Below the pieces are notes generated by a model. That model made no database searches and was not told the origin of the DNA. It worked only from the letters and a program-made list of their open reading frames with translations. Shown here piece by piece: positions 1 to 57,301 of a stretch of 57,301 nt of DNA. The first letter of the stretch is position 1. The number at the start of each line of letters is the position of its first letter. Source of the DNA: an uncultured Lachnospira sp. (GTDB taxonomy: Bacteria > Bacillota > Clostridia > Lachnospirales > Lachnospiraceae); NCBI GenBank assembly GCA_944381165.1, contig CALWKC010000017.1, forward strand, positions 1-57,301. Reading direction: 5' to 3'. A program made the translations under genes and the position numbers.

Positions 1-373
1 TTTCAGGGCGTCCGTTATGCTCTGCACAGCGTCCGCTCTGAAACGCATCGGAGTCCGCTGAGCTCCGCAGAATGCAATTATTGCGGGAATATATCCGTTT
101 CAGGAGCTGGTGCTGAAAAAATACAAGCCGGATGAGCTTGTAACTCCGCAGACGCCGCCTGTGTTTATTTTTGAGACAGATGACGATATGACTACGCTTG
201 CCGATAACAGCGTTTGTTTTTATATGGCGGCAAGAAAAGCCGGAGTCAGCGCAGAACTCCATATTTTCAGGACCGGGGGTCACGGCTTCGGGCTGGGTGA
301 TGACAACACCCAGACAGGAGGGTGGAAAAAACTGTTTGTTAATTGGGCGAGAGGTCTTGGAGTTTTGTTATAG
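1..373 (+). pseudogene. Decayed alpha/beta hydrolase (esterase-like), 3' remnant
   Basis: The frame ending at 373 reads from 62 and resembles the C-terminal third of BD-FAE/acetyl-xylan-esterase-like alpha/beta hydrolases. A TPQTPPVFIFETDDD stretch holds the usual acid-residue region, and RTGGHGFGLGD holds the catalytic histidine. In the same frame an opal stop lies at 59-61. The stretch between the IIAGIYP-like strand and the TPQTPP motif is much shorter than in the family, so internal sequence appears to be lost. Bases 1-58 contain a scrambled echo of the nucleophile region in another frame. A GTG at 110 could start an 87-residue peptide, but without a nucleophile it would be inactive. The family call is fairly sure. 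Pseudogene status is likely, but the upstream part lies outside the window. Confidence 0.6.
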
Positions 374-441
374 ATAGAGAAATAACGCGATTGAAAAAGG
401 TCACAAAGTCTATTCAATTTTGTTAGACAGTATTTTTTAAT

Positions 442-487
442 ACTGCTGTTCTACGGCTGGTTTGCAGCTTTGGAGCAGCAGTTTTTT
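442..487 (+). terminator. Possible rho-independent terminator
   Basis: A 7-bp stem (ACTGCTG at 442-448, CAGCAGT at 476-482) encloses a long loop and runs straight into six T residues. It would end transcription of the hydrolase remnant. The long loop makes it weak. Confidence 0.4.
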
Positions 488-500
488 AATATATTGATGT

Positions 501-539
501 ATGTGCTATTTTTTACAAAAAATGTGCTAATTTTTACAA
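501..539 (+). repeat. Tandem 18-bp direct repeat, 21-bp period
   Basis: Positions 501-518 and 522-539 match at 17 of 18 bases (ATGTGCTAWTTTTTACAA). The 21-bp period, two helical turns, places both copies on one face of the DNA, as for dimeric response regulators. A TATAAT box follows at 567-572. Confidence 0.6.
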
Positions 540-840
540 TAGAAACAAAAATACTAAATATAGGTTTATAATATTAACATAAATTTTATGAGGAGAATTT
601 TGACATTGACCTCTTTGTTCGTGAGCCTGTGATGTATGATAAAAAATTAATGATATAGTTGAGCTTCAAATTAAATGATATGGATTCATAAATCTTGATT
701 GTTTATTGCTATAAAAAAGAAATTAATCATATAATCCCATGTAGGTGACAACAATATAGAAAGCTTGGAGTAAATAAAACTGTCCTTGTTATATTATAAA
801 AATGTCACAGAAACTGTCCTGTTTCGGTCAAAACCAATGA

Positions 841-860
841 TAAAATAAATATTTATTTTA
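841..860. repeat. Perfect 20-bp AT-only palindrome
   Basis: Bases 841-860 equal their own reverse complement (half-site TAAAATAAAT). It sits about 115 bp upstream of the small secreted-protein gene at 976. It may be an operator, but AT-only palindromes also arise by chance in AT-rich DNA. Confidence 0.5.
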
Positions 861-900
861 ATATAAAAAAGGGAGCTGCCTAGTGAAAAGAGTTTTTATA

Positions 901-941
901 TACAAGATTTGTGTTTATGCACACTTCACATAAATCTTGTA
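901..941. repeat. 10-bp inverted repeat upstream of gene at 976
   Basis: TACAAGATTT (901-910) and AAATCTTGTA (932-941) form a perfect stem with a 21-base loop that contains a further GTG/CAC pairing. It lies in the probable leader or promoter region of the 976 gene. Confidence 0.55.
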
Positions 942-975
942 TGCAAGAGAAACGTGTGCAGAAATGAGGTTATAA

Positions 976-1374
976 ATGAAGAAAAGATGTTTTAAAAGTA
1001 TTATGTGTTTGTTTTTATCAATTATTATTTTTGGGATTACACCGGAATCTGTGTTTGCTGAATATAATGAAACAGTAAGTAATGCAGCATATGCAGGGTC
1101 TACACGTTTTCAATATTCTTTACATATGGAGAATTTTTCAGCATATGCATATTTAGATGCAGATTATCAATCTGAATTATATTTATGTGGATATGTTGAG
1201 GACAGATTAGGGGACTATTTCAACAACACATACACATTTTCTGCTGGAGACCAATGGGGATATAGCATAGGTGCAGGAAGAGAAACGGCATATTTAACAT
1301 GGCAGTCACATGCTGAGTATAGAGTTGATTCTGAAGATGGAGGTTGCTCAACATCTCTTAATTTGCATGAATAA
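976..1374 (+). CDS. Small secreted protein of unknown family
   Basis: I do not recognise this 132-residue protein. It begins with a clear signal peptide: basic residues 2-7, a hydrophobic core at about 10-22, and a probable cleavage site after VFA near residue 28. The mature part of about 104 residues is rich in Tyr, Ser, Ala and aromatic residues, has two cysteines (in LCGY and GGCSTS) and no transmembrane helix, so it is probably released or wall-bound. A weak GAGGT site precedes the ATG. The gene is visibly more AT-rich than the housekeeping genes and is flanked by palindromes, which suggests acquisition by transfer. No neighbour explains its role. Confidence 0.6.
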   Translation: MKKRCFKSIMCLFLSIIIFGITPESVFAEYNETVSNAAYAGSTRFQYSLHMENFSAYAYLDADYQSELYLCGYVEDRLGDYFNNTYTFSAGDQWGYSIGAGRETAYLTWQSHAEYRVDSEDGGCSTSLNLHE

Positions 1375-1451
1375 ATATTGTTCATATTAGTAAGGATAAG
1401 TGTTAAATATATATTAGCGATTATTCTGGTTATGGTCTTTAGCCTATTTGT

Positions 1452-1490
1452 CATGGTTTAGTTTTTCGTGTTGCGAAAAACTAAACCATG
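1452..1490. repeat. Perfect 17-bp stem-loop
   Basis: CATGGTTTAGTTTTTCG (1452-1468) pairs perfectly with 1474-1490 around a 5-base loop. No T tract follows, so it is not a classical terminator. It could be a terminator scar, an RNA-stabilising hairpin or a mobile-element end. Confidence 0.75.
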
Positions 1491-1500
1491 AGAACAATAA

Positions 1501-1521
1501 ACCACCAGCTATGTGGGTGGT
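1501..1521. repeat. Small imperfect hairpin (ACCACC/GGTGGT)
   Basis: ACCACC at 1501-1506 pairs with GGTGGT at 1516-1521. Hairpins of this CCACC/GGTGG kind occur at the ends of IS200/IS605-type elements. No transposase is nearby, so this can only be called a possible remnant. Confidence 0.4.
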
Positions 1522-1556
1522 AAAGTAAGCTTTATTTATATTGGGGAGGAATATTT

Positions 1557-2732
1557 ATGCGTAATCATAAAAAACAAATAATCATTACATCAGCAATAAT
1601 TTTGACAGCGGCTATTATTTTGTCGCTGTTTTTTGTTATTAAAAAAAATAATACCGATATAAAGCTTGAGATTAGAACATCCGAATTGGATGAGCAGAGT
1701 TATTGGAATCCTGATATACACGGAATTGCGAAGGCGGAGAACGGATATTACTATTTGACAAGAGACAATATGGTGATAGTCTTAAAATACTTTGACAAAC
1801 AAATAAATACGGCTGTTCCCGTATGCGCAAAGGCTGAATGTACACATACTTCAAAGGACTGCAATGCGCGTTTTGACATGGAGGAGTATCTGAACGCTGC
1901 GGTTTATTATTACAGAGATAATATCTATATGGTAAAGGTGTCAAACGGCATGGCAAGGCTTGTTTGTATAAAAAGCGACGGAAGCGAGAGAAAGGAAGTC
2001 GCGGATATTTTTGCGAATGACCTTGTTTCGTCAATTTCTATGGTGTTTCATGGCGATTATGTGTATGCTTATGACCATTTGGGGCATACGGGAAGTGGAA
2101 AAAGCGGCAAGGAGATTATCAAAAAAATAAATATCTACAACGGAAATTCAGAGACTGTTTTTGAGTATGAGGGAACTGACTGTGCGATTAACGGGGCAAA
2201 AAGCTTCGGTGATAAGCTGTTCTTTAAGGTTTTCGGATATTCGATAGATAAACAGACATTAAAGGCAAAAATGGATTTTAAGCTGTACTGTTATGATTAT
2301 AATACAGGCGAGAGCAGCAGGGTTTCAGATATGAATATAGCTGATTATTACGTTGATTCAGAGATGGGAGTTTTGTATTATTTTGTTATCGGAAAAGGTT
2401 TATATTCTCAGAAATTAAACGGTGAAAATAATAAGCTGTTATACGCCGCAGACGAAAATATGGTTTCAGCGGTACTTTCCTATGACGGAAAGTATATTTA
2501 TATGGGAAACGGCGGCATAGGCAGCACTGCCGATATTACTAAAAGTGTTGAGCGGATGGTACTTGTGCTTGATACGGAAGGAAATATTGTAAATACAATA
2601 ACTTTGGGAGATGAGATAAATAATCTGTACTTCGGGGATGAAAATTATTTATTCGTGACAATCGAAAATGAGCTTGCCTATATTGATAAAAGTAAAATAA
2701 CGGAACAGCAGACGTGGAGTATTCCGGAATAA
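1557..2732 (+). CDS. Membrane-anchored beta-propeller-like protein
   Basis: This 391-residue protein has one N-terminal membrane anchor (about residues 7-28) and a long extracytoplasmic part. That part consists of repeated short strands with Tyr-rich DN/GDY/GKYIYMG turns, as in beta-propeller proteins of the DUF5050 kind often found in clostridia. A cysteine cluster C-x4-C-x-H-x4-C lies at residues 90-102 and could bind metal or form disulfides. No catalytic motif is visible. A strong GGGGAGGA site lies 7 bases before the ATG. It precedes an unknown protein and a large ABC-2-type permease on the same strand, but strong hairpins separate them, so they may not be one transcript. The fold call is tentative. 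Confidence 0.6.
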   Translation: MRNHKKQIIITSAIILTAAIILSLFFVIKKNNTDIKLEIRTSELDEQSYWNPDIHGIAKAENGYYYLTRDNMVIVLKYFDKQINTAVPVCAKAECTHTSKDCNARFDMEEYLNAAVYYYRDNIYMVKVSNGMARLVCIKSDGSERKEVADIFANDLVSSISMVFHGDYVYAYDHLGHTGSGKSGKEIIKKINIYNGNSETVFEYEGTDCAINGAKSFGDKLFFKVFGYSIDKQTLKAKMDFKLYCYDYNTGESSRVSDMNIADYYVDSEMGVLYYFVIGKGLYSQKLNGENNKLLYAADENMVSAVLSYDGKYIYMGNGGIGSTADITKSVERMVLVLDTEGNIVNTITLGDEINNLYFGDENYLFVTIENELAYIDKSKITEQQTWSIPE

Positions 2733-2746
2733 TACATCGTAAGCTA

Positions 2747-2792
2747 TTTTTATTCTATAGGAAAGCTCTTTGAACTTCCTATAGAATAAAAA
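2747..2792. terminator. 17-bp hairpin after 1557-2732, bidirectional terminator-like
   Basis: Bases 2747-2763 pair perfectly with 2776-2792 around a 12-base loop. The stem has T's on one side and A's on the other, so it could stop transcription in either direction. Confidence 0.7.
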
Positions 2793-2809
2793 TGCTCCGC
2801 AGGCTCGCA

Positions 2810-2849
2810 GAGGCGCGGAAATGTAATTATTCTTACGAATCCGCGCCTC
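2810..2849. repeat. GC-rich hairpin of an intergenic module
   Basis: GAGGCGCGGA (2810-2819) pairs with TCCGCGCCTC (2840-2849), with a nested GTAA/TTAC stem inside. Together with the flanking hairpins it forms a chain resembling those at 34470-34574 and 55876-55980. Confidence 0.6.
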
Positions 2850-2854
2850 GCGAA

Positions 2855-2878
2855 AGAGTTCGCCTGCGAACTCTTTTT
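2855..2878 (+). terminator. Rho-independent terminator
   Basis: AGAGTTCG (2855-2862) pairs with CGAACTCT (2867-2874) around CCTG, followed by a T tract to 2878. The sequence before and through the stem resembles bases 43334-43364. Confidence 0.75.
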
Positions 2879-2966
2879 ATGCAAAAAATATACCGGTTTT
2901 TGCAGCCTTGCGGCTTAAAAATTTTTATTAAGTAAAAATGAAGCGGGACTTTTTAAAATAGAAGAG

Positions 2967-3434
2967 ATGCCTGAGAGAATTTCCAATAAAAGCACGTTAA
3001 GGCGGCAGTCAAGTACTAAAGAAGGATATGCATACGGCAGATTAATATTATATACAGGTGAGCTTGCAAAATATGAAAATATTAAGTCAATTGAATATAG
3101 TCTTGAAAACTGTGTGGGAAGTTTTATGGACACAAAAGAGGTTGGCGAAAAGTTAAGCGTTAAAGAGGCAATTATGTCTACTGAGAGTATTCCGTATATT
3201 CTGGAGGGCGGCTCGCAGGAAGACGTATATTTTTCAGTGTATTATTATTATGACCTGTCACACAGCATTAACGAACAAACGAAGGAAATACAGGAGTGTG
3301 TTAAGCATTTAAGGATAACGATGAAAATAAATTTTGACGATGGAAGCTCTAAGACGGAGGAATATTCTGTTCTATATAAATCGGAGACGTCATCTGAGTT
3401 TTCTATGATGAGATTTTGCCGTCTTGAAAAGTAA
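2967..3434 (+). CDS. Hypothetical protein, possibly N-terminally truncated
   Basis: This 155-residue protein is not recognised. It lacks a signal peptide or membrane segment. Its composition is acidic with many Tyr, Ser and Glu residues, and the second half looks like beta strands (YFSVYYYYDL, LRITMKINFDDG). A GAAGAGA site precedes the ATG at 2967, so it can be translated. The upstream 30 bases contain another ATG-led fragment that stops at once, which raises the possibility that a longer secreted protein lost its N-terminus. It ends 32 bases before the permease gene, with which it is probably co-transcribed. Confidence 0.45.
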   Translation: MPERISNKSTLRRQSSTKEGYAYGRLILYTGELAKYENIKSIEYSLENCVGSFMDTKEVGEKLSVKEAIMSTESIPYILEGGSQEDVYFSVYYYYDLSHSINEQTKEIQECVKHLRITMKINFDDGSSKTEEYSVLYKSETSSEFSMMRFCRLEK

Positions 3435-3466
3435 TAATTAAAAACGGCAGCAGGGGGAGGTGCGGT

Positions 3467-5722
3467 ATGGAAGAGTTTCGACGCGTGTTTAACAGAAAAT
3501 TTTTAATTTTGTTTGCGGGGGTTATTCTGTTAAATCTCGGGCTGTTTGCGTACCGTCAGACAGGCGGGCAAAGCATTTCGGAATTTATTTTTGAGAGCCG
3601 CGAGCGCGAATGGATCGTGCGGTATTACAGCAGCTACGATAACAGTACAGCGGTGAAGGTTATACAGAATGATATTGAGCTTATACAGAATTACAGAAGG
3701 CAGACAGACGCAAATGAAAATACATATACTCAAAATGAGTTGCCCAATAATGAGAAAAGTGCTGTATCAGAGGAGCTTTACGAAAACAATGAGTGTCTTA
3801 AAAGATACGTCGGTCTGATTTCATGGCAGCAGACTGTGTTTTTAAACGTGCTGAGAGAAGTGAGCACTCATGCGGATTATATTGCCGGCTATTCGGACAG
3901 TATAAAGCAGATACAGCTAAATGCCAAACAGCTGACTAAGTATTCTATTTTCGCCGACGAGAGTTCGTTTTCATATAATAATATAATAAAAACAGCGTCG
4001 GATTTTGAGAGGGCGTCGCAAATAGAGCTTTTTCTTGTAAATGATGCGGCGACAGAAAATTTTGTGTCGTATTATTACATTTTTTATCTCTCGCTTGGGT
4101 TAATGGTATTTATTCTATATGAATTATTTATGGAGAGAGAAAACGGAATGTGGGAGATGGTGCACAGTGCGGGAAGCGGGCGCTTAAGGCTTGCAGCTGT
4201 GCGGCTTGGGATTATTGCAGCGGCTTCGGCTGTCATAACGGCAGGTCTTTATTTTTCAACCTGTCTGCTTTCATTTATATTATATAAAGGCTGGAATTCC
4301 CTGTCTGCGCCTGTTCAGACGATACATGAATTTTCAAAGTTTACGCTTCCAATGAGCCAGTTTGGCTATATTTTATATAATTTTGCAGTTAGCGCTGCCG
4401 CAGTATTTGCGCTTGGCACACTGCTGTGGATGATATTTGTCCTGTGCAGAAAAAGAAACCATGCTCTTATTGCTGCGGGGCTAACAGTCGGACTTGAGGT
4501 GTTCCTTTACCAGAATATACAGTCACAGAGCATATACGGGATTTTAAGGCAGATAAATATTGTGCGTCTTATGAAAATAAATGAAATTATAAGCACATAT
4601 GCCAATCGCGGCTGGGGGAGCTTTGTTGTGTCGGAAACTCAGCTTTTGGCTACTGCTCTGGTGGTTGTGTTCACTGTTTCCGCATTGTCTGCGGTGTGCG
4701 GTACTGTATACATGAGACCTCAACAGAAAAAGTCCGTTCTGGCTGTAATTTTTGACAGGATATGGGAGGGTTATCAGCGTATTCTGGCGGTAGCGGTGAT
4801 TACCGCAAAAGAGTTTCATAAGTCGCTAATCACTGCCAGAGGAATTACCGTTGCGCTTGTTATATTTTTAATAACAGCTTATTTTGTGGGCTACGGAAAA
4901 ATGACGTTCTCAGACAGCGCAAAAGACAGAGATGAAATATATTTGAGTCAGGGCGGAAAGGAGTATACTCAGATTGAAGAAATGGTGTCGGAGAGAATTG
5001 ACGATTACAGGGTGGCAGTGCTTGCGGCACAGGAGTGCAGTGAGCGCTACGATAACGGGGAAGCGTCTCTTGAGGAGCTGACTGAAGCGTCAAATACAGT
5101 ATTTGCATATTCTTCGCGTCTGGGTGCAGTGTCAGAATTTCAGGAGAAGCTGACATATCTTGAAAAAATAAGGACTGAATACGGCATTGACGGATATATG
5201 ATTTCAGACAGGGGATATGAGGAGATTTTCGGAAAATATTCAAAAGTGCGTGAGCTTGTTATCCTTATTGTGCTGTCGGCAGGAATTGTGCTGATTATTT
5301 CTGAAAATGCGGCAATAGAGCACAGAACGGGAATGGAGAACATAGTGCGCTCGTCATGCAGGGGGAGGAGCTGGATACAGAAAAAAAGATTTGTTTCGGG
5401 GCTGATTCTCACTATAATTTTATTTATTGTAATTTACGGATTTGACATTGCAAAAATGTATTCTTATTACGGAATGCCGTATCTTGATGCGCCGTTGATG
5501 AGTCTTACATTTATGGAGGGCTGTTTCCTTAACGGGACCATAGGAACATGGATATTTTTAAGGCTGTTGGTTAGGTTTGTTTATGTGCTGGCGGTATTTG
5601 TGCTTTCATATATGTGCGGAAAAGCTTTCGCAAAGAGAAACGGCCGTGCGGTTTCATTTCTGCTTGCGGTTGGAGTAATTGCTTCGGTTGTGCTGTTTGA
5701 CAGCGCGGGGTGGCTGCTTTAG
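3467..5722 (+). CDS. Large ABC-2-type permease-like membrane protein with duplicated halves
   Basis: This 751-residue polytopic protein has a first membrane segment at about residues 12-28, then an extracytoplasmic region rich in coiled-coil-like heptads (about 35-200), then a block of membrane helices. From about residue 445 the pattern repeats. Each half has the motif E-x-GM-x2-V-x-S-x2-GR just after its second helix (ERENGMWEMVHSAGSGR and EHRTGMENIVRSSCRGR), so the chain looks like two fused, diverged ABC-2 modules. Such proteins export peptides or lipids or confer resistance, using a separate ATPase. No ATP-binding protein is present nearby. A GGGGGAGGTG site lies just before the ATG. The substrate is unknown. 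Confidence 0.6.
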   Translation: MEEFRRVFNRKFLILFAGVILLNLGLFAYRQTGGQSISEFIFESREREWIVRYYSSYDNSTAVKVIQNDIELIQNYRRQTDANENTYTQNELPNNEKSAVSEELYENNECLKRYVGLISWQQTVFLNVLREVSTHADYIAGYSDSIKQIQLNAKQLTKYSIFADESSFSYNNIIKTASDFERASQIELFLVNDAATENFVSYYYIFYLSLGLMVFILYELFMERENGMWEMVHSAGSGRLRLAAVRLGIIAAASAVITAGLYFSTCLLSFILYKGWNSLSAPVQTIHEFSKFTLPMSQFGYILYNFAVSAAAVFALGTLLWMIFVLCRKRNHALIAAGLTVGLEVFLYQNIQSQSIYGILRQINIVRLMKINEIISTYANRGWGSFVVSETQLLATALVVVFTVSALSAVCGTVYMRPQQKKSVLAVIFDRIWEGYQRILAVAVITAKEFHKSLITARGITVALVIFLITAYFVGYGKMTFSDSAKDRDEIYLSQGGKEYTQIEEMVSERIDDYRVAVLAAQECSERYDNGEASLEELTEASNTVFAYSSRLGAVSEFQEKLTYLEKIRTEYGIDGYMISDRGYEEIFGKYSKVRELVILIVLSAGIVLIISENAAIEHRTGMENIVRSSCRGRSWIQKKRFVSGLILTIILFIVIYGFDIAKMYSYYGMPYLDAPLMSLTFMEGCFLNGTIGTWIFLRLLVRFVYVLAVFVLSYMCGKAFAKRNGRAVSFLLAVGVIASVVLFDSAGWLL

Positions 5723-5740
5723 CATCAGAAAGGGGTACAT

Positions 5741-5846
5741 ATGAAAAAATCAGAAAAATACATCTTATAACGACTGGCACTGGGTATTTCAAAAAAATGC
5801 AGTTTCAGGGGAGTGGGAATATTTAAGCGACGGCTATGGAGTGTAA
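5741..5846 (+). pseudogene. Internally deleted copy of the gene at 7795-8226
   Basis: The first ten codons match the start of the 7795 gene and then reach a stop. From 5751 the DNA matches 8131-8226 at about 90 of 96 bases, through that gene's stop codon. Relative to the intact copy 326 bases are missing, and the join falls at GAAAAATA, which occurs in the intact gene at 7807-7814 and again at 8133-8140. This indicates deletion between short direct repeats with a frameshift. The ribosome-binding region is also conserved (AAAGGGG versus AAAGGGA), so the unit was duplicated with its leader. Confidence 0.85.
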
Positions 5847-6345
5847 AATACTGCAAAGCACAGCTTACAGTATGGAATAAGATGATTCCCATACCGAAGG
5901 AAAAGTACAGAACAGTAAAAAAGAAATATAAAGATTTGTGCGACGCCGGAATGTCCGATTTCTGCCACAAAATATCCGATTTCTGACAAGGATGTTGATT
6001 AATGTTTATAAGTTGATATTATTAAGGCAGAGATAATAATACTTTAGTATTATGACAGGAACGTGAAGTTTTAATAATATATAGGAATTGCGGCTGGAGA
6101 AGTTTTATTATGTCAAAAAATTATCTTTAAGGCTTGCTTTACGGTTTATAGTTGTGAGGTCTGTGTTTGTACTTTACTGTATAAGCGGTAAAGTAACTTC
6201 AATAAAGAAATATTAGTGCTGTTCGTTTATGTTTTTTTGGCGTAATTGCTTGGCGTTTGACAGTGCGCGATAGATGCGTTAGAGAGTAAAGGTATTTGTT
6301 GACAAAGGTTATGATTATTTAATTAATAAGAAATGGAGGGATTTT
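5847..6345. other. 499-bp AT-rich non-coding stretch
   Basis: No gene is supported. It holds small hairpins at 6036-6053 (ATAATAC/GTATTAT around TTTA) and 6170-6195 (ACTTTAC/GTAAAGT core), widely spaced ATATTATTAA/TTAATAATAT arms near 6016 and 6074, and promoter-like boxes before 6346. It may be decayed coding DNA following the pseudogene at 5741. Confidence 0.55.
6257..6285 (+). promoter_or_regulatory. Promoter-like boxes upstream of 6346
   Basis: TTGACA (6257-6262) is followed after 17 bases by TAGAGA (6280-6285). A second TTGACA lies at 6299-6304, but its -10 region would be poor and too close to the start. The first would give a leader of about 55 bases. Confidence 0.4.
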
Positions 6346-7209
6346 ATGAAATGTTGTTTGTTTAAGAAAATGGTTGGAGCGATTTTGTCGTGTGTTATCA
6401 TAATGACCTCTTTATTAGATACTTTTGGGCAAGGAAAGACATTGAATAATGAAATAAAAGATGAAAATAAATATGTTTTGTATACAGATGTTATGTTAAA
6501 TGGACAAGAAATAGATGACGAGGCAGAGTGTATTTTCAGAGAAATGATATATTCATCTGGTTTGTTTATTGATAATATGCAGAATACTTTATTTATGCTT
6601 GCTGAAAATGAAAATGTGTCGGCGTATTATGTTGACCCAAATAAACAAACATATAATCACATTGTATCATATATAGAAGAAGATGGTGAATTAAAAGATG
6701 CCTATACGGTTATTAGAAGAAGTGTTGCTACAGGACGAACAGAAGAATTGAAGAATACCAGTATAATGGGTTTTGTTATAACTGTAAATTTTGATTATTA
6801 TTATCCTGGTAATAATGGCTATAAAGACCCATATTATAAACACGGAGCATTATCTGTAAAGACAGCCTCAAACCCAATGATAAAATCTGTGGGTAATTTT
6901 AATTGTGTATATGTTTCGAGAGGTATAGAAACAGATAGTGAAGGAAACTGGAGCGGAAATCATATAGAAGCTGTTACCAGAATAACAAGAAACTCTTTAA
7001 ATTATGGACAGACAATAACATCAAATTCAAGTAATGTGGGAAATCCATATATAGCAAAAAATGGAAGTTCGGTAGATTTTGGAGTCGCATTTACAGGTGT
7101 GGCATATAGGTTTACATTTGGCGGAAGAGAGTATACGGATTATAAAATAATTTGCTATGATGAGGCATGGTATCTTCCTGATTTTGATGATTTTAACTGG
7201 GGATTTTGA
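6346..7209 (+). CDS. Secreted protein of unknown family
   Basis: This 287-residue protein is not recognised. A hydrophobic stretch at about residues 9-26 after KCCLFKK looks like a signal peptide or anchor. The rest is soluble and rich in Asn, Tyr, Ser and Asp, with a possible repeated-strand region from about residue 140 (KHGALSVKTASNPMIK, NFNCVYVSRGIE) and an aromatic, acidic C-terminus. A GGAGGG site precedes the ATG closely. Base composition is clearly more AT-rich than most of the window and resembles the 976 gene, which suggests transfer. It ends 25 bases before the DUF2500-like gene and may be co-transcribed with it. Confidence 0.55.
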   Translation: MKCCLFKKMVGAILSCVIIMTSLLDTFGQGKTLNNEIKDENKYVLYTDVMLNGQEIDDEAECIFREMIYSSGLFIDNMQNTLFMLAENENVSAYYVDPNKQTYNHIVSYIEEDGELKDAYTVIRRSVATGRTEELKNTSIMGFVITVNFDYYYPGNNGYKDPYYKHGALSVKTASNPMIKSVGNFNCVYVSRGIETDSEGNWSGNHIEAVTRITRNSLNYGQTITSNSSNVGNPYIAKNGSSVDFGVAFTGVAYRFTFGGREYTDYKIICYDEAWYLPDFDDFNWGF

Positions 7210-7234
7210 GTGTTATTAGGAAGGAGGTAATTGT

Positions 7235-7642
7235 ATGGTAGTGAGAGAGCGTACTACGGGACAACCTGCATGGCAGTTTCCAATATGGATACAGATTATA
7301 GCATTTATAGTTTTAGCTGTTGCTGTCATATATTTTTTAGTTGCTGTTTACAGACATTTTTTGAAAAATATAATAGGAAAAAAAGTTAAGGTTAAGGCTT
7401 GCCTTGTTTCAAAGGTAGAGGAACAATATAAAGAGGTTAAAAGCAGTATGCGCAGCACAGGTATTCCAAGTCCTCAGAGCGGATTTATATACGGAAAGAA
7501 GGGGACGGCATACAGGCTGTACTTTAAGACAGAAAAAGGGGATGTTCAGCTTGACGTAACTAAGGAAATATTTGACAGAATTGATGAGGGAAGCATTGGT
7601 ATTTTGGAATATAAGGGAGATTATTTTTATTCATTTAAGTAA
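7235..7642 (+). CDS. DUF2500-like single-pass membrane protein
   Basis: This 135-residue protein has one N-terminal membrane helix (about residues 18-40) and a soluble C-terminal domain. The pattern of that domain, YRLYFKTEKGDVQLDV then IFDRIDEGSIGILEYKGDYF, fits DUF2500-type small membrane proteins, whose role is unknown. An AAGGAGGT site lies well placed before the ATG. It follows the 6346 gene closely and may form a small operon with it. No catalytic residue is evident. Confidence 0.6.
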   Translation: MVVRERTTGQPAWQFPIWIQIIAFIVLAVAVIYFLVAVYRHFLKNIIGKKVKVKACLVSKVEEQYKEVKSSMRSTGIPSPQSGFIYGKKGTAYRLYFKTEKGDVQLDVTKEIFDRIDEGSIGILEYKGDYFYSFK

Positions 7643-7794
7643 CAAAATTGAACGCAGATATAATATGAAAACAGTAAATATTATAACAGAGATTTGTTTT
7701 TTGTATTCAACGCAAAAACCGGAGTACATAAAATAGGAAGCAGGCTTTATACGTTATTACTGATATGTAGGAATTGAGCCGGAAAGGGACGTAT

Positions 7795-8226
7795 ATGAAA
7801 AAATCCGAAAAATATATTATTTTAACTTGTATCGTTGTGATAGTTGCAATTATAGCAGGAGCGGTTATTTACAAAAATATAAATAAACCGACAAAGGGTG
7901 TCTGTGTTGAGCAGGGCAGAATTGTCAACGGATCCGCTCCGTTTACATCGGAAGAAGTTTATTCCGCTATGGAGGCGTTAAAGGTTTTGTTTGAGGATAA
8001 ATATGTTGGATGCCATATGACAGATATGTGGTACAGTGAAACAGGAGGTACAAATTACAAAACCGACACGGACAGCAGGATTACATTGCATGGAAATGTA
8101 ACAACCGGTTCAGTTTCAATAGGGCGTATGCAGAAAAATACATCTTATAGCGACTGGCAGTGGGTATTTCAAAAAAATGCAGTATCAGGGGAGTGGGAAT
8201 ATTTAAGCGACGGCTACGGTGTGTAG
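7795..8226 (+). CDS. Small membrane-anchored protein, intact copy
   Basis: This 143-residue protein has an N-terminal anchor (about residues 8-28) and an extracytoplasmic domain of about 110 residues that ends WQWVFQKNAVSGEW then YLSDGYGV. The ATG at 7795 was chosen over the TTG at 7774 because GGAAAGGGA lies at the right distance. The family was not recognised. The aromatic C-terminal strands suggest a small beta-rich binding domain. A duplicated but internally deleted copy lies 2 kb upstream (5741-5846), so this unit has been tandemly copied and one copy lost. The lipoprotein gene follows 60 bases later. Confidence 0.6.
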   Translation: MKKSEKYIILTCIVVIVAIIAGAVIYKNINKPTKGVCVEQGRIVNGSAPFTSEEVYSAMEALKVLFEDKYVGCHMTDMWYSETGGTNYKTDTDSRITLHGNVTTGSVSIGRMQKNTSYSDWQWVFQKNAVSGEWEYLSDGYGV

Positions 8227-8286
8227 AATGCTTTTGCAGAAACAGCAGCGGTTTTTAAAATTTCAGACTGAGCAGGGATAACGGCT

Positions 8287-9099
8287 ATGAAAAAATTAAG
8301 CGTAATAGTATTATTTTTAATTTCATTTATCTTTATCGGCTGCGGAAATAAAGGGGCGGATAATTTAAATGATAAAGAAAAAAATGATGAGCAGAGTATG
8401 CAGGAGAGAGAGTCCGCAGTAGCCGGGATATGGGGTAATGATAGTGAGACGGAGAAGACAGCATCGGTGCTGTCTTCAAATGATATAAAAAATACAGAAG
8501 GAGTTCCTTCTGAGTATACAAGTATAACATGGGAAAACGATAAATATAGCGCACAGCTTTTATATGAAGCAGGTATATGCATGGTTTCATACACCGGAGC
8601 TGCGGGAGACGTAAAAGGGATTGAAATAAGCGCGGCGTCAGAGCGGGCGGCTGACGTCGAATTTTATGAGGAGGACTTTGACAACGACGGAAAGGACGAG
8701 TTGGGGGTAATCTGGATAAAGTCGGCAGGCAGCGGAACTGTCCAGAAAAATTTTCTGGTGTACGACTTTGAGGAAAAAGTGACGAACAGGATTTTTGATG
8801 AGAAGAGCGGAAAGGTATCGTTTAATGAAAGCCAGCGGGAAAAAATTTCAGAACTGATGAGCACATGGGATAAAGAACAGCTTTTTAAAGAGACAGGAAT
8901 TGAGAGCAGCTGGCTTGAGGAGCTTAACACAGATTATTTTGCTGCCGAGCCCGTTACAGATAACGGAAAAACAGCCGTACAGGTGAGTTTTAAATTAAGC
9001 GTTATGAACTCAAACAGAGAGCTGAACAATAATATATTTTGCGTGCTTATGCAGTATAACGGTGAAGAAGCAGAGCCGTATGCTGTGTGGTTTGAGTGA
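8287..9099 (+). CDS. Lipoprotein with a Ca-binding-like DxDxDGxDE motif
   Basis: This 270-residue protein has a lipoprotein signal: MKKL, a hydrophobic core, then FIGC with the modified cysteine at residue 19. An acidic Ser/Glu-rich linker follows. Residues near 133-140 read DFDNDGKDE, the calcium-binding loop of FG-GAP/VCBS-like or dockerin-type repeats, flanked by predicted strands. It is therefore probably an extracytoplasmic lipid-anchored protein with a small beta domain. No enzyme motif was seen. It ends the + strand accessory cluster and is followed by a strong terminator. The start is supported by the lipobox position, and no strong ribosome-binding site is obvious. Confidence 0.65.
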   Translation: MKKLSVIVLFLISFIFIGCGNKGADNLNDKEKNDEQSMQERESAVAGIWGNDSETEKTASVLSSNDIKNTEGVPSEYTSITWENDKYSAQLLYEAGICMVSYTGAAGDVKGIEISAASERAADVEFYEEDFDNDGKDELGVIWIKSAGSGTVQKNFLVYDFEEKVTNRIFDEKSGKVSFNESQREKISELMSTWDKEQLFKETGIESSWLEELNTDYFAAEPVTDNGKTAVQVSFKLSVMNSNRELNNNIFCVLMQYNGEEAEPYAVWFE

Positions 9100-9145
9100 A
9101 TTTTTCGCTTCCGTTATCCAAACACCTATATCAAAACCACAAAAT

Positions 9146-9196
9146 CCCGCCGTTTGCAGAGAGTAATTGTAAAGCTCTGTAAACGGCGGGGCTTTT
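9146..9196. terminator. Strong shared terminator between convergent genes
   Basis: CCCGCCGTTTGCAGAG (9146-9161) pairs with 9175-9190 (one G-U pair), then GCTTTT. It lies between the convergent genes 8287-9099 (+) and 9218-9898 (-) and probably serves both. Confidence 0.85.
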
Positions 9197-9217
9197 GTTT
9201 AACCGGTATTAAATGAT

Positions 9218-9898
9218 TTAATATAAATAATATGAATATGCTGCGGCGCCTGAAATGATAAGAAGGAAAGTTAAAATAAAGAGCAAAATTCCCAGAATCA
9301 GGCCTACAAGAAGCGCAATCTTACAGCGCTTGAGCTGTCTTTCATATTCATCGAAATAACCGTATTTATAGTTGTTGTTTGCCTGAACAATAAAAATAAT
9401 GCCTATCACTCCGCAGATTTTGCTGAGGAAAATCGTGCACAGAATACTTAATGTCAGCCATGTGGCAAAGGTCGGCGCGCTCTGGCGCGGCATATTATAC
9501 TGTCCGTTGTAGCCGTTGTTGTATGGCTGGTTATAACCGTTTCCGTAAGGATTGTTATAGCCGCCGTATTGATTATTGTATCCGTTATTGCCGTATTGAC
9601 CATTATAACCGTTATTCTGGGTATTATTGTAGCTGTTATACTGGTTGCCGTAACCATTGTAGCCGCTGCCGTTGTACTGATTGTAGGCGCCGCTGTTGTT
9701 ACGGCTGTCGTATTGATTGTTATAGCCGTTGTTGTATTGGTTATTGTAACCGCCGTTTGCCTGATTACTGTAATTGCTGCCGGCATTGGCGCTCTCGGAA
9801 GTATTTCCGGCTGTATTGTTAAAATTATTTGTATTCTTTCCGTCCGTGTTATTTGAATTATTTTCGTTTGTGAACGGGTCTGGTGTGTAATTATCCAT
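9218..9898 (-). CDS. Asn/Gly/Tyr-rich protein with CD225/dispanin-like membrane end
   Basis: This 226-residue protein is the only minus-strand gene. Residues 1-40 are Asn/Thr/Ser-rich. About 45-133 are repeats of Y-N-N-Q-Y and N-G-Y-N type made almost only of Asn, Gly, Tyr and Gln. The C-terminal 90 residues hold two membrane helices (about 143-168 and 193-220), joined by a short polar loop with NYKYGYFDEYERQLKRCKIA. This topology and the TWLTLSILCTIF start fit bacterial CD225/dispanin-like (DUF4190-type) proteins. A GGAGGA site precedes the ATG on the minus strand. The low-complexity part is prion-like in composition. Its function is unknown, and it may scaffold or condense at the membrane. 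Confidence 0.7.
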   Translation of the reverse strand: MDNYTPDPFTNENNSNNTDGKNTNNFNNTAGNTSESANAGSNYSNQANGGYNNQYNNGYNNQYDSRNNSGAYNQYNGSGYNGYGNQYNSYNNTQNNGYNGQYGNNGYNNQYGGYNNPYGNGYNQPYNNGYNGQYNMPRQSAPTFATWLTLSILCTIFLSKICGVIGIIFIVQANNNYKYGYFDEYERQLKRCKIALLVGLILGILLFILTFLLIISGAAAYSYYLY

Positions 9899-10070
9899 TA
9901 AAACTCCTCCATGTTATACTTGCGGCATATTAAAATAAATAGTACATTTATAATTAAAATATGTCTATATAAAAAGTTTAATAAACGTAATTACCTGAGT
10001 CAAGTAAAATTTTTTGTCAGTTAAAATAAAAATTTTGGATTTAAACCTGTGCGGAGGAAAAGAGAGCAGA

Positions 10071-10808
10071 ATGAATATTATATATGAAGATAAAAAAATT
10101 ATAGTTGTCAATAAACCCGCCGGACAGCTTGTGCAGAGCGGAAAGTCCTTTGAATTGGATTTGACAAGCGAGGTTATAAATTACAGAAAAAACCGAGGGG
10201 AAAGCTGCTACGCTGCGGTTATAAACAGGCTTGACCGGCCGGTCAGCGGTATCGTGCTCTTTGCAAAGGACAGAGCCGCAGCGGCAGATTTAAGTTCACA
10301 AATGCAGGCGCAAGGATTTTGTAAACAATACCATGCTGTTGTATGTGGAAAACTGCCACAAAAAACAGGAGAATTTGTGGATTATCTTCAAAAGGATGCA
10401 AGAGCAGGAGTATCACGGGTTGTCAAAAAAAACGACTCCGGTGCAAAACCTGCAAAGCTTTTTTATGAGGCAGTAAAAGAAATTGTTGTAAGAGTTGAAA
10501 ATGCTGTGTCTGATAAAAACGAATATTTCACGGAGTATGATAAAACGGATAAATCAGATAAAGCGGAGGAGCAGATTTATACGATTGTAAAAATAAGGCT
10601 TATTACGGGAAGACATCATCAGATAAGAGTTCAGTTCGCATCGAGAGGACTGCCTCTTTTGGGGGATATGAAATACGGAAGCCCTGCGCTTTGCGGCGCT
10701 TCAGTTCCCGGAATTGAGCTTAAAAAAAATGAGATTGCACTGTGTGCATCGTCTCTTACAGCGGCAGGACATGAATTTTCAGTCAGACCGGAGTGGTTAA
10801 AAGAATAG
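10071..10808 (+). CDS. RluA-family RNA pseudouridine synthase
   Basis: This 245-residue cytoplasmic enzyme converts uridine to pseudouridine in rRNA or tRNA. The signature NRLDRPVSG, with the catalytic Asp, stands where most relatives have HRLDxxTSG, and the C-terminal RLITGRHHQIRVQF motif is typical. There is no S4 domain, so it is a short catalytic-only form. An insertion of acidic and Lys residues (about 150-170) precedes the last block. The ATG at 10071 follows GCGGAGGAAAAG. The upstream TTG at 10014 would add residues with no family similarity. Which uridine it modifies cannot be told. Confidence 0.88.
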   Translation: MNIIYEDKKIIVVNKPAGQLVQSGKSFELDLTSEVINYRKNRGESCYAAVINRLDRPVSGIVLFAKDRAAAADLSSQMQAQGFCKQYHAVVCGKLPQKTGEFVDYLQKDARAGVSRVVKKNDSGAKPAKLFYEAVKEIVVRVENAVSDKNEYFTEYDKTDKSDKAEEQIYTIVKIRLITGRHHQIRVQFASRGLPLLGDMKYGSPALCGASVPGIELKKNEIALCASSLTAAGHEFSVRPEWLKE

Positions 10809-10825
10809 TATAGACGCGTTCCGGC

Positions 10826-10849
10826 AATAATTACATAAAAGTAATTATT
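10826..10849 (+). promoter_or_regulatory. Hairpin abutting the ribosome-binding site of 10862
   Basis: AATAATTAC (10826-10834) pairs with GTAATTATT (10841-10849). CCG at 10821-10823 can also pair with CGG at 10850-10852, the first bases of the CGGAGG site. The structure could modulate translation of the TTG-start gene. Confidence 0.45.
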
Positions 10850-10861
10850 CGGAGGCGAAGA

Positions 10862-11947
10862 TTGAAAGAACAGTGGACAAACAAGCAGAAACTGCAATAT
10901 CTGGCAGGAGCGGCGGTAATAGTTTTGACTGTCTATCTTGGCTTTAAATATATTTTTCCTCTGGCTGCGCCGTTTGTGATAGCTTACCTGATAGCTCTGA
11001 TTATAGAAAAACCTGTGAATGCACTGTCTAAGGTATTTCGGGGCCGAAAAATGATTGCGTCGGGAATTATTGTGTTTGTATTTTCGGCAATACTGTGCAC
11101 GGTGCTGGGAGCGGTAATATATTTCGGAATAGCGGAGATACGGGCATTTATAAAAAATTATGATTATAATATGGTTGCAGTCAGGCAGACAGCGGCAAGA
11201 ATATGTTTTAATATAGACGGCTGGCTGGGGCTTGCCGACGGTCAGTGCCTCGAATTTGTGTGCAGATGCATGGAGCAGTTTGAGAAGGCAATCAGCGACG
11301 GCGGGACGTCTCAGATGATGACAAAGGTTGTATCGGTATCATTTCCGGCTGTCGTAAAAACAATTACAGTTGTGGGCTCTGTTATAATATGCTTTATATC
11401 GGTGGTATTTTTGTCCACATCGCTTGATTCTGTGAGGAACTGGAAGAAGACAAGCTGTTTTCACAGGGAGATAAAGGCAGTGGGAGACAGTCTGCACAGG
11501 CTGATAGATGTTTATTTTAAGATAGAGCTCCTCATAATGGCGGTAAACGCAACGCTATGCACAATAGCGCTTATGATAATAAAAAACCCCTATGCCGTTG
11601 TTATAGGAATAACAATAGGCATAGTAGACGCGCTTCCAATATTCGGTACGGGTACGGTGCTTCTGCCGTGGGCGCTGTTTGAGCTTGTAAATAAAAATAT
11701 TACTACGGCGGCTGTGCTTGTTACAGTGTATGTAATCACATATTTTGTGCGCGAGATTATGGAGAGCAAATGCTTGGGCGACAGAGTCGGAATATCTCCT
11801 TTTATTATGCTTATGGCTATATTTTTGGGGCTGCTCGTATACGGACTGTTTGGATTTATTCTGGGGCCTGTGTCATTTTGCATAATGAAGGCGCTGATAC
11901 TTTACTTGAAAACAGAGATTGAACGTGGTACACTAAAAAATACGTAA
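10862..11947 (+). CDS. AI-2E family (UPF0118) membrane transporter
   Basis: This 361-residue protein has about eight membrane helices in the AI-2E/YtvI pattern: two at the N-terminus (YLAGAAVIVL and FVIAYLIALI), a soluble middle part, then a helix group. The conserved stretch GIVDALPIFGTGTVLLPWAL and the terminal FGFILGPVSF loop are diagnostic. Members export small molecules or act in Na+/H+ exchange, and the substrate here is unknown. The start is a TTG at 10862, placed by the CGGAGGCG site. The start of proS lies about 110 bases after its stop. Confidence 0.85.
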   Translation: MKEQWTNKQKLQYLAGAAVIVLTVYLGFKYIFPLAAPFVIAYLIALIIEKPVNALSKVFRGRKMIASGIIVFVFSAILCTVLGAVIYFGIAEIRAFIKNYDYNMVAVRQTAARICFNIDGWLGLADGQCLEFVCRCMEQFEKAISDGGTSQMMTKVVSVSFPAVVKTITVVGSVIICFISVVFLSTSLDSVRNWKKTSCFHREIKAVGDSLHRLIDVYFKIELLIMAVNATLCTIALMIIKNPYAVVIGITIGIVDALPIFGTGTVLLPWALFELVNKNITTAAVLVTVYVITYFVREIMESKCLGDRVGISPFIMLMAIFLGLLVYGLFGFILGPVSFCIMKALILYLKTEIERGTLKNT

Positions 11948-11955
11948 AATGCGGC

Positions 11956-11985
11956 TTGGGCAAAAGATTTTGCAGGCGGTATAAT
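11956..11985 (+). promoter_or_regulatory. Probable proS promoter
   Basis: TTGGGC (11956-11961), an 18-base spacer and a perfect TATAAT (11980-11985) lie about 70 bases before the proS ATG. The leader is too short for a T-box. Confidence 0.5.
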
Positions 11986-12055
11986 TTGAGAAAATATTCC
12001 GCGGCGGCGTTTACAAAATTAATACGCGCGCACAGCGGTAAATTTGGAGGTAGAA

Positions 12056-13495
12056 ATGGCAGAAGACAAAAAACTGGTAGAGGCAATCACATCTATGGAT
12101 GTGGATTTTGCGCAGTGGTATACAGATGTAGTAAAAAAAGCCGAGCTTATGGGTTACTCAAGCGTAAAGGGCTGTATGATTTTCAAACCGGCGGGATATG
12201 CGATTTGGGAGAATATTCAGCGTGAACTCGATGCAAGATTTAAGGAGACAGGAGTTGAGAACGTATATCTTCCTCTTTTTATTCCTGAAAGTCTTCTTCA
12301 GCGCGAAAAAGACCATGTTGAGGGATTTGCCCCTGAGGTTGCGTGGGTTACTCACGGAGGAGATAATGAGCTTCAGGAGAGAATGTGCGTAAGACCGACA
12401 TCTGAGACGCTTTTCTGCGATTTTTATAAGGATGAGATACAGTCGTACAGAGATTTGCCTAAGGTGTATAATCAGTGGTGTTCGGTTGTGCGTTGGGAGA
12501 AGGAGACAAGACCGTTTCTGCGCTCGAGAGAGTTTCTGTGGCAGGAGGGTCATACTGCTCACGCAACACAGGAGGAGGCAGAGGAGAGGACTCAGCAGAT
12601 GCTCAATTTATATGCTGATTTCTGTGAGGAAGTACTGGCTATTCCTGTAATCAGGGGAAGAAAGACAGATAAAGAGAAGTTTGCGGGAGCGGAAGCTACC
12701 TATACAATAGAAGCGCTTATGCACGACGGCAAGGCTCTGCAGTCAGGTACAAGCCACAATTTTGGTGACGGGTTTGCTAAGGCATTCGGAATACAGTATA
12801 CAGATAAGGATAATAAACTCAAATATGTACATCAGACTTCGTGGGGAATGACAACACGTCTTATCGGAGCCATAATCATGGTACACGGAGATGACAGCGG
12901 CCTTGTGCTTCCGCCGAGAATTGCTCCTGTACAGGTTGATGTTATTCCTGTTATGCAGCACAAGGAGGGCGTTCTTGAAAAGGCGTACGAGACAGCTCAG
13001 GTATTAAAGGCAGCAGGGCTTCGCGTAAAGGTTGACGACAGCGACAAGAATCCGGGCTGGAAGTTTTCTGAGCAGGAGATGCGCGGTATTCCGGTGAGAG
13101 TAGAAATGGGACCGAGAGACATTGCTGCCGGACAGGCTGTGATTGTCAGAAGAGATACAAGGGAAAAGGTGACAGTTCCAATCGGTGAGCTTTCTGTCAA
13201 AATTCGCGAAATTCTTGACGCCATGCAGTGTGAGATGCTTGAGCGCGCAAGAAAGCACAGAGACGAGCATACCTATGTAGCGACTGATTACGAGCAGTTT
13301 AAGGAGACGGTCGCAGCAAAGCCGGGTTTTGTAAAGGCAATGTGGTGCGGCGATCAGGCATGCGAAGATAAGATCAAAGAAGATACATCAGCTACTTCAA
13401 GATGTATGCCGTTTAAGCAGGAGCAGCTCTCAGAAGTGTGCGTGTGCTGCGGAAAGCCTGCAAAAAAAATGGTTTACTGGGGCAAGGCCTATTAA
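12056..13495 (+). CDS. proS: Prolyl-tRNA synthetase, short archaeal/eukaryotic-like type
   Basis: This 479-residue class II synthetase charges tRNA-Pro with proline. It lacks the large insertion (INS) domain of the long bacterial form. It carries motif 2 ([25 protein letters not shown]), the THGG and SGTSHNFG active-site stretches, an anticodon-binding domain from about 290, and the C-terminal zinc module (CGDQAC near 437, CVCCGK near 466). The length is normal for the type. The ATG at 12056 is set by TTGGAGGT. The in-frame TTG at 12044 overlaps that site. A promoter lies just upstream and a terminator just downstream, so it is probably a single-gene unit. Confidence 0.97.
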
Positions 13496-13540
13496 TTTAA
13501 GGAAACTATATAAAAATTCCGTCGGAATTTCATGATTAAT

Positions 13541-13572
13541 AAAAAGCGGACTCATCATAAAGTCCGCTTTTT
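13541..13572 (+). terminator. Terminator after proS
   Basis: AAAAAGCGGACT (13541-13552) pairs with AGTCCGCTTTTT (13561-13572) around an 8-base loop. A small palindrome (AAATTCCG/CGGAATTT, 13514-13530) precedes it. Confidence 0.9.
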
Positions 13573-13617
13573 ATTACGCGAAAGGAACAGAACGGGTCTG
13601 AAAGGAGATTGACGCTT

Positions 13618-14868
13618 ATGGAAAAATATGTGATTGAGATGCCGCAGGAAGTTAAAGATATTATAAGACAAATTGAGCAGAGCGGTTTTGAGGCATATGC
13701 CGTAGGCGGCTGTGTCCGCGACTGTATTTTGGGGCGCGTGCCTCAGGATTGGGATATAACGACATCGGCGCTTCCGGAGCAGATAAAAGCTGTTTTCAGG
13801 AGAACTATCGACACGGGAATACAGCACGGAACTGTTACCGTAATGATTGGAAAGAACGGATATGAGATTACAACCTATCGTATTGACGGGGAGTATAAGG
13901 ATTGCAGGCACCCGGAACAGGTGGAATTTTCCGCAAGCTTAAAAGATGATTTAAAACGTCGGGATTTTACGATAAACGCGATGGCTTATAATGAAAGAGA
14001 CGGTCTTGTCGATGAGTTTGAGGGGATAGAGGATTTAGAAAAAAAGGTTATACGCTGTGTCGGAGATGCAAGGGAGAGATTTACAGAGGATGCGCTCAGA
14101 ATGATGCGCGCGGTGCGATTTTCGGCACAGCTGGGATTTGAGATAGAAAAAAATACATACAGTGCAATCTCTGAACTTGCGCCGTCTATAAGCCATGTGA
14201 GCATGGAGCGCGTCCAGGTGGAGCTTGTTAAAACTCTGCTCTCTGAGCATCCTGAGTATGTTATGCGCTATCAGGAGACAGGGCTTTTTTCGCATGTTCT
14301 GCCGGAGGTGGGAAGGCTTTTGGGAAGCAAATATGCAAAAAGCGCTGTGGCAATGCTCAAAAATGCAGGAAAAACGCCCGTGCAAAGATATGCGGCTCTT
14401 CTCAACACACTGGAGCCTGAGGCGGCGCGTGCAGTACTCAAGTCTCTGAAGCTTGACAATTATACTATAGAGCACGCTGTCAAACTCGTTGCCAATTCCA
14501 AAATTGTGATAGAGGAAAATGAGCCTGCCGTGAGGGAGGCAATTCACAGATATGGCAGGGAGCTTCTGCTTATGATGTTTGAGCATGAGGAGACAATTAT
14601 AGCGGCAAAAGAGGAAATTACCGGGATTAAACTTTACGGACGGAGAAAACACCTTACGGTTCTTCGGGCAATGTATGAAGAGATAACAAAGAGGGGAGAC
14701 TGCATTTCCGTAAAAGATTTGGACATAACGGGAAATGATTTGATGGAGTATGGGCTTAAGGGGCCGCAGATAGGCAGGACGCTCGATAAGCTTCTCCATA
14801 TAGTAATTGAGAATCCGAGACTGAATGATAAGGCGACGCTCATTGCATTAATTGAACATCTTGATTAA
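13618..14868 (+). CDS. cca: CCA-adding tRNA nucleotidyltransferase
   Basis: This 416-residue class II enzyme adds or repairs the 3' CCA of tRNA. Residues near 25-50 carry GGCVRDCILG and DWDITT, the glycine helix and metal-binding acidic pair. RRDFTINAM (about 119) and the nucleotide-selecting region ERFTEDALRMMRAVRF (about 150) follow, then a helical body and tail. The length is usual for the bacterial family. It could in principle be a poly(A) polymerase homologue, but the Firmicutes context favours CCA addition. AAAGGAGA (13601-13608) sets the ATG at 13618. Confidence 0.93.
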   Translation: MEKYVIEMPQEVKDIIRQIEQSGFEAYAVGGCVRDCILGRVPQDWDITTSALPEQIKAVFRRTIDTGIQHGTVTVMIGKNGYEITTYRIDGEYKDCRHPEQVEFSASLKDDLKRRDFTINAMAYNERDGLVDEFEGIEDLEKKVIRCVGDARERFTEDALRMMRAVRFSAQLGFEIEKNTYSAISELAPSISHVSMERVQVELVKTLLSEHPEYVMRYQETGLFSHVLPEVGRLLGSKYAKSAVAMLKNAGKTPVQRYAALLNTLEPEAARAVLKSLKLDNYTIEHAVKLVANSKIVIEENEPAVREAIHRYGRELLLMMFEHEETIIAAKEEITGIKLYGRRKHLTVLRAMYEEITKRGDCISVKDLDITGNDLMEYGLKGPQIGRTLDKLLHIVIENPRLNDKATLIALIEHLD

Positions 14869-14936
14869 GTTGGGGGAATTTTTCAATCTGCCCGCTCATA
14901 TGATAAGACAGACATATGGAAGTGTGGAGGCAGGGT

Positions 14937-15941
14937 ATGAATGAAAAATCACTGGACGCATTAAAGCAGTATGATATAGATGTATATCGTGTGGCAAGAG
15001 GAAGAGGAGGGATGATACTTGCCACTGAGCAGGGCGTGAAACTGTTTTTAGAGTGCGTGCATCCTGACCGTTATTATGAGAGAGAAGATATGATTACGAG
15101 AGCCGTATCGGAAAACGGCTTTTTGAATGTAGATACTTTTGTCAGGAATGCGTCAGGTGAGCTGATAACCACACATGAAGAGGACGGCAGAAAATATATT
15201 CTGAAAAACTGGTTTGAGGGGAGCGAGTGCAGCGTAAAGGACATTTCGGATGTGTCGGCAGCCGTAGCGGCGCTTGCAAAGCTGCACACGGCGCTTGACG
15301 AAGCGGCGGCGTATTTCAGGGAGAACGGCAAAAATCCCGCGGTGGAAAGGCTCAAGCTGTCGGAGAGCTACGTGCGCCATATGAAGGAGTTAAAGCTTGC
15401 GTCAAATTATCTTAAAAATAAGAAAAAGCGCTCGGAATTTGAACTCCTGGCCTATAAAAATATTGGATCATTCTATGGCGAGGCGGTAGAGGCCGTTAAA
15501 AAACTCACCGACGGACGCTTCGATGAAAGGTTTGCAAGGGCGGAGGAAAACGGGGAACTGATGCACGGCAGCTACAGCTATCACAATGTGTTATTTTTAA
15601 ACAGCGGCGTGGCTGTAACGAATTTTGACAAGTGCAGAAACGAGTGTCAGATTTGTGATTTATATCAATTTATGAGAAAAATATTAGAGAAATATGACTG
15701 GGATATTCAGGTGGCATATAAGATGCTTGATGAATATGATAAAGTGAAGGCAATCTCCGAGAAAGATTTGGAGCTGTTGTCGGTGCTTTTTTCTTTTCCG
15801 GAGAAATTCTGGAAGCTTATAAATTATTATTACAATATGAACAAGGCATGGATACCGCCTAAGAGCATGGAGAAGCTTCAGCTTGTGATAGCGCAGAACA
15901 GCCGGAGACTTGATTTTCTTGCAACAATATGCTCGTTGTGA
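14937..15941 (+). CDS. CotS-like spore-coat protein (kinase fold)
   Basis: This 334-residue protein has the aminoglycoside-phosphotransferase/CotS fold. An N-terminal lobe with RVARGRGGMILAT leads to KLHTALDEA and then a catalytic-loop region reading MHGSYSYHNVLF, with NFDKCRNECQICDLYQFMR in place of the metal-binding segment. CotS and YutH relatives sit in or on the spore coat of endospore formers, usually without proven kinase activity. The ATG at 14937 follows GTGGAGG by six bases and is preferred to the ATG at 14916. The family call is good. Whether this strain sporulates cannot be judged from one gene. Confidence 0.78.
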   Translation: MNEKSLDALKQYDIDVYRVARGRGGMILATEQGVKLFLECVHPDRYYEREDMITRAVSENGFLNVDTFVRNASGELITTHEEDGRKYILKNWFEGSECSVKDISDVSAAVAALAKLHTALDEAAAYFRENGKNPAVERLKLSESYVRHMKELKLASNYLKNKKKRSEFELLAYKNIGSFYGEAVEAVKKLTDGRFDERFARAEENGELMHGSYSYHNVLFLNSGVAVTNFDKCRNECQICDLYQFMRKILEKYDWDIQVAYKMLDEYDKVKAISEKDLELLSVLFSFPEKFWKLINYYYNMNKAWIPPKSMEKLQLVIAQNSRRLDFLATICSL

Positions 15942-15949
15942 TAATATAG

Positions 15950-15986
15950 CCATGTATAAGGCTCTGTGTCTGGCTGGCAGACATGG
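15950..15986 (+). promoter_or_regulatory. Two mutually exclusive stems before 16006
   Basis: CCATGT (15950-15955) can pair with ACATGG (15981-15986), while TGTCTG (15967-15972) can pair with CAGACA (15978-15983). They share bases 15981-15983 and so compete. No T tract follows. Confidence 0.3.
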
Positions 15987-16005
15987 GTAAATATTTGGAG
16001 TACAT

Positions 16006-17346
16006 ATGAAACAGAACAATATTTTAAATAAAATATATCGCGCTGCTTCGGTTTGTATCCTGACGGTATTTATAAGCACAATACTTATCGGTTGCTCGCA
16101 GAGCAGCAGAAAAAGTACAATAATACCGGGCAGCTCAATACTTCCGGCACCGAGCAAGTCAATAACCGAAGCTCCGACAACGGTTGATTCGGATGAGATT
16201 GTTATAGAGGGAGTGCTCTCCTCACTTGATACGGCTTCAAAAAAAATGAGATTTGTGGAAATATCAACGGGAATAGAGTATGAGGTACCGTATACGGGTG
16301 GTACTGATATTCAGACAAAGTACGGAACGGTTATGGCGGCTTCAAACATGGAGCCGGGTGAAATATATGAGGTTAAATGCAGCGAAAACGGCACTGCCAT
16401 ATCAATTTACGGTGCCAGTGATGCCTGGGAGAGAACAGGCATAGAGGGGCTTGTATTTGACGAGAGCACAAGGAAGATAACGGTGGGCGCTGCAAATCTT
16501 GTGTACGACAGCAATGCGCTGATTTTGTCGGACGGCGAAAAGATTTCGATTGCGCAGATAGTAAAGCAGGACGTGGTGACGCTTCGCGGTATAGACAACA
16601 AAGTGTATTCTATCACTGTTGACGCCGGACACGGCTACATTAAATTCAGCGGTGTTGACGCGTTTGAGGGCGGATATGCCAGCATAGGAAGAAGCCAGCT
16701 TATCGGCGTTACAGGTGATATGCTGGTAACTGCGCGGGAGGGAACTTACACCGTAGAGCTTCAGGCTTCAGGACTTACAGGCTCTAAGACGGTGACTGTC
16801 GAAAAGGGACAGGAGACATCGGTTGATTTCAGCGAGTATACGCTTCCCGCAACTAAACAGGGTACGCTTAATTTTAAGATTACCCCGCAGAATGCGATTA
16901 TGACTATTGACGGCGAGGAGGTTGACTATTCGTCGCCTGTGCAGCTTAGCTACGGACGACATACGCTTACGCTCAAGGCTAATTATTATGAGGAATATAC
17001 AGAGACGTTTGTAGTCAATTCGGCGTATTTTACAAAGGTAATTGATATGACCTCAAAGTCCTCCTCGACAAACAGCACTACCGCGTCAGACCTGACCAGC
17101 GGATATAAGGTGAACGTGACCGCTCCGGAGGGAGCCGCCTTGTATGTGGACAGTGTCTATGTCGGGATAGTTCCGTGCTCATTTGAGAAAAAAGCGGGAA
17201 ATAAGACTATAACTCTTACAGAAAATGGATATAATACCATTAGCTATACAATATCAATCGCAAACAGTTCAGGGGATTTAAACTACGCTTTCCCTGATAT
17301 GGTCAAAACAGATGAGTCTGTAACCGAGGAGGAAACGACGAAATGA
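16006..17346 (+). CDS. PEGA-domain lipoprotein
   Basis: This 446-residue protein has a lipoprotein signal ending LIGC, with the cysteine at residue 30. A Ser/Thr/Pro linker follows, then beta-rich domains. Two PEGA-like repeats are visible near residues 288-345 (LNFKITPQNAIMTIDGEEV) and 368-425 (YKVNVTAPEGAALYVDSVYV). PEGA domains are small surface beta sandwiches that often bind wall polymers. GGAGTACAT precedes the ATG. The gene overlaps the aminotransferase start in an ATGA arrangement, so it is the first visible gene of the glycan operon and may help present or sense the glycan at the membrane. Its exact role is unknown. Confidence 0.75.
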   Translation: MKQNNILNKIYRAASVCILTVFISTILIGCSQSSRKSTIIPGSSILPAPSKSITEAPTTVDSDEIVIEGVLSSLDTASKKMRFVEISTGIEYEVPYTGGTDIQTKYGTVMAASNMEPGEIYEVKCSENGTAISIYGASDAWERTGIEGLVFDESTRKITVGAANLVYDSNALILSDGEKISIAQIVKQDVVTLRGIDNKVYSITVDAGHGYIKFSGVDAFEGGYASIGRSQLIGVTGDMLVTAREGTYTVELQASGLTGSKTVTVEKGQETSVDFSEYTLPATKQGTLNFKITPQNAIMTIDGEEVDYSSPVQLSYGRHTLTLKANYYEEYTETFVVNSAYFTKVIDMTSKSSSTNSTTASDLTSGYKVNVTAPEGAALYVDSVYVGIVPCSFEKKAGNKTITLTENGYNTISYTISIANSSGDLNYAFPDMVKTDESVTEEETTK

Positions 17347-18554
17347 CAGATAAGATGAGTGTACTGTTTTCACCGCCGGATATAACGGAGGCTGAAATAG
17401 AGGCAGTTGCAGAAGTCCTGCGTTCAGGCTGGATAACTACGGGGCCGAAGACAAAGGAGTTAGAGAAAAAAATGGCAGAGTTTACACATGCTTCGGGAGG
17501 CGTGTGCTTAAATTCGGCGACTGCCTGTATGGAGATGGCTCTGCGTCTTTTTGGGATTGGGCCGGGGGACGAGGTCATTGTTCCTGCGTATACCTATACA
17601 GCAAGCGCGAGCGTGGTCTGCCATGTGGGAGCAAAGCTGCGTCTGGCGGATGTGCGCAAGGGGACGTTTCATCTTGACTATGATGCTCTGGAGAGCATGA
17701 TAAATGAAAATACAAAGGCTATAATTCCTGTTGATATAGGCGGCGTAATGGTCGATTATGACCGCATACGCGCTGTTGTTGATGCAAAAAAAAGCTTGTT
17801 TAAACCTGCCTGCGCTATGCAGGAGGCACTCGGGCATATTCTTATTTTAGCCGATTCCGCGCATGGCTACGGTGCGTCTAGGGGAGGCAGAATGAGCGGA
17901 GAGTGTGCTGATTTTACAAGCTTTTCTTTTCATGCCGTGAAAAATTTTACAACTGCCGAGGGCGGCGGTCTCGTATGGCGCGAGCTTCCGGGAGTTGACA
18001 GCGGGGAAATATACAGAAAACTCATGCTGCTTACGCTTCACGGACAGTCAAAGGACGCGCTTGCCAAGACAAAGCTGGGAGCGTGGGAGTACGATATAGT
18101 CGGACCTTATTTTAAGTGCAACATGACCGATATTATGGCGGCAATCGGTCTCGTACAGCAGAGGCGCTACAGAGGTCTGCTTGACAGAAGAAGAGAGCTC
18201 ATTGAGAGATATGAGGAGCGTCTTAAAGCTGATGATATTATGATGCTTAAGCATTTTGACGGCGATATTATTTCAAGCGGGCATCTCATGCTGGTCAGAG
18301 TTCTCGGGTTTGACGAGGATAGGAGAAACAGGCTGATTACAGCTATGGCAGAGGCGGGAATTGCAGCTAATGTGCACTATAAACCGCTGCCGATGCACAC
18401 GGCATATAAAAATCTCGGATTTAATATAGAAGATTTTCCTAATTCGTATGAAATGTATAAAAATGAAATTACGCTTCCTCTGCATACGCTTCTGACGGAC
18501 GAGCAGACAGAGTATGTGATTGATAATTTCAACAGGCTTAAGAAAGAGGTATAA
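17343..18554 (+). CDS. DegT/DnrJ/EryC1-family sugar aminotransferase
   Basis: This 403-residue PLP enzyme transfers an amino group to a nucleotide-linked keto-sugar. It has the family start (LFSPPDITEAEIEAV, GWITTGP), the substrate loop PAYTYTASASV, the Asp-containing ILADSAHGYGA and the PLP-lysine block SFHAVKNFTTAEGGG. Together with the dehydratase at 20400 and the transferase at 18608 it fits the PglE step: UDP-4-keto-6-deoxy-GlcNAc to the 4-amino sugar. The ATG overlaps the preceding stop, indicating translational coupling. The pathway assignment is inferred from context. Confidence 0.88.
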   Translation: MTDKMSVLFSPPDITEAEIEAVAEVLRSGWITTGPKTKELEKKMAEFTHASGGVCLNSATACMEMALRLFGIGPGDEVIVPAYTYTASASVVCHVGAKLRLADVRKGTFHLDYDALESMINENTKAIIPVDIGGVMVDYDRIRAVVDAKKSLFKPACAMQEALGHILILADSAHGYGASRGGRMSGECADFTSFSFHAVKNFTTAEGGGLVWRELPGVDSGEIYRKLMLLTLHGQSKDALAKTKLGAWEYDIVGPYFKCNMTDIMAAIGLVQQRRYRGLLDRRRELIERYEERLKADDIMMLKHFDGDIISSGHLMLVRVLGFDEDRRNRLITAMAEAGIAANVHYKPLPMHTAYKNLGFNIEDFPNSYEMYKNEITLPLHTLLTDEQTEYVIDNFNRLKKEV

Positions 18555-18607
18555 CAGCGCCGGTTTACCGGATTTATGGGCAGATTACAGCCCGGAAAGG
18601 CAGTAAA

Positions 18608-19297
18608 ATGGAGTTAAGACAGTGGAAAGACCTCCCTGACAAAATGAGAACCAGAGAGGTGCGCAAATACTATAATATTCTTGTAAGAAGAAGCCGCTGG
18701 TTTAAGATAAAGCGAATGTTTGATGTTATAGTTTCAGGTATTATGCTGGTGTTTCTTGCTGTTCCGATGCTGGTTATTGCCGTGATGATTAAGCTAGATT
18801 CAAAGGGGCCTGTTTTCTTCAGGCAGGAGAGGGTAACACAGTACGGAAAGATATTCAGAATATATAAGTTCAGAACTATGGTTGAGAATGCCTCAAAGCT
18901 GGGAAGCCAGGTGACAGTTGACGGAGACGCACGAATAACAAGGGTGGGAAGGTTTTTGAGGAAGTTCCGCCTTGACGAGTTCCCGCAGCTTTTTAATATT
19001 CTTGCGGGCGATATGACGCTTGTTGGGACAAGGCCTGAGGTTATTAAATACGTGAAGCACTATACGCCTGAAATGTATGCGACCCTGCTGCTTCCGGCAG
19101 GGCTTACTTCAAGGACAAGTATTGCGTATAAGGATGAGGACAAGCTTTTAAAGGACGCCGCAAATGCGGATGAGATATACTTAAAAGATGTACTTCCCGT
19201 GAAGATGAAATATAACCTTGAAAGTTTAAGAAAGTTCGGATTTTCTGATGACTGCAGCGTTCTTTGGAATACATTTTATTCAGTGATTAAAAAATAG
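18608..19297 (+). CDS. Initiating sugar-phosphate transferase (PglC/WbaP-like)
   Basis: This 229-residue polyisoprenyl-phosphate hexose-1-phosphate transferase puts the first sugar phosphate on undecaprenyl phosphate at the inner membrane face. One N-terminal hydrophobic hairpin (about residues 38-62) precedes the catalytic core: FFRQERVTQYGKIFRIYKFRTM, then LRKFRLDEFPQLFNILAGDM and VGTRPE. It is the short PglC type, without the extra helices of WbaP. Next to a PglF-like dehydratase and a PglE-like aminotransferase, the likely donor is a UDP-amino-dideoxy sugar. GGAAAGG lies before the ATG. Confidence 0.9.
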   Translation: MELRQWKDLPDKMRTREVRKYYNILVRRSRWFKIKRMFDVIVSGIMLVFLAVPMLVIAVMIKLDSKGPVFFRQERVTQYGKIFRIYKFRTMVENASKLGSQVTVDGDARITRVGRFLRKFRLDEFPQLFNILAGDMTLVGTRPEVIKYVKHYTPEMYATLLLPAGLTSRTSIAYKDEDKLLKDAANADEIYLKDVLPVKMKYNLESLRKFGFSDDCSVLWNTFYSVIKK

Positions 19298-19315
19298 TTT
19301 GTTTACGGAGGCTCT

Positions 19316-20422
19316 ATGTTTATCTCAATCTGCGTGATTGCTTATAACGAGGAAGAAACAATTAACGGCATTCTTGGGGATATTGCCGCTCAGGATTATC
19401 CGCATAAAGATATGGAGGTTATTCTGGTTGACGGCGCCTCGACGGACAGGACTAAAGAGCTTATGGAACAGTTTGCGGAGGAGCATGTCGGTGAGTTCAG
19501 GCGCGTTGCCCTGCTTGACAATCCGAAGAGAACGCTACCGTCGGGCTGGAATGTGGCTCTCAGGGCTTATGAGGGTGAGGCTGTACTGAAGGTCGATGCT
19601 CATGCCAAGATACCTGAAGATTTTGTGAGCAAGAATGTAGCCGAGCTTGAGAAGGGAGAGTACATTGTGGGCGGGAGGCGTCCGAATATCATAGTGAATG
19701 ACACTCCCTTTAATCAGACCCTGCTTCTTGCGGAGAGCTCGATGTTCGGCTCAAGCATTGCGCCTTACCGGAATAATCCCGGAAAGAAGTATGTCAATTC
19801 GCTTTTTCATGCGGCATACAGGCGTGAGGTGTTTGACAAGGTCGGCTTTTTCAATGAGGATTTGGTGCGCACCGAGGATAACGAGATACATTACCGAATG
19901 AGAAAGGCGGGCTTTAAGCTGGCGTTCTGCCCTGAAATTGAATCGTGGCAGCACACAAGGGGAAGCCTTATAAAAATGCTTAAGCAAAAGTATGCCAACG
20001 GCTTCTGGATTGGGCTGACAACGGGAGTATGTCCGAAATGTCTCTCAATTTATCATTTTGTGCCGTTTGCGTTTGTCGCTGCTATTATTTTGTCTGCAGC
20101 GGGACTTACAGTGTTCGGAGGCCTTAAGAAATGTGTGTCAGCCGCCGGTATGGCGTGTGCTAAGGTGTTCGGCGCTCTTAAAACACTGGTGTCGGCGCTT
20201 ACAAAGCTTATGTGGTCGCTTTATGCTGTACTTGCTTTGGTTATGTCTGCTGTATCGGTTATAAAGGCGGGCAAGAAGCGCAATGTTACATGCGCAGCAC
20301 TTCCGTTTCTTTTTTTATTGTTGCATTTGAGTTACGGAATTGGTACATTAGTAGGGTTAATTAAAATGCCTCGCTGGGTGAAAGGAATTAGAGAAAGAAA
20401 TGGAAGAGACAAGGAAAGATAA
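19316..20422 (+). CDS. GT2 glycosyltransferase, ExoA-like, with membrane tail
   Basis: This 368-residue protein has an N-terminal GT-A domain (residues 1-230): SICVIAYNEEETI, the LVDGASTDRT strand, a KVDAHAKI segment at the DxD position and TEDNEIHYRMR. Two or three C-terminal hydrophobic helices follow (about 245-345). The order matches ExoA-type succinoglycan glycosyltransferases. It adds a sugar to the lipid-linked glycan at the inner face of the membrane. Donor and linkage are unknown. The last 23 bases overlap the next gene. GGAGG lies before the ATG. Confidence 0.87.
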   Translation: MFISICVIAYNEEETINGILGDIAAQDYPHKDMEVILVDGASTDRTKELMEQFAEEHVGEFRRVALLDNPKRTLPSGWNVALRAYEGEAVLKVDAHAKIPEDFVSKNVAELEKGEYIVGGRRPNIIVNDTPFNQTLLLAESSMFGSSIAPYRNNPGKKYVNSLFHAAYRREVFDKVGFFNEDLVRTEDNEIHYRMRKAGFKLAFCPEIESWQHTRGSLIKMLKQKYANGFWIGLTTGVCPKCLSIYHFVPFAFVAAIILSAAGLTVFGGLKKCVSAAGMACAKVFGALKTLVSALTKLMWSLYAVLALVMSAVSVIKAGKKRNVTCAALPFLFLLLHLSYGIGTLVGLIKMPRWVKGIRERNGRDKER

Positions 20423-22265
20423 ATTACAGCTTCTTGTTAGAAGAATCTTTTTGATTATAACGGATATTATCCTTATAAACGGAGCGGTTTTTCTGTCGCT
20501 TGTTATGAGGTTTGATATAAGCATCGCGAGCATACCGCAGGAATATATAGATAAATATATTTTAAATGTGATTCCGTTTACTCTGATTACGCTTGTTATA
20601 TTCTGGTGTTTCAGAATGTACCACAGTCTCTGGCAGTATGCCAGCATTGCCGAGCTTTATAAGATAGTTGAGGCATGTATCGTGACGGAGCTTGCCCATC
20701 TGTGCTTTACGGCGTTCATGGGGTGGATGCTTCCGAGGTCGTGTTACTTTACGTCGGGAGTGTTCCTGATTATAGCAATGAGCGCAAGCCGCTTTATGTA
20801 CAGGATGATACGACAGGTTATAAATGAATACAGACATACCTCCGAACAGGTCAAAATTATGATTATAGGAGCGGGCGAGGCGACCAGCGTTCTGATGCGT
20901 GAAATCTCCAACTCAAGGTATCTTGACAACTCTAAGGTTGTATGTATCATTGACGATGACAAGAGCAAGGTCGGAAAGTATATCAGGGGAGTAAAGATTG
21001 TCGGCACGAGAGAGCAGATTAAGGCATATGCGCGCTACTATGATATTGACGAGATTATATTTGCAATTCCTTCGGCGTCAACAGACGAGAAGAGGGCGAT
21101 TTTAAATATATGCAAGGAAACCTCCTGCAACCTTAAGATCCTGCCGGGCGTTTACCAGATGGTTGACGGCGAAATTAACATCAATGACATCAGAAACGTA
21201 GACGTGCTCGATTTGCTTGGAAGAGACCCTGTAAAGGTAGATATAGAATCTATTATGGGATATGTTTCCGGAAAAACTGTTATGGTTACGGGCGGAGGCG
21301 GATCGATTGGCTCGGAGCTTTGCAGGCAGCTTGTGAGCCATAAGCCGAAGTGTCTGATTATATTCGATATATATGAAAACAATGCCTATGACATTCAGCA
21401 GGAGCTTAAAATGAAATATCCTGAGGCGAATGTTGTCACGCTCATAGGTTCAGTCAGAAATATATCGCGCCTTGAGTCCGTGTTTGCGCAGTACAGACCG
21501 GATATTGTATATCACGCTGCGGCGCACAAGCATGTTCCGCTTATGGAGGTAAGCCCGAATGAGGCTGTAAAAAATAATGTGGTAGGAACATGGAATGTCG
21601 CGAAAATGGCGGATAAATATAATGTCAGCAAGTTTGTTATGATTTCCACTGACAAGGCGGTTAATCCGACGAATGTCATGGGGGCGACGAAGAGAATATG
21701 CGAGATGATTATTCAGGCATATAATGAGCGCTCTGAGACGGATTTTGTGGCGGTAAGATTCGGCAATGTTCTCGGCAGCAACGGCTCCGTAATTCCGCTC
21801 TTCAAAAAACAGATTGCGTCAGGAGGGCCTGTTACGGTTACTCATCCTGACATTATACGATATTTCATGACAATACCGGAGGCAGTTTCACTTGTTCTTC
21901 AGGCGGGAGCATATGCGAAGGGCGGCGAGATTTTTATTCTCGATATGGGAGAGCCGGTAAAAATAGACGATTTGGCAAAAAATCTTATCAGGCTGTCGGG
22001 ATATACGCTCGGAGTTGATATGGAGATTGAGTATACCGGGTTAAGACCGGGCGAGAAGCTCTATGAGGAGCTGCTTATGAATGAGGAGGGGCTTCAGGAT
22101 ACAGAGAATAAGCTTATTCATATCGGCAAGCCGATTGAATTTGACAAGGAAAAATTCTTTGATAATCTGGAGCTTCTTAAAGAAGCCGCATACTCCGAGA
22201 CAGGCGATATACGCAGTATAATAAAAGAAGTTACCCCGACATACAGACCAAAGGAGTGCTGCTAG
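20400..22265 (+). CDS. Membrane-bound nucleotide-sugar 4,6-dehydratase (PglF/CapD type)
   Basis: This 621-residue protein has four or five N-terminal helices (about 15-130), a first Rossmann-like domain (MIIGAGEAT) and a C-terminal SDR domain with TGGGGSIGSE and AAAHKHVPLME. In the catalytic stretch STDKAVNPTNVMGATK the usual SDR tyrosine is methionine, as is characteristic of PglF-type UDP-GlcNAc 4,6-dehydratases. It probably makes UDP-4-keto-6-deoxy-GlcNAc for the aminotransferase at 17343. The start overlaps the preceding gene by 23 bases and the ribosome-binding site is weak, so translation may depend on coupling. The length is normal for the family. Confidence 0.92.
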   Translation: MEETRKDKLQLLVRRIFLIITDIILINGAVFLSLVMRFDISIASIPQEYIDKYILNVIPFTLITLVIFWCFRMYHSLWQYASIAELYKIVEACIVTELAHLCFTAFMGWMLPRSCYFTSGVFLIIAMSASRFMYRMIRQVINEYRHTSEQVKIMIIGAGEATSVLMREISNSRYLDNSKVVCIIDDDKSKVGKYIRGVKIVGTREQIKAYARYYDIDEIIFAIPSASTDEKRAILNICKETSCNLKILPGVYQMVDGEININDIRNVDVLDLLGRDPVKVDIESIMGYVSGKTVMVTGGGGSIGSELCRQLVSHKPKCLIIFDIYENNAYDIQQELKMKYPEANVVTLIGSVRNISRLESVFAQYRPDIVYHAAAHKHVPLMEVSPNEAVKNNVVGTWNVAKMADKYNVSKFVMISTDKAVNPTNVMGATKRICEMIIQAYNERSETDFVAVRFGNVLGSNGSVIPLFKKQIASGGPVTVTHPDIIRYFMTIPEAVSLVLQAGAYAKGGEIFILDMGEPVKIDDLAKNLIRLSGYTLGVDMEIEYTGLRPGEKLYEELLMNEEGLQDTENKLIHIGKPIEFDKEKFFDNLELLKEAAYSETGDIRSIIKEVTPTYRPKECC

Positions 22266-22325
22266 ACAGACTTAAGACAGCTTACTCCCGGCGGTTGCCG
22301 GGAATACAGCTCAATGGGTGATTAT

Positions 22326-23537
22326 ATGGTAAGAGTATTGCAGATTATAGAGGACATGGGACTAAACAGCGGCGTGAGTTCTATGCTTTTAAATTATTAC
22401 AGATATATGGACCATGAGAAAGTCAATTTTGATTTTATGACATTTAAGCCTGTCCCTGAAAATGTCAGGGAATTCTGCGCGGCAAATCAATCCAGGATAT
22501 ACGAGGTTGGCGCTCTCACGGGAAAGCGGGTTATTGACGGCTCGCTTAAAAGAAAGGTTGAGGCTGTTTTGTCGGCACACGCGGCTGAGTATGATATAAT
22601 ACACGGTCATGAGCCAAACGCGGCATTTATTTATATGAAGCTCGCGAAAAAATATGGCATAAAATGCAGGATTATTCACAGCCACAATGCCAGAGGAGCA
22701 GACGGAGCAGTTAAAAAGCTAAGAAATTATCTGCTCAATAATTACGGGCTTAAGTTTTCAAACGTAAGGTGCGCATGCGGACAAAAAGCGGCTTTATATC
22801 TGTATCACACGCTTGACGGCGTAAAAATAATTAATAATGCAGTAGATACGAGCCGGTTTATGTTTGATGAAAATATAAGAGAACAGATGCGCACAGAGCT
22901 TGGCTTGCAAAACGCTTTTGTTGTAGGACATGTTGGGCGTTTTGCTCCGCAGAAAAATCATGAATATCTGCTGGAGGTCTTTAAAAAGGTATATGAAAAA
23001 AATAACAGCAGCGTGCTGCTTTTAATCGGAGGCGGAGAGCTGTTTGAGGATATAAAGGCGCAGACGGCAAAAATGGCGCTTGAAAGCTGTGTAAGGTTTA
23101 TCGGAATAACCGATGACACAGCTGCGTATATGCAGGCTATGGATGTGTTTGTGCTTCCGTCCCGCTACGAGGGACTTCCCGTGGTTTGCGTGGAGGCACA
23201 GGCGGCAGGTCTTGAGTGCGTCCTCTCATCAGAAATTACGCGCGAGGTTAATCTGACGGGAAGAGTTAAATTTTTAAGTATAGACAGCAAAAATACGGGG
23301 GCGTGGGCGGATACAATTCTGAGATACGCCGGAGGTACGGAGGTTTCGGCGCCGGGTGCAATCGCCGGAAAGTTCTCAGAATGCGGTAAAGAGTCTTATG
23401 CAAAGAAGCGTAAGGCGGACGCATCCTTAGTTGCTGGCGCGGGATATGAGATTTCAAGAGAGGGAGTCAGGCTCCAGAATTATTATATAAGGCTTGCGAA
23501 AAGAGCGCGCAGGCATGGGGACAGATATGGCAGATAA
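22326..23537 (+). CDS. GT4-type glycosyltransferase (EpsF-like)
   Basis: This 403-residue GT-B fold enzyme has an N-terminal half with RVLQIIEDMGLNSGVSSMLL and RIIHSHNARG and a donor-binding half with VGHVGRFAPQKNHEYLLEVF, LLLIGGGEL and the E-x7-E-like segment PSRYEGLPVVCVEAQ. This fits the capsular EpsF/EpsD group, acting at the inner face of the membrane. The ATG at 22326 gives the family's usual start. The ATG at 22314 overlaps the GGGTGA region. A CCCGG/CCGGG hairpin lies in the 60-base gap before it. The last 65 residues are basic and poorly conserved. Donor unknown. Confidence 0.87.
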   Translation: MVRVLQIIEDMGLNSGVSSMLLNYYRYMDHEKVNFDFMTFKPVPENVREFCAANQSRIYEVGALTGKRVIDGSLKRKVEAVLSAHAAEYDIIHGHEPNAAFIYMKLAKKYGIKCRIIHSHNARGADGAVKKLRNYLLNNYGLKFSNVRCACGQKAALYLYHTLDGVKIINNAVDTSRFMFDENIREQMRTELGLQNAFVVGHVGRFAPQKNHEYLLEVFKKVYEKNNSSVLLLIGGGELFEDIKAQTAKMALESCVRFIGITDDTAAYMQAMDVFVLPSRYEGLPVVCVEAQAAGLECVLSSEITREVNLTGRVKFLSIDSKNTGAWADTILRYAGGTEVSAPGAIAGKFSECGKESYAKKRKADASLVAGAGYEISREGVRLQNYYIRLAKRARRHGDRYGR

Positions 23538-24510
23538 AAAGGTAGTTATATTGATGGCTGTCTATAACGGTCAGGAATATCTTAAAGAACAGCTTGACAG
23601 TATTATAAATCAGACTTTTACATCGTGGGAGCTGCTTATTAGAGATGACTGTTCCGGTGATAAAACGCCGGAGATAATTGAAGGATATGCAAGGCTGGAC
23701 AGCCGCATCAAAATACTTGATAATAAGGGGAAGAATCTGGGCGCGGCAGGAAATTTCTTTGAACTTCTGAAAAACGCGCCTGACGCTGATTATTACGCTT
23801 TTTCGGACCAGGACGATTACTGGTATCCGGGTAAGGTTGAGAGGGCGGTAAAGAAGCTTGAAGCGCTGTGCGGAGCCGGTGATAAATTAAATGAAGAGCC
23901 AAAAATCAGTAACACAAATAACGCCGCAACAGGAGGAGGCTGTGATTTTCCGGCTGCATACTGCGGCGCTAAGGAAATTACAGATGGGGAGCTGAATGTG
24001 AAGAGCGTCAGCGCGTTTAAGGCTCCAAGGCTTACTTGGGAGAACGCTCTCGTGGAAAATCTGTGCACGGGCTGTACATGCATGATCAACAGAAAATTAA
24101 AAGATATGCTGGTAAAAGATATTCCGGAGTACACGGTTATGCATGACTGGTGGATTTATATGATTGCAGTTTCTCTGGGAAAGGTGTATTATGACGAGAA
24201 ACCGTATATAAAGTACAGGCAGCACTCAGATAATGCATATGGTGATATTCAGGGCACAATCAGTCTGTGGAAGTACAGGTTTTCTCAGCTTTTTGCGGCT
24301 CGAGGAAGTACCTATCGTCAGATAGAGTGTTTTCTTGAGATATACGGGAAGTATCTTACGCCTGAAATGAAAAATACCGCCGTGCTTCTGGTGAAATCGA
24401 AACACAGTCTTAAAGCGCGTCTGTGTATTTTGAAAAATGGGATTGTATTCCGGCAGACGGCAGGGGACAACCGAGTTGCAAGATTTCTTGTGCTGACAGG
24501 AAAACTCTGA
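23527..24510 (+). CDS. GT2 glycosyltransferase, rhamnosyltransferase-like
   Basis: This 327-residue protein has a GT-A domain with VVILMAVYNGQEYLKEQLDS, LLIRDDCSGDKT, AFSDQDDYW (the DxD-type metal site) and TVMHDWWIYMIAVSLG, a pattern typical of the alpha-rhamnosyltransferase-like (WbbL/RgpB) subgroup. It carries an extra segment of about 40 residues rich in Asn, Ala and Gly between the DxD and acceptor parts (about 118-165). The ATG at 23527 follows GGGGACA and overlaps the preceding stop by 11 bases. With an rfb set in the locus, dTDP-rhamnose is the likely donor, by inference. Confidence 0.85.
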   Translation: MADKKVVILMAVYNGQEYLKEQLDSIINQTFTSWELLIRDDCSGDKTPEIIEGYARLDSRIKILDNKGKNLGAAGNFFELLKNAPDADYYAFSDQDDYWYPGKVERAVKKLEALCGAGDKLNEEPKISNTNNAATGGGCDFPAAYCGAKEITDGELNVKSVSAFKAPRLTWENALVENLCTGCTCMINRKLKDMLVKDIPEYTVMHDWWIYMIAVSLGKVYYDEKPYIKYRQHSDNAYGDIQGTISLWKYRFSQLFAARGSTYRQIECFLEIYGKYLTPEMKNTAVLLVKSKHSLKARLCILKNGIVFRQTAGDNRVARFLVLTGKL

Positions 24511-24586
24511 TAAAATTATACAGTGGATTTGTGAAAATGATAATGTCAGATTTGCTGTGTGCATCAGCAGAATGGAGATTTTAAAA

Positions 24587-25384
24587 GTGAAGAGTTTAAA
24601 AGCGATTTTAAAGGACAGAAAGATGATAATGAGACTCGCAAAGAACGACTTTAAGACTAAATTTGCGGGCTCATACTTTGGCGTGATATGGGCGTTTGCT
24701 CAGCCGATAGTAATAGTTTCTATTTACTGGATAGTTTTTGAGAAGGGCTTCAGGTCAAGACCGCTTCCGGAACTGCCGGATTTTCCGTATCTTTTGTGGC
24801 TGATTGCCGGAATGTGTCCGTGGTTTTTCTTAAATGATGCCATGAATACAAGTACAAACTGTCTCATTGAATACGGTTATATCGTAAAAAAGATGAAATT
24901 TAATATAGATATTATCCCCCTTATAAAGATAATATCGGCAGCGTTTGTGCATTGTTTCTTTATTGCATTAGTGCTGATTGTCTATATAATTTATGGAAAA
25001 GTACCTACCGTGTACGCTTTTCAGATGCTTTACTATTCTTTTGGCGTTTTTTGTTTTTCGGTAGCTTTGGTATATCTTACGAGCGCCATAAATGTGTTTT
25101 TCAGGGATATGGCTCAGATTGTTGGAATTGTGATGCAGTATGCCATGTGGGTTATTCCTATTATGATTTCAGAGTCTCAGTATCCTGCTTTTATGCAGCC
25201 GATTTTAAAAATTAATCCGATGTACTATATTGTAGAAGGGTATAGAGATTCTCTCATACGTCAGGTTGGCTTCTGGGAACATCCTCTTCAGACAGTATAT
25301 TTCTGGGGTGTTGTCGTTATACTTTTTATTTTGGGTAGAGCAGTATTTAATAAAATGAAGCCGCATTTTGCGGATGTGATGTAA
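24587..25384 (+). CDS. wzm: Polysaccharide ABC-exporter permease (Wzm/TagG type)
   Basis: This protein of about 265 residues has six membrane helices in the ABC-2 Wzm/TagG/RfbA pattern: LAKNDFKTKFAGSYFGVIWAF at the N-terminal amphipathic part, then VSIYWIVFEKGFRS and a late ILKINPMYYIVEGYRD loop. It pairs with the ATPase at 25415 to flip lipid-linked glycan outward. GTG at 24587 is chosen because AATGGAGAT lies just before it. The in-frame ATG at 24572 is part of that ribosome-binding motif and 24557 lacks one. If 24572 is used, five residues are added. Confidence 0.92.
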   Translation: MKSLKAILKDRKMIMRLAKNDFKTKFAGSYFGVIWAFAQPIVIVSIYWIVFEKGFRSRPLPELPDFPYLLWLIAGMCPWFFLNDAMNTSTNCLIEYGYIVKKMKFNIDIIPLIKIISAAFVHCFFIALVLIVYIIYGKVPTVYAFQMLYYSFGVFCFSVALVYLTSAINVFFRDMAQIVGIVMQYAMWVIPIMISESQYPAFMQPILKINPMYYIVEGYRDSLIRQVGFWEHPLQTVYFWGVVVILFILGRAVFNKMKPHFADVM

Positions 25385-25414
25385 GCAGACTTTGCATACG
25401 AAATGGAGATAATC

Positions 25415-26653
25415 ATGGAATATAGTATTGAAGTAGAAAACCTGAGCAAGGTATATAAGCTGTATGACAAGCCTTCTGACAGACTGAAGGAGGCGCTGTC
25501 GCCTGTAAAGAAGTGTTATCACAAGGATTTTTACGCGCTGCGCGATTTGAATTTTAAGATAAAACCGGGTGAGACAGTCGGTTTTGTAGGAAAAAACGGC
25601 TCAGGGAAGTCAACGCTTCTAAAGCTGCTGACAGAGGTTTTGACGCCTACGGAGGGAAGCCTTAAGATTAACGGAAAGGTATCGGCGCTGCTTGAGCTGG
25701 GTGCAGGCTTTAACAATGAGTATACCGGCATGGAAAACATTTATCTTAACGGCACGATTATGGGTTACAGCCGTGAGGAAATGGACAAGAGGGTTGACGA
25801 CATAGTAAAATTTGCCGATATAGGCGAGTACATTAACCAGCCGGTAAAGACATATTCGAGCGGAATGTTTGTGCGCCTCGCGTTTGCGGTGGCTATAAAT
25901 GTCGAGCCGGATATTCTGATTGTAGATGAGGCGCTTGCCGTTGGAGACGTGCGTTTTCAGCTCAAGTGTATGGACAAGTTCCTTGAGTTTAAGGAAAAGG
26001 GAATAACAATACTTTATGTGAGTCATGATATAAACTCTATCAAGCGTTTCTGCACAAGGGCGATATGGATTAACGAGGGACATCTCGAGGCGGACGGAGA
26101 CGTTGATTTGATTACCGATAAATATCTTGATTACCTTAAAATGCTTGACGCACAGAGCGAGGAGAAGGACGATGCAAAGGATAATACGGGCAATGACGTG
26201 GCGAAAAGCGTAGCCGAGGGAGAGAGAGATCTGGAGTCCACTGTTGAGATTGCTGAGGTTGTGTCGCTCAAGATAATGAACAGCAGGGGCGAGGAGACGG
26301 AGGAAATTGAACACGGCGAGAAGGTAAGTCTTACGCTGACATATTACGTAAACGATACGACAATAAAAAATCCGGTTGTCGGAATAGCTTTGCTGAGACT
26401 GGATAATCTTTATGTATGCGGTTTAAATACGCTTCTGGATAAGGTTGATGTGCCGTGGGAGAAGGGATATAATTCAGTGACACTGACCTATGACAGCTTT
26501 AATCTGGTGGGCGGCGGATATTATTTTGATGTTGCCGTATACGACCAGACGGCGTCTGTTCCTTTCGATTACAGGACGAAATACAGAGAGGTTTTTGTAA
26601 AAATGGGGTATATTGCAGAGGGAATTGAGATACTTCCGCATAAGTGGAGTTGA
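25415..26653 (+). CDS. wzt: Polysaccharide ABC-exporter ATPase with C-terminal domain (Wzt type)
   Basis: This 412-residue protein has an ATPase domain in residues 1-250, with Walker A GKNGSGKST (59-67), a YSSGM signature, ILIVDEALAVGD Walker B and SHDINSI. The N-terminal FYALRDLNFKI block is typical of Wzt/TagH. A linker rich in Asp/Lys/Glu leads to a beta-rich C-terminal domain (about 275-412) of the Wzt_C kind, which in E. coli O9a recognises the chain end. It powers glycan export with the permease at 24587. ATG 25415 is set by AAATGGAGAT. The ATG at 25403 lies inside that motif. Confidence 0.93.
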   Translation: MEYSIEVENLSKVYKLYDKPSDRLKEALSPVKKCYHKDFYALRDLNFKIKPGETVGFVGKNGSGKSTLLKLLTEVLTPTEGSLKINGKVSALLELGAGFNNEYTGMENIYLNGTIMGYSREEMDKRVDDIVKFADIGEYINQPVKTYSSGMFVRLAFAVAINVEPDILIVDEALAVGDVRFQLKCMDKFLEFKEKGITILYVSHDINSIKRFCTRAIWINEGHLEADGDVDLITDKYLDYLKMLDAQSEEKDDAKDNTGNDVAKSVAEGERDLESTVEIAEVVSLKIMNSRGEETEEIEHGEKVSLTLTYYVNDTTIKNPVVGIALLRLDNLYVCGLNTLLDKVDVPWEKGYNSVTLTYDSFNLVGGGYYFDVAVYDQTASVPFDYRTKYREVFVKMGYIAEGIEILPHKWS

Positions 26654-26694
26654 TTGATATGCTTCTGTACAGGTGGAATTAAAAGGAGAAAAAA

Positions 26695-27930
26695 ATGAAA
26701 TACGCAACTGAGATTGATTTTTCATTTAATAACACAATGACAATTTTCATCAACAATATAAAGGATAGTTCCACGGTGCTGGAGTTCGGGCCTGCGAGCG
26801 GCAGGCTCACCAGGTATCTGAAGAATGAGAAGAACTGCTCGGTTTATATTGTTGAACTGGACGAAGAGGCGGGGAAGATTGCCGCGCAGTGGGCGGAGGA
26901 TTGTGTCATTGGAGACATACAGGACTATGAGTGGGTTGAAAGGTTTGCCGGAATAAAGTTCGACTATATTTTATTTGCCGATGTGCTTGAGCATCTTACC
27001 CGCGCGGAGGAGGTCATGAAAAGGGTTGCGGACATGCTTGCGCCTGACGGAAGAATATGTGTTTCAGTTCCGAATATAGCGCATAACTCTGTTATAATTG
27101 ACCTTCTGAAAAATAAATTTGACTATACCTCCACAGGGCTTATGGACAGCACGCATGTTCATTTCTATACGAGGGAATCTCTTGACAGATTTGTGGCGCA
27201 GTGCGGTCTGTATGTGGAGAAGCGCTATGCCACCTACACTCAGGTGGGGCTGAATGAATTTGAGAATACCTATGCAGAGCTTCCCGAAAAATTGGCAAAT
27301 ATGCTTAAAACAAGAAAATATGGGGAAGTATATCAGTATGTATATATTATTTCAAAGAATGCCGACGCGCAGAATCTTGATGAGATTATAAAATACGCCG
27401 ATTATCTGTATGCCCAGGCCTTTTTTGACTACGGAAGAGGCGGTTATGAGGAATATACCAGATGGCATGTGCATGCCGATGAAAAACATTATATTTATGA
27501 GTGCAGTGATATTTCGGGGGCTGTGAAGCTGAGATTTGACCCGGCAAATTTTCCGTGCAGCATTAAGCTTATAAAAGTACAGGGCATTGAGGGTGAGCAG
27601 AGCGAGGAGCTCGAATTTGATTCCTGCAATGCATATTTCAGGGATGGAAATATTTTCTTCTTTGACAATAATGACGGGCAGCTTCATTTTAAGCTGTCCA
27701 AGCCGCATTACGACAAAATAGTTATCGAGGCAGAGCACATGACTATGGAGGAGACTGCGAGGCTCATGAATGACTGCATAATCAAAGAGCGGGCAGAATT
27801 ACAGCAAAAAAATCAGCTTATTGCCGAGCAGAGAGATAAAATAGAATTTTTCAGACAGTTTATTTCTAGGAATCCTATCTATACACTGTATAAAATGTAT
27901 TGCAAAAAAAATCACAGGGATGTAGAATAG
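26695..27930 (+). CDS. SAM-dependent methyltransferase with C-terminal helical tail
   Basis: This 411-residue protein has a class I methyltransferase domain (about 20-190): VLEFGPASGRLTRYL for the SAM glycine loop, YIVELDEEAG, and FDYILFADVLEHL. A beta-rich middle domain (about 235-350) follows. The last 50 residues are helical and charged (ERAELQQKNQLIAEQRD) and look like a short coiled coil. Directly after a Wzt with a C-terminal domain, a methyltransferase with a coiled-coil end recalls WbdD-type chain terminators that cap O-antigen before export. No kinase domain is seen. The capping role is inferred. AAAAGGAGAAAAA precedes the ATG. Confidence 0.8.
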   Translation: MKYATEIDFSFNNTMTIFINNIKDSSTVLEFGPASGRLTRYLKNEKNCSVYIVELDEEAGKIAAQWAEDCVIGDIQDYEWVERFAGIKFDYILFADVLEHLTRAEEVMKRVADMLAPDGRICVSVPNIAHNSVIIDLLKNKFDYTSTGLMDSTHVHFYTRESLDRFVAQCGLYVEKRYATYTQVGLNEFENTYAELPEKLANMLKTRKYGEVYQYVYIISKNADAQNLDEIIKYADYLYAQAFFDYGRGGYEEYTRWHVHADEKHYIYECSDISGAVKLRFDPANFPCSIKLIKVQGIEGEQSEELEFDSCNAYFRDGNIFFFDNNDGQLHFKLSKPHYDKIVIEAEHMTMEETARLMNDCIIKERAELQQKNQLIAEQRDKIEFFRQFISRNPIYTLYKMYCKKNHRDVE

Positions 27931-27969
27931 TAAATTGGTATAAAAGTCAATACAGGAATGGAGACGATT

Positions 27970-29184
27970 ATGTCGAAAAGAAAGAAAGTTGCGGTATTAA
28001 ATCCGTATGTCGCTACCAGAGGCGGCGGAGAGAAGCATATGGGGTATCTTTGCCAGTTCATGGAGGAGTATTATAACCATGAGGTGGATATAGATATTCT
28101 TGTTCACAGCAATGAAGTTTTTGATGTATATGCCGATGATTTTGTGACAATCGAGGATTTAAACAGACAGTTCGGACTTGACCTGAAAAATACTCAGATT
28201 CGTCGGCTGGCGCTGCCGTACATGCCGTATGTTGACGGATATAAGCAGTATCTCAAGAACAAGAGGGCGCTTGAGAGAGCCACGAAAGAATACGATTTAT
28301 TTATCAACTTTATGTTTTTGAGCAAACATATAGGAAAGGCTAAAAAGAATATATATGAGGTGATGTTTCCGCCGTTAAGATACAGGTGGGAGCTTAATAA
28401 GACAATTTTTCATAAGCTTTTCGGAGCTTTTTTGGATGCTCTTTATTATAGAAGCTATGATGTTTTTATAAGCAATTCACAGTTTACGAACAGGTGGCAG
28501 GAGGAGTACTGGGGAAAAAGCCAAAAGGATTATGTCGTGTACCCGCCTGTGTTCAGTGAAAAAGAGATTGAGGGCAGATATGAGGAGTCAAAGAAGAAAA
28601 ATATTATTATAAGCGTAGGCCGCTTTTTTGTCTCTGCGCACAGCAAGAAGCAGCTTGAGATGGTGCAGTTTTTCGTTAAGCATCAGGATATTTTCAAGGA
28701 TTATGAATATCATCTCTGCGGAGCTGTGTCAGATGACGCGGCGGACAGGGAATATCTGCAGAAGGTAAGGGACGAGGCTGCAAAGGTGGACAATGTATTT
28801 ATTCATCTGTCATGCGGTCATGACGAGCTTATGGAGCTTTACAGCCAGGCAAAGATTTTCTGGCATGGTACCGGATACCTTGTAGATGAGGATAAGGAGC
28901 CGGAGAAGATGGAACACTTCGGGATAACGACGGTCGAGGCAATGAGCTTCGGAGCAGTTCCGGTTGTAATCAACAAGGGAGGACAGAAGGAGACCGTGAG
29001 CGAGGGCGTCAACGGCTTCCGCTGGGAGACGGAGCAGGAGTGTGTCGAAAAGACAAAGAAGCTTATAGATGACGATGCTCTCAGGGAGAAATTTGCGGCT
29101 AAGTCTGTAGAACTTGCAAAAAATTATTCGATAGAGAAGTTCTATGATGCAAACAGGAGAATTTTTGATGAGTACAAAATATGA
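27970..29184 (+). CDS. GT4-type glycosyltransferase
   Basis: This 404-residue GT-B enzyme has an N-terminal half with VAVLNPYVATRGGGEKHMGYL and a donor-binding half with IISVGRFFVSAHSKKQLEMV, YHLCGAVSD and AKIFWHGTGYLVDE followed by EHFGITTVEAMSFGAVPVV, the E-x7-E-like motif. The donor could be GDP-mannose or another nucleotide sugar. ATG 27970 is set by AGGAATGGAGACG, whose embedded ATG (27958) is in frame. The end overlaps the next gene by 17 bases, so the two are coupled. Confidence 0.88.
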   Translation: MSKRKKVAVLNPYVATRGGGEKHMGYLCQFMEEYYNHEVDIDILVHSNEVFDVYADDFVTIEDLNRQFGLDLKNTQIRRLALPYMPYVDGYKQYLKNKRALERATKEYDLFINFMFLSKHIGKAKKNIYEVMFPPLRYRWELNKTIFHKLFGAFLDALYYRSYDVFISNSQFTNRWQEEYWGKSQKDYVVYPPVFSEKEIEGRYEESKKKNIIISVGRFFVSAHSKKQLEMVQFFVKHQDIFKDYEYHLCGAVSDDAADREYLQKVRDEAAKVDNVFIHLSCGHDELMELYSQAKIFWHGTGYLVDEDKEPEKMEHFGITTVEAMSFGAVPVVINKGGQKETVSEGVNGFRWETEQECVEKTKKLIDDDALREKFAAKSVELAKNYSIEKFYDANRRIFDEYKI

Positions 29185-30370
29185 TGTGTCTGTTGTGGTC
29201 ATAAATTACAACAGCAAAAAGTATATTGACAACCTTTTTGAATCGCTTGTGAGGCTTAAGCACAGTGATTTTACATTCCAGGTGGTTGTAGTGGATAATG
29301 CATCTTCTGACGATTCTGTAGAGTATCTTGAGAGCAGACGCTTTGACCGGGATATTGATTTAAAGATTGTAAAGTCTGAAACAAACAGGGGCTTTGCGGG
29401 CGGAAATAATTTCGGCGTGGAGCATTCGGACGGTGAATATATTGTATTTTTAAATAATGACACTGCAGTAGACGAGATGTGGCTTGAGACGCTGTATCAT
29501 TTTATCAGGGACAGCAAAAACTGTGTTATGGCAAATTCAAAGCTTTTATTTTTCTATGACTATGTTACATTTTCGTTCATAACAGCCGATAAAATCGAGC
29601 TTGACAGAAATATCAGAATAAACGGTCATGATCACTATGCCGACGGAAAGTTTATAGAAAACTGTCTCTGTGAGGAGCATACGCTTGTATGTTTCGGGCA
29701 TACAACAGTTAAGCTTCCGCTTTTGGACAAGAGCGGAGGACACACGTTTGTGTTTGACGTGAAAAAATGGAATGCGGACACGGATGCCGTTATAGTCGGC
29801 GGAAAGGAATACAAGGCCGACAAGGACGGAAAAATCACAGTCACTCTCACGGAAGAAGAGGTTGAGAGCCTCAGGGTTACGCTTGTCCAGAACGCGGGCT
29901 CTGGGATAGACAGCGTTTATAACGGATATGATATAGGCTTCTGCAAGCCGGACGGAGAGGAGTACTCAAAACCGTATGAGCTGAGCAACGGCTGCGGCGC
30001 TTCAATTATAATGAAGAAAAAGGATTTTGAGGATTGCGGAGGCTTTGACGAACAGTTTTTCATGTATTACGAGGATACCGATTTGTCGTTCAGAATGAAA
30101 GCAAACGGAGGAAAAATCATGTTCTGTCCTTCATCTGTTGTCAGACATATCCATACCGGCAGCAGCACGGAGTGGTCGCCTTTTTTTACTTATCATGTAT
30201 ACCGCAACAAGCTGTTGTTTTTATATAAAAACTTTAATAAGAGACTCTTCTTTATATATTTTATAAGACAGTATATCGACGGTATCAGAAGTAAGGATAA
30301 CGCAAAGAAGCGCGGCTGTAAGGACGCGTATAAAATAGCTTTTAAGAAGGCAAAGGGAATCAAATATTGA
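29168..30370 (+). CDS. GT2 glycosyltransferase with an inserted beta-rich domain
   Basis: This 400-residue protein has the GT2 N-terminal part in residues 1-125: [37 protein letters not shown] and FLNNDTA with the metal-binding acidic pair. The acceptor part ([30 protein letters not shown]) begins only at about 274. Between them, about 135-245 form a strand-rich insert containing [19 protein letters not shown] and [10 protein letters not shown], which the family normally lacks. It may be a carbohydrate-binding module. ATG 29168 follows CAGGAG and overlaps the preceding gene. Donor unknown, possibly dTDP-rhamnose. Confidence 0.85.
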
Positions 30371-30399
30371 GCATGAAGACTCAGGAACGGAGGACAAAC

Positions 30400-31278
30400 T
30401 TGAAGGGGATTATTTTAGCAGGCGGAAGCGGAACAAGACTTTATCCGCTGACTATGGTAACAAGCAAACAGCTCTTACCGGTTTATGACAAACCGATGAT
30501 TTTTTATCCGCTGTCTGTGCTTATGATGGCGGGAATAAGAGAGATACTTATTATTTCAACACCACATGATTTATCTAATTTTGAGAGTCTTTTCGGAGAC
30601 GGAAGCGAGCTCGGACTTAAGCTCTCATATAAAGAGCAGCCGTCACCTGACGGTCTTGCGCAGGCGTTTATACTCGGTGAGGAGTTCATTGACGGCGATT
30701 CGTGCGCAATGGTTTTGGGAGATAATATTTTTTATGGCAGCGGACTTGTTAAACACTTGAGACATGCGGCAGAAAAGCAGGACGGTGCAACAGTTTTCGG
30801 ATACTATGTCGATGACCCCGAGAGGTTTGGCATTGTGGAATTTGACGAGAACGGAAAGGCAATATCAATAGAAGAGAAGCCTGAGCATCCTAAGTCTAAC
30901 TACTGTGTTACAGGTCTTTATTTTTATGATAAAAATGTCTGTGAGTACGCGAAGCAGATTAAGCCTTCGGCGAGAGGAGAGCTTGAGATTACCGATTTAA
31001 ACAGAATATATCTCGAGAAGGGTAAGCTCGATGTTGTAACTCTGGGAAGAGGATATGCGTGGCTTGACACGGGAACTGTGGATGCGCTCTCAGAGGCGAC
31101 AGAATTTATAAAGGTTATAGAGAACAGACAGGGAATACAGATTTCTGCCATAGAAGAAATCGCATACAAAAACGGCTGGATTACTCGCGAACAGCTGGAA
31201 AACCATGCCGTAAAATACGGGAAATCACCGTACGGAAAGCATCTTAAAAAGGTTGCAGAGGGTAAAATCAAGTATTGA
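30400..31278 (+). CDS. rfbA: Glucose-1-phosphate thymidylyltransferase
   Basis: This 292-residue enzyme makes dTDP-glucose from dTTP and glucose-1-phosphate, the first step to dTDP-L-rhamnose. It has [38 protein letters not shown] and [14 protein letters not shown]. The length from the TTG at 30400 is normal for the family and GGAGG sits six bases before it, so TTG is preferred to the upstream TTG (30367) or ATG (30373). It heads the rfbA-B-D-C set. Confidence 0.96.
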
Positions 31279-31328
31279 TAGTATTATGATTGACAAGCGC
31301 AAAAGGCAGCGCAGAAACGAGGATAATT

Positions 31329-32366
31329 ATGAAAATTATAGTTACAGGCGGAGCCGGATTTATCGGCGGAAATTTTGTACACTACATGCTGGATAAGCAT
31401 CCGGAGGATATAATTATATGTCTTGACAAGCTTACATATGCAGGAAATATGGAAACGCTTGCAGATGTAATGGATAATCCGAACTTTAAATTTGTAAAGG
31501 CGGACATCGCTGACAGAGATGCGGTATATTCTCTGTTTGAGGAGGAGAAGCCTGATATAATTGTAAATTTTGCTGCGGAGAGTCACGTTGACCGCTCTAT
31601 TGACAATCCGGGAATATTTTTGCAGACAAATGTAATCGGCACGGGGGTTTTGCTTGACGCGTGCAGAAAATACGGAATAAAGAGGTATCATCAGGTTTCT
31701 ACCGATGAGGTGTACGGAGACCTTCCGCTTGACCGTCCGGATTTGTTCTTTACAGAGGAGACTCCGCTTCACACATCAAGTCCTTATTCGGCGTCAAAGG
31801 CGAGCGCCGATTTGCTGGTAATGGCATATCACAGGACTTTCGGTCTTCCGGCTACAATTTCAAGATGTTCAAACAATTACGGTCCGTATCATTTTCCTGA
31901 GAAGCTTATTCCTCTCATGATTGCAAATGTCCTTAACGGAAAGCCTGTTCCGGTATACGGCAAGGGTGAAAATGTGCGTGACTGGCTCTATGTCGAGGAC
32001 CACTGCAGCGCCATTGATCTGATTATAAGAAACGGAAGAGTGGGCGAGGTCTACAATATAGGCGGACACAACGAGAGAACTAACCTTGAGGTTGTAAGGA
32101 CTGTTCTTGCTGAGCTCGGAAAGGGCGATGAGATGATAACCTATGTTACCGACAGACCGGGACATGACAGAAGATACGCGATTGACCCGACGAAGATGCA
32201 CAATGAGCTCGGCTGGCTTCCTCAGACGAAGTTTGACGACGGCATCAAAAAGACCGTTAAATGGTATCTTGAGCACAGAGACTGGTGGGAGCATATCATT
32301 TCGGGAGATTACCAGAATTATTATCAGAATATGTACGGAGACAGAGAGCATAAGTTTGAAAAATAA
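31329..32366 (+). CDS. rfbB: dTDP-glucose 4,6-dehydratase
   Basis: This 345-residue SDR enzyme makes dTDP-4-keto-6-deoxyglucose. It shows VTGGAGFIGGNF, FAAESHVDRSIDNP, STDEVYGDL, and the YSASKASADLL stretch with the catalytic Tyr and Lys, followed by NNYGPYHFPEKLIP. ATG 31329 follows ACGAGG. Upstream in-frame TTG codons give non-homologous residues. Second step of the dTDP-rhamnose pathway. Confidence 0.97.
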   Translation: MKIIVTGGAGFIGGNFVHYMLDKHPEDIIICLDKLTYAGNMETLADVMDNPNFKFVKADIADRDAVYSLFEEEKPDIIVNFAAESHVDRSIDNPGIFLQTNVIGTGVLLDACRKYGIKRYHQVSTDEVYGDLPLDRPDLFFTEETPLHTSSPYSASKASADLLVMAYHRTFGLPATISRCSNNYGPYHFPEKLIPLMIANVLNGKPVPVYGKGENVRDWLYVEDHCSAIDLIIRNGRVGEVYNIGGHNERTNLEVVRTVLAELGKGDEMITYVTDRPGHDRRYAIDPTKMHNELGWLPQTKFDDGIKKTVKWYLEHRDWWEHIISGDYQNYYQNMYGDREHKFEK

Positions 32367-32429
32367 TTGAGGACTGCGCATTTAATGCGCATAGGTTTAC
32401 CGCTGACCTCAGCAGAAAGGAATTGGCAT

Positions 32430-33284
32430 ATGAAGGTTTTGGTTACAGGTGTTAAGGGACAGCTCGGGTTTGATGTTGTCAATGAACTTAAAAAACGCGG
32501 ACATACTCCTGTTGGGGTTGACGTGGAGGATATGGATATTACCGACGCCGGGGCGGTTGACAGAGTTGTAGGCGAGGCTGCTCCTGACGCGGTCATTCAC
32601 TGCGCGGCCTATACCGCAGTTGACAGGGCTGAGGAGGATGTTGACACATGCAGGAGAGTCAATGCGTACGGTACGGAGAATATCGCAAAGGTATGCGCGC
32701 GTCTCGGCTGTAAGCTTATGTATATAAGCACCGATTATGTGTTTGACGGCGAGGGAACAAGACCATGGGAGCCTGATGATGCTGTCACAAAACCTCTTAA
32801 CGTGTACGGTCAGACAAAATATGAGGGAGAACTGGCGGTGAGAGCCAACGTATCCAAATATTTTATAGTGCGTATTGCTTGGGTGTTCGGTGTAAACGGA
32901 AATAATTTTATTAAGACAATGCTTCGACTTGGAAAAGAGCGCGGGGCAGTAAGCGTAGTGAACGACCAGATAGGCTCTCCGACATACACATACGATTTGG
33001 CGGTGCTTTTGTGCGATATGATTGAGAGTGATAAATACGGCAATTATCATGCCACAAATGAAGGGCTGTGCAGCTGGTATGATTTCGCATGTGAGATATT
33101 TAAGTGTGCCGGTATGGACGTAAAGGTTACGCCGGTTCCAGCCACAGAATTTCCTTCGAAAGCAAAGCGCCCGTACAACAGCCGTATGAGTAAGGAGAAG
33201 CTTTCGGAGAACGGGTTTAAAAGGCTGCCGTCATGGCAGGATGCAACAAAGCGATATGTTGATATTCTTATGAACAAAAACTAA
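32430..33284 (+). CDS. rfbD: dTDP-4-dehydrorhamnose reductase
   Basis: This 284-residue SDR enzyme performs the last reduction to dTDP-L-rhamnose. Visible are VTGVKGQLG, HCAAYTAVDRAEED, ISTDYVFDG and NVYGQTKYEGE with the Tyr-Lys pair, then RIAWVFG and DQIGSPTYTYDLA. ATG 32430 follows AAAGGA. The frame is open upstream to 32367 but without similarity. It is placed before rfbC, so the order is A-B-D-C. Confidence 0.96.
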   Translation: MKVLVTGVKGQLGFDVVNELKKRGHTPVGVDVEDMDITDAGAVDRVVGEAAPDAVIHCAAYTAVDRAEEDVDTCRRVNAYGTENIAKVCARLGCKLMYISTDYVFDGEGTRPWEPDDAVTKPLNVYGQTKYEGELAVRANVSKYFIVRIAWVFGVNGNNFIKTMLRLGKERGAVSVVNDQIGSPTYTYDLAVLLCDMIESDKYGNYHATNEGLCSWYDFACEIFKCAGMDVKVTPVPATEFPSKAKRPYNSRMSKEKLSENGFKRLPSWQDATKRYVDILMNKN

Positions 33285-33324
33285 AAGCATTATTCCGATG
33301 AGCGGAGAGGAGTTTTGAAAAGCT

Positions 33325-33885
33325 ATGGGTAAAATTACGGTTACAAAATGTGACATTGAGGGCTTATATGTTATAGAGCCTGCCGTGTTCGGTGACAAGC
33401 GCGGATATTTCATGGAGACCTACAACCAGAATGATTTCAAGGAGGCTGGGCTTGACATGGTTTTTGTTCAGGACAACCAGTCTATGAGTACAAAGAATGT
33501 GCTCAGAGGGCTTCATTTTCAGATTAATCATCCGCAGGGAAAGCTTGTGCGCTGCATAAGGGGAAAGGTGTTTGATGTTGCAGTTGATATACGCAAGGGC
33601 TCGCCTACATTCGGAAAGTGGTTCGGAGTTGAGCTGTCGGCTGAAAACAAAAAGCAGTTTTATATCTCTCCGGGCTTTGCTCACGGATTTGTAGTGTTAA
33701 GCGATGAGGCGGAGTTTGCGTATAAGTGTACTGATTTTTATCATCCTGACGACGAGGGAGGTCTTGCGTGGAATGACCCGGAAATCGGCATCAAGTGGCC
33801 TGTCAGCTCTTCGGATGAGCTTAACATTTCGGACAAGGATAAGAAATGGGAAGGACTTGACAGTCTTTCAAAGTGGTTTAAGTAA
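33325..33885 (+). CDS. rfbC: dTDP-4-dehydrorhamnose 3,5-epimerase
   Basis: This 186-residue cupin-fold enzyme epimerises C3 and C5 of the keto-sugar. FGDKRGYFMETYNQ, VQDNQSMSTKNVLRGLHFQ (with the catalytic His) and YISPGFAHGFVVLSDEAEFAYKCTDFY are diagnostic. The length is normal. GAGAGGAG lies about 12 bases before the ATG, a long spacing. The next gene, a GtrA protein, starts 25 bases later. Confidence 0.96.
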   Translation: MGKITVTKCDIEGLYVIEPAVFGDKRGYFMETYNQNDFKEAGLDMVFVQDNQSMSTKNVLRGLHFQINHPQGKLVRCIRGKVFDVAVDIRKGSPTFGKWFGVELSAENKKQFYISPGFAHGFVVLSDEAEFAYKCTDFYHPDDEGGLAWNDPEIGIKWPVSSSDELNISDKDKKWEGLDSLSKWFK

Positions 33886-33910
33886 GATACGGGAAAGTTA
33901 AAGGTGAAAA

Positions 33911-34426
33911 ATGGGGAAAAAATTATATGACCTTATAGAAAAAATTGCCTTTTGGTTTTTGGGGCTGATTTTCAAGCTGTTAAAAAAGGATATGACGGAA
34001 CAGGTACGCAGTACTTTTACGGAGTTTATCAAGTTTGGACTTGTCGGCGTGTCGAACACAATAGTCTCATATCTCTTGTATGCGGTAACGCTGCAAGTGC
34101 TTATAAAGCTGAACATTTTTCCGGCTTTTGACTACATAATCGCAAATATTGTTTCATTTCTTCTGAGTGTTTTATGGTCTTTTTACTGGAACAACAAATA
34201 TGTGTTCAAGCTTAAGGACGGTGAGGAGCGCAGTATTTGGAGAGCTCTTTTAAAGACATATGTATCTTACGGCGTCACAGGTATTGTGCTTAATAATATA
34301 CTGCTGTTTTTGTGGGTTGACACGCTTGGAATTCACAAAATGGTGGCGCCGATTATTAACCTTGTAATTAATATTCCGATTAACTTTTTCATGAATAAGC
34401 TGTGGGCTTTCAGTAAAAAGAAATAG
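33911..34426 (+). CDS. GtrA-family membrane protein (first copy)
   Basis: This 171-residue protein has four membrane helices in the GtrA pattern (about 40-165): EFIKFGLVGVSNTIVSYLLY, ANIVSFLLSVLWSFYWNNKYVF and a last NLVINIPINFFMNKLWAF. An N-terminal extension of 35 residues is hydrophobic and basic. GtrA proteins are thought to flip polyprenyl-phosphate-sugar outward for extracytoplasmic glycosylation. AAAGGTG lies before the ATG. A chain of hairpins follows. A shorter GtrA lies at 38325, next to its likely partner transferase. Confidence 0.88.
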   Translation: MGKKLYDLIEKIAFWFLGLIFKLLKKDMTEQVRSTFTEFIKFGLVGVSNTIVSYLLYAVTLQVLIKLNIFPAFDYIIANIVSFLLSVLWSFYWNNKYVFKLKDGEERSIWRALLKTYVSYGVTGIVLNNILLFLWVDTLGIHKMVAPIINLVINIPINFFMNKLWAFSKKK

Positions 34427-34451
34427 AATGTTATGTGCAAAAAGCGAGCGC

Positions 34452-34465
34452 AGGAATGGAGATTA
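34452..34465 (+). repeat. Duplicated RBS-like segment AGGAATGGAGATTA
   Basis: The same 14-mer occurs at 34597-34610 as the ribosome-binding region of manC. Here it leads to no gene: the base triplet where a start would stand is GCG. It looks like the tail of an older module copy. Confidence 0.6.
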
Positions 34466-34469
34466 GTGC

Positions 34470-34574
34470 GAAAAATCACGCTGAAGCGCTGATTTTTCAC
34501 ACAGCTATTTGCTTCTGAGCGAAAGCAAATAGCTCTGATGGCAGATGAGAAACCGCCTGCGCGGATTTCTCATC
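34470..34574. repeat. Chain of three hairpins (intergenic module)
   Basis: Stem 1 pairs GAAAAATCA (34470-34478) with 34490-34498. Stem 2 is 12 bp perfect, 34503-34514 with 34523-34534. Stem 3 pairs GATGAGAAA and CCGC (34544-34556) with 34561-34574, with one bulged A. The chain ends shortly before the manC ribosome-binding site. A similar chain lies at 55876-55980. Confidence 0.75.
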
Positions 34575-34612
34575 GCCTCTTCGCGACAAGTCGCTCAGGA
34601 ATGGAGATTAAT
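34575..34612 (+). promoter_or_regulatory. Conserved 38-base leader with RBS of manC
   Basis: This segment matches 55983-56020 at about 30 of 38 bases. The shared core is CTCTTCGCGA, then CGCTC, then GGAATGGAGAT, and it ends directly before the ATG in both places. The repeat thus supplies the ribosome-binding site. Confidence 0.7.
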
Positions 34613-35683
34613 ATGAAAAAAACAGCATTGATTATGGCAGGAGGAAAGGGAGAGCGTTTCTGGCCGAAAAGCAGAGTGTCTCTGCCGAAGCAGTTTTTAT
34701 CGCTGACCGATGACGGCAAAACAATGATACAGCTCACTGTTGAGCGTATTCGTCCGCTTGTTGAGCTTGAGGATATTTATATAGCAACGAACAGTCTTTA
34801 CAGGAAGCTGGTAACAGAGCAGCTTCCGGGACTTCCTGAGGAAAATATTCTGTGTGAGCCGGTAGGGAGAAATACAGCTCCGTGTATCGGACTTGGAGCC
34901 GTCCATATAAACAAGAAGTATGACGATGCGGTTATGATTGTGCTTCCGTCAGACCATCTGATTAAAAATAACGAAGTGTTTGCTGAAACTCTTGAGCAGG
35001 CCGCTAAGACTGCCGAGCAGGGAGAAAATCTTGTCACAATAGGAATCACTCCTAATTATCCTGAGACGGGGTACGGTTATATTCACTATGATAAAGAAAA
35101 AATGCTCGGCTCCGCCAACGCCGTTAAACAGTTCGTTGAAAAGCCGGATTTGGAGCTTGCAAAGAAATACCTCGCTTCCGGTGAATATTTGTGGAACAGC
35201 GGTATGTTTGTGTGGAAAGTGTCAACAATATTAAATAATTTTGAGAAACTTATGCCTGATATATATGAGGGCCTTATGACAATCAAGGCTTCGATAGGAA
35301 CGTCTGAGTATAAAAATGTGCTTGAGGACACTTTCGGCGCTATGAGGTCTGAGTCTGTGGACTACGGCATAATGGAAAATGCTGAAAACATTTACAGTAT
35401 TCCCGGTGATTTCGGCTGGGATGATGTCGGCTCGTGGCTCGCGGTCGGCAGAATTAAGGCAAACGATGATAACAGCAATGTCGTGAGCGGCAATGTTGTG
35501 TCAGTTGAGACGAAAAACTGTGTGATTGAGGCGCAGGATAAGCTGATTGCCGCAGTAGGCCTTGATGGAATAATCATAGTTGACACGCAGGACGCGACAC
35601 TGGTCTGCGATAAGGAACATGCGGGACAGATTAAGCAGGTGCTTGCAGCTCTGCGTGAAGAGGGGAAAACCGAGTATCTGTAA
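34613..35683 (+). CDS. manC: Mannose-1-phosphate guanylyltransferase
   Basis: This 356-residue single-domain enzyme makes GDP-mannose from GTP and mannose-1-phosphate. It shows ALIMAGGKGERFWPKSR, PKQFLSL, CEPVGRNTAPCIGLGA, VLPSDHLI, FVEKPD and SIPGDFGWDDVGSW. There is no C-terminal isomerase domain, so it is the short type. ATG 34613 is set by AGGAATGGAGAT. The frame is open upstream through the hairpin module, but that part is not protein. No phosphomannomutase is in the window. Confidence 0.95.
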   Translation: MKKTALIMAGGKGERFWPKSRVSLPKQFLSLTDDGKTMIQLTVERIRPLVELEDIYIATNSLYRKLVTEQLPGLPEENILCEPVGRNTAPCIGLGAVHINKKYDDAVMIVLPSDHLIKNNEVFAETLEQAAKTAEQGENLVTIGITPNYPETGYGYIHYDKEKMLGSANAVKQFVEKPDLELAKKYLASGEYLWNSGMFVWKVSTILNNFEKLMPDIYEGLMTIKASIGTSEYKNVLEDTFGAMRSESVDYGIMENAENIYSIPGDFGWDDVGSWLAVGRIKANDDNSNVVSGNVVSVETKNCVIEAQDKLIAAVGLDGIIIVDTQDATLVCDKEHAGQIKQVLAALREEGKTEYL

Positions 35684-35762
35684 AATTGTTCCGAGCATTT
35701 ATATTTGTGGCAGGCGCAGTTGTATGCGCACAGTAACAGTTCAGCCATATTTCAGCCGGGTG

Positions 35763-35791
35763 TTGACATATTTTGCAAATTCAGTTATAGT
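35763..35791 (+). promoter_or_regulatory. Sigma-A-type promoter
   Basis: A perfect TTGACA (35763-35768), a 17-base spacer and TATAGT (35786-35791) lie about 40 bases before the ATG at 35832. It likely starts a transcript of the extracytoplasmic glycosylation genes. Confidence 0.75.
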
Positions 35792-35831
35792 TTATAGGAT
35801 TTTTTGAAAAATTATTATAAGGGGTGTGTTA

Positions 35832-37574
35832 ATGGAGACGACAGATAGGGCAGAACGCATAAAAAGCCTGTCGGCAACGGTACTTGTGCTGGCGGCGATA
35901 GCGGTACTGGAATATGTGTTCTTTGCAAAGGTCTTGTTCAATGATGCGCTGATTGGTGATATTAATGATTCAAGACTGAATAATCTGCTTGTAGAGCATT
36001 GGTATAACGCGTTTTGCGGAAAGGAATCCTTCAGCGTTGTAAATATTTTCTATCCAATGCCTGATACGGTAGCGTTCACGGATATGCTGCTTGGTTTTGC
36101 CATACCTTACAGTATTCTGCGGGCGTTCGGAGTGAATATGTTTCTTGCAAACAAGATTGTTCTCATTGCTTTTCACATCATGGGAAGCTATGCAATGTAC
36201 TATCTGCTCAGGAGAAAGTTTAAGATAAGCAGTCTCTGGAGCTTCGTGGGAGTTGTTATTTTTTCATATTCGAGCGCTTACTATGTGCGTATAGGACATA
36301 CTCAGCTTATGGCTATAAGCCTTATACCTGTTTTAATAATTTTTATATACTCCTTTTTTGAATATTTTGAGTCGAATAAAAAGAGAATTATATATGGCTT
36401 TTTGTCTATTACATCTTATGCATTGATAATGTATACAAGCTGGTACACAGCATTTTTTACGGCGCTGTTTTTTGTGACTCTCGCCATTGTTTATCTGGCA
36501 GTAGCCTATTCAAATAAAAATCATGTTCTTAAAAATGTGTGGGCGTATGTGAAAAAATGCCGGAAAGAGGTTGCGGCATATGTTGTTTATGCCGTATGTA
36601 TCGTAATTCCGTTTTTTATGCTTTATATTCCTGTCAGCAGAAGATTCGGAGAGCGCTCATATGGCGAGATTGTGCAGCAGCTTCCGGAGCTTATTGACTT
36701 TTTTAACGTATCGACGGGCAACAGAATGCTCGGCTGGGTCATTGAAAAGCTTGATTTGAACGGAAGAGCGGAGACAAACGGAATGTTTGTGTGGGAGCTG
36801 CATGTAGGCTTTTCAATCATAGTTATGGTACTTCTCGTGTTTTTGTTTTTCTATACGAGAAGAAAATATCTGAAGGCAAAATACGGAGCGCTTCAATCAA
36901 AGGGCGTATATGACAATAATGATATGACGCTTGGAATTTCTATGATTTATTCCGTATTTGTGTCATTTATTCTGCTGGTGCAGTCAAACGGGGCTTCCCT
37001 GTGGCTGTTTGTATATAAGCTGTTTCCGGGAGCCTCCGCGATAAGGGCGGCAGTGCGCTACAATTTTTTCCTGACGATACCTATTGCGATAATTATTGCG
37101 GTCGGAGGGTATAAAATCTGTCAGAAATATGAGCTTAAGCTTGTATTTAAGGCGGCAATACCGGTTTTAACTGCGGCACTTATATGGTACAGCAACAGCA
37201 ATATATACGGAATACAGTCGGATTGGACGAGCACGGAGGAAGAAAGACAGCTGAGCACTGTTTCCGCGCCTCCTGAGGATTGTGAGGCAATGTATATTGT
37301 GGACACAAATCCGTCTGCTCACACATATAACGGTGAGAAGTATTCGTGGGTCAGCTATCAGCATTTTGCATGGGAAATCTGTGAAAAATACGAGCTTAAA
37401 AATCTTAACGGATATTCGGGACAGTTTCCAGTGGGCTGGGCTCTCAATAATGCAGACGGTGAAGACATACACAAGTATGCGACAGATTGGATTGAGGGAA
37501 CAAACATTACGCTGAAAGTTTATTACTATGATATGGGAACTGATACGTGGCATGCATATGTTCCGGTGGAGTAA
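35832..37574 (+). CDS. GT-C-like polytopic membrane glycosyltransferase
   Basis: This 580-residue protein has about eleven to twelve membrane helices (from about residue 13 to 470) and an extracytoplasmic C-terminal domain of about 100 residues. The first outer loop holds GDINDSR, acidic residues where GT-C enzymes keep their catalytic Asp, followed by long loops with NIFYPMPDTVAFTDM. Such enzymes use polyprenyl-phosphate sugars outside the membrane. The family is not named with certainty. ATG 35832 follows AAGGGG. It is followed by a DPM1-like transferase and a GtrA protein, which would supply and flip the lipid-linked sugar. Confidence 0.72.
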   Translation: METTDRAERIKSLSATVLVLAAIAVLEYVFFAKVLFNDALIGDINDSRLNNLLVEHWYNAFCGKESFSVVNIFYPMPDTVAFTDMLLGFAIPYSILRAFGVNMFLANKIVLIAFHIMGSYAMYYLLRRKFKISSLWSFVGVVIFSYSSAYYVRIGHTQLMAISLIPVLIIFIYSFFEYFESNKKRIIYGFLSITSYALIMYTSWYTAFFTALFFVTLAIVYLAVAYSNKNHVLKNVWAYVKKCRKEVAAYVVYAVCIVIPFFMLYIPVSRRFGERSYGEIVQQLPELIDFFNVSTGNRMLGWVIEKLDLNGRAETNGMFVWELHVGFSIIVMVLLVFLFFYTRRKYLKAKYGALQSKGVYDNNDMTLGISMIYSVFVSFILLVQSNGASLWLFVYKLFPGASAIRAAVRYNFFLTIPIAIIIAVGGYKICQKYELKLVFKAAIPVLTAALIWYSNSNIYGIQSDWTSTEEERQLSTVSAPPEDCEAMYIVDTNPSAHTYNGEKYSWVSYQHFAWEICEKYELKNLNGYSGQFPVGWALNNADGEDIHKYATDWIEGTNITLKVYYYDMGTDTWHAYVPVE

Positions 37575-37629
37575 ATAACCCGAGCAGGGTATGTTGAGCG
37601 CCGAAGCAGGCGCCGGAAAGGGAAAAAAT

Positions 37630-38325
37630 ATGAGTAACATGGATAAAAAAGTATTGTCAATCGTAATTCCTTGCTATAATGAGGAAAACAACATTGTCGG
37701 GCTTGTAAATAAGGTGTTGGAATCGCCTGTTCCAAACAAGGAGATTATTGTTGTGGATGACTGTTCTACGGACGGAACACGAAAGATATTAGAGGAAAAG
37801 ATTAAGCCTCTTGTAAGCCAGGTCATTTATCACAAGAAGAACGGGGGAAAAGGTGCGGCTCTGCGCACAGGCTTTAAGGCGGCAACGGGAGATGTTGTAA
37901 TAATTCAGGATGCCGATCTTGAGTATGACCCAATGGAGTATCCTCAGATTATAGAGCCTATTTTCAATGATGAGGCTGATGTTGTTTACGGCTCACGTTT
38001 CCTTAACTCTAAGATGAAGGGGTATCTTGCAAACAGAATGGCTAACTGGTTTTTGACAAGACTTTCAAATCTGTTTACGCATCTTAAATGTACGGATATG
38101 GAGACGTGTTATAAGGCGTTTAAGCGCGAGATTATTCAGTCTGTTGATATTAAGGAGCAGCGTTTCGGTTTTGAGCCTGAAATTACGGCTAAGGTTGCAA
38201 AGATGAAAATCAGATTTAAGGAAGTCCCTATTTCTTATTATCCGAGAACGAACGAAGAGGGGAAGAAAATCGGATTTAAGGACGGAGTAAGAGCAATATA
38301 CTGTATTTGGAGATATAGAAAATAA
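37630..38325 (+). CDS. DPM1/GtrB-like GT2 transferase
   Basis: This 231-residue cytoplasmic-face enzyme likely makes polyprenyl-phosphate-sugar from a nucleotide sugar. It has LSIVIPCYNEENNI, VVDDCSTDGT, GGKGAALRTGF, IIQDADLEYDP with the DxD, and FGFEPEITAKVAK. It lacks the C-terminal helices of GtrB, so it is of the short dolichol-phosphate-mannose-synthase type. GGAAAGGGA sets ATG 37630. The stop overlaps the GtrA start by one base, so the pair is coupled. The sugar is unknown: mannose or glucose are candidates. Confidence 0.9.
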   Translation: MSNMDKKVLSIVIPCYNEENNIVGLVNKVLESPVPNKEIIVVDDCSTDGTRKILEEKIKPLVSQVIYHKKNGGKGAALRTGFKAATGDVVIIQDADLEYDPMEYPQIIEPIFNDEADVVYGSRFLNSKMKGYLANRMANWFLTRLSNLFTHLKCTDMETCYKAFKREIIQSVDIKEQRFGFEPEITAKVAKMKIRFKEVPISYYPRTNEEGKKIGFKDGVRAIYCIWRYRK

Positions 38326-38738
38326 TGAGTGTACTCAGCAGGGCAAATATAAAACAGTTTATCTCGTATTTTTTCGTGGGCGGCGTGGCTGCCGTTGTGG
38401 AATGGATTATGTTTTTCCTCTTCGCGAATGTATTGCAGATCCATTATTTCGTTTCGACGGTGCTTGCTTTTATTTTCTCTACGAGTGCAAACTGGATTCT
38501 CGGAAGAATTACGACCTTTAAGGATAATGTCTCTTATAAGGACAAGAAAGCAAAAGAGGCTGTTTTGGTGTTTGCCGTAAGCGCAATAGGTCTTTTGTTT
38601 AATCTTGTGCTCATGTATCTTTTTGTTACAGTAATGGGCTTTGACAGTCCGGCTGGAAATACGCTCAGCAAGATTGCTGCGACCGGAATTGTGTTCATAT
38701 GGAATTTCCTTATAAGGAAGCTTGTAATATACAAATAA
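38325..38738 (+). CDS. GtrA-family membrane protein (second copy)
   Basis: This 137-residue protein has four helices: FISYFFVGGVAAVVEWIMFF, FVSTVLAFIFSTSANWILGR, a VLVFAVSAIGLLFNLVLMYL helix and a last one with GIVFIWNFLIRKLVIY, matching GtrA. It is the typical short form and probably flips the lipid-linked sugar made by the DPM1-like enzyme it overlaps. A weak terminator-like hairpin follows (38751-38792). Confidence 0.92.
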   Translation: MSVLSRANIKQFISYFFVGGVAAVVEWIMFFLFANVLQIHYFVSTVLAFIFSTSANWILGRITTFKDNVSYKDKKAKEAVLVFAVSAIGLLFNLVLMYLFVTVMGFDSPAGNTLSKIAATGIVFIWNFLIRKLVIYK

Positions 38739-38750
38739 ATATGACTTTTG

Positions 38751-38792
38751 AAATCTTCTGCTTTTATAAAAATTTACAAGGGCAGAAGATTT
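38751..38792 (+). terminator. Hairpin after second gtrA
   Basis: AAATCTTCTGC (38751-38761) pairs with GCAGAAGATTT (38782-38792), with TTTTC overlapping and following its 3' end. A weak or partial terminator. Confidence 0.5.
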
Positions 38793-38860
38793 TCAATAAG
38801 CGGGATGTTTGGATAAAGTTTATTTAGGATGCTGTGATACGGGGGATGCGCAGTGCGTGC

Positions 38861-38910
38861 TCCTCCTAAGGTAAAACATGAAACACTTTCTGTGTTTTCA
38901 TAATAGGAGG
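38861..38910 (+). promoter_or_regulatory. Stem-loop that sequesters the RBS of 38916
   Basis: CCTCCTA (38862-38868) is complementary to TAGGAGG (38904-38910), the ribosome-binding site six bases before the ATG. Between them ATGAAACAC (38878-38886) pairs with GTGTTTTCAT (38892-38901), with one bulge. When folded, the ribosome-binding site is hidden, which suggests translational control. Confidence 0.55.
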
Positions 38911-38915
38911 TAAAA

Positions 38916-40751
38916 ATGAATAAAATAAAAAACTACATGAAAAATAACTGGATTTCGCTTGTTATACTGGCGGTTTTATTTGTGGGATTATATGTTGTGA
39001 TGCTTAACAACTGTCTGCTTGATTTTGATGCCGGGATGAACTTTCAGGTGTCAAAGAGTCTCGCGGATAACGGGCGGTATGCCACAAATTATATGGATGT
39101 GGATTATAATGCAAGTGATTCCCTGCTTTTCGATCATAAGATACAGACAGGCTCTCCGATAATTTTTCCTACCGCGCTGTTAAATGTGATTTTCGGCGTC
39201 AAGCCTATGCATATGCAGATTGTGCTGTGCGCCGTTTACTGCGTATTTCTGTTTTTGATATATTATGTTGTATCAAAGAGACTTGGAAGGATAGCGGGTA
39301 TTCTTACGACACTGTTTTTTGTTCCTTATACCTATTTTAATCCGTTTTACGGTTATGGAGAGGTTGCAATGGGAACGGTCATGCTGCTTACGTTTCTTGT
39401 TTTTCTGTATGCACGTCAGAATGGAAAATTCAGGTATTATTTCGTCACGGGACTGTTGTTTGGCATAGGGTATCTGACGAAAACCGTATTTATGATATGC
39501 GCGCCTACTTATTTCCTGTTTCTTGTATATGATTTGGTTAAGAGCAGCAATCGAAAGCATGAATTTAAGAAGTACCTGACTCTGGTTGGCGGTTTTCTTG
39601 TGCCTGTGGCTATATTCGAGCTGTATAAACTCATATCGCTCGGTGGCATTATGCAGTATTTTTCATGGTGGTATCAGGAGCTGGCATGTATTCTGACTGA
39701 ATCCGGAACGGCGGACGAGGTCGGAGGCATAACCGGTCTGCTGTCAAGAATAGTTACAAATATTGTCTGGTATGGCGATATGTTTAATATGCTGTCGCTG
39801 TTTCTTATTGTCTTAATGGTTTTTCCGGCTGTTTATTTTATCTATTGCTGGAAGAAGGGCAAAAAGATTGACGAGCTTAATATCTGCCTGTATTTTGTAT
39901 TTATGACATACATGGCATGGTGGCTTCTGATTGTCTCAGGCGACCGTCTCAGCGAGCGAAGAATTATGATTGCTAATGTTTTCGGAATTACAAATTCTCT
40001 TCTGTTATTCGGAAAGATTGTGAAAGAGAATTTTAAAAAGAGCCGGGCTTTGTACGGTATACTTACTGTAGCTGCAGCTGTGATTATGGGCTTCATTTTT
40101 GTTCCTAAATGCATATCTGAATACGGCGGTATTGTTAAGTCGCATGAGAGAAAGCAGCTTATTGACGAGGCTGTTGAATTTATAAGGTCACAGCCTGAGA
40201 ACAGCAGTTATTACGGCTCAGGATGGTGGCAAAATCCTACGATTGCGGTGGAAGCTAATGTTACCATGCACAATATAGACTGTGAGGAGCTTAAACCTGA
40301 CTCATATTTTGTCGAGGATGTTTATATGAAGGTGAACAGTGATACGCTTAATGATATGCGTTCACGCTATTATGTTGAGACAGTGTTTGAGAACGATGAG
40401 TGTGTCATATGCAAAATATCTGATGACAGAGATGAGAAAATTGCAAAGAAGGGCGATTATATAAGAATTGACGCCGCCATGAATTACTGGGGCAAGATTA
40501 CCGTGGACTACGGCGGAGGCAATTTGTCAAAATATAATTACAATGCAAATATAGACCATATTTCAGTGGAAGCGCCGAATACTGATTTTCCAGAGGTAAC
40601 TATAACATTTGACAATTATAAGGGTGAGACGACAAAAATCAACAGCATAGTCTATGTAAATGACGGAAGCAATGTTCAGCTCGCGCCGTCAAACAAATCA
40701 GAGCTTAAGGTAAATATTATAAATGAAGTCGGAACATCGACAGAGCCTTAA
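38916..40751 (+). CDS. GT-C-like membrane glycosyltransferase (GT39/ArnT-like)
   Basis: This 611-residue protein has about eleven helices up to residue 400 and an extracytoplasmic C-terminal beta domain of about 200 residues. The first outer loop holds LLDFDAGMNFQVSKSLADNG, whose acidic pair is where GT39/GT83-type enzymes bind the lipid-sugar, and GYLTKTVFMI recalls the same group. It probably transfers a sugar from a polyprenyl carrier to the exported glycan or protein. TAGGAGGT precedes the ATG but can be masked by a stem. Acceptor unknown. Confidence 0.78.
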   Translation: MNKIKNYMKNNWISLVILAVLFVGLYVVMLNNCLLDFDAGMNFQVSKSLADNGRYATNYMDVDYNASDSLLFDHKIQTGSPIIFPTALLNVIFGVKPMHMQIVLCAVYCVFLFLIYYVVSKRLGRIAGILTTLFFVPYTYFNPFYGYGEVAMGTVMLLTFLVFLYARQNGKFRYYFVTGLLFGIGYLTKTVFMICAPTYFLFLVYDLVKSSNRKHEFKKYLTLVGGFLVPVAIFELYKLISLGGIMQYFSWWYQELACILTESGTADEVGGITGLLSRIVTNIVWYGDMFNMLSLFLIVLMVFPAVYFIYCWKKGKKIDELNICLYFVFMTYMAWWLLIVSGDRLSERRIMIANVFGITNSLLLFGKIVKENFKKSRALYGILTVAAAVIMGFIFVPKCISEYGGIVKSHERKQLIDEAVEFIRSQPENSSYYGSGWWQNPTIAVEANVTMHNIDCEELKPDSYFVEDVYMKVNSDTLNDMRSRYYVETVFENDECVICKISDDRDEKIAKKGDYIRIDAAMNYWGKITVDYGGGNLSKYNYNANIDHISVEAPNTDFPEVTITFDNYKGETTKINSIVYVNDGSNVQLAPSNKSELKVNIINEVGTSTEP

Positions 40752-40821
40752 CACAAAACACTTTACCAAAAGAAGTTTGTAAAAGTTTTGCAAAAAATAT
40801 TGTTATATTTTGATAAAAGTG

Positions 40822-40850
40822 TTGAAGAAATTTATGTGTTTTGCTAGAAT
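40822..40850 (+). promoter_or_regulatory. Sigma-A-type promoter upstream of ugd
   Basis: TTGAAG (40822-40827), a 17-base spacer and TAGAAT (40845-40850) lie about 120 bases before the ugd ATG, giving the UDP-xylose genes their own transcript. Confidence 0.65.
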
Positions 40851-40971
40851 AATGCAGGCAGATTTTTGTTTGACATAAAGTAAAATAATTATTATTTGCG
40901 GTGGGGGAGCAGCTTCATAAGTGTGTCAGCGGATGCGATGCTAAAGAGACGCCGCAGAAACGAGGTATGAA

Positions 40972-42312
40972 ATGAAAATTGCAGTAGTAGGAACAGGGTA
41001 TGTTGGATTGGTAACAGGAGCATGTCTCTCAGATTTGGGAAACGACGTCTGGTGCGTCGACGTCAACGAGGAAAAGATTAAGGCGCTTACAAACGGAGAG
41101 ATACCGATTTATGAGCCTGGTTTGGATAATCTTGTTTCCAATAACTATAAAGCGGGAAGGCTGAAGTTTACAACAAAAATTCAGCAGGCGCTGCTGGATT
41201 CCGATATATGTTTTATAGCAGTCGGAACACCTATGGGAGAGGACGGAAGCGCCGACCTTCACTATGTGCTGGGCGTAGCTGAGAGTATAGGCCAGTATAT
41301 GGACCATCATATGTATATTATAGATAAATCAACTGTGCCGGTTGGAACAGCTTTAAAGGTGCGTGCCAAGATACAGGAGGAGCTCGACAAGAGAGGCAGC
41401 GATTTGACATTTGATGTCATATCAAATCCGGAGTTCCTTAAAGAGGGAACAGCTATCTCCGACTGTCAGAGACCGGACAGAATTGTCATAGGAACAGACA
41501 ATGATGCTGCGGCAAAGGTTATGAAGGAACTGTATCTGCCTTTGGTAAGAAATAATGAAAATATTATTTTCATGGATATTGCAAGTGCAGAAATGACAAA
41601 ATATACAGCAAACGCAATGCTCGCGACAAAGATTTCATTTATGAATGAGATTTCAAATATCTGCGAGAGAGTAGGCGCTGATGTAAATAAGGTAAGACTT
41701 GGTATCGGAAGCGATAAAAGAATAGGTTACTCATTTATATATCCGGGCTGCGGCTACGGCGGAAGCTGCTTCCCTAAGGACGTTCAGGCTTTGATTAAGA
41801 CAAGCAAGGATTTTGGCTACACAACAAAAATTCTCAACGCGGTTGAGGAGGTTAATTTCGAGCAGAAGCATGTAATTCCGAGAAAGGTTGTGGAGCGTTT
41901 CGGCGAGGACCTCACCGGAATGACATTTGCGGTTTGGGGTCTTGCGTTTAAGCCTGATACAGATGATATGAGACAGGCAGCGGCAATTACTATTATAAAT
42001 GAGCTTACAAAACGCGGCGCAAAGGTAAAGGCATATGATCCTAAGGCGGAAAATGAAGCTAAAATGTGCTATCTCAAGGGAAATGAAAACGTTGAGTATT
42101 ACGACAGCAAATATTCCGTTCTTGTAGATTCCGACGCAATGATACTTGTAACTGAGTGGAAGGAGTTCAGACAGCCTGACTTTGAAGAGATTAAAAAGCG
42201 CCTTAAGAGACCGATAATATTTGACGGAAGAAATCAGTATGATGCGCAGGCTCTCGCTCAGAGAGGCTTTGAGTATTATCAGATAGGCGTTGCGAGCAGT
42301 TTAAATAAATAA
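40972..42312 (+). CDS. ugd: UDP-glucose 6-dehydrogenase
   Basis: This 446-residue NAD-dependent enzyme oxidises UDP-glucose to UDP-glucuronate. It has KIAVVGTGYVGLVTGACL, IYEPGLDNLV, VGTPMGEDG, the catalytic-cysteine block YPGCGYGGSCFPKD (its second Cys is catalytic) and FDGRNQYDA. The length fits the family. It is followed 21 bases later by the decarboxylase, so the pair makes UDP-xylose. Confidence 0.97.
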   Translation: MKIAVVGTGYVGLVTGACLSDLGNDVWCVDVNEEKIKALTNGEIPIYEPGLDNLVSNNYKAGRLKFTTKIQQALLDSDICFIAVGTPMGEDGSADLHYVLGVAESIGQYMDHHMYIIDKSTVPVGTALKVRAKIQEELDKRGSDLTFDVISNPEFLKEGTAISDCQRPDRIVIGTDNDAAAKVMKELYLPLVRNNENIIFMDIASAEMTKYTANAMLATKISFMNEISNICERVGADVNKVRLGIGSDKRIGYSFIYPGCGYGGSCFPKDVQALIKTSKDFGYTTKILNAVEEVNFEQKHVIPRKVVERFGEDLTGMTFAVWGLAFKPDTDDMRQAAAITIINELTKRGAKVKAYDPKAENEAKMCYLKGNENVEYYDSKYSVLVDSDAMILVTEWKEFRQPDFEEIKKRLKRPIIFDGRNQYDAQALAQRGFEYYQIGVASSLNK

Positions 42313-42333
42313 AGACAGCGAAAGGAAACGGTC

Positions 42334-43278
42334 ATGAAAAGAATTTTAGTTACGGGCGGCGCCGGATTTGTGGGCTCCAACCTGTGTGCGAGACTGCTGA
42401 AAGAGGGCAGCCATGTAATCTGTGTCGATAATCTGTATACGGGAAGAATGGTTAATATTGAGCCGTTTCTCTCAAATCCGGAGTTTGAGTTTTTAAATCA
42501 CAATATAATCGAGCCGCTTGAGCTTGAAAATATAGACGAGATTTATAACCTTGCCTGCCCGGCAAGCCCTCCGCATTATCAAAAGTCTCCGACCTACACG
42601 ACAAAGACGTGTATTCTCGGAATTATCAATATGCTGGAGCTTGCAACCAAAAACAATGCAAAGATTATGCAGTTTTCTACAAGCGAGGTGTACGGCGACC
42701 CGCTTGTTCATCCTCAGGTTGAGAGTTACCGCGGCAACGTAAATCCTATCGGAATACGATCATGCTACGATGAGGGAAAACGCTGCGCGGAGACATTGTG
42801 TTTTGATTATAACAGAGAGTTCAGAACTAAAGTTAAGGTTATAAGGATATTTAACACGTATGGTCCGATGATGGACCCTAAGGATGGAAGAGTTGTATCT
42901 AATTTTATAATTCAGGCACTTAAGGGCGAGGACATTACAATATACGGAGACGGCTCGCAGACGCGTTCTTTCTGTTATGTTGATGACCTTGTAGAGGGAA
43001 TTATCCGCATGATGAATTCAAGAGATGATTTTCTTGGCCCGGTTAATCTCGGTAATCCGGGAGAGTTTACAATCCGTGAGCTTGCAGATATTGTGCTTGA
43101 GATGACAGGCACTAAGTCTAAGCTGGTGTGTATGGATTTGCCTAAGGATGACCCTACACAGCGCCGTCCGGATATTACACTGGCAAAAAGCGAGCTTGGA
43201 GGCTGGGAGCCTGAAGTTCCCCTCAGGGAAGGACTTGTGCCTACAATAGAGTATTTCAGAAAAACAATAGAAGAATAA
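42334..43278 (+). CDS. uxs: UDP-glucuronate decarboxylase (UDP-xylose synthase)
   Basis: This 314-residue SDR enzyme converts UDP-glucuronate to UDP-xylose. It shows [35 protein letters not shown] (characteristic of UXS), STSEVYGDP and [11 protein letters not shown] with the catalytic Tyr and Lys, and RIFNTYGP. The length is normal. GAAAGGAAACG precedes the ATG. It is followed by a strong terminator that closes the glycan locus. It could instead be an arabinose-pathway epimerase, but the motif order favours UXS. Confidence 0.94.
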
Positions 43279-43295
43279 TAACAAATAACAGATAA

Positions 43296-43327
43296 ACAGA
43301 AGCCTTGTCAAAGGGCTTCTGTTTTTT
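43296..43327 (+). terminator. Terminator after UXS gene
   Basis: ACAGAAGCC (43296-43304) pairs with GGCTTCTGT (43314-43322), followed by a T tract to 43327. Confidence 0.9.
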
Positions 43328-43479
43328 CTTGCAAATCCGCGTCCCGTGGGAGAGTTCGCAGGCATACCCTTTGTCCTGAAACATTCCTCTGAAATTTAAT
43401 GATTATTTTCATTTTAAATATTACAAAAATTTTATTTCATTTTTACGTATTCATGATAGATACTTTACATAGCGCCCGG

Positions 43480-43485
43480 TATAAT
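43480..43485 (+). promoter_or_regulatory. -10 box of ECF operon
   Basis: A perfect TATAAT lies about 45 bases before the S-component ATG. No good -35 box sits at the right distance, which suggests an activator-dependent promoter or one of another type. Confidence 0.45.
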
Positions 43486-43529
43486 GAACACACAAAATCA
43501 AAAACAAACTTTTTCAGGAGGAAGAAAAA

Positions 43530-44378
43530 ATGCAACTTGTAAAAAAACAAACGGCGACACAGTCGCAAAAGCTTATGGTATTTGTACTGACTATGGCGCT
43601 GTATGGTCTGGCTACGCTGTTCACCGAACTGCTCCCGAAATTTCAGGTGGGATTTGTGGAATTTTCGGTGGAGTTTTTCCTGTTTATTCCGCTGACTCTC
43701 GCGATACTCTTTGATCCGCTTTCTGCGGCATTGGGAGCAGCAACCGGAGAGCTGGTTTTCAGTGAGATTATGTTGGGACAGTTTGGCGGACTGGGAGAGC
43801 TGGAGAAATTTCTTACGGTGACAATCGGAGTGTACATCGCCGGCCGTATGGTGAGAAATCCGGCAAATCGCAAAATGGTCTGTCTTGCCTCTATCACAGG
43901 TACGGCTGTTCAGCTTCTCATGGGTACGATTGTGGACATTATGAAGGTGCAGTTTGCCGTAGAGGATTTTGAAGCAGTTGCGGGACTGCCGGAAAGCGTT
44001 TTTGCAACAGAAGGATTTGCGTTTTTAAATGACCTGCTTTTCTCTGGTATACTGTTCTGTCTTCTGCCGACAATGTTTCTCGTGCCGAGACTGTATGGAA
44101 AGATTGAGCCGCTTCTTGGCATGCGTCCGCGTGATGAGCAGACAGGTCTGGGCGGTATCAATATCAAGGTTGTTATCGGGGCAGTCATTGCTTTTGCTGT
44201 GGCAGCAGGAGCCGAGCTGCTTGCAAGCAGCGGAACAGCACTGATAGAGTGGGAAGCGGACTGGGCTGAGAGCGGTACTGCGCTTGCTGTCGGTCTTGTC
44301 ACGGCTGCCGTCGTTGCGGTAATCGCGCTCATAGCCTTAAAATACAAGGCGGGAAAGGGAGAAGCGGAACAAATATGA
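43530..44378 (+). CDS. ECF transporter substrate-binding (S) component
   Basis: This 282-residue membrane protein has about six helices, with the energy-coupling-factor S-component style: FFLFIPLTLAILFDPLSAALGAA and GELVFSEIMLG near the third helix. It binds the substrate and works with the fused ATPase and T component that follow. The long polar loop around residues 140-165 and a late helix pair make it longer than typical vitamin S components (about 180-200). The substrate is unknown. CAGGAGG lies before the ATG. The stop overlaps the ATPase start by four bases. Confidence 0.78.
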   Translation: MQLVKKQTATQSQKLMVFVLTMALYGLATLFTELLPKFQVGFVEFSVEFFLFIPLTLAILFDPLSAALGAATGELVFSEIMLGQFGGLGELEKFLTVTIGVYIAGRMVRNPANRKMVCLASITGTAVQLLMGTIVDIMKVQFAVEDFEAVAGLPESVFATEGFAFLNDLLFSGILFCLLPTMFLVPRLYGKIEPLLGMRPRDEQTGLGGINIKVVIGAVIAFAVAAGAELLASSGTALIEWEADWAESGTALAVGLVTAAVVAVIALIALKYKAGKGEAEQI

Positions 44379-46069
44379 ATATTATCGAGATAGAGAATTT
44401 GACCTATTCCTATCCCGCGTCAAAAAAGCCGATTCTGAAAAACATAAATTTACAGGTCGAAAAAGGGGATTTTCTTGCGGTCATCGGAAACAATGGCTGC
44501 GGAAAGTCCACTTTTTGTAAGACGCTCAACGGGCTTATACCTCATTTCATAACCGGGGATTTTGAAGGAAGTGTGACAGTTGACGGGTTAAATACGCTGG
44601 AATCGGACGTGGGAACGCTTGCGTGCAAGGCGGGATATGTATATCAGGACTTTGAAAATCAGATTGTGCGTCCAACGGTGCTGGATGATGCCTCATATGC
44701 GTGTTTGAATTACGCTATGGAGGATTATAAGGAAAGAGGAAGGGAGGCGCTTTCTCTATGCAGCCTGGAGGGAAGGGAGGACGATTATATCTGGCAGCTG
44801 TCCGGAGGTCAGACACACCTTCTGGCGCTGGCGGGGGCGGTGTCGCTGCGTCCTGATATTCTTATTCTTGATGAGCCGATAGCCCAGCTTGACCCGAGCC
44901 ACGCGGACAGAATATACAATGTGCTTCGTGAGCTGAACGAAAAGCACGGAAAGACGATTATCGTAATTGAACATCACACGGAATACATAGCCGACTACTG
45001 CAAACATGTAATGCTCATGAAGGACGGAAGTATAGCGTGGAAGCTCCCGACAGACGAGGCGCTGCGCCGGGTTGACGAATTGCAGTCATGTAATATTTTT
45101 CCTCCCCAGGTTACTGTTGCCGCGCATCGGATGGAGCAGGAGGGGCGCTTCTCAAAAGAGCAGACGCTTCCGACAACCGTTGAAGAGGGAAAGACAGTAT
45201 TTAAGAGTTTGCGGTATCATCTGCCGTTTCCGTGCAAAAAGCCGGCTAAAGGTAAGAGAGAGCCTGTTGTCGAGTTTAAGGATGTCTCAATAGCCTACCG
45301 CTCTGTAAAGGGAGAGGACAGGGTAATATTTGACAGATTAAATCTTGAAATACACAGGGGTGAAAAAATTGCCCTAATCGGCTCCAACGGAGCAGGAAAG
45401 TCCACGCTTATGAAGCTGATGGTCGGACTGCTGAAGCCGGGTGACGGGGATATTATGCTTGATGGGGAAAGTATAAGGCGAAAGAAAACGGAAAGCCTGT
45501 CTAAGAAGATTTCGCTTGTATATCAAAACCCCGAGGAAATGTTTATCAAAGATTCTATTCAGGCTGATATTGCCTATGCAATGCAGGTCAGGAACATAGA
45601 CAACTATAAGGAGCGGACGAATGAGCTGTTGGCGAGGTTTAATCTGACAGAATTAAAAAACCGTGACGGACGGCTTTTATCGGGAGGGCAGATGCGCAGA
45701 GCAAGCCTTGCAATCGGCATCGCGCTTAATCCGGGCATACTTTTGCTCGACGAGCCTACCGCCAACCTGGATATTGCCACAAGAAAAGAAATTATGCGCA
45801 CGCTGAATGATATGAAAGAGGTCACTGAAACGGTTATGATTGCCACTCATGATATGCAGCTTGTCTGTGAATGGGCGGAGCGTATTGTGGTGCTCTGTCA
45901 GGGAAAGGTTGTGGCGGACGGTACAAGGGATGAGATTTTCGGCAGACGTGATATTGTTGAAACTGTAGGCATAAGACCGCCGGAGATTTTTTACATGGGT
46001 CAGGCATTAAATAAAAAGGCGCTCTGTTATACGGTAGATGAATTTTTGGAGCGCTTCAAGGAGGTGTAA
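44375..46069 (+). CDS. ECF transporter ATPase, two fused domains
   Basis: This 564-residue protein is two ABC ATPases in one chain. Domain 1 (about 1-240) has Walker A GNNGCGKST, signature LSGGQ and LILDEP. Domain 2 (about 300-564) has GSNGAGKST, LSGGQMRRASLA and LLLDEPTANLD. The two domains are homologous to EcfA1 and EcfA2, which are usually separate genes, so one polypeptide provides both sites. It energises uptake through the S and T components. The gene is translationally coupled to its upstream neighbour. Confidence 0.95.
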   Translation: MNIIEIENLTYSYPASKKPILKNINLQVEKGDFLAVIGNNGCGKSTFCKTLNGLIPHFITGDFEGSVTVDGLNTLESDVGTLACKAGYVYQDFENQIVRPTVLDDASYACLNYAMEDYKERGREALSLCSLEGREDDYIWQLSGGQTHLLALAGAVSLRPDILILDEPIAQLDPSHADRIYNVLRELNEKHGKTIIVIEHHTEYIADYCKHVMLMKDGSIAWKLPTDEALRRVDELQSCNIFPPQVTVAAHRMEQEGRFSKEQTLPTTVEEGKTVFKSLRYHLPFPCKKPAKGKREPVVEFKDVSIAYRSVKGEDRVIFDRLNLEIHRGEKIALIGSNGAGKSTLMKLMVGLLKPGDGDIMLDGESIRRKKTESLSKKISLVYQNPEEMFIKDSIQADIAYAMQVRNIDNYKERTNELLARFNLTELKNRDGRLLSGGQMRRASLAIGIALNPGILLLDEPTANLDIATRKEIMRTLNDMKEVTETVMIATHDMQLVCEWAERIVVLCQGKVVADGTRDEIFGRRDIVETVGIRPPEIFYMGQALNKKALCYTVDEFLERFKEV

Positions 46070-46077
46070 GCATAAAC

Positions 46078-46911
46078 ATGAAAATGAAAAAGAAGCTTTC
46101 GGAGAATATTCTTGACAAATTTTCAATAGATTTTCTTCGCACGCAGGTGCTCAAAAACGCTTACGGCAACGATGATACCGTAATAGCCGCACTGGACCCG
46201 CGAATTTTGATAGTATGGTATCTTTTTATGGGATTGGTACCGTGGTTTGTCAACAATCTGTGGTTTTTGATGGCATGTTTTATTTTGGTGCTGGTGACTA
46301 CTAAGCTGGCGCGTGTAGCGGGGCTTGTGCTGCTGCTCTTTGTGATAGGCGTGTTCACCCAGACCGGGTATCTGCTGGTAGTCTCGTTGTTTTTCGGCGG
46401 AAATGCCTCTACGGTTGTATCCTTATTAATTCTTACTTTAAAAGTTGCGACCTGTTCGCTGGCGTCTATTACAGTTTTTTCGGGACTGGACCCGGACCGG
46501 CTCTCTAACGGTTTGATGTGGTACGGCTGTCCTGAAAGACTTTCCTTTTCTATTTCTTATGCATACAGGGTACTGCCGATGCTTATGGGAGAATTTCAGA
46601 ATATTCTGCTGTCTTTCAGAATGAGGGGCAACCCGCCGGAGCATGAGACGTTTGCAGGGAAGGTGAAATATTTATTTTATCAGGTAAAAGTTATAATGCA
46701 TGCCTTTTATCCGCTGATGCTCAACACTGCCAAGCGTTCGCGCACAACCGTGGAGGCGTTGGAAATAAAGGGATACCGTTATGCGGCGGTAAACAAGGCT
46801 GTAAAGAAAATGAAATTTTCCACATTGAAGGTGACGTACAATGATTTACTGTTTCTGGCAGTATCTTTTTTGTGGATTTCATTGTCTGTTCTGGCATCAA
46901 CATTGGCATAA
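46078..46911 (+). CDS. ECF transporter transmembrane (T) component
   Basis: This 277-residue membrane protein has about five helices and the CbiQ/EcfT pattern. MRGNPPEHETF lies in the first coupling region, then KRSRTTVEALEIKGY, the second short helix that touches the ATPases (Ala-Arg-Gly-like in other members, here less strict). It joins the S component at 43530 and the fused ATPase at 44375 in an uptake complex. AAGGAGGTG lies before the ATG, at the end of the preceding gene. Confidence 0.9.
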   Translation: MKMKKKLSENILDKFSIDFLRTQVLKNAYGNDDTVIAALDPRILIVWYLFMGLVPWFVNNLWFLMACFILVLVTTKLARVAGLVLLLFVIGVFTQTGYLLVVSLFFGGNASTVVSLLILTLKVATCSLASITVFSGLDPDRLSNGLMWYGCPERLSFSISYAYRVLPMLMGEFQNILLSFRMRGNPPEHETFAGKVKYLFYQVKVIMHAFYPLMLNTAKRSRTTVEALEIKGYRYAAVNKAVKKMKFSTLKVTYNDLLFLAVSFLWISLSVLASTLA

Positions 46912-46946
46912 GCTATAAATTAATATAACAGAAAAGAGGATATAAA

Positions 46947-47750
46947 TTGAAACTGGATTTTCACACACACGGAAAACTGGCAAAGCGTCTGCCGTTTTCC
47001 ACAAAGTATACCGACTGGCTGTTCGGCGAGGCAAAAAACGCAGGGCTGGACGCTGTTTGTTTAACAGAGCACTTTAATACGCTTCAGTTTGACGAGCTGT
47101 ACGGCTATCTTTTGAGCAGGGGAAAACCAGAGGGAGATACGCTGCTTTTAGAGAACGGACTGCGGATTTTTCCGGGAATGGAAACAGATATTGCCGAGGG
47201 AGGACATATTCTTACGCTCGGCGATACACAGACAATTCTTGAGTTAAACAGGAGACTTGAGCCTCATAAGACGCAGGAAAAATTTCTTTCGTTTGAAAAG
47301 CTTTTGGATATTTTCCGGGAGTATGATATACTGGTCGGAGCTGCACATCCGTATCGTGAAGGCGGTCATATTCCCGAGCTTCCTGAGGAACAGCTCAGGA
47401 GGCTTGATTTTTTTGATTTAAACGGCAAGGATATAGCAGAAAACAGGGAACAAACCGAGAAGCTGACCTACGCGTTGGGCAGACGGCTTGAAAAGCCTGT
47501 TATCGGGGGCAGCGATACCCATCAGGCTGTGCAGTACGGATGTATCCATACGGATTTTGATACTGAGATTGAGACGATTGAGGAACTTCATCGCCAGATG
47601 CAGCTTGGACACTACAGAATTACAGTTTCTGAACGTGCGCCGTTTCAGGTAAAAACTGCGTCTGTCTTAAAACGCGCCCTGAAAGAAATTCACGCATTGG
47701 GCGGCAATTATGTGGATGTACTTACAGGAAGCAGTGACATTGCAGGATAA
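46947..47750 (+). CDS. PHP-domain metal-dependent hydrolase
   Basis: This 267-residue cytoplasmic enzyme has the full PHP metal set: LDFHTHGK at the N-terminus, CLTEHFN (about 35), GMETDI (about 74), GAAHPYREGG (about 132) and GGSDTHQ (about 193). PHP proteins are phosphoesterases acting on small phosphorylated compounds or nucleotides. Placed after an ECF transporter and before an RpiR-type sensor, it may process the imported compound after phosphorylation. TTG at 46947 follows AAAAGAGGA. The substrate is unknown. Confidence 0.88.
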   Translation: MKLDFHTHGKLAKRLPFSTKYTDWLFGEAKNAGLDAVCLTEHFNTLQFDELYGYLLSRGKPEGDTLLLENGLRIFPGMETDIAEGGHILTLGDTQTILELNRRLEPHKTQEKFLSFEKLLDIFREYDILVGAAHPYREGGHIPELPEEQLRRLDFFDLNGKDIAENREQTEKLTYALGRRLEKPVIGGSDTHQAVQYGCIHTDFDTEIETIEELHRQMQLGHYRITVSERAPFQVKTASVLKRALKEIHALGGNYVDVLTGSSDIAG

Positions 47751-47805
47751 AAGCCGGGGCATTGTCTTAAATGGTATGTGAAATTGTGAAGGAGGATTTA
47801 CAAAA

Positions 47806-48636
47806 ATGACGTTGCAGCTTCCCAATATGCCGGAACAAATTACAAAGTCCGAAGCTAAAATATTAGACTATATTCTTAACAACACGGATGAATTTTTGTT
47901 TTCTTCAATAGGCGCAGTCAGCAGCAGGCTTGGCGTGTCAGGACCGACAATTTCGCGTTTTGTGCGTCATGTGGGCTGTGAGGATTACAAGGAATTAAAG
48001 AGGTATGTGGCGGCTCAGAACAGTCTTGAGGGACCTGCTGCCAAAATGCTGGAGACGCTGAGTTCAGACCGGGAATTTACAGTGGAAAGCTGGGTGCTCA
48101 GGCAGCAGATGTATCTGCAGAAAACTCTTGAGGGCTTGGATAAGGATGAATTTCAAAAGGCTGTTTTGAGCATTTTGAATTCACACAGGGTTTTTATCCA
48201 TGCAAAAAGCGCTTCGGCGTCTCTGGGGCAGCTTCTCATGTTCCGTCTGAGAAGAATTGGCATAGAGGCGCAGCTTCTGCCGTCCGGAGGCTCTGAGGTG
48301 CTCGAGGGGCTGGCTCATGTAAAAGAGGATGATATTGTTATTATGTTCAGTTTTTCCAAGATTTCAAAAGAAGGAAGAATGATATTAAAGCATCAGAAGG
48401 CAACAGGTTATCGCACCATTGCGTTTTGCAGCCGTGTTTTTGTACCGGAAGAAGAACAGGCTGATATTCAGCTTTTTGTTTACAGAGGGGAGCCTATGGA
48501 GTATCACTCAATGTCTGCTCCGGCGGCAATGGTAGACGCTCTTGTAGTTGCTGTATCAGAACAGATGGGGAGTGAAGCTGTAAAACGTCTTTCTGACCTT
48601 CACAAGATGAAAAAGACATACGCGCCTGACAGATAG
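47806..48636 (+). CDS. RpiR-family transcriptional regulator (HTH plus SIS)
   Basis: This 276-residue protein has an N-terminal HTH domain (LTKSEAKIL-like start, then SSRLGVSGPTISRFVRHVGC, residues about 35-60) and a C-terminal SIS sugar-phosphate-binding domain (about 110-255). RpiR proteins sense phosphosugars and regulate sugar use. It ends the ECF-PHP operon and probably regulates it, so the imported compound may be a sugar or sugar derivative. GAAGGAGG lies before the ATG. A terminator follows. Confidence 0.9.
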   Translation: MTLQLPNMPEQITKSEAKILDYILNNTDEFLFSSIGAVSSRLGVSGPTISRFVRHVGCEDYKELKRYVAAQNSLEGPAAKMLETLSSDREFTVESWVLRQQMYLQKTLEGLDKDEFQKAVLSILNSHRVFIHAKSASASLGQLLMFRLRRIGIEAQLLPSGGSEVLEGLAHVKEDDIVIMFSFSKISKEGRMILKHQKATGYRTIAFCSRVFVPEEEQADIQLFVYRGEPMEYHSMSAPAAMVDALVVAVSEQMGSEAVKRLSDLHKMKKTYAPDR

Positions 48637-48692
48637 GTTAATAAATCAGAATAAATGATTGAAAATATTACATTTATAACTGTGCAAAAGTT

Positions 48693-48724
48693 GCGGGTCC
48701 CGAATTTTTGGGTCCCGCTTTTTT
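48693..48724 (+). terminator. Terminator after RpiR gene
   Basis: GCGGGTCCC (48693-48701) and GGGTCCCGC (48710-48718) pair except for a central T-T mismatch, followed by six T's. Confidence 0.85.
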
Positions 48725-48760
48725 CTATTGCGAAATAATGGTATTTGAGTTAAAATAATG

Positions 48761-48779
48761 TATTGTATATTGGACAATA
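48761..48779. promoter_or_regulatory. Operator-like inverted repeat TATTGT-N7-ACAATA
   Basis: Perfect 6-bp arms (48761-48766 and 48774-48779) lie 35 bases before the ATG of the fusion gene, within a promoter-like area (TTGAGT at 48745). A possible regulator site. Confidence 0.4.
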
Positions 48780-48813
48780 ATACTTACAAAAAATACCTGT
48801 TTTGGAGGTTGAT

Positions 48814-50742
48814 ATGGATAAAAAGCTGAAACTGTTTGTTCCGGGAAGGCTCTGTCTTTTTGGGGAACACAGCGACTGGGCGAGTCTTCACAGAGTTATG
48901 AATGCGTCGATTATTCCGGGACATGCAATAGTGACGGGCGTGGAGCAGGGAATATATGCGACGGTAACGATGTCGGACAAGTTTATTGTTGAGAGTGAGA
49001 TACCAAGTTTTAAAAATGAATCCTTTGAGTGCGAGATGGATTCCAAAAAGCTGAGGGAGACTGCGCAGGAGGGAGGCTTTTTTTCCTATGTAGCAGGCGT
49101 TGCGTCTTATGTAAATGACCATTACCGTGTTAAGGGACTGCGCATACATGTGGATGAGATGAACCTGCCTATCAAGAGCGGTCTTTCATCGAGCGCTGCC
49201 ATATGTGTTCTTGTGGCGCGTGCTTTTAACGAAATGTACAACCTTCAGCTTAACACAATGGGAGAGATGAATATAGCATTTTACGGGGAGCAGAGAACGC
49301 CGTCGAGATGCGGAAGACTGGATCAGGCATGTGCTTTTGGCGTTATGCCGGTCAATATGACGTTTGACGGAAACGAAGTGTTTGTAGACAAAATAAAGGT
49401 AAAGAGACCTCTTTACTGGGTGTTTTCCGAGCTCAACGGAAGCAAGGACACTGTAAAGATACTGTCTGATCTGAATAAATGCTATCCGTTTGCCGAGACA
49501 GAGATTGAAAAAAATGTTCAGAGAGCGCTCGGAACTGAAAATGAAAAGCTTATCGAGCGCGCCGTTAAGGCGATAGAAGCCGGTGACTGTGAGAGCGTGG
49601 GAGCGCTTATGACTGAGGCTCAGAAAATGTTTGACACGCTTGTAGCCCCGGCGTCGCCTAAGGAGCTTGCTTCGCCTGAGCTTCACAGAGTCCTTGCGGA
49701 TGAAAAGATAAAGGAGTATACCTATGGGGCAAAGGGAGTCGGCTCACAGGGAGACGGCTCGGTGCAGTTTCTTGCAAAGGACGAGAATAGCCGGGAACAG
49801 CTCATTGAATATATAAAAGAAAAGTACAATATGGAAGGCTTCAGACTTACGCTTAAGCCGGAAAAGAAGGTGCGCAAGGCGATAATTCCGGTTGCGGGCT
49901 TCGGGACAAGACTTTATCCGGAGACGAGGGCAATAAAAAAGGAATTCTTCCCTGTTATTGACAGAGACGGATATGTAAAGCCTGTGATTATGAATCTTCT
50001 CGAGCAGCTTGAAGAATCGGGCATAGAGGAGGTCTGCCTTGTCATAGGCGAGGAGGAGCAGGCGCAGTATGATGCGTTTTTCAGCCCTCTGTCACAGGAG
50101 CATATAAGTAAGCTGTCAGAGGAAAAGCGTGCTTATGAGGAGAAGATACTTGAGATTGGCAAAAAGATTACCTATGCATATCAGAAGGAGAGAAAGGGCT
50201 TCGGACATGCGGTATATCAGTGCCGTGAGTTCGCGGGAAACGAGCCGGTGCTTCTGCTTCTGGGAGACATGATATATGAATCCTTTGAGGAGCGCACATG
50301 CAGTCTGCAGCTTATAGAGGCATATGAGGAGTGCGGAAAGACGATGATTTCAATGCAGGACGTGCCTCTTGAGAGCGTTTCACACTACGGCATAATGTGC
50401 GGAAAGTGGGAGAACAGCAATGAAAATCTTCTCAAGATTACTCAGATGGTGGAAAAACCGGATATTAATTATGCCAAGGATTGCCTTAAAGTGCGAACAA
50501 AGTCTGACGGCGACAAGTATTATTGCGCATATGGACAGTATATCCTCACACCTGAGGTATTTGAGGCGCTGGAGTACAATATTAAAAATAATATTACCAC
50601 CAAAGGGGAGATACAGCTCACAGATGCTTTGGACAGTGTCAGAGAGACGTCCGGCATAATGGGCTTTGTGTTTAACGGAAAGGTGTATGATGTCGGAACT
50701 CCCGATATGTACAGGGAGACGATTGCAAATTACGGGCGCTGA
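48814..50742 (+). CDS. Fused galactokinase-like GHMP kinase and GalU-like nucleotidyltransferase
   Basis: This 642-residue bifunctional protein is a fusion. Residues 1-349 are a GHMP kinase: FVPGRLCLFGEHSDW (compare PGRVNLIGEHTDY of galactokinase), PIKSGLSSSAA (ATP loop), SRCGRLDQ with the putative catalytic Asp170, and GAKGVGSQGDGS. Residues 353-642 are a UTP-sugar-1-phosphate uridylyltransferase: IIPVAGFGTRLYPETRAIKKEFFP, LLLLGDMIYES, MVEKPD and GEIQLTDAL. One chain could take a free sugar to sugar-1-phosphate and then to UDP-sugar. The nearby UDP-galactopyranose mutase points to galactose, an inference. TTGGAGG sets ATG 48814. Confidence 0.88.
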   Translation: MDKKLKLFVPGRLCLFGEHSDWASLHRVMNASIIPGHAIVTGVEQGIYATVTMSDKFIVESEIPSFKNESFECEMDSKKLRETAQEGGFFSYVAGVASYVNDHYRVKGLRIHVDEMNLPIKSGLSSSAAICVLVARAFNEMYNLQLNTMGEMNIAFYGEQRTPSRCGRLDQACAFGVMPVNMTFDGNEVFVDKIKVKRPLYWVFSELNGSKDTVKILSDLNKCYPFAETEIEKNVQRALGTENEKLIERAVKAIEAGDCESVGALMTEAQKMFDTLVAPASPKELASPELHRVLADEKIKEYTYGAKGVGSQGDGSVQFLAKDENSREQLIEYIKEKYNMEGFRLTLKPEKKVRKAIIPVAGFGTRLYPETRAIKKEFFPVIDRDGYVKPVIMNLLEQLEESGIEEVCLVIGEEEQAQYDAFFSPLSQEHISKLSEEKRAYEEKILEIGKKITYAYQKERKGFGHAVYQCREFAGNEPVLLLLGDMIYESFEERTCSLQLIEAYEECGKTMISMQDVPLESVSHYGIMCGKWENSNENLLKITQMVEKPDINYAKDCLKVRTKSDGDKYYCAYGQYILTPEVFEALEYNIKNNITTKGEIQLTDALDSVRETSGIMGFVFNGKVYDVGTPDMYRETIANYGR

Positions 50743-50747
50743 CAGTC

Positions 50748-50795
50748 GGCGCGCCGCTGCGGGAGTCATGAATGCTCCCCGGCGAGCGCGCCTTT
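50748..50795. repeat. GC-rich nested hairpin before MBOAT gene
   Basis: GGCGCGC (50748-50754) pairs with GCGCGCC (50786-50792), enclosing GGGAG/CTCCC (50761-50765, 50775-50779), followed by TTT. Terminator-like but with a poor T tract. Confidence 0.5.
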
Positions 50796-50855
50796 AGCTG
50801 TACAGTCCTTAAAGAAAAATATAAAATATGTTTTAAAAAATCAGCGGAGGAACTT

Positions 50856-52451
50856 ATGGCATTTGCTTCAACAGGGTTTTTAATATTTCTGCTCGTAGGG
50901 GTAATAGTATATTATCTGATACCTAAGAGATTTCAGTGGATATGGCTTCTGATTCTGAGCTATTATTTCTATCTGTGTTCAGGTGTAAAGACTCTGGGAC
51001 TTATTATAACAACAACAGTTACGACATTTTTGGGCGGAATAATTCTTGAGCGCATTGAAGAGGGAAGGAGCGCCTATTTTAAAGCCCATAAAAATGAAAT
51101 GGCAGCCGAGGAGAAAAAGCTGTACAAAAATAAGACCAAAAAATATAAGAGGCTTATACTTGTACTTGTGCTTGTCATTAATTTTGGAATGCTGGCTGTC
51201 ATAAAGTATTATGGATTTGCGGCGGAAAATATCAACGCGCTGCTCTCTAACGTATTTCATATAAATGTGGGACTTAAGCGGATTGATTTTCTGCTGCCGC
51301 TTGGAATTTCATTTTACACGTTTCAGTCAATGGGCTATATCATTGATATGTATCAGGGAAAATATAAGGCTGACAGGAATATTTTTAAATTTGCGCTGTT
51401 TGTATCATATTTTCCGCAGATTTTACAGGGGCCGATTGGGAGATATAACAGGCTTGCGCACCAGTTTTTTGAGCGTCATTCGTTTGATTTGGTAAGAATT
51501 CAGCACGGACTTCAGCTTATGGCATGGGGCTTTTTTAAGAAAATGGTGCTTGCCGACAGAGCTGCGCTTGTGGTAACAGAGGTGTTCAGATATGTTCATC
51601 TCTATGACGGAGCAACTGTCCTGTTCGGAGTGCTTGCGTATACTCTTCAGTTATATGCCGACTTCTCGGGAGGCATGGATATAGTTATCGGAGCATCGGA
51701 AATGTTCGGCATTACGCTTGATCAAAACTTCAGGCAGCCGTTTTTTTCAAACTCAATATCGGATTTTTGGCATCGCTGGCACATAACGCTGGGAACGTGG
51801 ATGAAGGATTATGTTTTTTATCCGTTTTCGCTCTCAAAGGCAATGAATAAATTCGGGAAATTTACAAAAAAGATATTCGGGACGACTGTCGGAAGGTGTC
51901 TGCCTATCTGTGTCGCTAATCTTCTGATATTTTTTATAGTGGGCGTGTGGCACGGAGCACAGTGGAAGTATATTGCATATGGCATGTATAACGGTTTGCT
52001 TATAGCGGCAAGCAACCTTTTTGAGCCGCTTTACCCTAAAATATTTAAGGCGCTGCACATAAATCCGGAGTGCAGGGCATGGAAACTGTTCAGAATACTC
52101 AGGACGTTCTCGCTTGTTGTAATCAGCTTTTATTTCGATGTGTGCGAGAGTCTGTATGCTGCTTTATATATGATGAGAAGCACGGTTACGGGATTTTCCT
52201 TCAGTACGTTTACAGACGGCTCGCTGCTTGCGCTGGGGGTTGACAAGCAGGGAATGTGTATTATTTTTGCGGGCTGCGTAATCTGGTTTATCATAAGTCT
52301 TATTAAGGAAAAGGGAATAGACGTGAGAGCGGCTCTGGACAGAAAGCCGTGGTTTATAAGATGGGCGGTTTACGGAGCGCTTGTTCTCTCAATTCCTGTG
52401 TTCGGTAAAATCAGTGAGACAATAGGAGGCTTTATGTATGCACAGTTCTAG
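50856..52451 (+). CDS. MBOAT-family membrane O-acyltransferase (AlgI/DltB-like)
   Basis: This 531-residue protein has about eleven helices. The MBOAT motifs are clear: SISDFWHRWHITLGTWMKDY and the catalytic His in FFIVGVWHGAQWKY. AlgI/DltB/PatA-like members pass an acetyl or acyl group across the membrane to a polymer outside. ATG 50856 follows CGGAGGAA. The open frame runs upstream to 50772 without similarity. The stop overlaps the next gene by 14 bases, coupling it to the SGNH-like partner. It likely acylates the glycan encoded here. Confidence 0.93.
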   Translation: MAFASTGFLIFLLVGVIVYYLIPKRFQWIWLLILSYYFYLCSGVKTLGLIITTTVTTFLGGIILERIEEGRSAYFKAHKNEMAAEEKKLYKNKTKKYKRLILVLVLVINFGMLAVIKYYGFAAENINALLSNVFHINVGLKRIDFLLPLGISFYTFQSMGYIIDMYQGKYKADRNIFKFALFVSYFPQILQGPIGRYNRLAHQFFERHSFDLVRIQHGLQLMAWGFFKKMVLADRAALVVTEVFRYVHLYDGATVLFGVLAYTLQLYADFSGGMDIVIGASEMFGITLDQNFRQPFFSNSISDFWHRWHITLGTWMKDYVFYPFSLSKAMNKFGKFTKKIFGTTVGRCLPICVANLLIFFIVGVWHGAQWKYIAYGMYNGLLIAASNLFEPLYPKIFKALHINPECRAWKLFRILRTFSLVVISFYFDVCESLYAALYMMRSTVTGFSFSTFTDGSLLALGVDKQGMCIIFAGCVIWFIISLIKEKGIDVRAALDRKPWFIRWAVYGALVLSIPVFGKISETIGGFMYAQF

Positions 52452-53871
52452 CGGAAAGAAAAAGAAGTTTTTTGCATGGATGCGTGTTGTATTGTTTCTG
52501 GCTTGTCTTGTTGCAGTATGCTCGGCTTTTAAATTTGCTCTGATGCCTCCGAGCTATGCCAGGGTTATCATTCATGAAATGAATAAGGAGACGGACAAAT
52601 TTGACTGCATAGTGCTTGGAGCTTCTCACGGCAGAAGCGGAATTAACCCTTATAAGCTGGATGAAGAGCTTTCGTGCAATGCGCTCAATGTATGTATTCC
52701 TAACGAGACGATAAAGGATTCATATTATTTGCTGAAGGAAGCAGTAAGACATAATGATGTAAAAACTGTAATTCTCGATTTGGATTACCAGTACTGGTAT
52801 AACTTAAAGGAAAATAACTACGCGTCCAAATTTATATATGACCAGCTTGAGTTTTCTCCGGTTAAGATTCAGTATTTTTTTGAGAATCTTCTTGATGAGG
52901 ATTTCAGGGTGGCTCTCACAAGATGGGCAGGTTATACTTATCTTTACGGAAATATGCTTGATAACATAAAGACGAAGCTTTCCGAGGACTATCGGAATTA
53001 CGGTATAAACAGTGTAGACAACAGCGACGCCGGTGGTCCTTATGTCGGCAAGGGCTTCTTTTACCGCGAAAGTCCTGACGAGGATGACGGAAAGGGCTCC
53101 TACAACGGCATTGTGTTTGATGAGAGCGGTGTAGACCAGGATACGGTGAATATTTTCAGAAGAATTGTTAAATACTGTAAGAAAAAAGGTATCAGGCTGG
53201 TGTGCGTCACATCTCCGATTACTCCTGCCATGATTACCGACAGTGATTATGGCAAAGTCAATGAGTTTTTTGAAAAGCTTTGTGCGGAAGAGAATGTAGA
53301 GTTTTATGACTTTAATTTTGTCAAAGACAGCGTGCTTGAAGTCAAAAATGAAAATTTCGTAGATTATGACGGTCACATGGCTGGCGAACTGGCAGACAGA
53401 TATTCTGCCGTGCTCGGAAGTATTATTAAGAAGAGCGGAGGGAGCGAAACACAGGAGGTTGAGGCGAGGGAAAAATCTGTATCGGACAGCTTTTATTCAT
53501 CATATGAAGAGCTCTCTGAGAATATGAACACAGTTGAGCTTGCGGATATGGAAATAACGCCGTCAATACTCGGTGACGGAAAATACGCGGTATCAATAGA
53601 CGTAAAGCTGGGCGGAGGCAAAAATACAAGCCCGGAGGGAAGAATTGTCATAAAGGATATTGACTCCGGAGAAATTCTGGAGGAAACGGAATATTCAAAA
53701 AATAAAACATATTATTTTGAGTTTGACAGGGCTCGTTATATATCAGTTTACTTATACGCACGCAATTCGGGAAGCAGCGCCGAATATGACACAAAATGCA
53801 AAAAGCGCATGCTTCTCAATGACGATGCGATAAATAAATATAACGCAAAAAAAGCCAAAAAAACAAATTAA
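52438..53871 (+). CDS. SGNH-like acyltransferase partner of the MBOAT protein
   Basis: This 477-residue protein has one N-terminal membrane anchor (about 11-32) and an extracytoplasmic domain. IVLGASHGRSGINP carries the presumed nucleophile Ser and VDYDGHMAGELADRYS the D-x-x-H pair of AlgJ/DltD-type SGNH proteins. It would complete acyl transfer to the glycan using acyl groups passed by the MBOAT protein it overlaps. An extra C-terminal beta domain (about 340-450), not usual in DltD or AlgJ, may bind glycan. Confidence 0.8.
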   Translation: MHSSSGKKKKFFAWMRVVLFLACLVAVCSAFKFALMPPSYARVIIHEMNKETDKFDCIVLGASHGRSGINPYKLDEELSCNALNVCIPNETIKDSYYLLKEAVRHNDVKTVILDLDYQYWYNLKENNYASKFIYDQLEFSPVKIQYFFENLLDEDFRVALTRWAGYTYLYGNMLDNIKTKLSEDYRNYGINSVDNSDAGGPYVGKGFFYRESPDEDDGKGSYNGIVFDESGVDQDTVNIFRRIVKYCKKKGIRLVCVTSPITPAMITDSDYGKVNEFFEKLCAEENVEFYDFNFVKDSVLEVKNENFVDYDGHMAGELADRYSAVLGSIIKKSGGSETQEVEAREKSVSDSFYSSYEELSENMNTVELADMEITPSILGDGKYAVSIDVKLGGGKNTSPEGRIVIKDIDSGEILEETEYSKNKTYYFEFDRARYISVYLYARNSGSSAEYDTKCKKRMLLNDDAINKYNAKKAKKTN

Positions 53872-53926
53872 CTGCACCCGGCATTATATTTATATATGCC
53901 GGTAATGTGCAGAAATGGAGAAGAAA

Positions 53927-54667
53927 ATGCTTAATCTGGACGGAAAGCTGTCAGTAGTTATGCCTGCTTACAACGAGGAAAAGCTTATTTACAACAGTAT
54001 TATGACAACTATCTCTGTAATTTCGGGGTTTGTAAATGATTTTGAGATAGTTGCGGTGAACGACGGAAGTAAGGACAGGACAAAGGAAGAGATAAAGAGG
54101 GCGATGAAAAGTGACAGCCGTGTAAGGCTGGTGTCCTCTGATAAGAACAGAGGAAAGGGTACAGCTATAATATCAGGCGTCACGCAGGCAGAGGGAAAAT
54201 ATATCGCGTTTCTTGACGCGGATTTGGAACTGCATCCTTCTCAGCTTGAGGGGTATCTGGATAAAATGCTTGAGGACGGAGCTGACGCAGTAATAGGATG
54301 TAAATTTCATAAAGAATCGCAGCTGGAATATCCTTTAATACGTAAAATAATAAGTAAGGGATATTATGTAATGCTGCTCGTTCTGTTTCATCTTAATGTA
54401 AAGGACACGCAGACCGGGCTCAAGGTATTCAGGGCAGAGGCAATCAGACCGGTGGCGCATCTTATAAGAACATCGGGATTTGCGTACGATATTGAGCTGT
54501 TGGTGGCGCTTCACAGAAGAGGCTGCAGAATTGTTCAGATGCCTGTCAGGGTGGTCTATGTGAGGGGAAAGGACGCAAGGCGCATTGGATTTAAGGATAT
54601 TTTTTCGGCGTTTAAAGACACATGGGCAATTTTTTACAGGGTGTATTTCGAGCATTATTATGACTAA
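53927..54667 (+). CDS. DPM1-like GT2 transferase
   Basis: This 246-residue enzyme has LSVVMPAYNEEKLI, IVAVNDGSKDRTKEE, NRGKGTAIISGV, FLDADLELHPSQ and DTQTGLKVFRAEAI, the polyprenyl-phosphate-hexose synthase pattern. There are no membrane helices beyond a weak one near 140-160. It is the second such enzyme, after 37630, so a second lipid-linked sugar may be used outside the membrane. ATG 53927 is set by AAATGGAGAAG, whose own ATG (53915) is in frame. Confidence 0.88.
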   Translation: MLNLDGKLSVVMPAYNEEKLIYNSIMTTISVISGFVNDFEIVAVNDGSKDRTKEEIKRAMKSDSRVRLVSSDKNRGKGTAIISGVTQAEGKYIAFLDADLELHPSQLEGYLDKMLEDGADAVIGCKFHKESQLEYPLIRKIISKGYYVMLLVLFHLNVKDTQTGLKVFRAEAIRPVAHLIRTSGFAYDIELLVALHRRGCRIVQMPVRVVYVRGKDARRIGFKDIFSAFKDTWAIFYRVYFEHYYD

Positions 54668-54764
54668 CGCTTTACAGGCATGAAATAAAATTGATATAAT
54701 TAAATAATTCAGACAGTTCTTGTGAAAAGCGGCAGATATACACAGAACGGAAAGGTAAGGACAT

Positions 54765-55865
54765 ATGCATTACGATTATTTGGTGGTAGGCGCCGGTCTT
54801 TATGGCGCTGTGTTTGCACATGAGGCTAAGCAGAGGGGGAAATCATGTCTTGTAGTTGAGAAGAGAGACCATATTGCGGGAAATATATACTGTAAAAATA
54901 TCGAAAATATTAATGTTCATGTGTACGGTGCACATATTTTTCACACTTCTGACAAATTTATATGGGATTATATAAATAAATTTGCAGAGTTTAATAATTA
55001 TATCAATTCACCTATTGCAAAGTATAAAAATGAACTTTACAATCTTCCGTTTAACATGAACACCTTCAGCAAAATGTGGGGAATAAGCACTCCGCAGGAG
55101 GCGAAAGAAATTATAGCGTCGCAGATTGCTGATCTCAATATTACCGAGCCTGAAAATCTCGAGGAGCAGGCGCTGTCATTAGTGGGCAGGGATGTGTACG
55201 AAAAGCTGATAAAGGGCTACACCGAAAAGCAGTGGGGCAGGGATTGCCGTGAACTTCCGGCATTTATCATCAAGAGACTGCCGCTCAGGTTTATATACGA
55301 TAACAACTATTTTAATGACAGATACCAGGGAATTCCCGTGGGCGGCTATACGAGGATTGTCGAGAAGCTGCTGGACGGAATTGAAGTGCGCTTAAACACA
55401 GATTATCTTTTAAACAAAGAGGAACTGGATTCGCTCGCGGATAAGGTTGTCTATACGGGAATGATTGACAGGTATTATGATTACAGGCTTGGAGTTTTGG
55501 AATACCGTTCAGTGAGATTTGAGACTGAACTTATTGAGACTGATAATTTTCAGGGCAATGCTGTGGTAAATTACACCGAGCGGGAAGTGCCTTATACACG
55601 GATTATTGAGCATAAGCATTTTGAATTTGGAAAACAGCCGGTAACTGTTATTTCAAGAGAGTATTCAAGTGAGTGGAAGAAGGGCGATGAGCCTTATTAT
55701 CCTGTAAACAATGAAAAAAATGATGCTTTGTATCAGAAGTATAAGGAGCTTGCGGACAGAGAGGAACGTGTTATATTCGGAGGAAGACTTGGAAGCTACA
55801 AGTATTATGACATGGACAAGGTAATAAAGGCGGCGCTGGAAATGTGCGGCAGAGAGCTTCAGTAA
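54765..55865 (+). CDS. glf: UDP-galactopyranose mutase
   Basis: This 366-residue flavoenzyme interconverts UDP-galactopyranose and UDP-galactofuranose. The FAD-binding DYLVVGAGLYGAVFAHE start, VEKRDHIAGNIY, GAHIFHTSDKFIWDYI, GYTEKQWGRDCRELP, GYTRIVEKLL and GRLGSYKYYDMDKVI are all diagnostic. The length is normal. Galactofuranose is therefore a likely residue of the surface glycan. GGAAAGGTAAGG precedes the ATG. Confidence 0.97.
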   Translation: MHYDYLVVGAGLYGAVFAHEAKQRGKSCLVVEKRDHIAGNIYCKNIENINVHVYGAHIFHTSDKFIWDYINKFAEFNNYINSPIAKYKNELYNLPFNMNTFSKMWGISTPQEAKEIIASQIADLNITEPENLEEQALSLVGRDVYEKLIKGYTEKQWGRDCRELPAFIIKRLPLRFIYDNNYFNDRYQGIPVGGYTRIVEKLLDGIEVRLNTDYLLNKEELDSLADKVVYTGMIDRYYDYRLGVLEYRSVRFETELIETDNFQGNAVVNYTEREVPYTRIIEHKHFEFGKQPVTVISREYSSEWKKGDEPYYPVNNEKNDALYQKYKELADREERVIFGGRLGSYKYYDMDKVIKAALEMCGRELQ

Positions 55866-55875
55866 GGGAGATAGA

Positions 55876-55980
55876 TTTCCAAATAAGCCCGATGGCTTAT
55901 TTGGAAACCGCCTGTTTGTGCCGGAGCGTCACAAACAGACATTATCGCAGAAGAAAAATCGCTTTCGCGAATTTTTCTTC
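55876..55980. repeat. Chain of three hairpins (intergenic module)
   Basis: Stem 1 is 14 bp perfect (55876-55889 with 55894-55907, loop CGAT). Stem 2 pairs CTGTTTGTG (55912-55920) with 55930-55938. Stem 3 pairs GAAGAAAAAT (55950-55959) with 55971-55980, closed inside by CGC/GCG. AAACCGCCTG (55905-55914) also occurs at 34550-34559 in the other chain. Confidence 0.75.
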
Positions 55981-55982
55981 GC

Positions 55983-56020
55983 GTCTCTTCGCGATTAACC
56001 GCTCCGGAATGGAGATAACT
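55983..56020 (+). promoter_or_regulatory. Conserved 38-base leader with RBS of the sigma-like gene
   Basis: Repeat of 34575-34612 (about 30 of 38 bases), ending in GGAATGGAGATAACT directly before the ATG at 56021. Confidence 0.7.
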
Positions 56021-57301
56021 ATGGATAGACAGGATAGGGAATTGGTCAGGCTTATAAACAGTGCAAAGAAAGGAAATAAGGACAGCTTTGAACGACTGTG
56101 CGAGTTGATTTATCACGAGGTTTACAACCTTGTGGCGTTCATTTATACAAGCAAGGAGACCAGGACTAAGCTTACTAAGCATGTACTTGTAAGAATTTAT
56201 AAAAATCTTGATGATTTTGACATCAGTGAGATGGATGTTCATCTGTGGCTTGCCAGATTTACTACGCTCGAGGTGTATAGGATATGCGTAAAACAGAACG
56301 GAGAGCTTTTCGGCACCGAAATGAAAACTGCTGAATACAGATGTGAGACTGTTGAGGACGATGTCGAGCTTGCGCGCTGCGCTGCTGAATACAATGAGGC
56401 TTTTCTTGACAGAGAAAAGCTTGAGGAAATCCTGATTGATTTTAAGGACATGACTAAGGGACAGAAAATTCTCTATCAGATGTTCTGTTACGAGAGCTAC
56501 ACATTGGATGAGCTTGAGGATTTGCTTGAGGTTGACAGTACGTTTCTTGGAACACAGCTGATGGCTGTAAGAACAAAGCTCGGGCTGTCCGACATATCGC
56601 TGACAGGCGCAGGCGGACAGGATGTACTTGCTGCTGATGAGCCGGTGCAGTATGAAAAAGTAAATGATGACGCCGGTGAAACCGATTATGAGCCGTCAGG
56701 CAGAGAAAAGCTGAAAAATGCTCGGGCTGCTGCGGTTAAGAATGACGATAGTGACAAAGTTAAATCGCCTATATTAGGCTTTATTCCGGATAAGGTACTG
56801 GTGGGTATAATAACGGTTGTTACGGGACTTATTGTAATATTGTCAGTAGTGCTTGTAATTTCAATAGGAAATAATAAAAAAGAAGAAGCTAAGGGTGTTG
56901 TTAATCAGTCAAGGGCAACAGCGGCAGCTGGAGTAAACCAGACGACACAGGAGCAGAATGACGGTACGCAGGAACAGACTGCTTCTGACGAGAGTACTGA
57001 GGATACAGAGGGTCAGCAGGAGCAACAGAATACAGACGGAAACGATAACGCCCAAGAAGGAGACGGAAATACCGGAGATAACGGAAACGGCGCAGAAGGC
57101 GGCGAAGGCGGAAATACCGAAGATGAAGGGAACACCGGAGAGGGCGGCAATACCGGAGACGAAGGCGGCAGCACCGGAGATGAGGGTAATACCGGAGACG
57201 AAGGCGGCAGCACCGGAGATGAGGGCAATACCGGAGACGAAGGCGGCAGCACCGGAGATGAGGGCAATACCGGAGACGAAGGCGGCAGCACCGGAGATGA
57301 G
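56021..57301 (+). CDS. Membrane-tethered sigma-70-like protein with extracellular repeats (3' end missing)
   Basis: The frame is open for 427 codons to the window edge. Residues 1-90 (MDRQDRELVRLINSAKKGNK, SFERLCELIYHEVYNLV, LDDFDISEMDVHLWL) resemble sigma region 2, and 130-190 (KGQKILYQMFCYESYTLDEL then TQLMAVRTKLGL) resemble region 4, as in ECF sigma factors. A charged linker, one membrane helix (about 258-281) and an outside tail rich in Gln, Thr, Glu, Gly and Asn follow. From about residue 379 the tail is a 13-residue repeat, GDEGGSTGDEGNT. A sigma-like domain fixed to the membrane with an outside tail suggests surface sensing. Activity as a true sigma factor is unproven. The RBS is supplied by a repeat module. 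Confidence 0.75.
   Translation, partial: MDRQDRELVRLINSAKKGNKDSFERLCELIYHEVYNLVAFIYTSKETRTKLTKHVLVRIYKNLDDFDISEMDVHLWLARFTTLEVYRICVKQNGELFGTEMKTAEYRCETVEDDVELARCAAEYNEAFLDREKLEEILIDFKDMTKGQKILYQMFCYESYTLDELEDLLEVDSTFLGTQLMAVRTKLGLSDISLTGAGGQDVLAADEPVQYEKVNDDAGETDYEPSGREKLKNARAAAVKNDDSDKVKSPILGFIPDKVLVGIITVVTGLIVILSVVLVISIGNNKKEEAKGVVNQSRATAAAGVNQTTQEQNDGTQEQTASDESTEDTEGQQEQQNTDGNDNAQEGDGNTGDNGNGAEGGEGGNTEDEGNTGEGGNTGDEGGSTGDEGNTGDEGGSTGDEGNTGDEGGSTGDEGNTGDEGGSTGDE
57155..57301 (+). repeat. 39-bp tandem repeat within the last gene
   Basis: Units at 57155-57193, 57194-57232, 57233-57271 and a partial one from 57272 to the edge are nearly identical (single-base changes) and encode GDEGGSTGDEGNT. 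They continue beyond the window. Confidence 0.9.

Follow-up and report, generated by a model that had tools for sequence, protein, structure and literature searches.

A membrane-anchored protein with a degenerate ECF sigma-like domain, encoded beside surface-glycan genes in Lachnospira

Can a protein domain with the fold of an ECF sigma factor, carried on a membrane helix and encoded next to genes for surface-glycan synthesis, still be a sigma factor, and if not, what does it do there? The question is raised by the last gene of the window analysed here, a stretch of 57,301 bases that makes up an entire contig (C17) of the 2.57-Mb genome of an uncultured member of Lachnospira, a genus of gut bacteria. 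The features of the locus are given in Table 1. The initial annotation, made from the letters alone, described a part that binds DNA and polymerase joined to a surface-exposed part in one chain, which would have to be released by proteolysis unless it acts at the membrane, and which could sense the state of the wall or the glycan.

Table 1. Genes of the locus and parts of the sigma-like protein, in positions of the window
Feature	Position	Strand	Basis or remark
MBOAT O-acyltransferase, neighbour	50772..52451	+	Pfam 3.8e-16
477-aa protein adjoining the MBOAT gene	52438..53871	+	no Pfam match
Family 2 glycosyltransferase (GT2), neighbour	53915..54667	+	Pfam 1.5e-33
UDP-galactopyranose mutase (Glf), neighbour	54765..55865	+	Pfam GLF 6.8e-87
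ORF, membrane-anchored sigma-like protein	56021..57301	+	427 aa, open to the contig end; the gene runs on into contig C22, where it reaches a stop
Sigma region 2-like helical domain, residues 1-91	56021..56293	+	PDB, NCBIfam and family-profile matches, AlphaFold2, fold match
Sigma region 4-like helices, degenerate helix-turn-helix, residues 131-186	56411..56578	+	NCBIfam, alignment, AlphaFold2
Disordered linker without cysteine or histidine, residues 193-256	56597..56788	+	sequence, AlphaFold2
Single transmembrane helix, residues ~257-282	56789..56866	+	Kyte-Doolittle, AlphaFold2
Hydrophilic low-complexity tail, probably outside; 39-bp repeat array from 57133	56867..57301	+	sequence, repeat analysis

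The contig breaks off inside a tandem repeat in the tail of the gene (unit 39 bp, 4.3 copies, 96% match). The missing 3' end was recovered at the end of contig C22 (L058), where the same repeat occurs on the other strand and is followed by 'TGAEESSEGEDENSEDGGDQPQA' and a stop, right after 'DGGDQPQA', and then by ManC. The repeat copy number in the tail is at least 4.3, as counted in the assembled part of C17. A close relative (G020) has an intact orthologue of 486 aa, 93% identical over 286 aa, which has nearly the same ending and lies between Glf and ManC. Neither the C22 end nor this relative shows a C-terminal domain beyond the tail repeat; thus, the tail is the end of the protein, and the contig break hides no sensor domain. 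A frameshift, a chimera or an assembly fusion is ruled out by the intact orthologue and by the same order of parts in independent genomes and further species, so that the single chain that had been read from the sequence is genuine. The coding repeat (57133-57301 and the C22 end) breaks the assembly and thereby leaves the glycan cluster split over C17 and C22.

The resemblance of residues 1-190 to ECF sigma factors, over both region 2 and region 4, was confirmed by several routes. Searched alone, the domain was matched by the NCBIfam SigW model over residues 8-182 with an E-value of 1.7e-9. The single protein found the SigW structure 5wuq in the PDB with E 5e-5, whereas a profile of 18 family members reached the same entry with E 4.9e-9, together with further ECF sigma structures, and 10 of these 18 members matched the NCBIfam sigma70-ECF model with E-values of at most 0.01. 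Pfam yielded sub-threshold matches only (Sigma70_ECF, E 0.02), and its Sigma70_r2 model recognised 13 other places in this genome and missed the window protein, which must therefore be considered very divergent. The AlphaFold2 model (8 sequences, mean pLDDT 72.8) consists of confident helical domains in residues 1-190 (73-95 in blocks of 10 residues), a disordered stretch at 193-260 (under 50) and a helix at 257-289. When this model was used in a fold search, SigW:RsiW came first at 9.3e-5, followed by SigK, CnrH, sigma E and AlgU; four matches reached E 0.001, and region 2 of the model alone superposes on 2map with an rmsd of 1.3 over 83 columns. With respect to homology and fold, the protein is what one expects of a functional ECF sigma factor.

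The residues that accompany sigma function were compared between 20 family members and 20 control ECFs. The family rows comprised the 18 members of the family alignment together with those of G003 and G301, with G007 (a near-copy of G003) and the second copy of G014 excluded. The controls (12 plain ones and 8 that carry a probable membrane segment; L108 and L023 excluded) were weak matches of the family searches and hence do not form a random sample; all came from other genera, except for one plain ECF from the same genus. The helix of region 2.2 contacts the beta-prime coiled coil of the polymerase (PMC4598750). At its D and Q all 20 controls agree, whereas only one family member has the D (14 have K instead) and none has the Q; the E that follows is found in 15 of the controls and in no family member. 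The D and Q themselves are presumably important for function, as their invariance in the controls suggests; a literature check found nothing on region 2.2 residues by number. The W of region 2.3 is invariant in the controls and kept in 9 family members, the N after it occurs in 18 controls against none, and a later D and R past this W (W76) in 15 controls each against none. In the recognition helix of region 4, 19 of the 20 controls have the K and 19 the R, against 1 and 0 in the family. The eight membrane-type controls follow the plain ones in having D, Q and W in 8/8 and N, K and R in 7/8 each, but the D and R after W76 in just 4 and 5 of 8 (missing in 4 and 3). The median net charge moves from +4 in the controls to +1 in the family for the recognition helix, and from +3 to 0 for the stretch of region 2.4. 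The net acidity of the whole sigma-like domain was dropped as an argument against DNA binding, because the membrane-type controls, which retain the sigma residues, are just as acidic (median -9.5 vs -9).

Taken at the level of sequence, the family has lost the polymerase-binding signature D..Q of region 2.2 and several promoter-contact positions in regions 2.4 and 4 that the controls keep. Since these are two defining residue features, we do not class the protein as a functional ECF sigma factor, and the picture of a DNA- and polymerase-binding part that awaits proteolytic release does not agree with a loss that runs through the family. Some sigma-like features do persist. The D is left in the one member and the W in nine, K91 is retained in twelve of the 20, and position 184, an R in 18/20 controls, is R or K in all 20. 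Among the structural positions, G18 is kept in 18/20, Y35 in 16/20, and E164 and I165 in 17/20 each.

A domain that had lost its use might be expected to decay, and the pattern of substitution points elsewhere. Four closely related pairs gave dN/dS values of 0.05, 0.16, 0.24 and 0.15 for the sigma-like domain, against 0.50, 0.41, 0.36 and 0.25 for the linker; dS was very low in two of the four pairs, so that the ratios of the last two are rough. For the tail, three pairs gave 0.18, 0.67 and 2.9 (the last on very few synonymous changes), and the neighbouring Glf, ManC and YfhO genes 0.01-0.08. These ratios indicate that the sigma-like domain is under purifying selection and is not merely decaying. 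The family also shows a pattern of conservation of its own: L37 and D114 are present in 18/18 aligned members, and G18, Y106, Y157, E158 and D172 in at least 90% of the 18. The consensus YE..sVDEIE.LL.VDS covers the first helix and the turn of the region 4 motif.

The part that ties the domain to the membrane recurs in the family. A Kyte-Doolittle scan found a single hydrophobic segment in each of 21 family proteins (L007, whose contig stops before the helix, was excluded from this set), in the window protein at 260-280 with a mean of 3.05. An extracellular position of the tail would follow from the lack of a signal peptide ahead of a domain of cytoplasmic type. The positive-inside rule leans in the same direction: within flanks of 20 residues, K+R are more numerous on the N-terminal side in 12 of the 21 proteins, equal in 5 and fewer in 4, a count in which two proteins have virtually no C-terminal flank, and this weakly favours a topology with the N-terminus inside. 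The tails measure 97-231 aa in 19 of the 21 proteins, some of them being cut by contig ends, with a median of 5% hydrophobic residues and 30% T+S, compared to 11% T+S in the sigma-like domain. They differ greatly among most species, and that of the window protein is a Gly/Glu/Asp/Thr/Asn repeat with 18% T+S. In the remaining two members, one from G009 and the other a second copy in G014, the chain stops at the helix. With tails that vary or are missing, and a window protein that ends with its repeat, the supposed glycan-sensing domain at the C-terminus has to be given up; it is the inner domain, held at the membrane, that stays constant, as the two members that stop right after the helix imply. 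This short form (L044 11755-12432 and L052 4401-5171) has 226-257 aa, and in G014 it sits near a full-length copy. The two short proteins resemble each other and may represent one lineage.

The family is narrowly distributed. Its profile found a member, in the same single-chain arrangement, in 20 of the 22 genomes of the genus with E 1e-38 or better. When 299 genomes of the bacterial family were sampled (297 of them outside the genus), a single further genus, represented by G301, stood out with 3e-52, the next best match being 1e-12. An order-level sample of 392 genomes singled out the same two genera, with lesser matches of 2.8e-14 at best that were mostly ORFs of about 200 aa. An unrooted tree places the family on one side of a branch with support 100/100. 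The two genomes of the genus without the gene are G001, 99% complete, in which the profile had no match genome-wide, and G021, 85% complete, which lacks a close GT2 and a full ManC as well.

The location next to a surface-glycan region was borne out across the family. The window has the order MBOAT, 477-aa protein, GT2, Glf and sigma-like gene, and the cluster continues on C22 with ManC, c17, YfhO, c6, a GDSL-type protein and GT2. Genes for glycosyltransferases, sugar-nucleotide enzymes or YfhO lie at most five genes away in 20 of the 21 loci, where G009 was counted because its next gene belongs to the glycosyltransferase cluster c0; in the 21st (G005, a 7-kb contig) the MBOAT gene alone was recognised. 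The immediate 3' gene, in the 16 loci where one is visible, is ManC in 9, a CDP-glucose gene in 2, c17 in 2 and others in 3. It is out of view at a contig end in 4 loci, and in the window it is probably the ManC on the other contig. The labels MBOAT, GT2, Glf, ManC and YfhO were assigned from Pfam matches and from resemblance to the proteins so identified, and the labels GalE, GlmM, GtrA and CDP-glucose were given by eye, without a family search. The context is held in the other genus, where G301 has GT2-Glf-sigma-like-ManC-c17-YfhO-c6. In G001, the genes GalE-GT2-c6-YfhO-c17 are arranged as in G003 and G007, without a sigma-like gene beside c17. A strict dependence of the glycan genes on the sigma-like protein is contradicted by this genome, which, with the glycan block and without the family gene, implies that the former can do without the latter. 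Its locus (L122) offers a natural comparison.

To account for these observations, we propose that the sigma fold now serves as a binding domain, held at the membrane, for the surface-glycan machinery and is no longer a working sigma factor, a reading to which we give an even chance. The protein would be a single-pass membrane protein (tail-anchored in the two short members) with its N-terminus inside. Its cytoplasmic domain would have kept the two-lobed ECF fold while sigma-factor activity was lost, and would act at the membrane as a protein-binding module, that is, as a scaffold, recruiter or local regulator of glycan enzymes. ManC, Glf and the glycosyltransferases are candidate partners, and the long flexible linker could provide the reach towards them. 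The variable outer tail, rich in Thr and Ser in most members, would then play an accessory role, perhaps crossing the wall or carrying glycans. In its stronger form, the proposal would have the fold withdrawn entirely from transcription: tethered to the membrane in Lachnospira and one other genus, it would organise the synthesis of the surface glycan by binding glycan enzymes in place of RNA polymerase. This form is put forward tentatively and is in our judgement somewhat more likely to be wrong than right. Conserved neighbours demonstrate an association and not binding. The two genomes without a family gene count against the proposal, as do a profile match that still spans regions 2 and 4 and the sigma-like residues that persist. 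Regulators, too, often reside in the clusters under their control.

An unlikely alternative is that the domain mimics a sigma factor in the manner of PhyR, sequestering an anti-sigma factor at the membrane and so freeing a true sigma factor, by which transcription would be affected indirectly. That an ECF-like domain need not be a sigma factor is known from PhyR (PMC4598750), and the best fold matches are sigma factors bound to their anti-sigma factors (SigW:RsiW, SigK, CnrH:CnrY), but PhyR:NepR itself was reached only at rank 39 with E 0.29. Moreover, none of 10 scanned neighbours, three of which have no Pfam match at all, matches an anti-sigma family. The genome-wide search covered anti-sigma factors of the zf-HC2 type, and in ten genomes zf-HC2 showed no link to the family: members occur without a zf-HC2 match in G012 and G003, and G001 has the reverse. 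A pairing with a zinc anti-sigma factor is thus not supported. Region 2.2, which is contacted by anti-sigma factors such as RseA (PMC4598750), has itself been rewritten.

It is less probable still that the function lies in the tail. The protein would then be a product of the cluster that is exposed at the surface or spans the wall and is probably glycosylated, and the sigma-like domain would be no more than an anchor it has inherited. The length of the tails in 19/21 proteins, their median T+S of 0.30 vs 0.11 in the sigma-like domain and the YfhO-type and other glycosyltransferases nearby would fit such a role, yet the inner domain is the better conserved (compare the tail dN/dS of 0.18, 0.67 and 2.9), two of the 21 proteins do without a tail, and the window tail has just 18% T+S. 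Least probable of all is an active sigma factor that is tethered to the membrane until a signal from the wall or the glycan triggers its proteolytic release, a mechanism put forward for ECF52. In its favour are the homology to both sigma regions 2 and 4, the basic residue 184 in 20/20 members, the membrane parts of ECF48/52/53 and IutY (PMC8999054 and PMC5826349) and the ECFs with a probable membrane segment and intact sigma residues in other genera of the same bacterial family. The family-wide disappearance of the region 2.2 D..Q and the recognition-helix K/R, a chain without a zinc finger or sensor domain, a linker without Cys or His, and tails that are not conserved and are missing in two members speak against it. 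Thus, the initial observation is confirmed, whereas its interpretation is partly supported.

A comparison with known systems places the proposed reuse of the fold at the membrane in context. SigW-type ECFs share the two-lobed helical fold, as the profile and fold matches attest; the window family differs in the loss of the region 2.2 signature and several promoter contacts, in being membrane-anchored and in lacking an anti-sigma neighbour among the ten that were scanned. The remark that ordinary ECFs are soluble overlooks the membrane-fused groups ECF48/52/53 of the Actinobacteria and IutY, whose release by proteolysis is described as characterised by experiment (PMC8999054, PMC5826349). Like these (SCO4117 being one of the former), the window protein has a sigma-like domain, a C-terminal membrane helix and an outer part in one chain. 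Unlike them, it belongs to a family outside Actinobacteria and Pseudomonas, has lost the sigma residues, and shows no Pfam match in its 427 aa to a zinc-finger anti-sigma domain or to the carbohydrate-binding domain of ECF52. PhyR, the only non-sigma use of the ECF fold met in the literature considered here (PMC4598750), has an ECF-like fold that does not act as a sigma factor, a property that the window family would share if its residue losses abolish sigma function, but PhyR has a receiver domain, to which the window protein has no Pfam match, where the latter has a membrane helix. The open literature searched here yielded no paper on this family and no report of its combination of features, in which a membrane anchor carries a degenerate sigma domain, zinc finger and sensor are absent, and the gene lies in a glycan cluster. 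RodZ uses a DNA-binding-type fold inside the cell on a single-pass envelope protein. It provides an analogy of working only, as its fold is different and no RodZ-type family was among the Pfam matches.

If the reading of a membrane-held binding domain is correct, a sigma-like domain without polymerase or promoter contacts has been kept by selection at the membrane in a glycan locus, and a transcription fold has been reused for envelope work. Profile matches alone would then be poor ground for naming such genes 'RNA polymerase sigma factor'. The protein would be a candidate organiser or regulator of the surface glycan of Lachnospira, for which G001 provides the comparison species.

Two further observations concern the surroundings of the family. 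In other genera of the bacterial family, eight loci (L099-L106) encode ECFs in which the ECF-like domain is likewise followed by a probable membrane segment (peak Kyte-Doolittle 1.59-2.52) and a long C-terminal part; three of them have an N-terminal CxxC..CxxC stretch that resembles a zinc ribbon. In contrast to the window family, they keep the region 2.2 D and Q in 8/8 and N, K and R in 7/8 each, their C-terminal region is mostly non-repetitive as judged by eye, they form a separate group in the tree, and their neighbours do not match the genes of the glycan cluster, save for one weak match at L099. They are candidates for one-protein transmembrane sigma systems. A descent of the window family from such membrane-type ECFs is unsupported, as the family is not nested in them in the tree. 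The gap between Glf and the window gene (55866-56015) is filled by a structured dispersed repeat (RNA fold z -5.1) with 29 matches in the genome. These include the repeat itself and a match of 32 bases to its inverted arm, and the remaining 27 are 73-89% identical over about 50-150 bases. Rfam gave no match to this gap at the gathering threshold, and the repeat is possibly a palindromic mobile or REP-like element.
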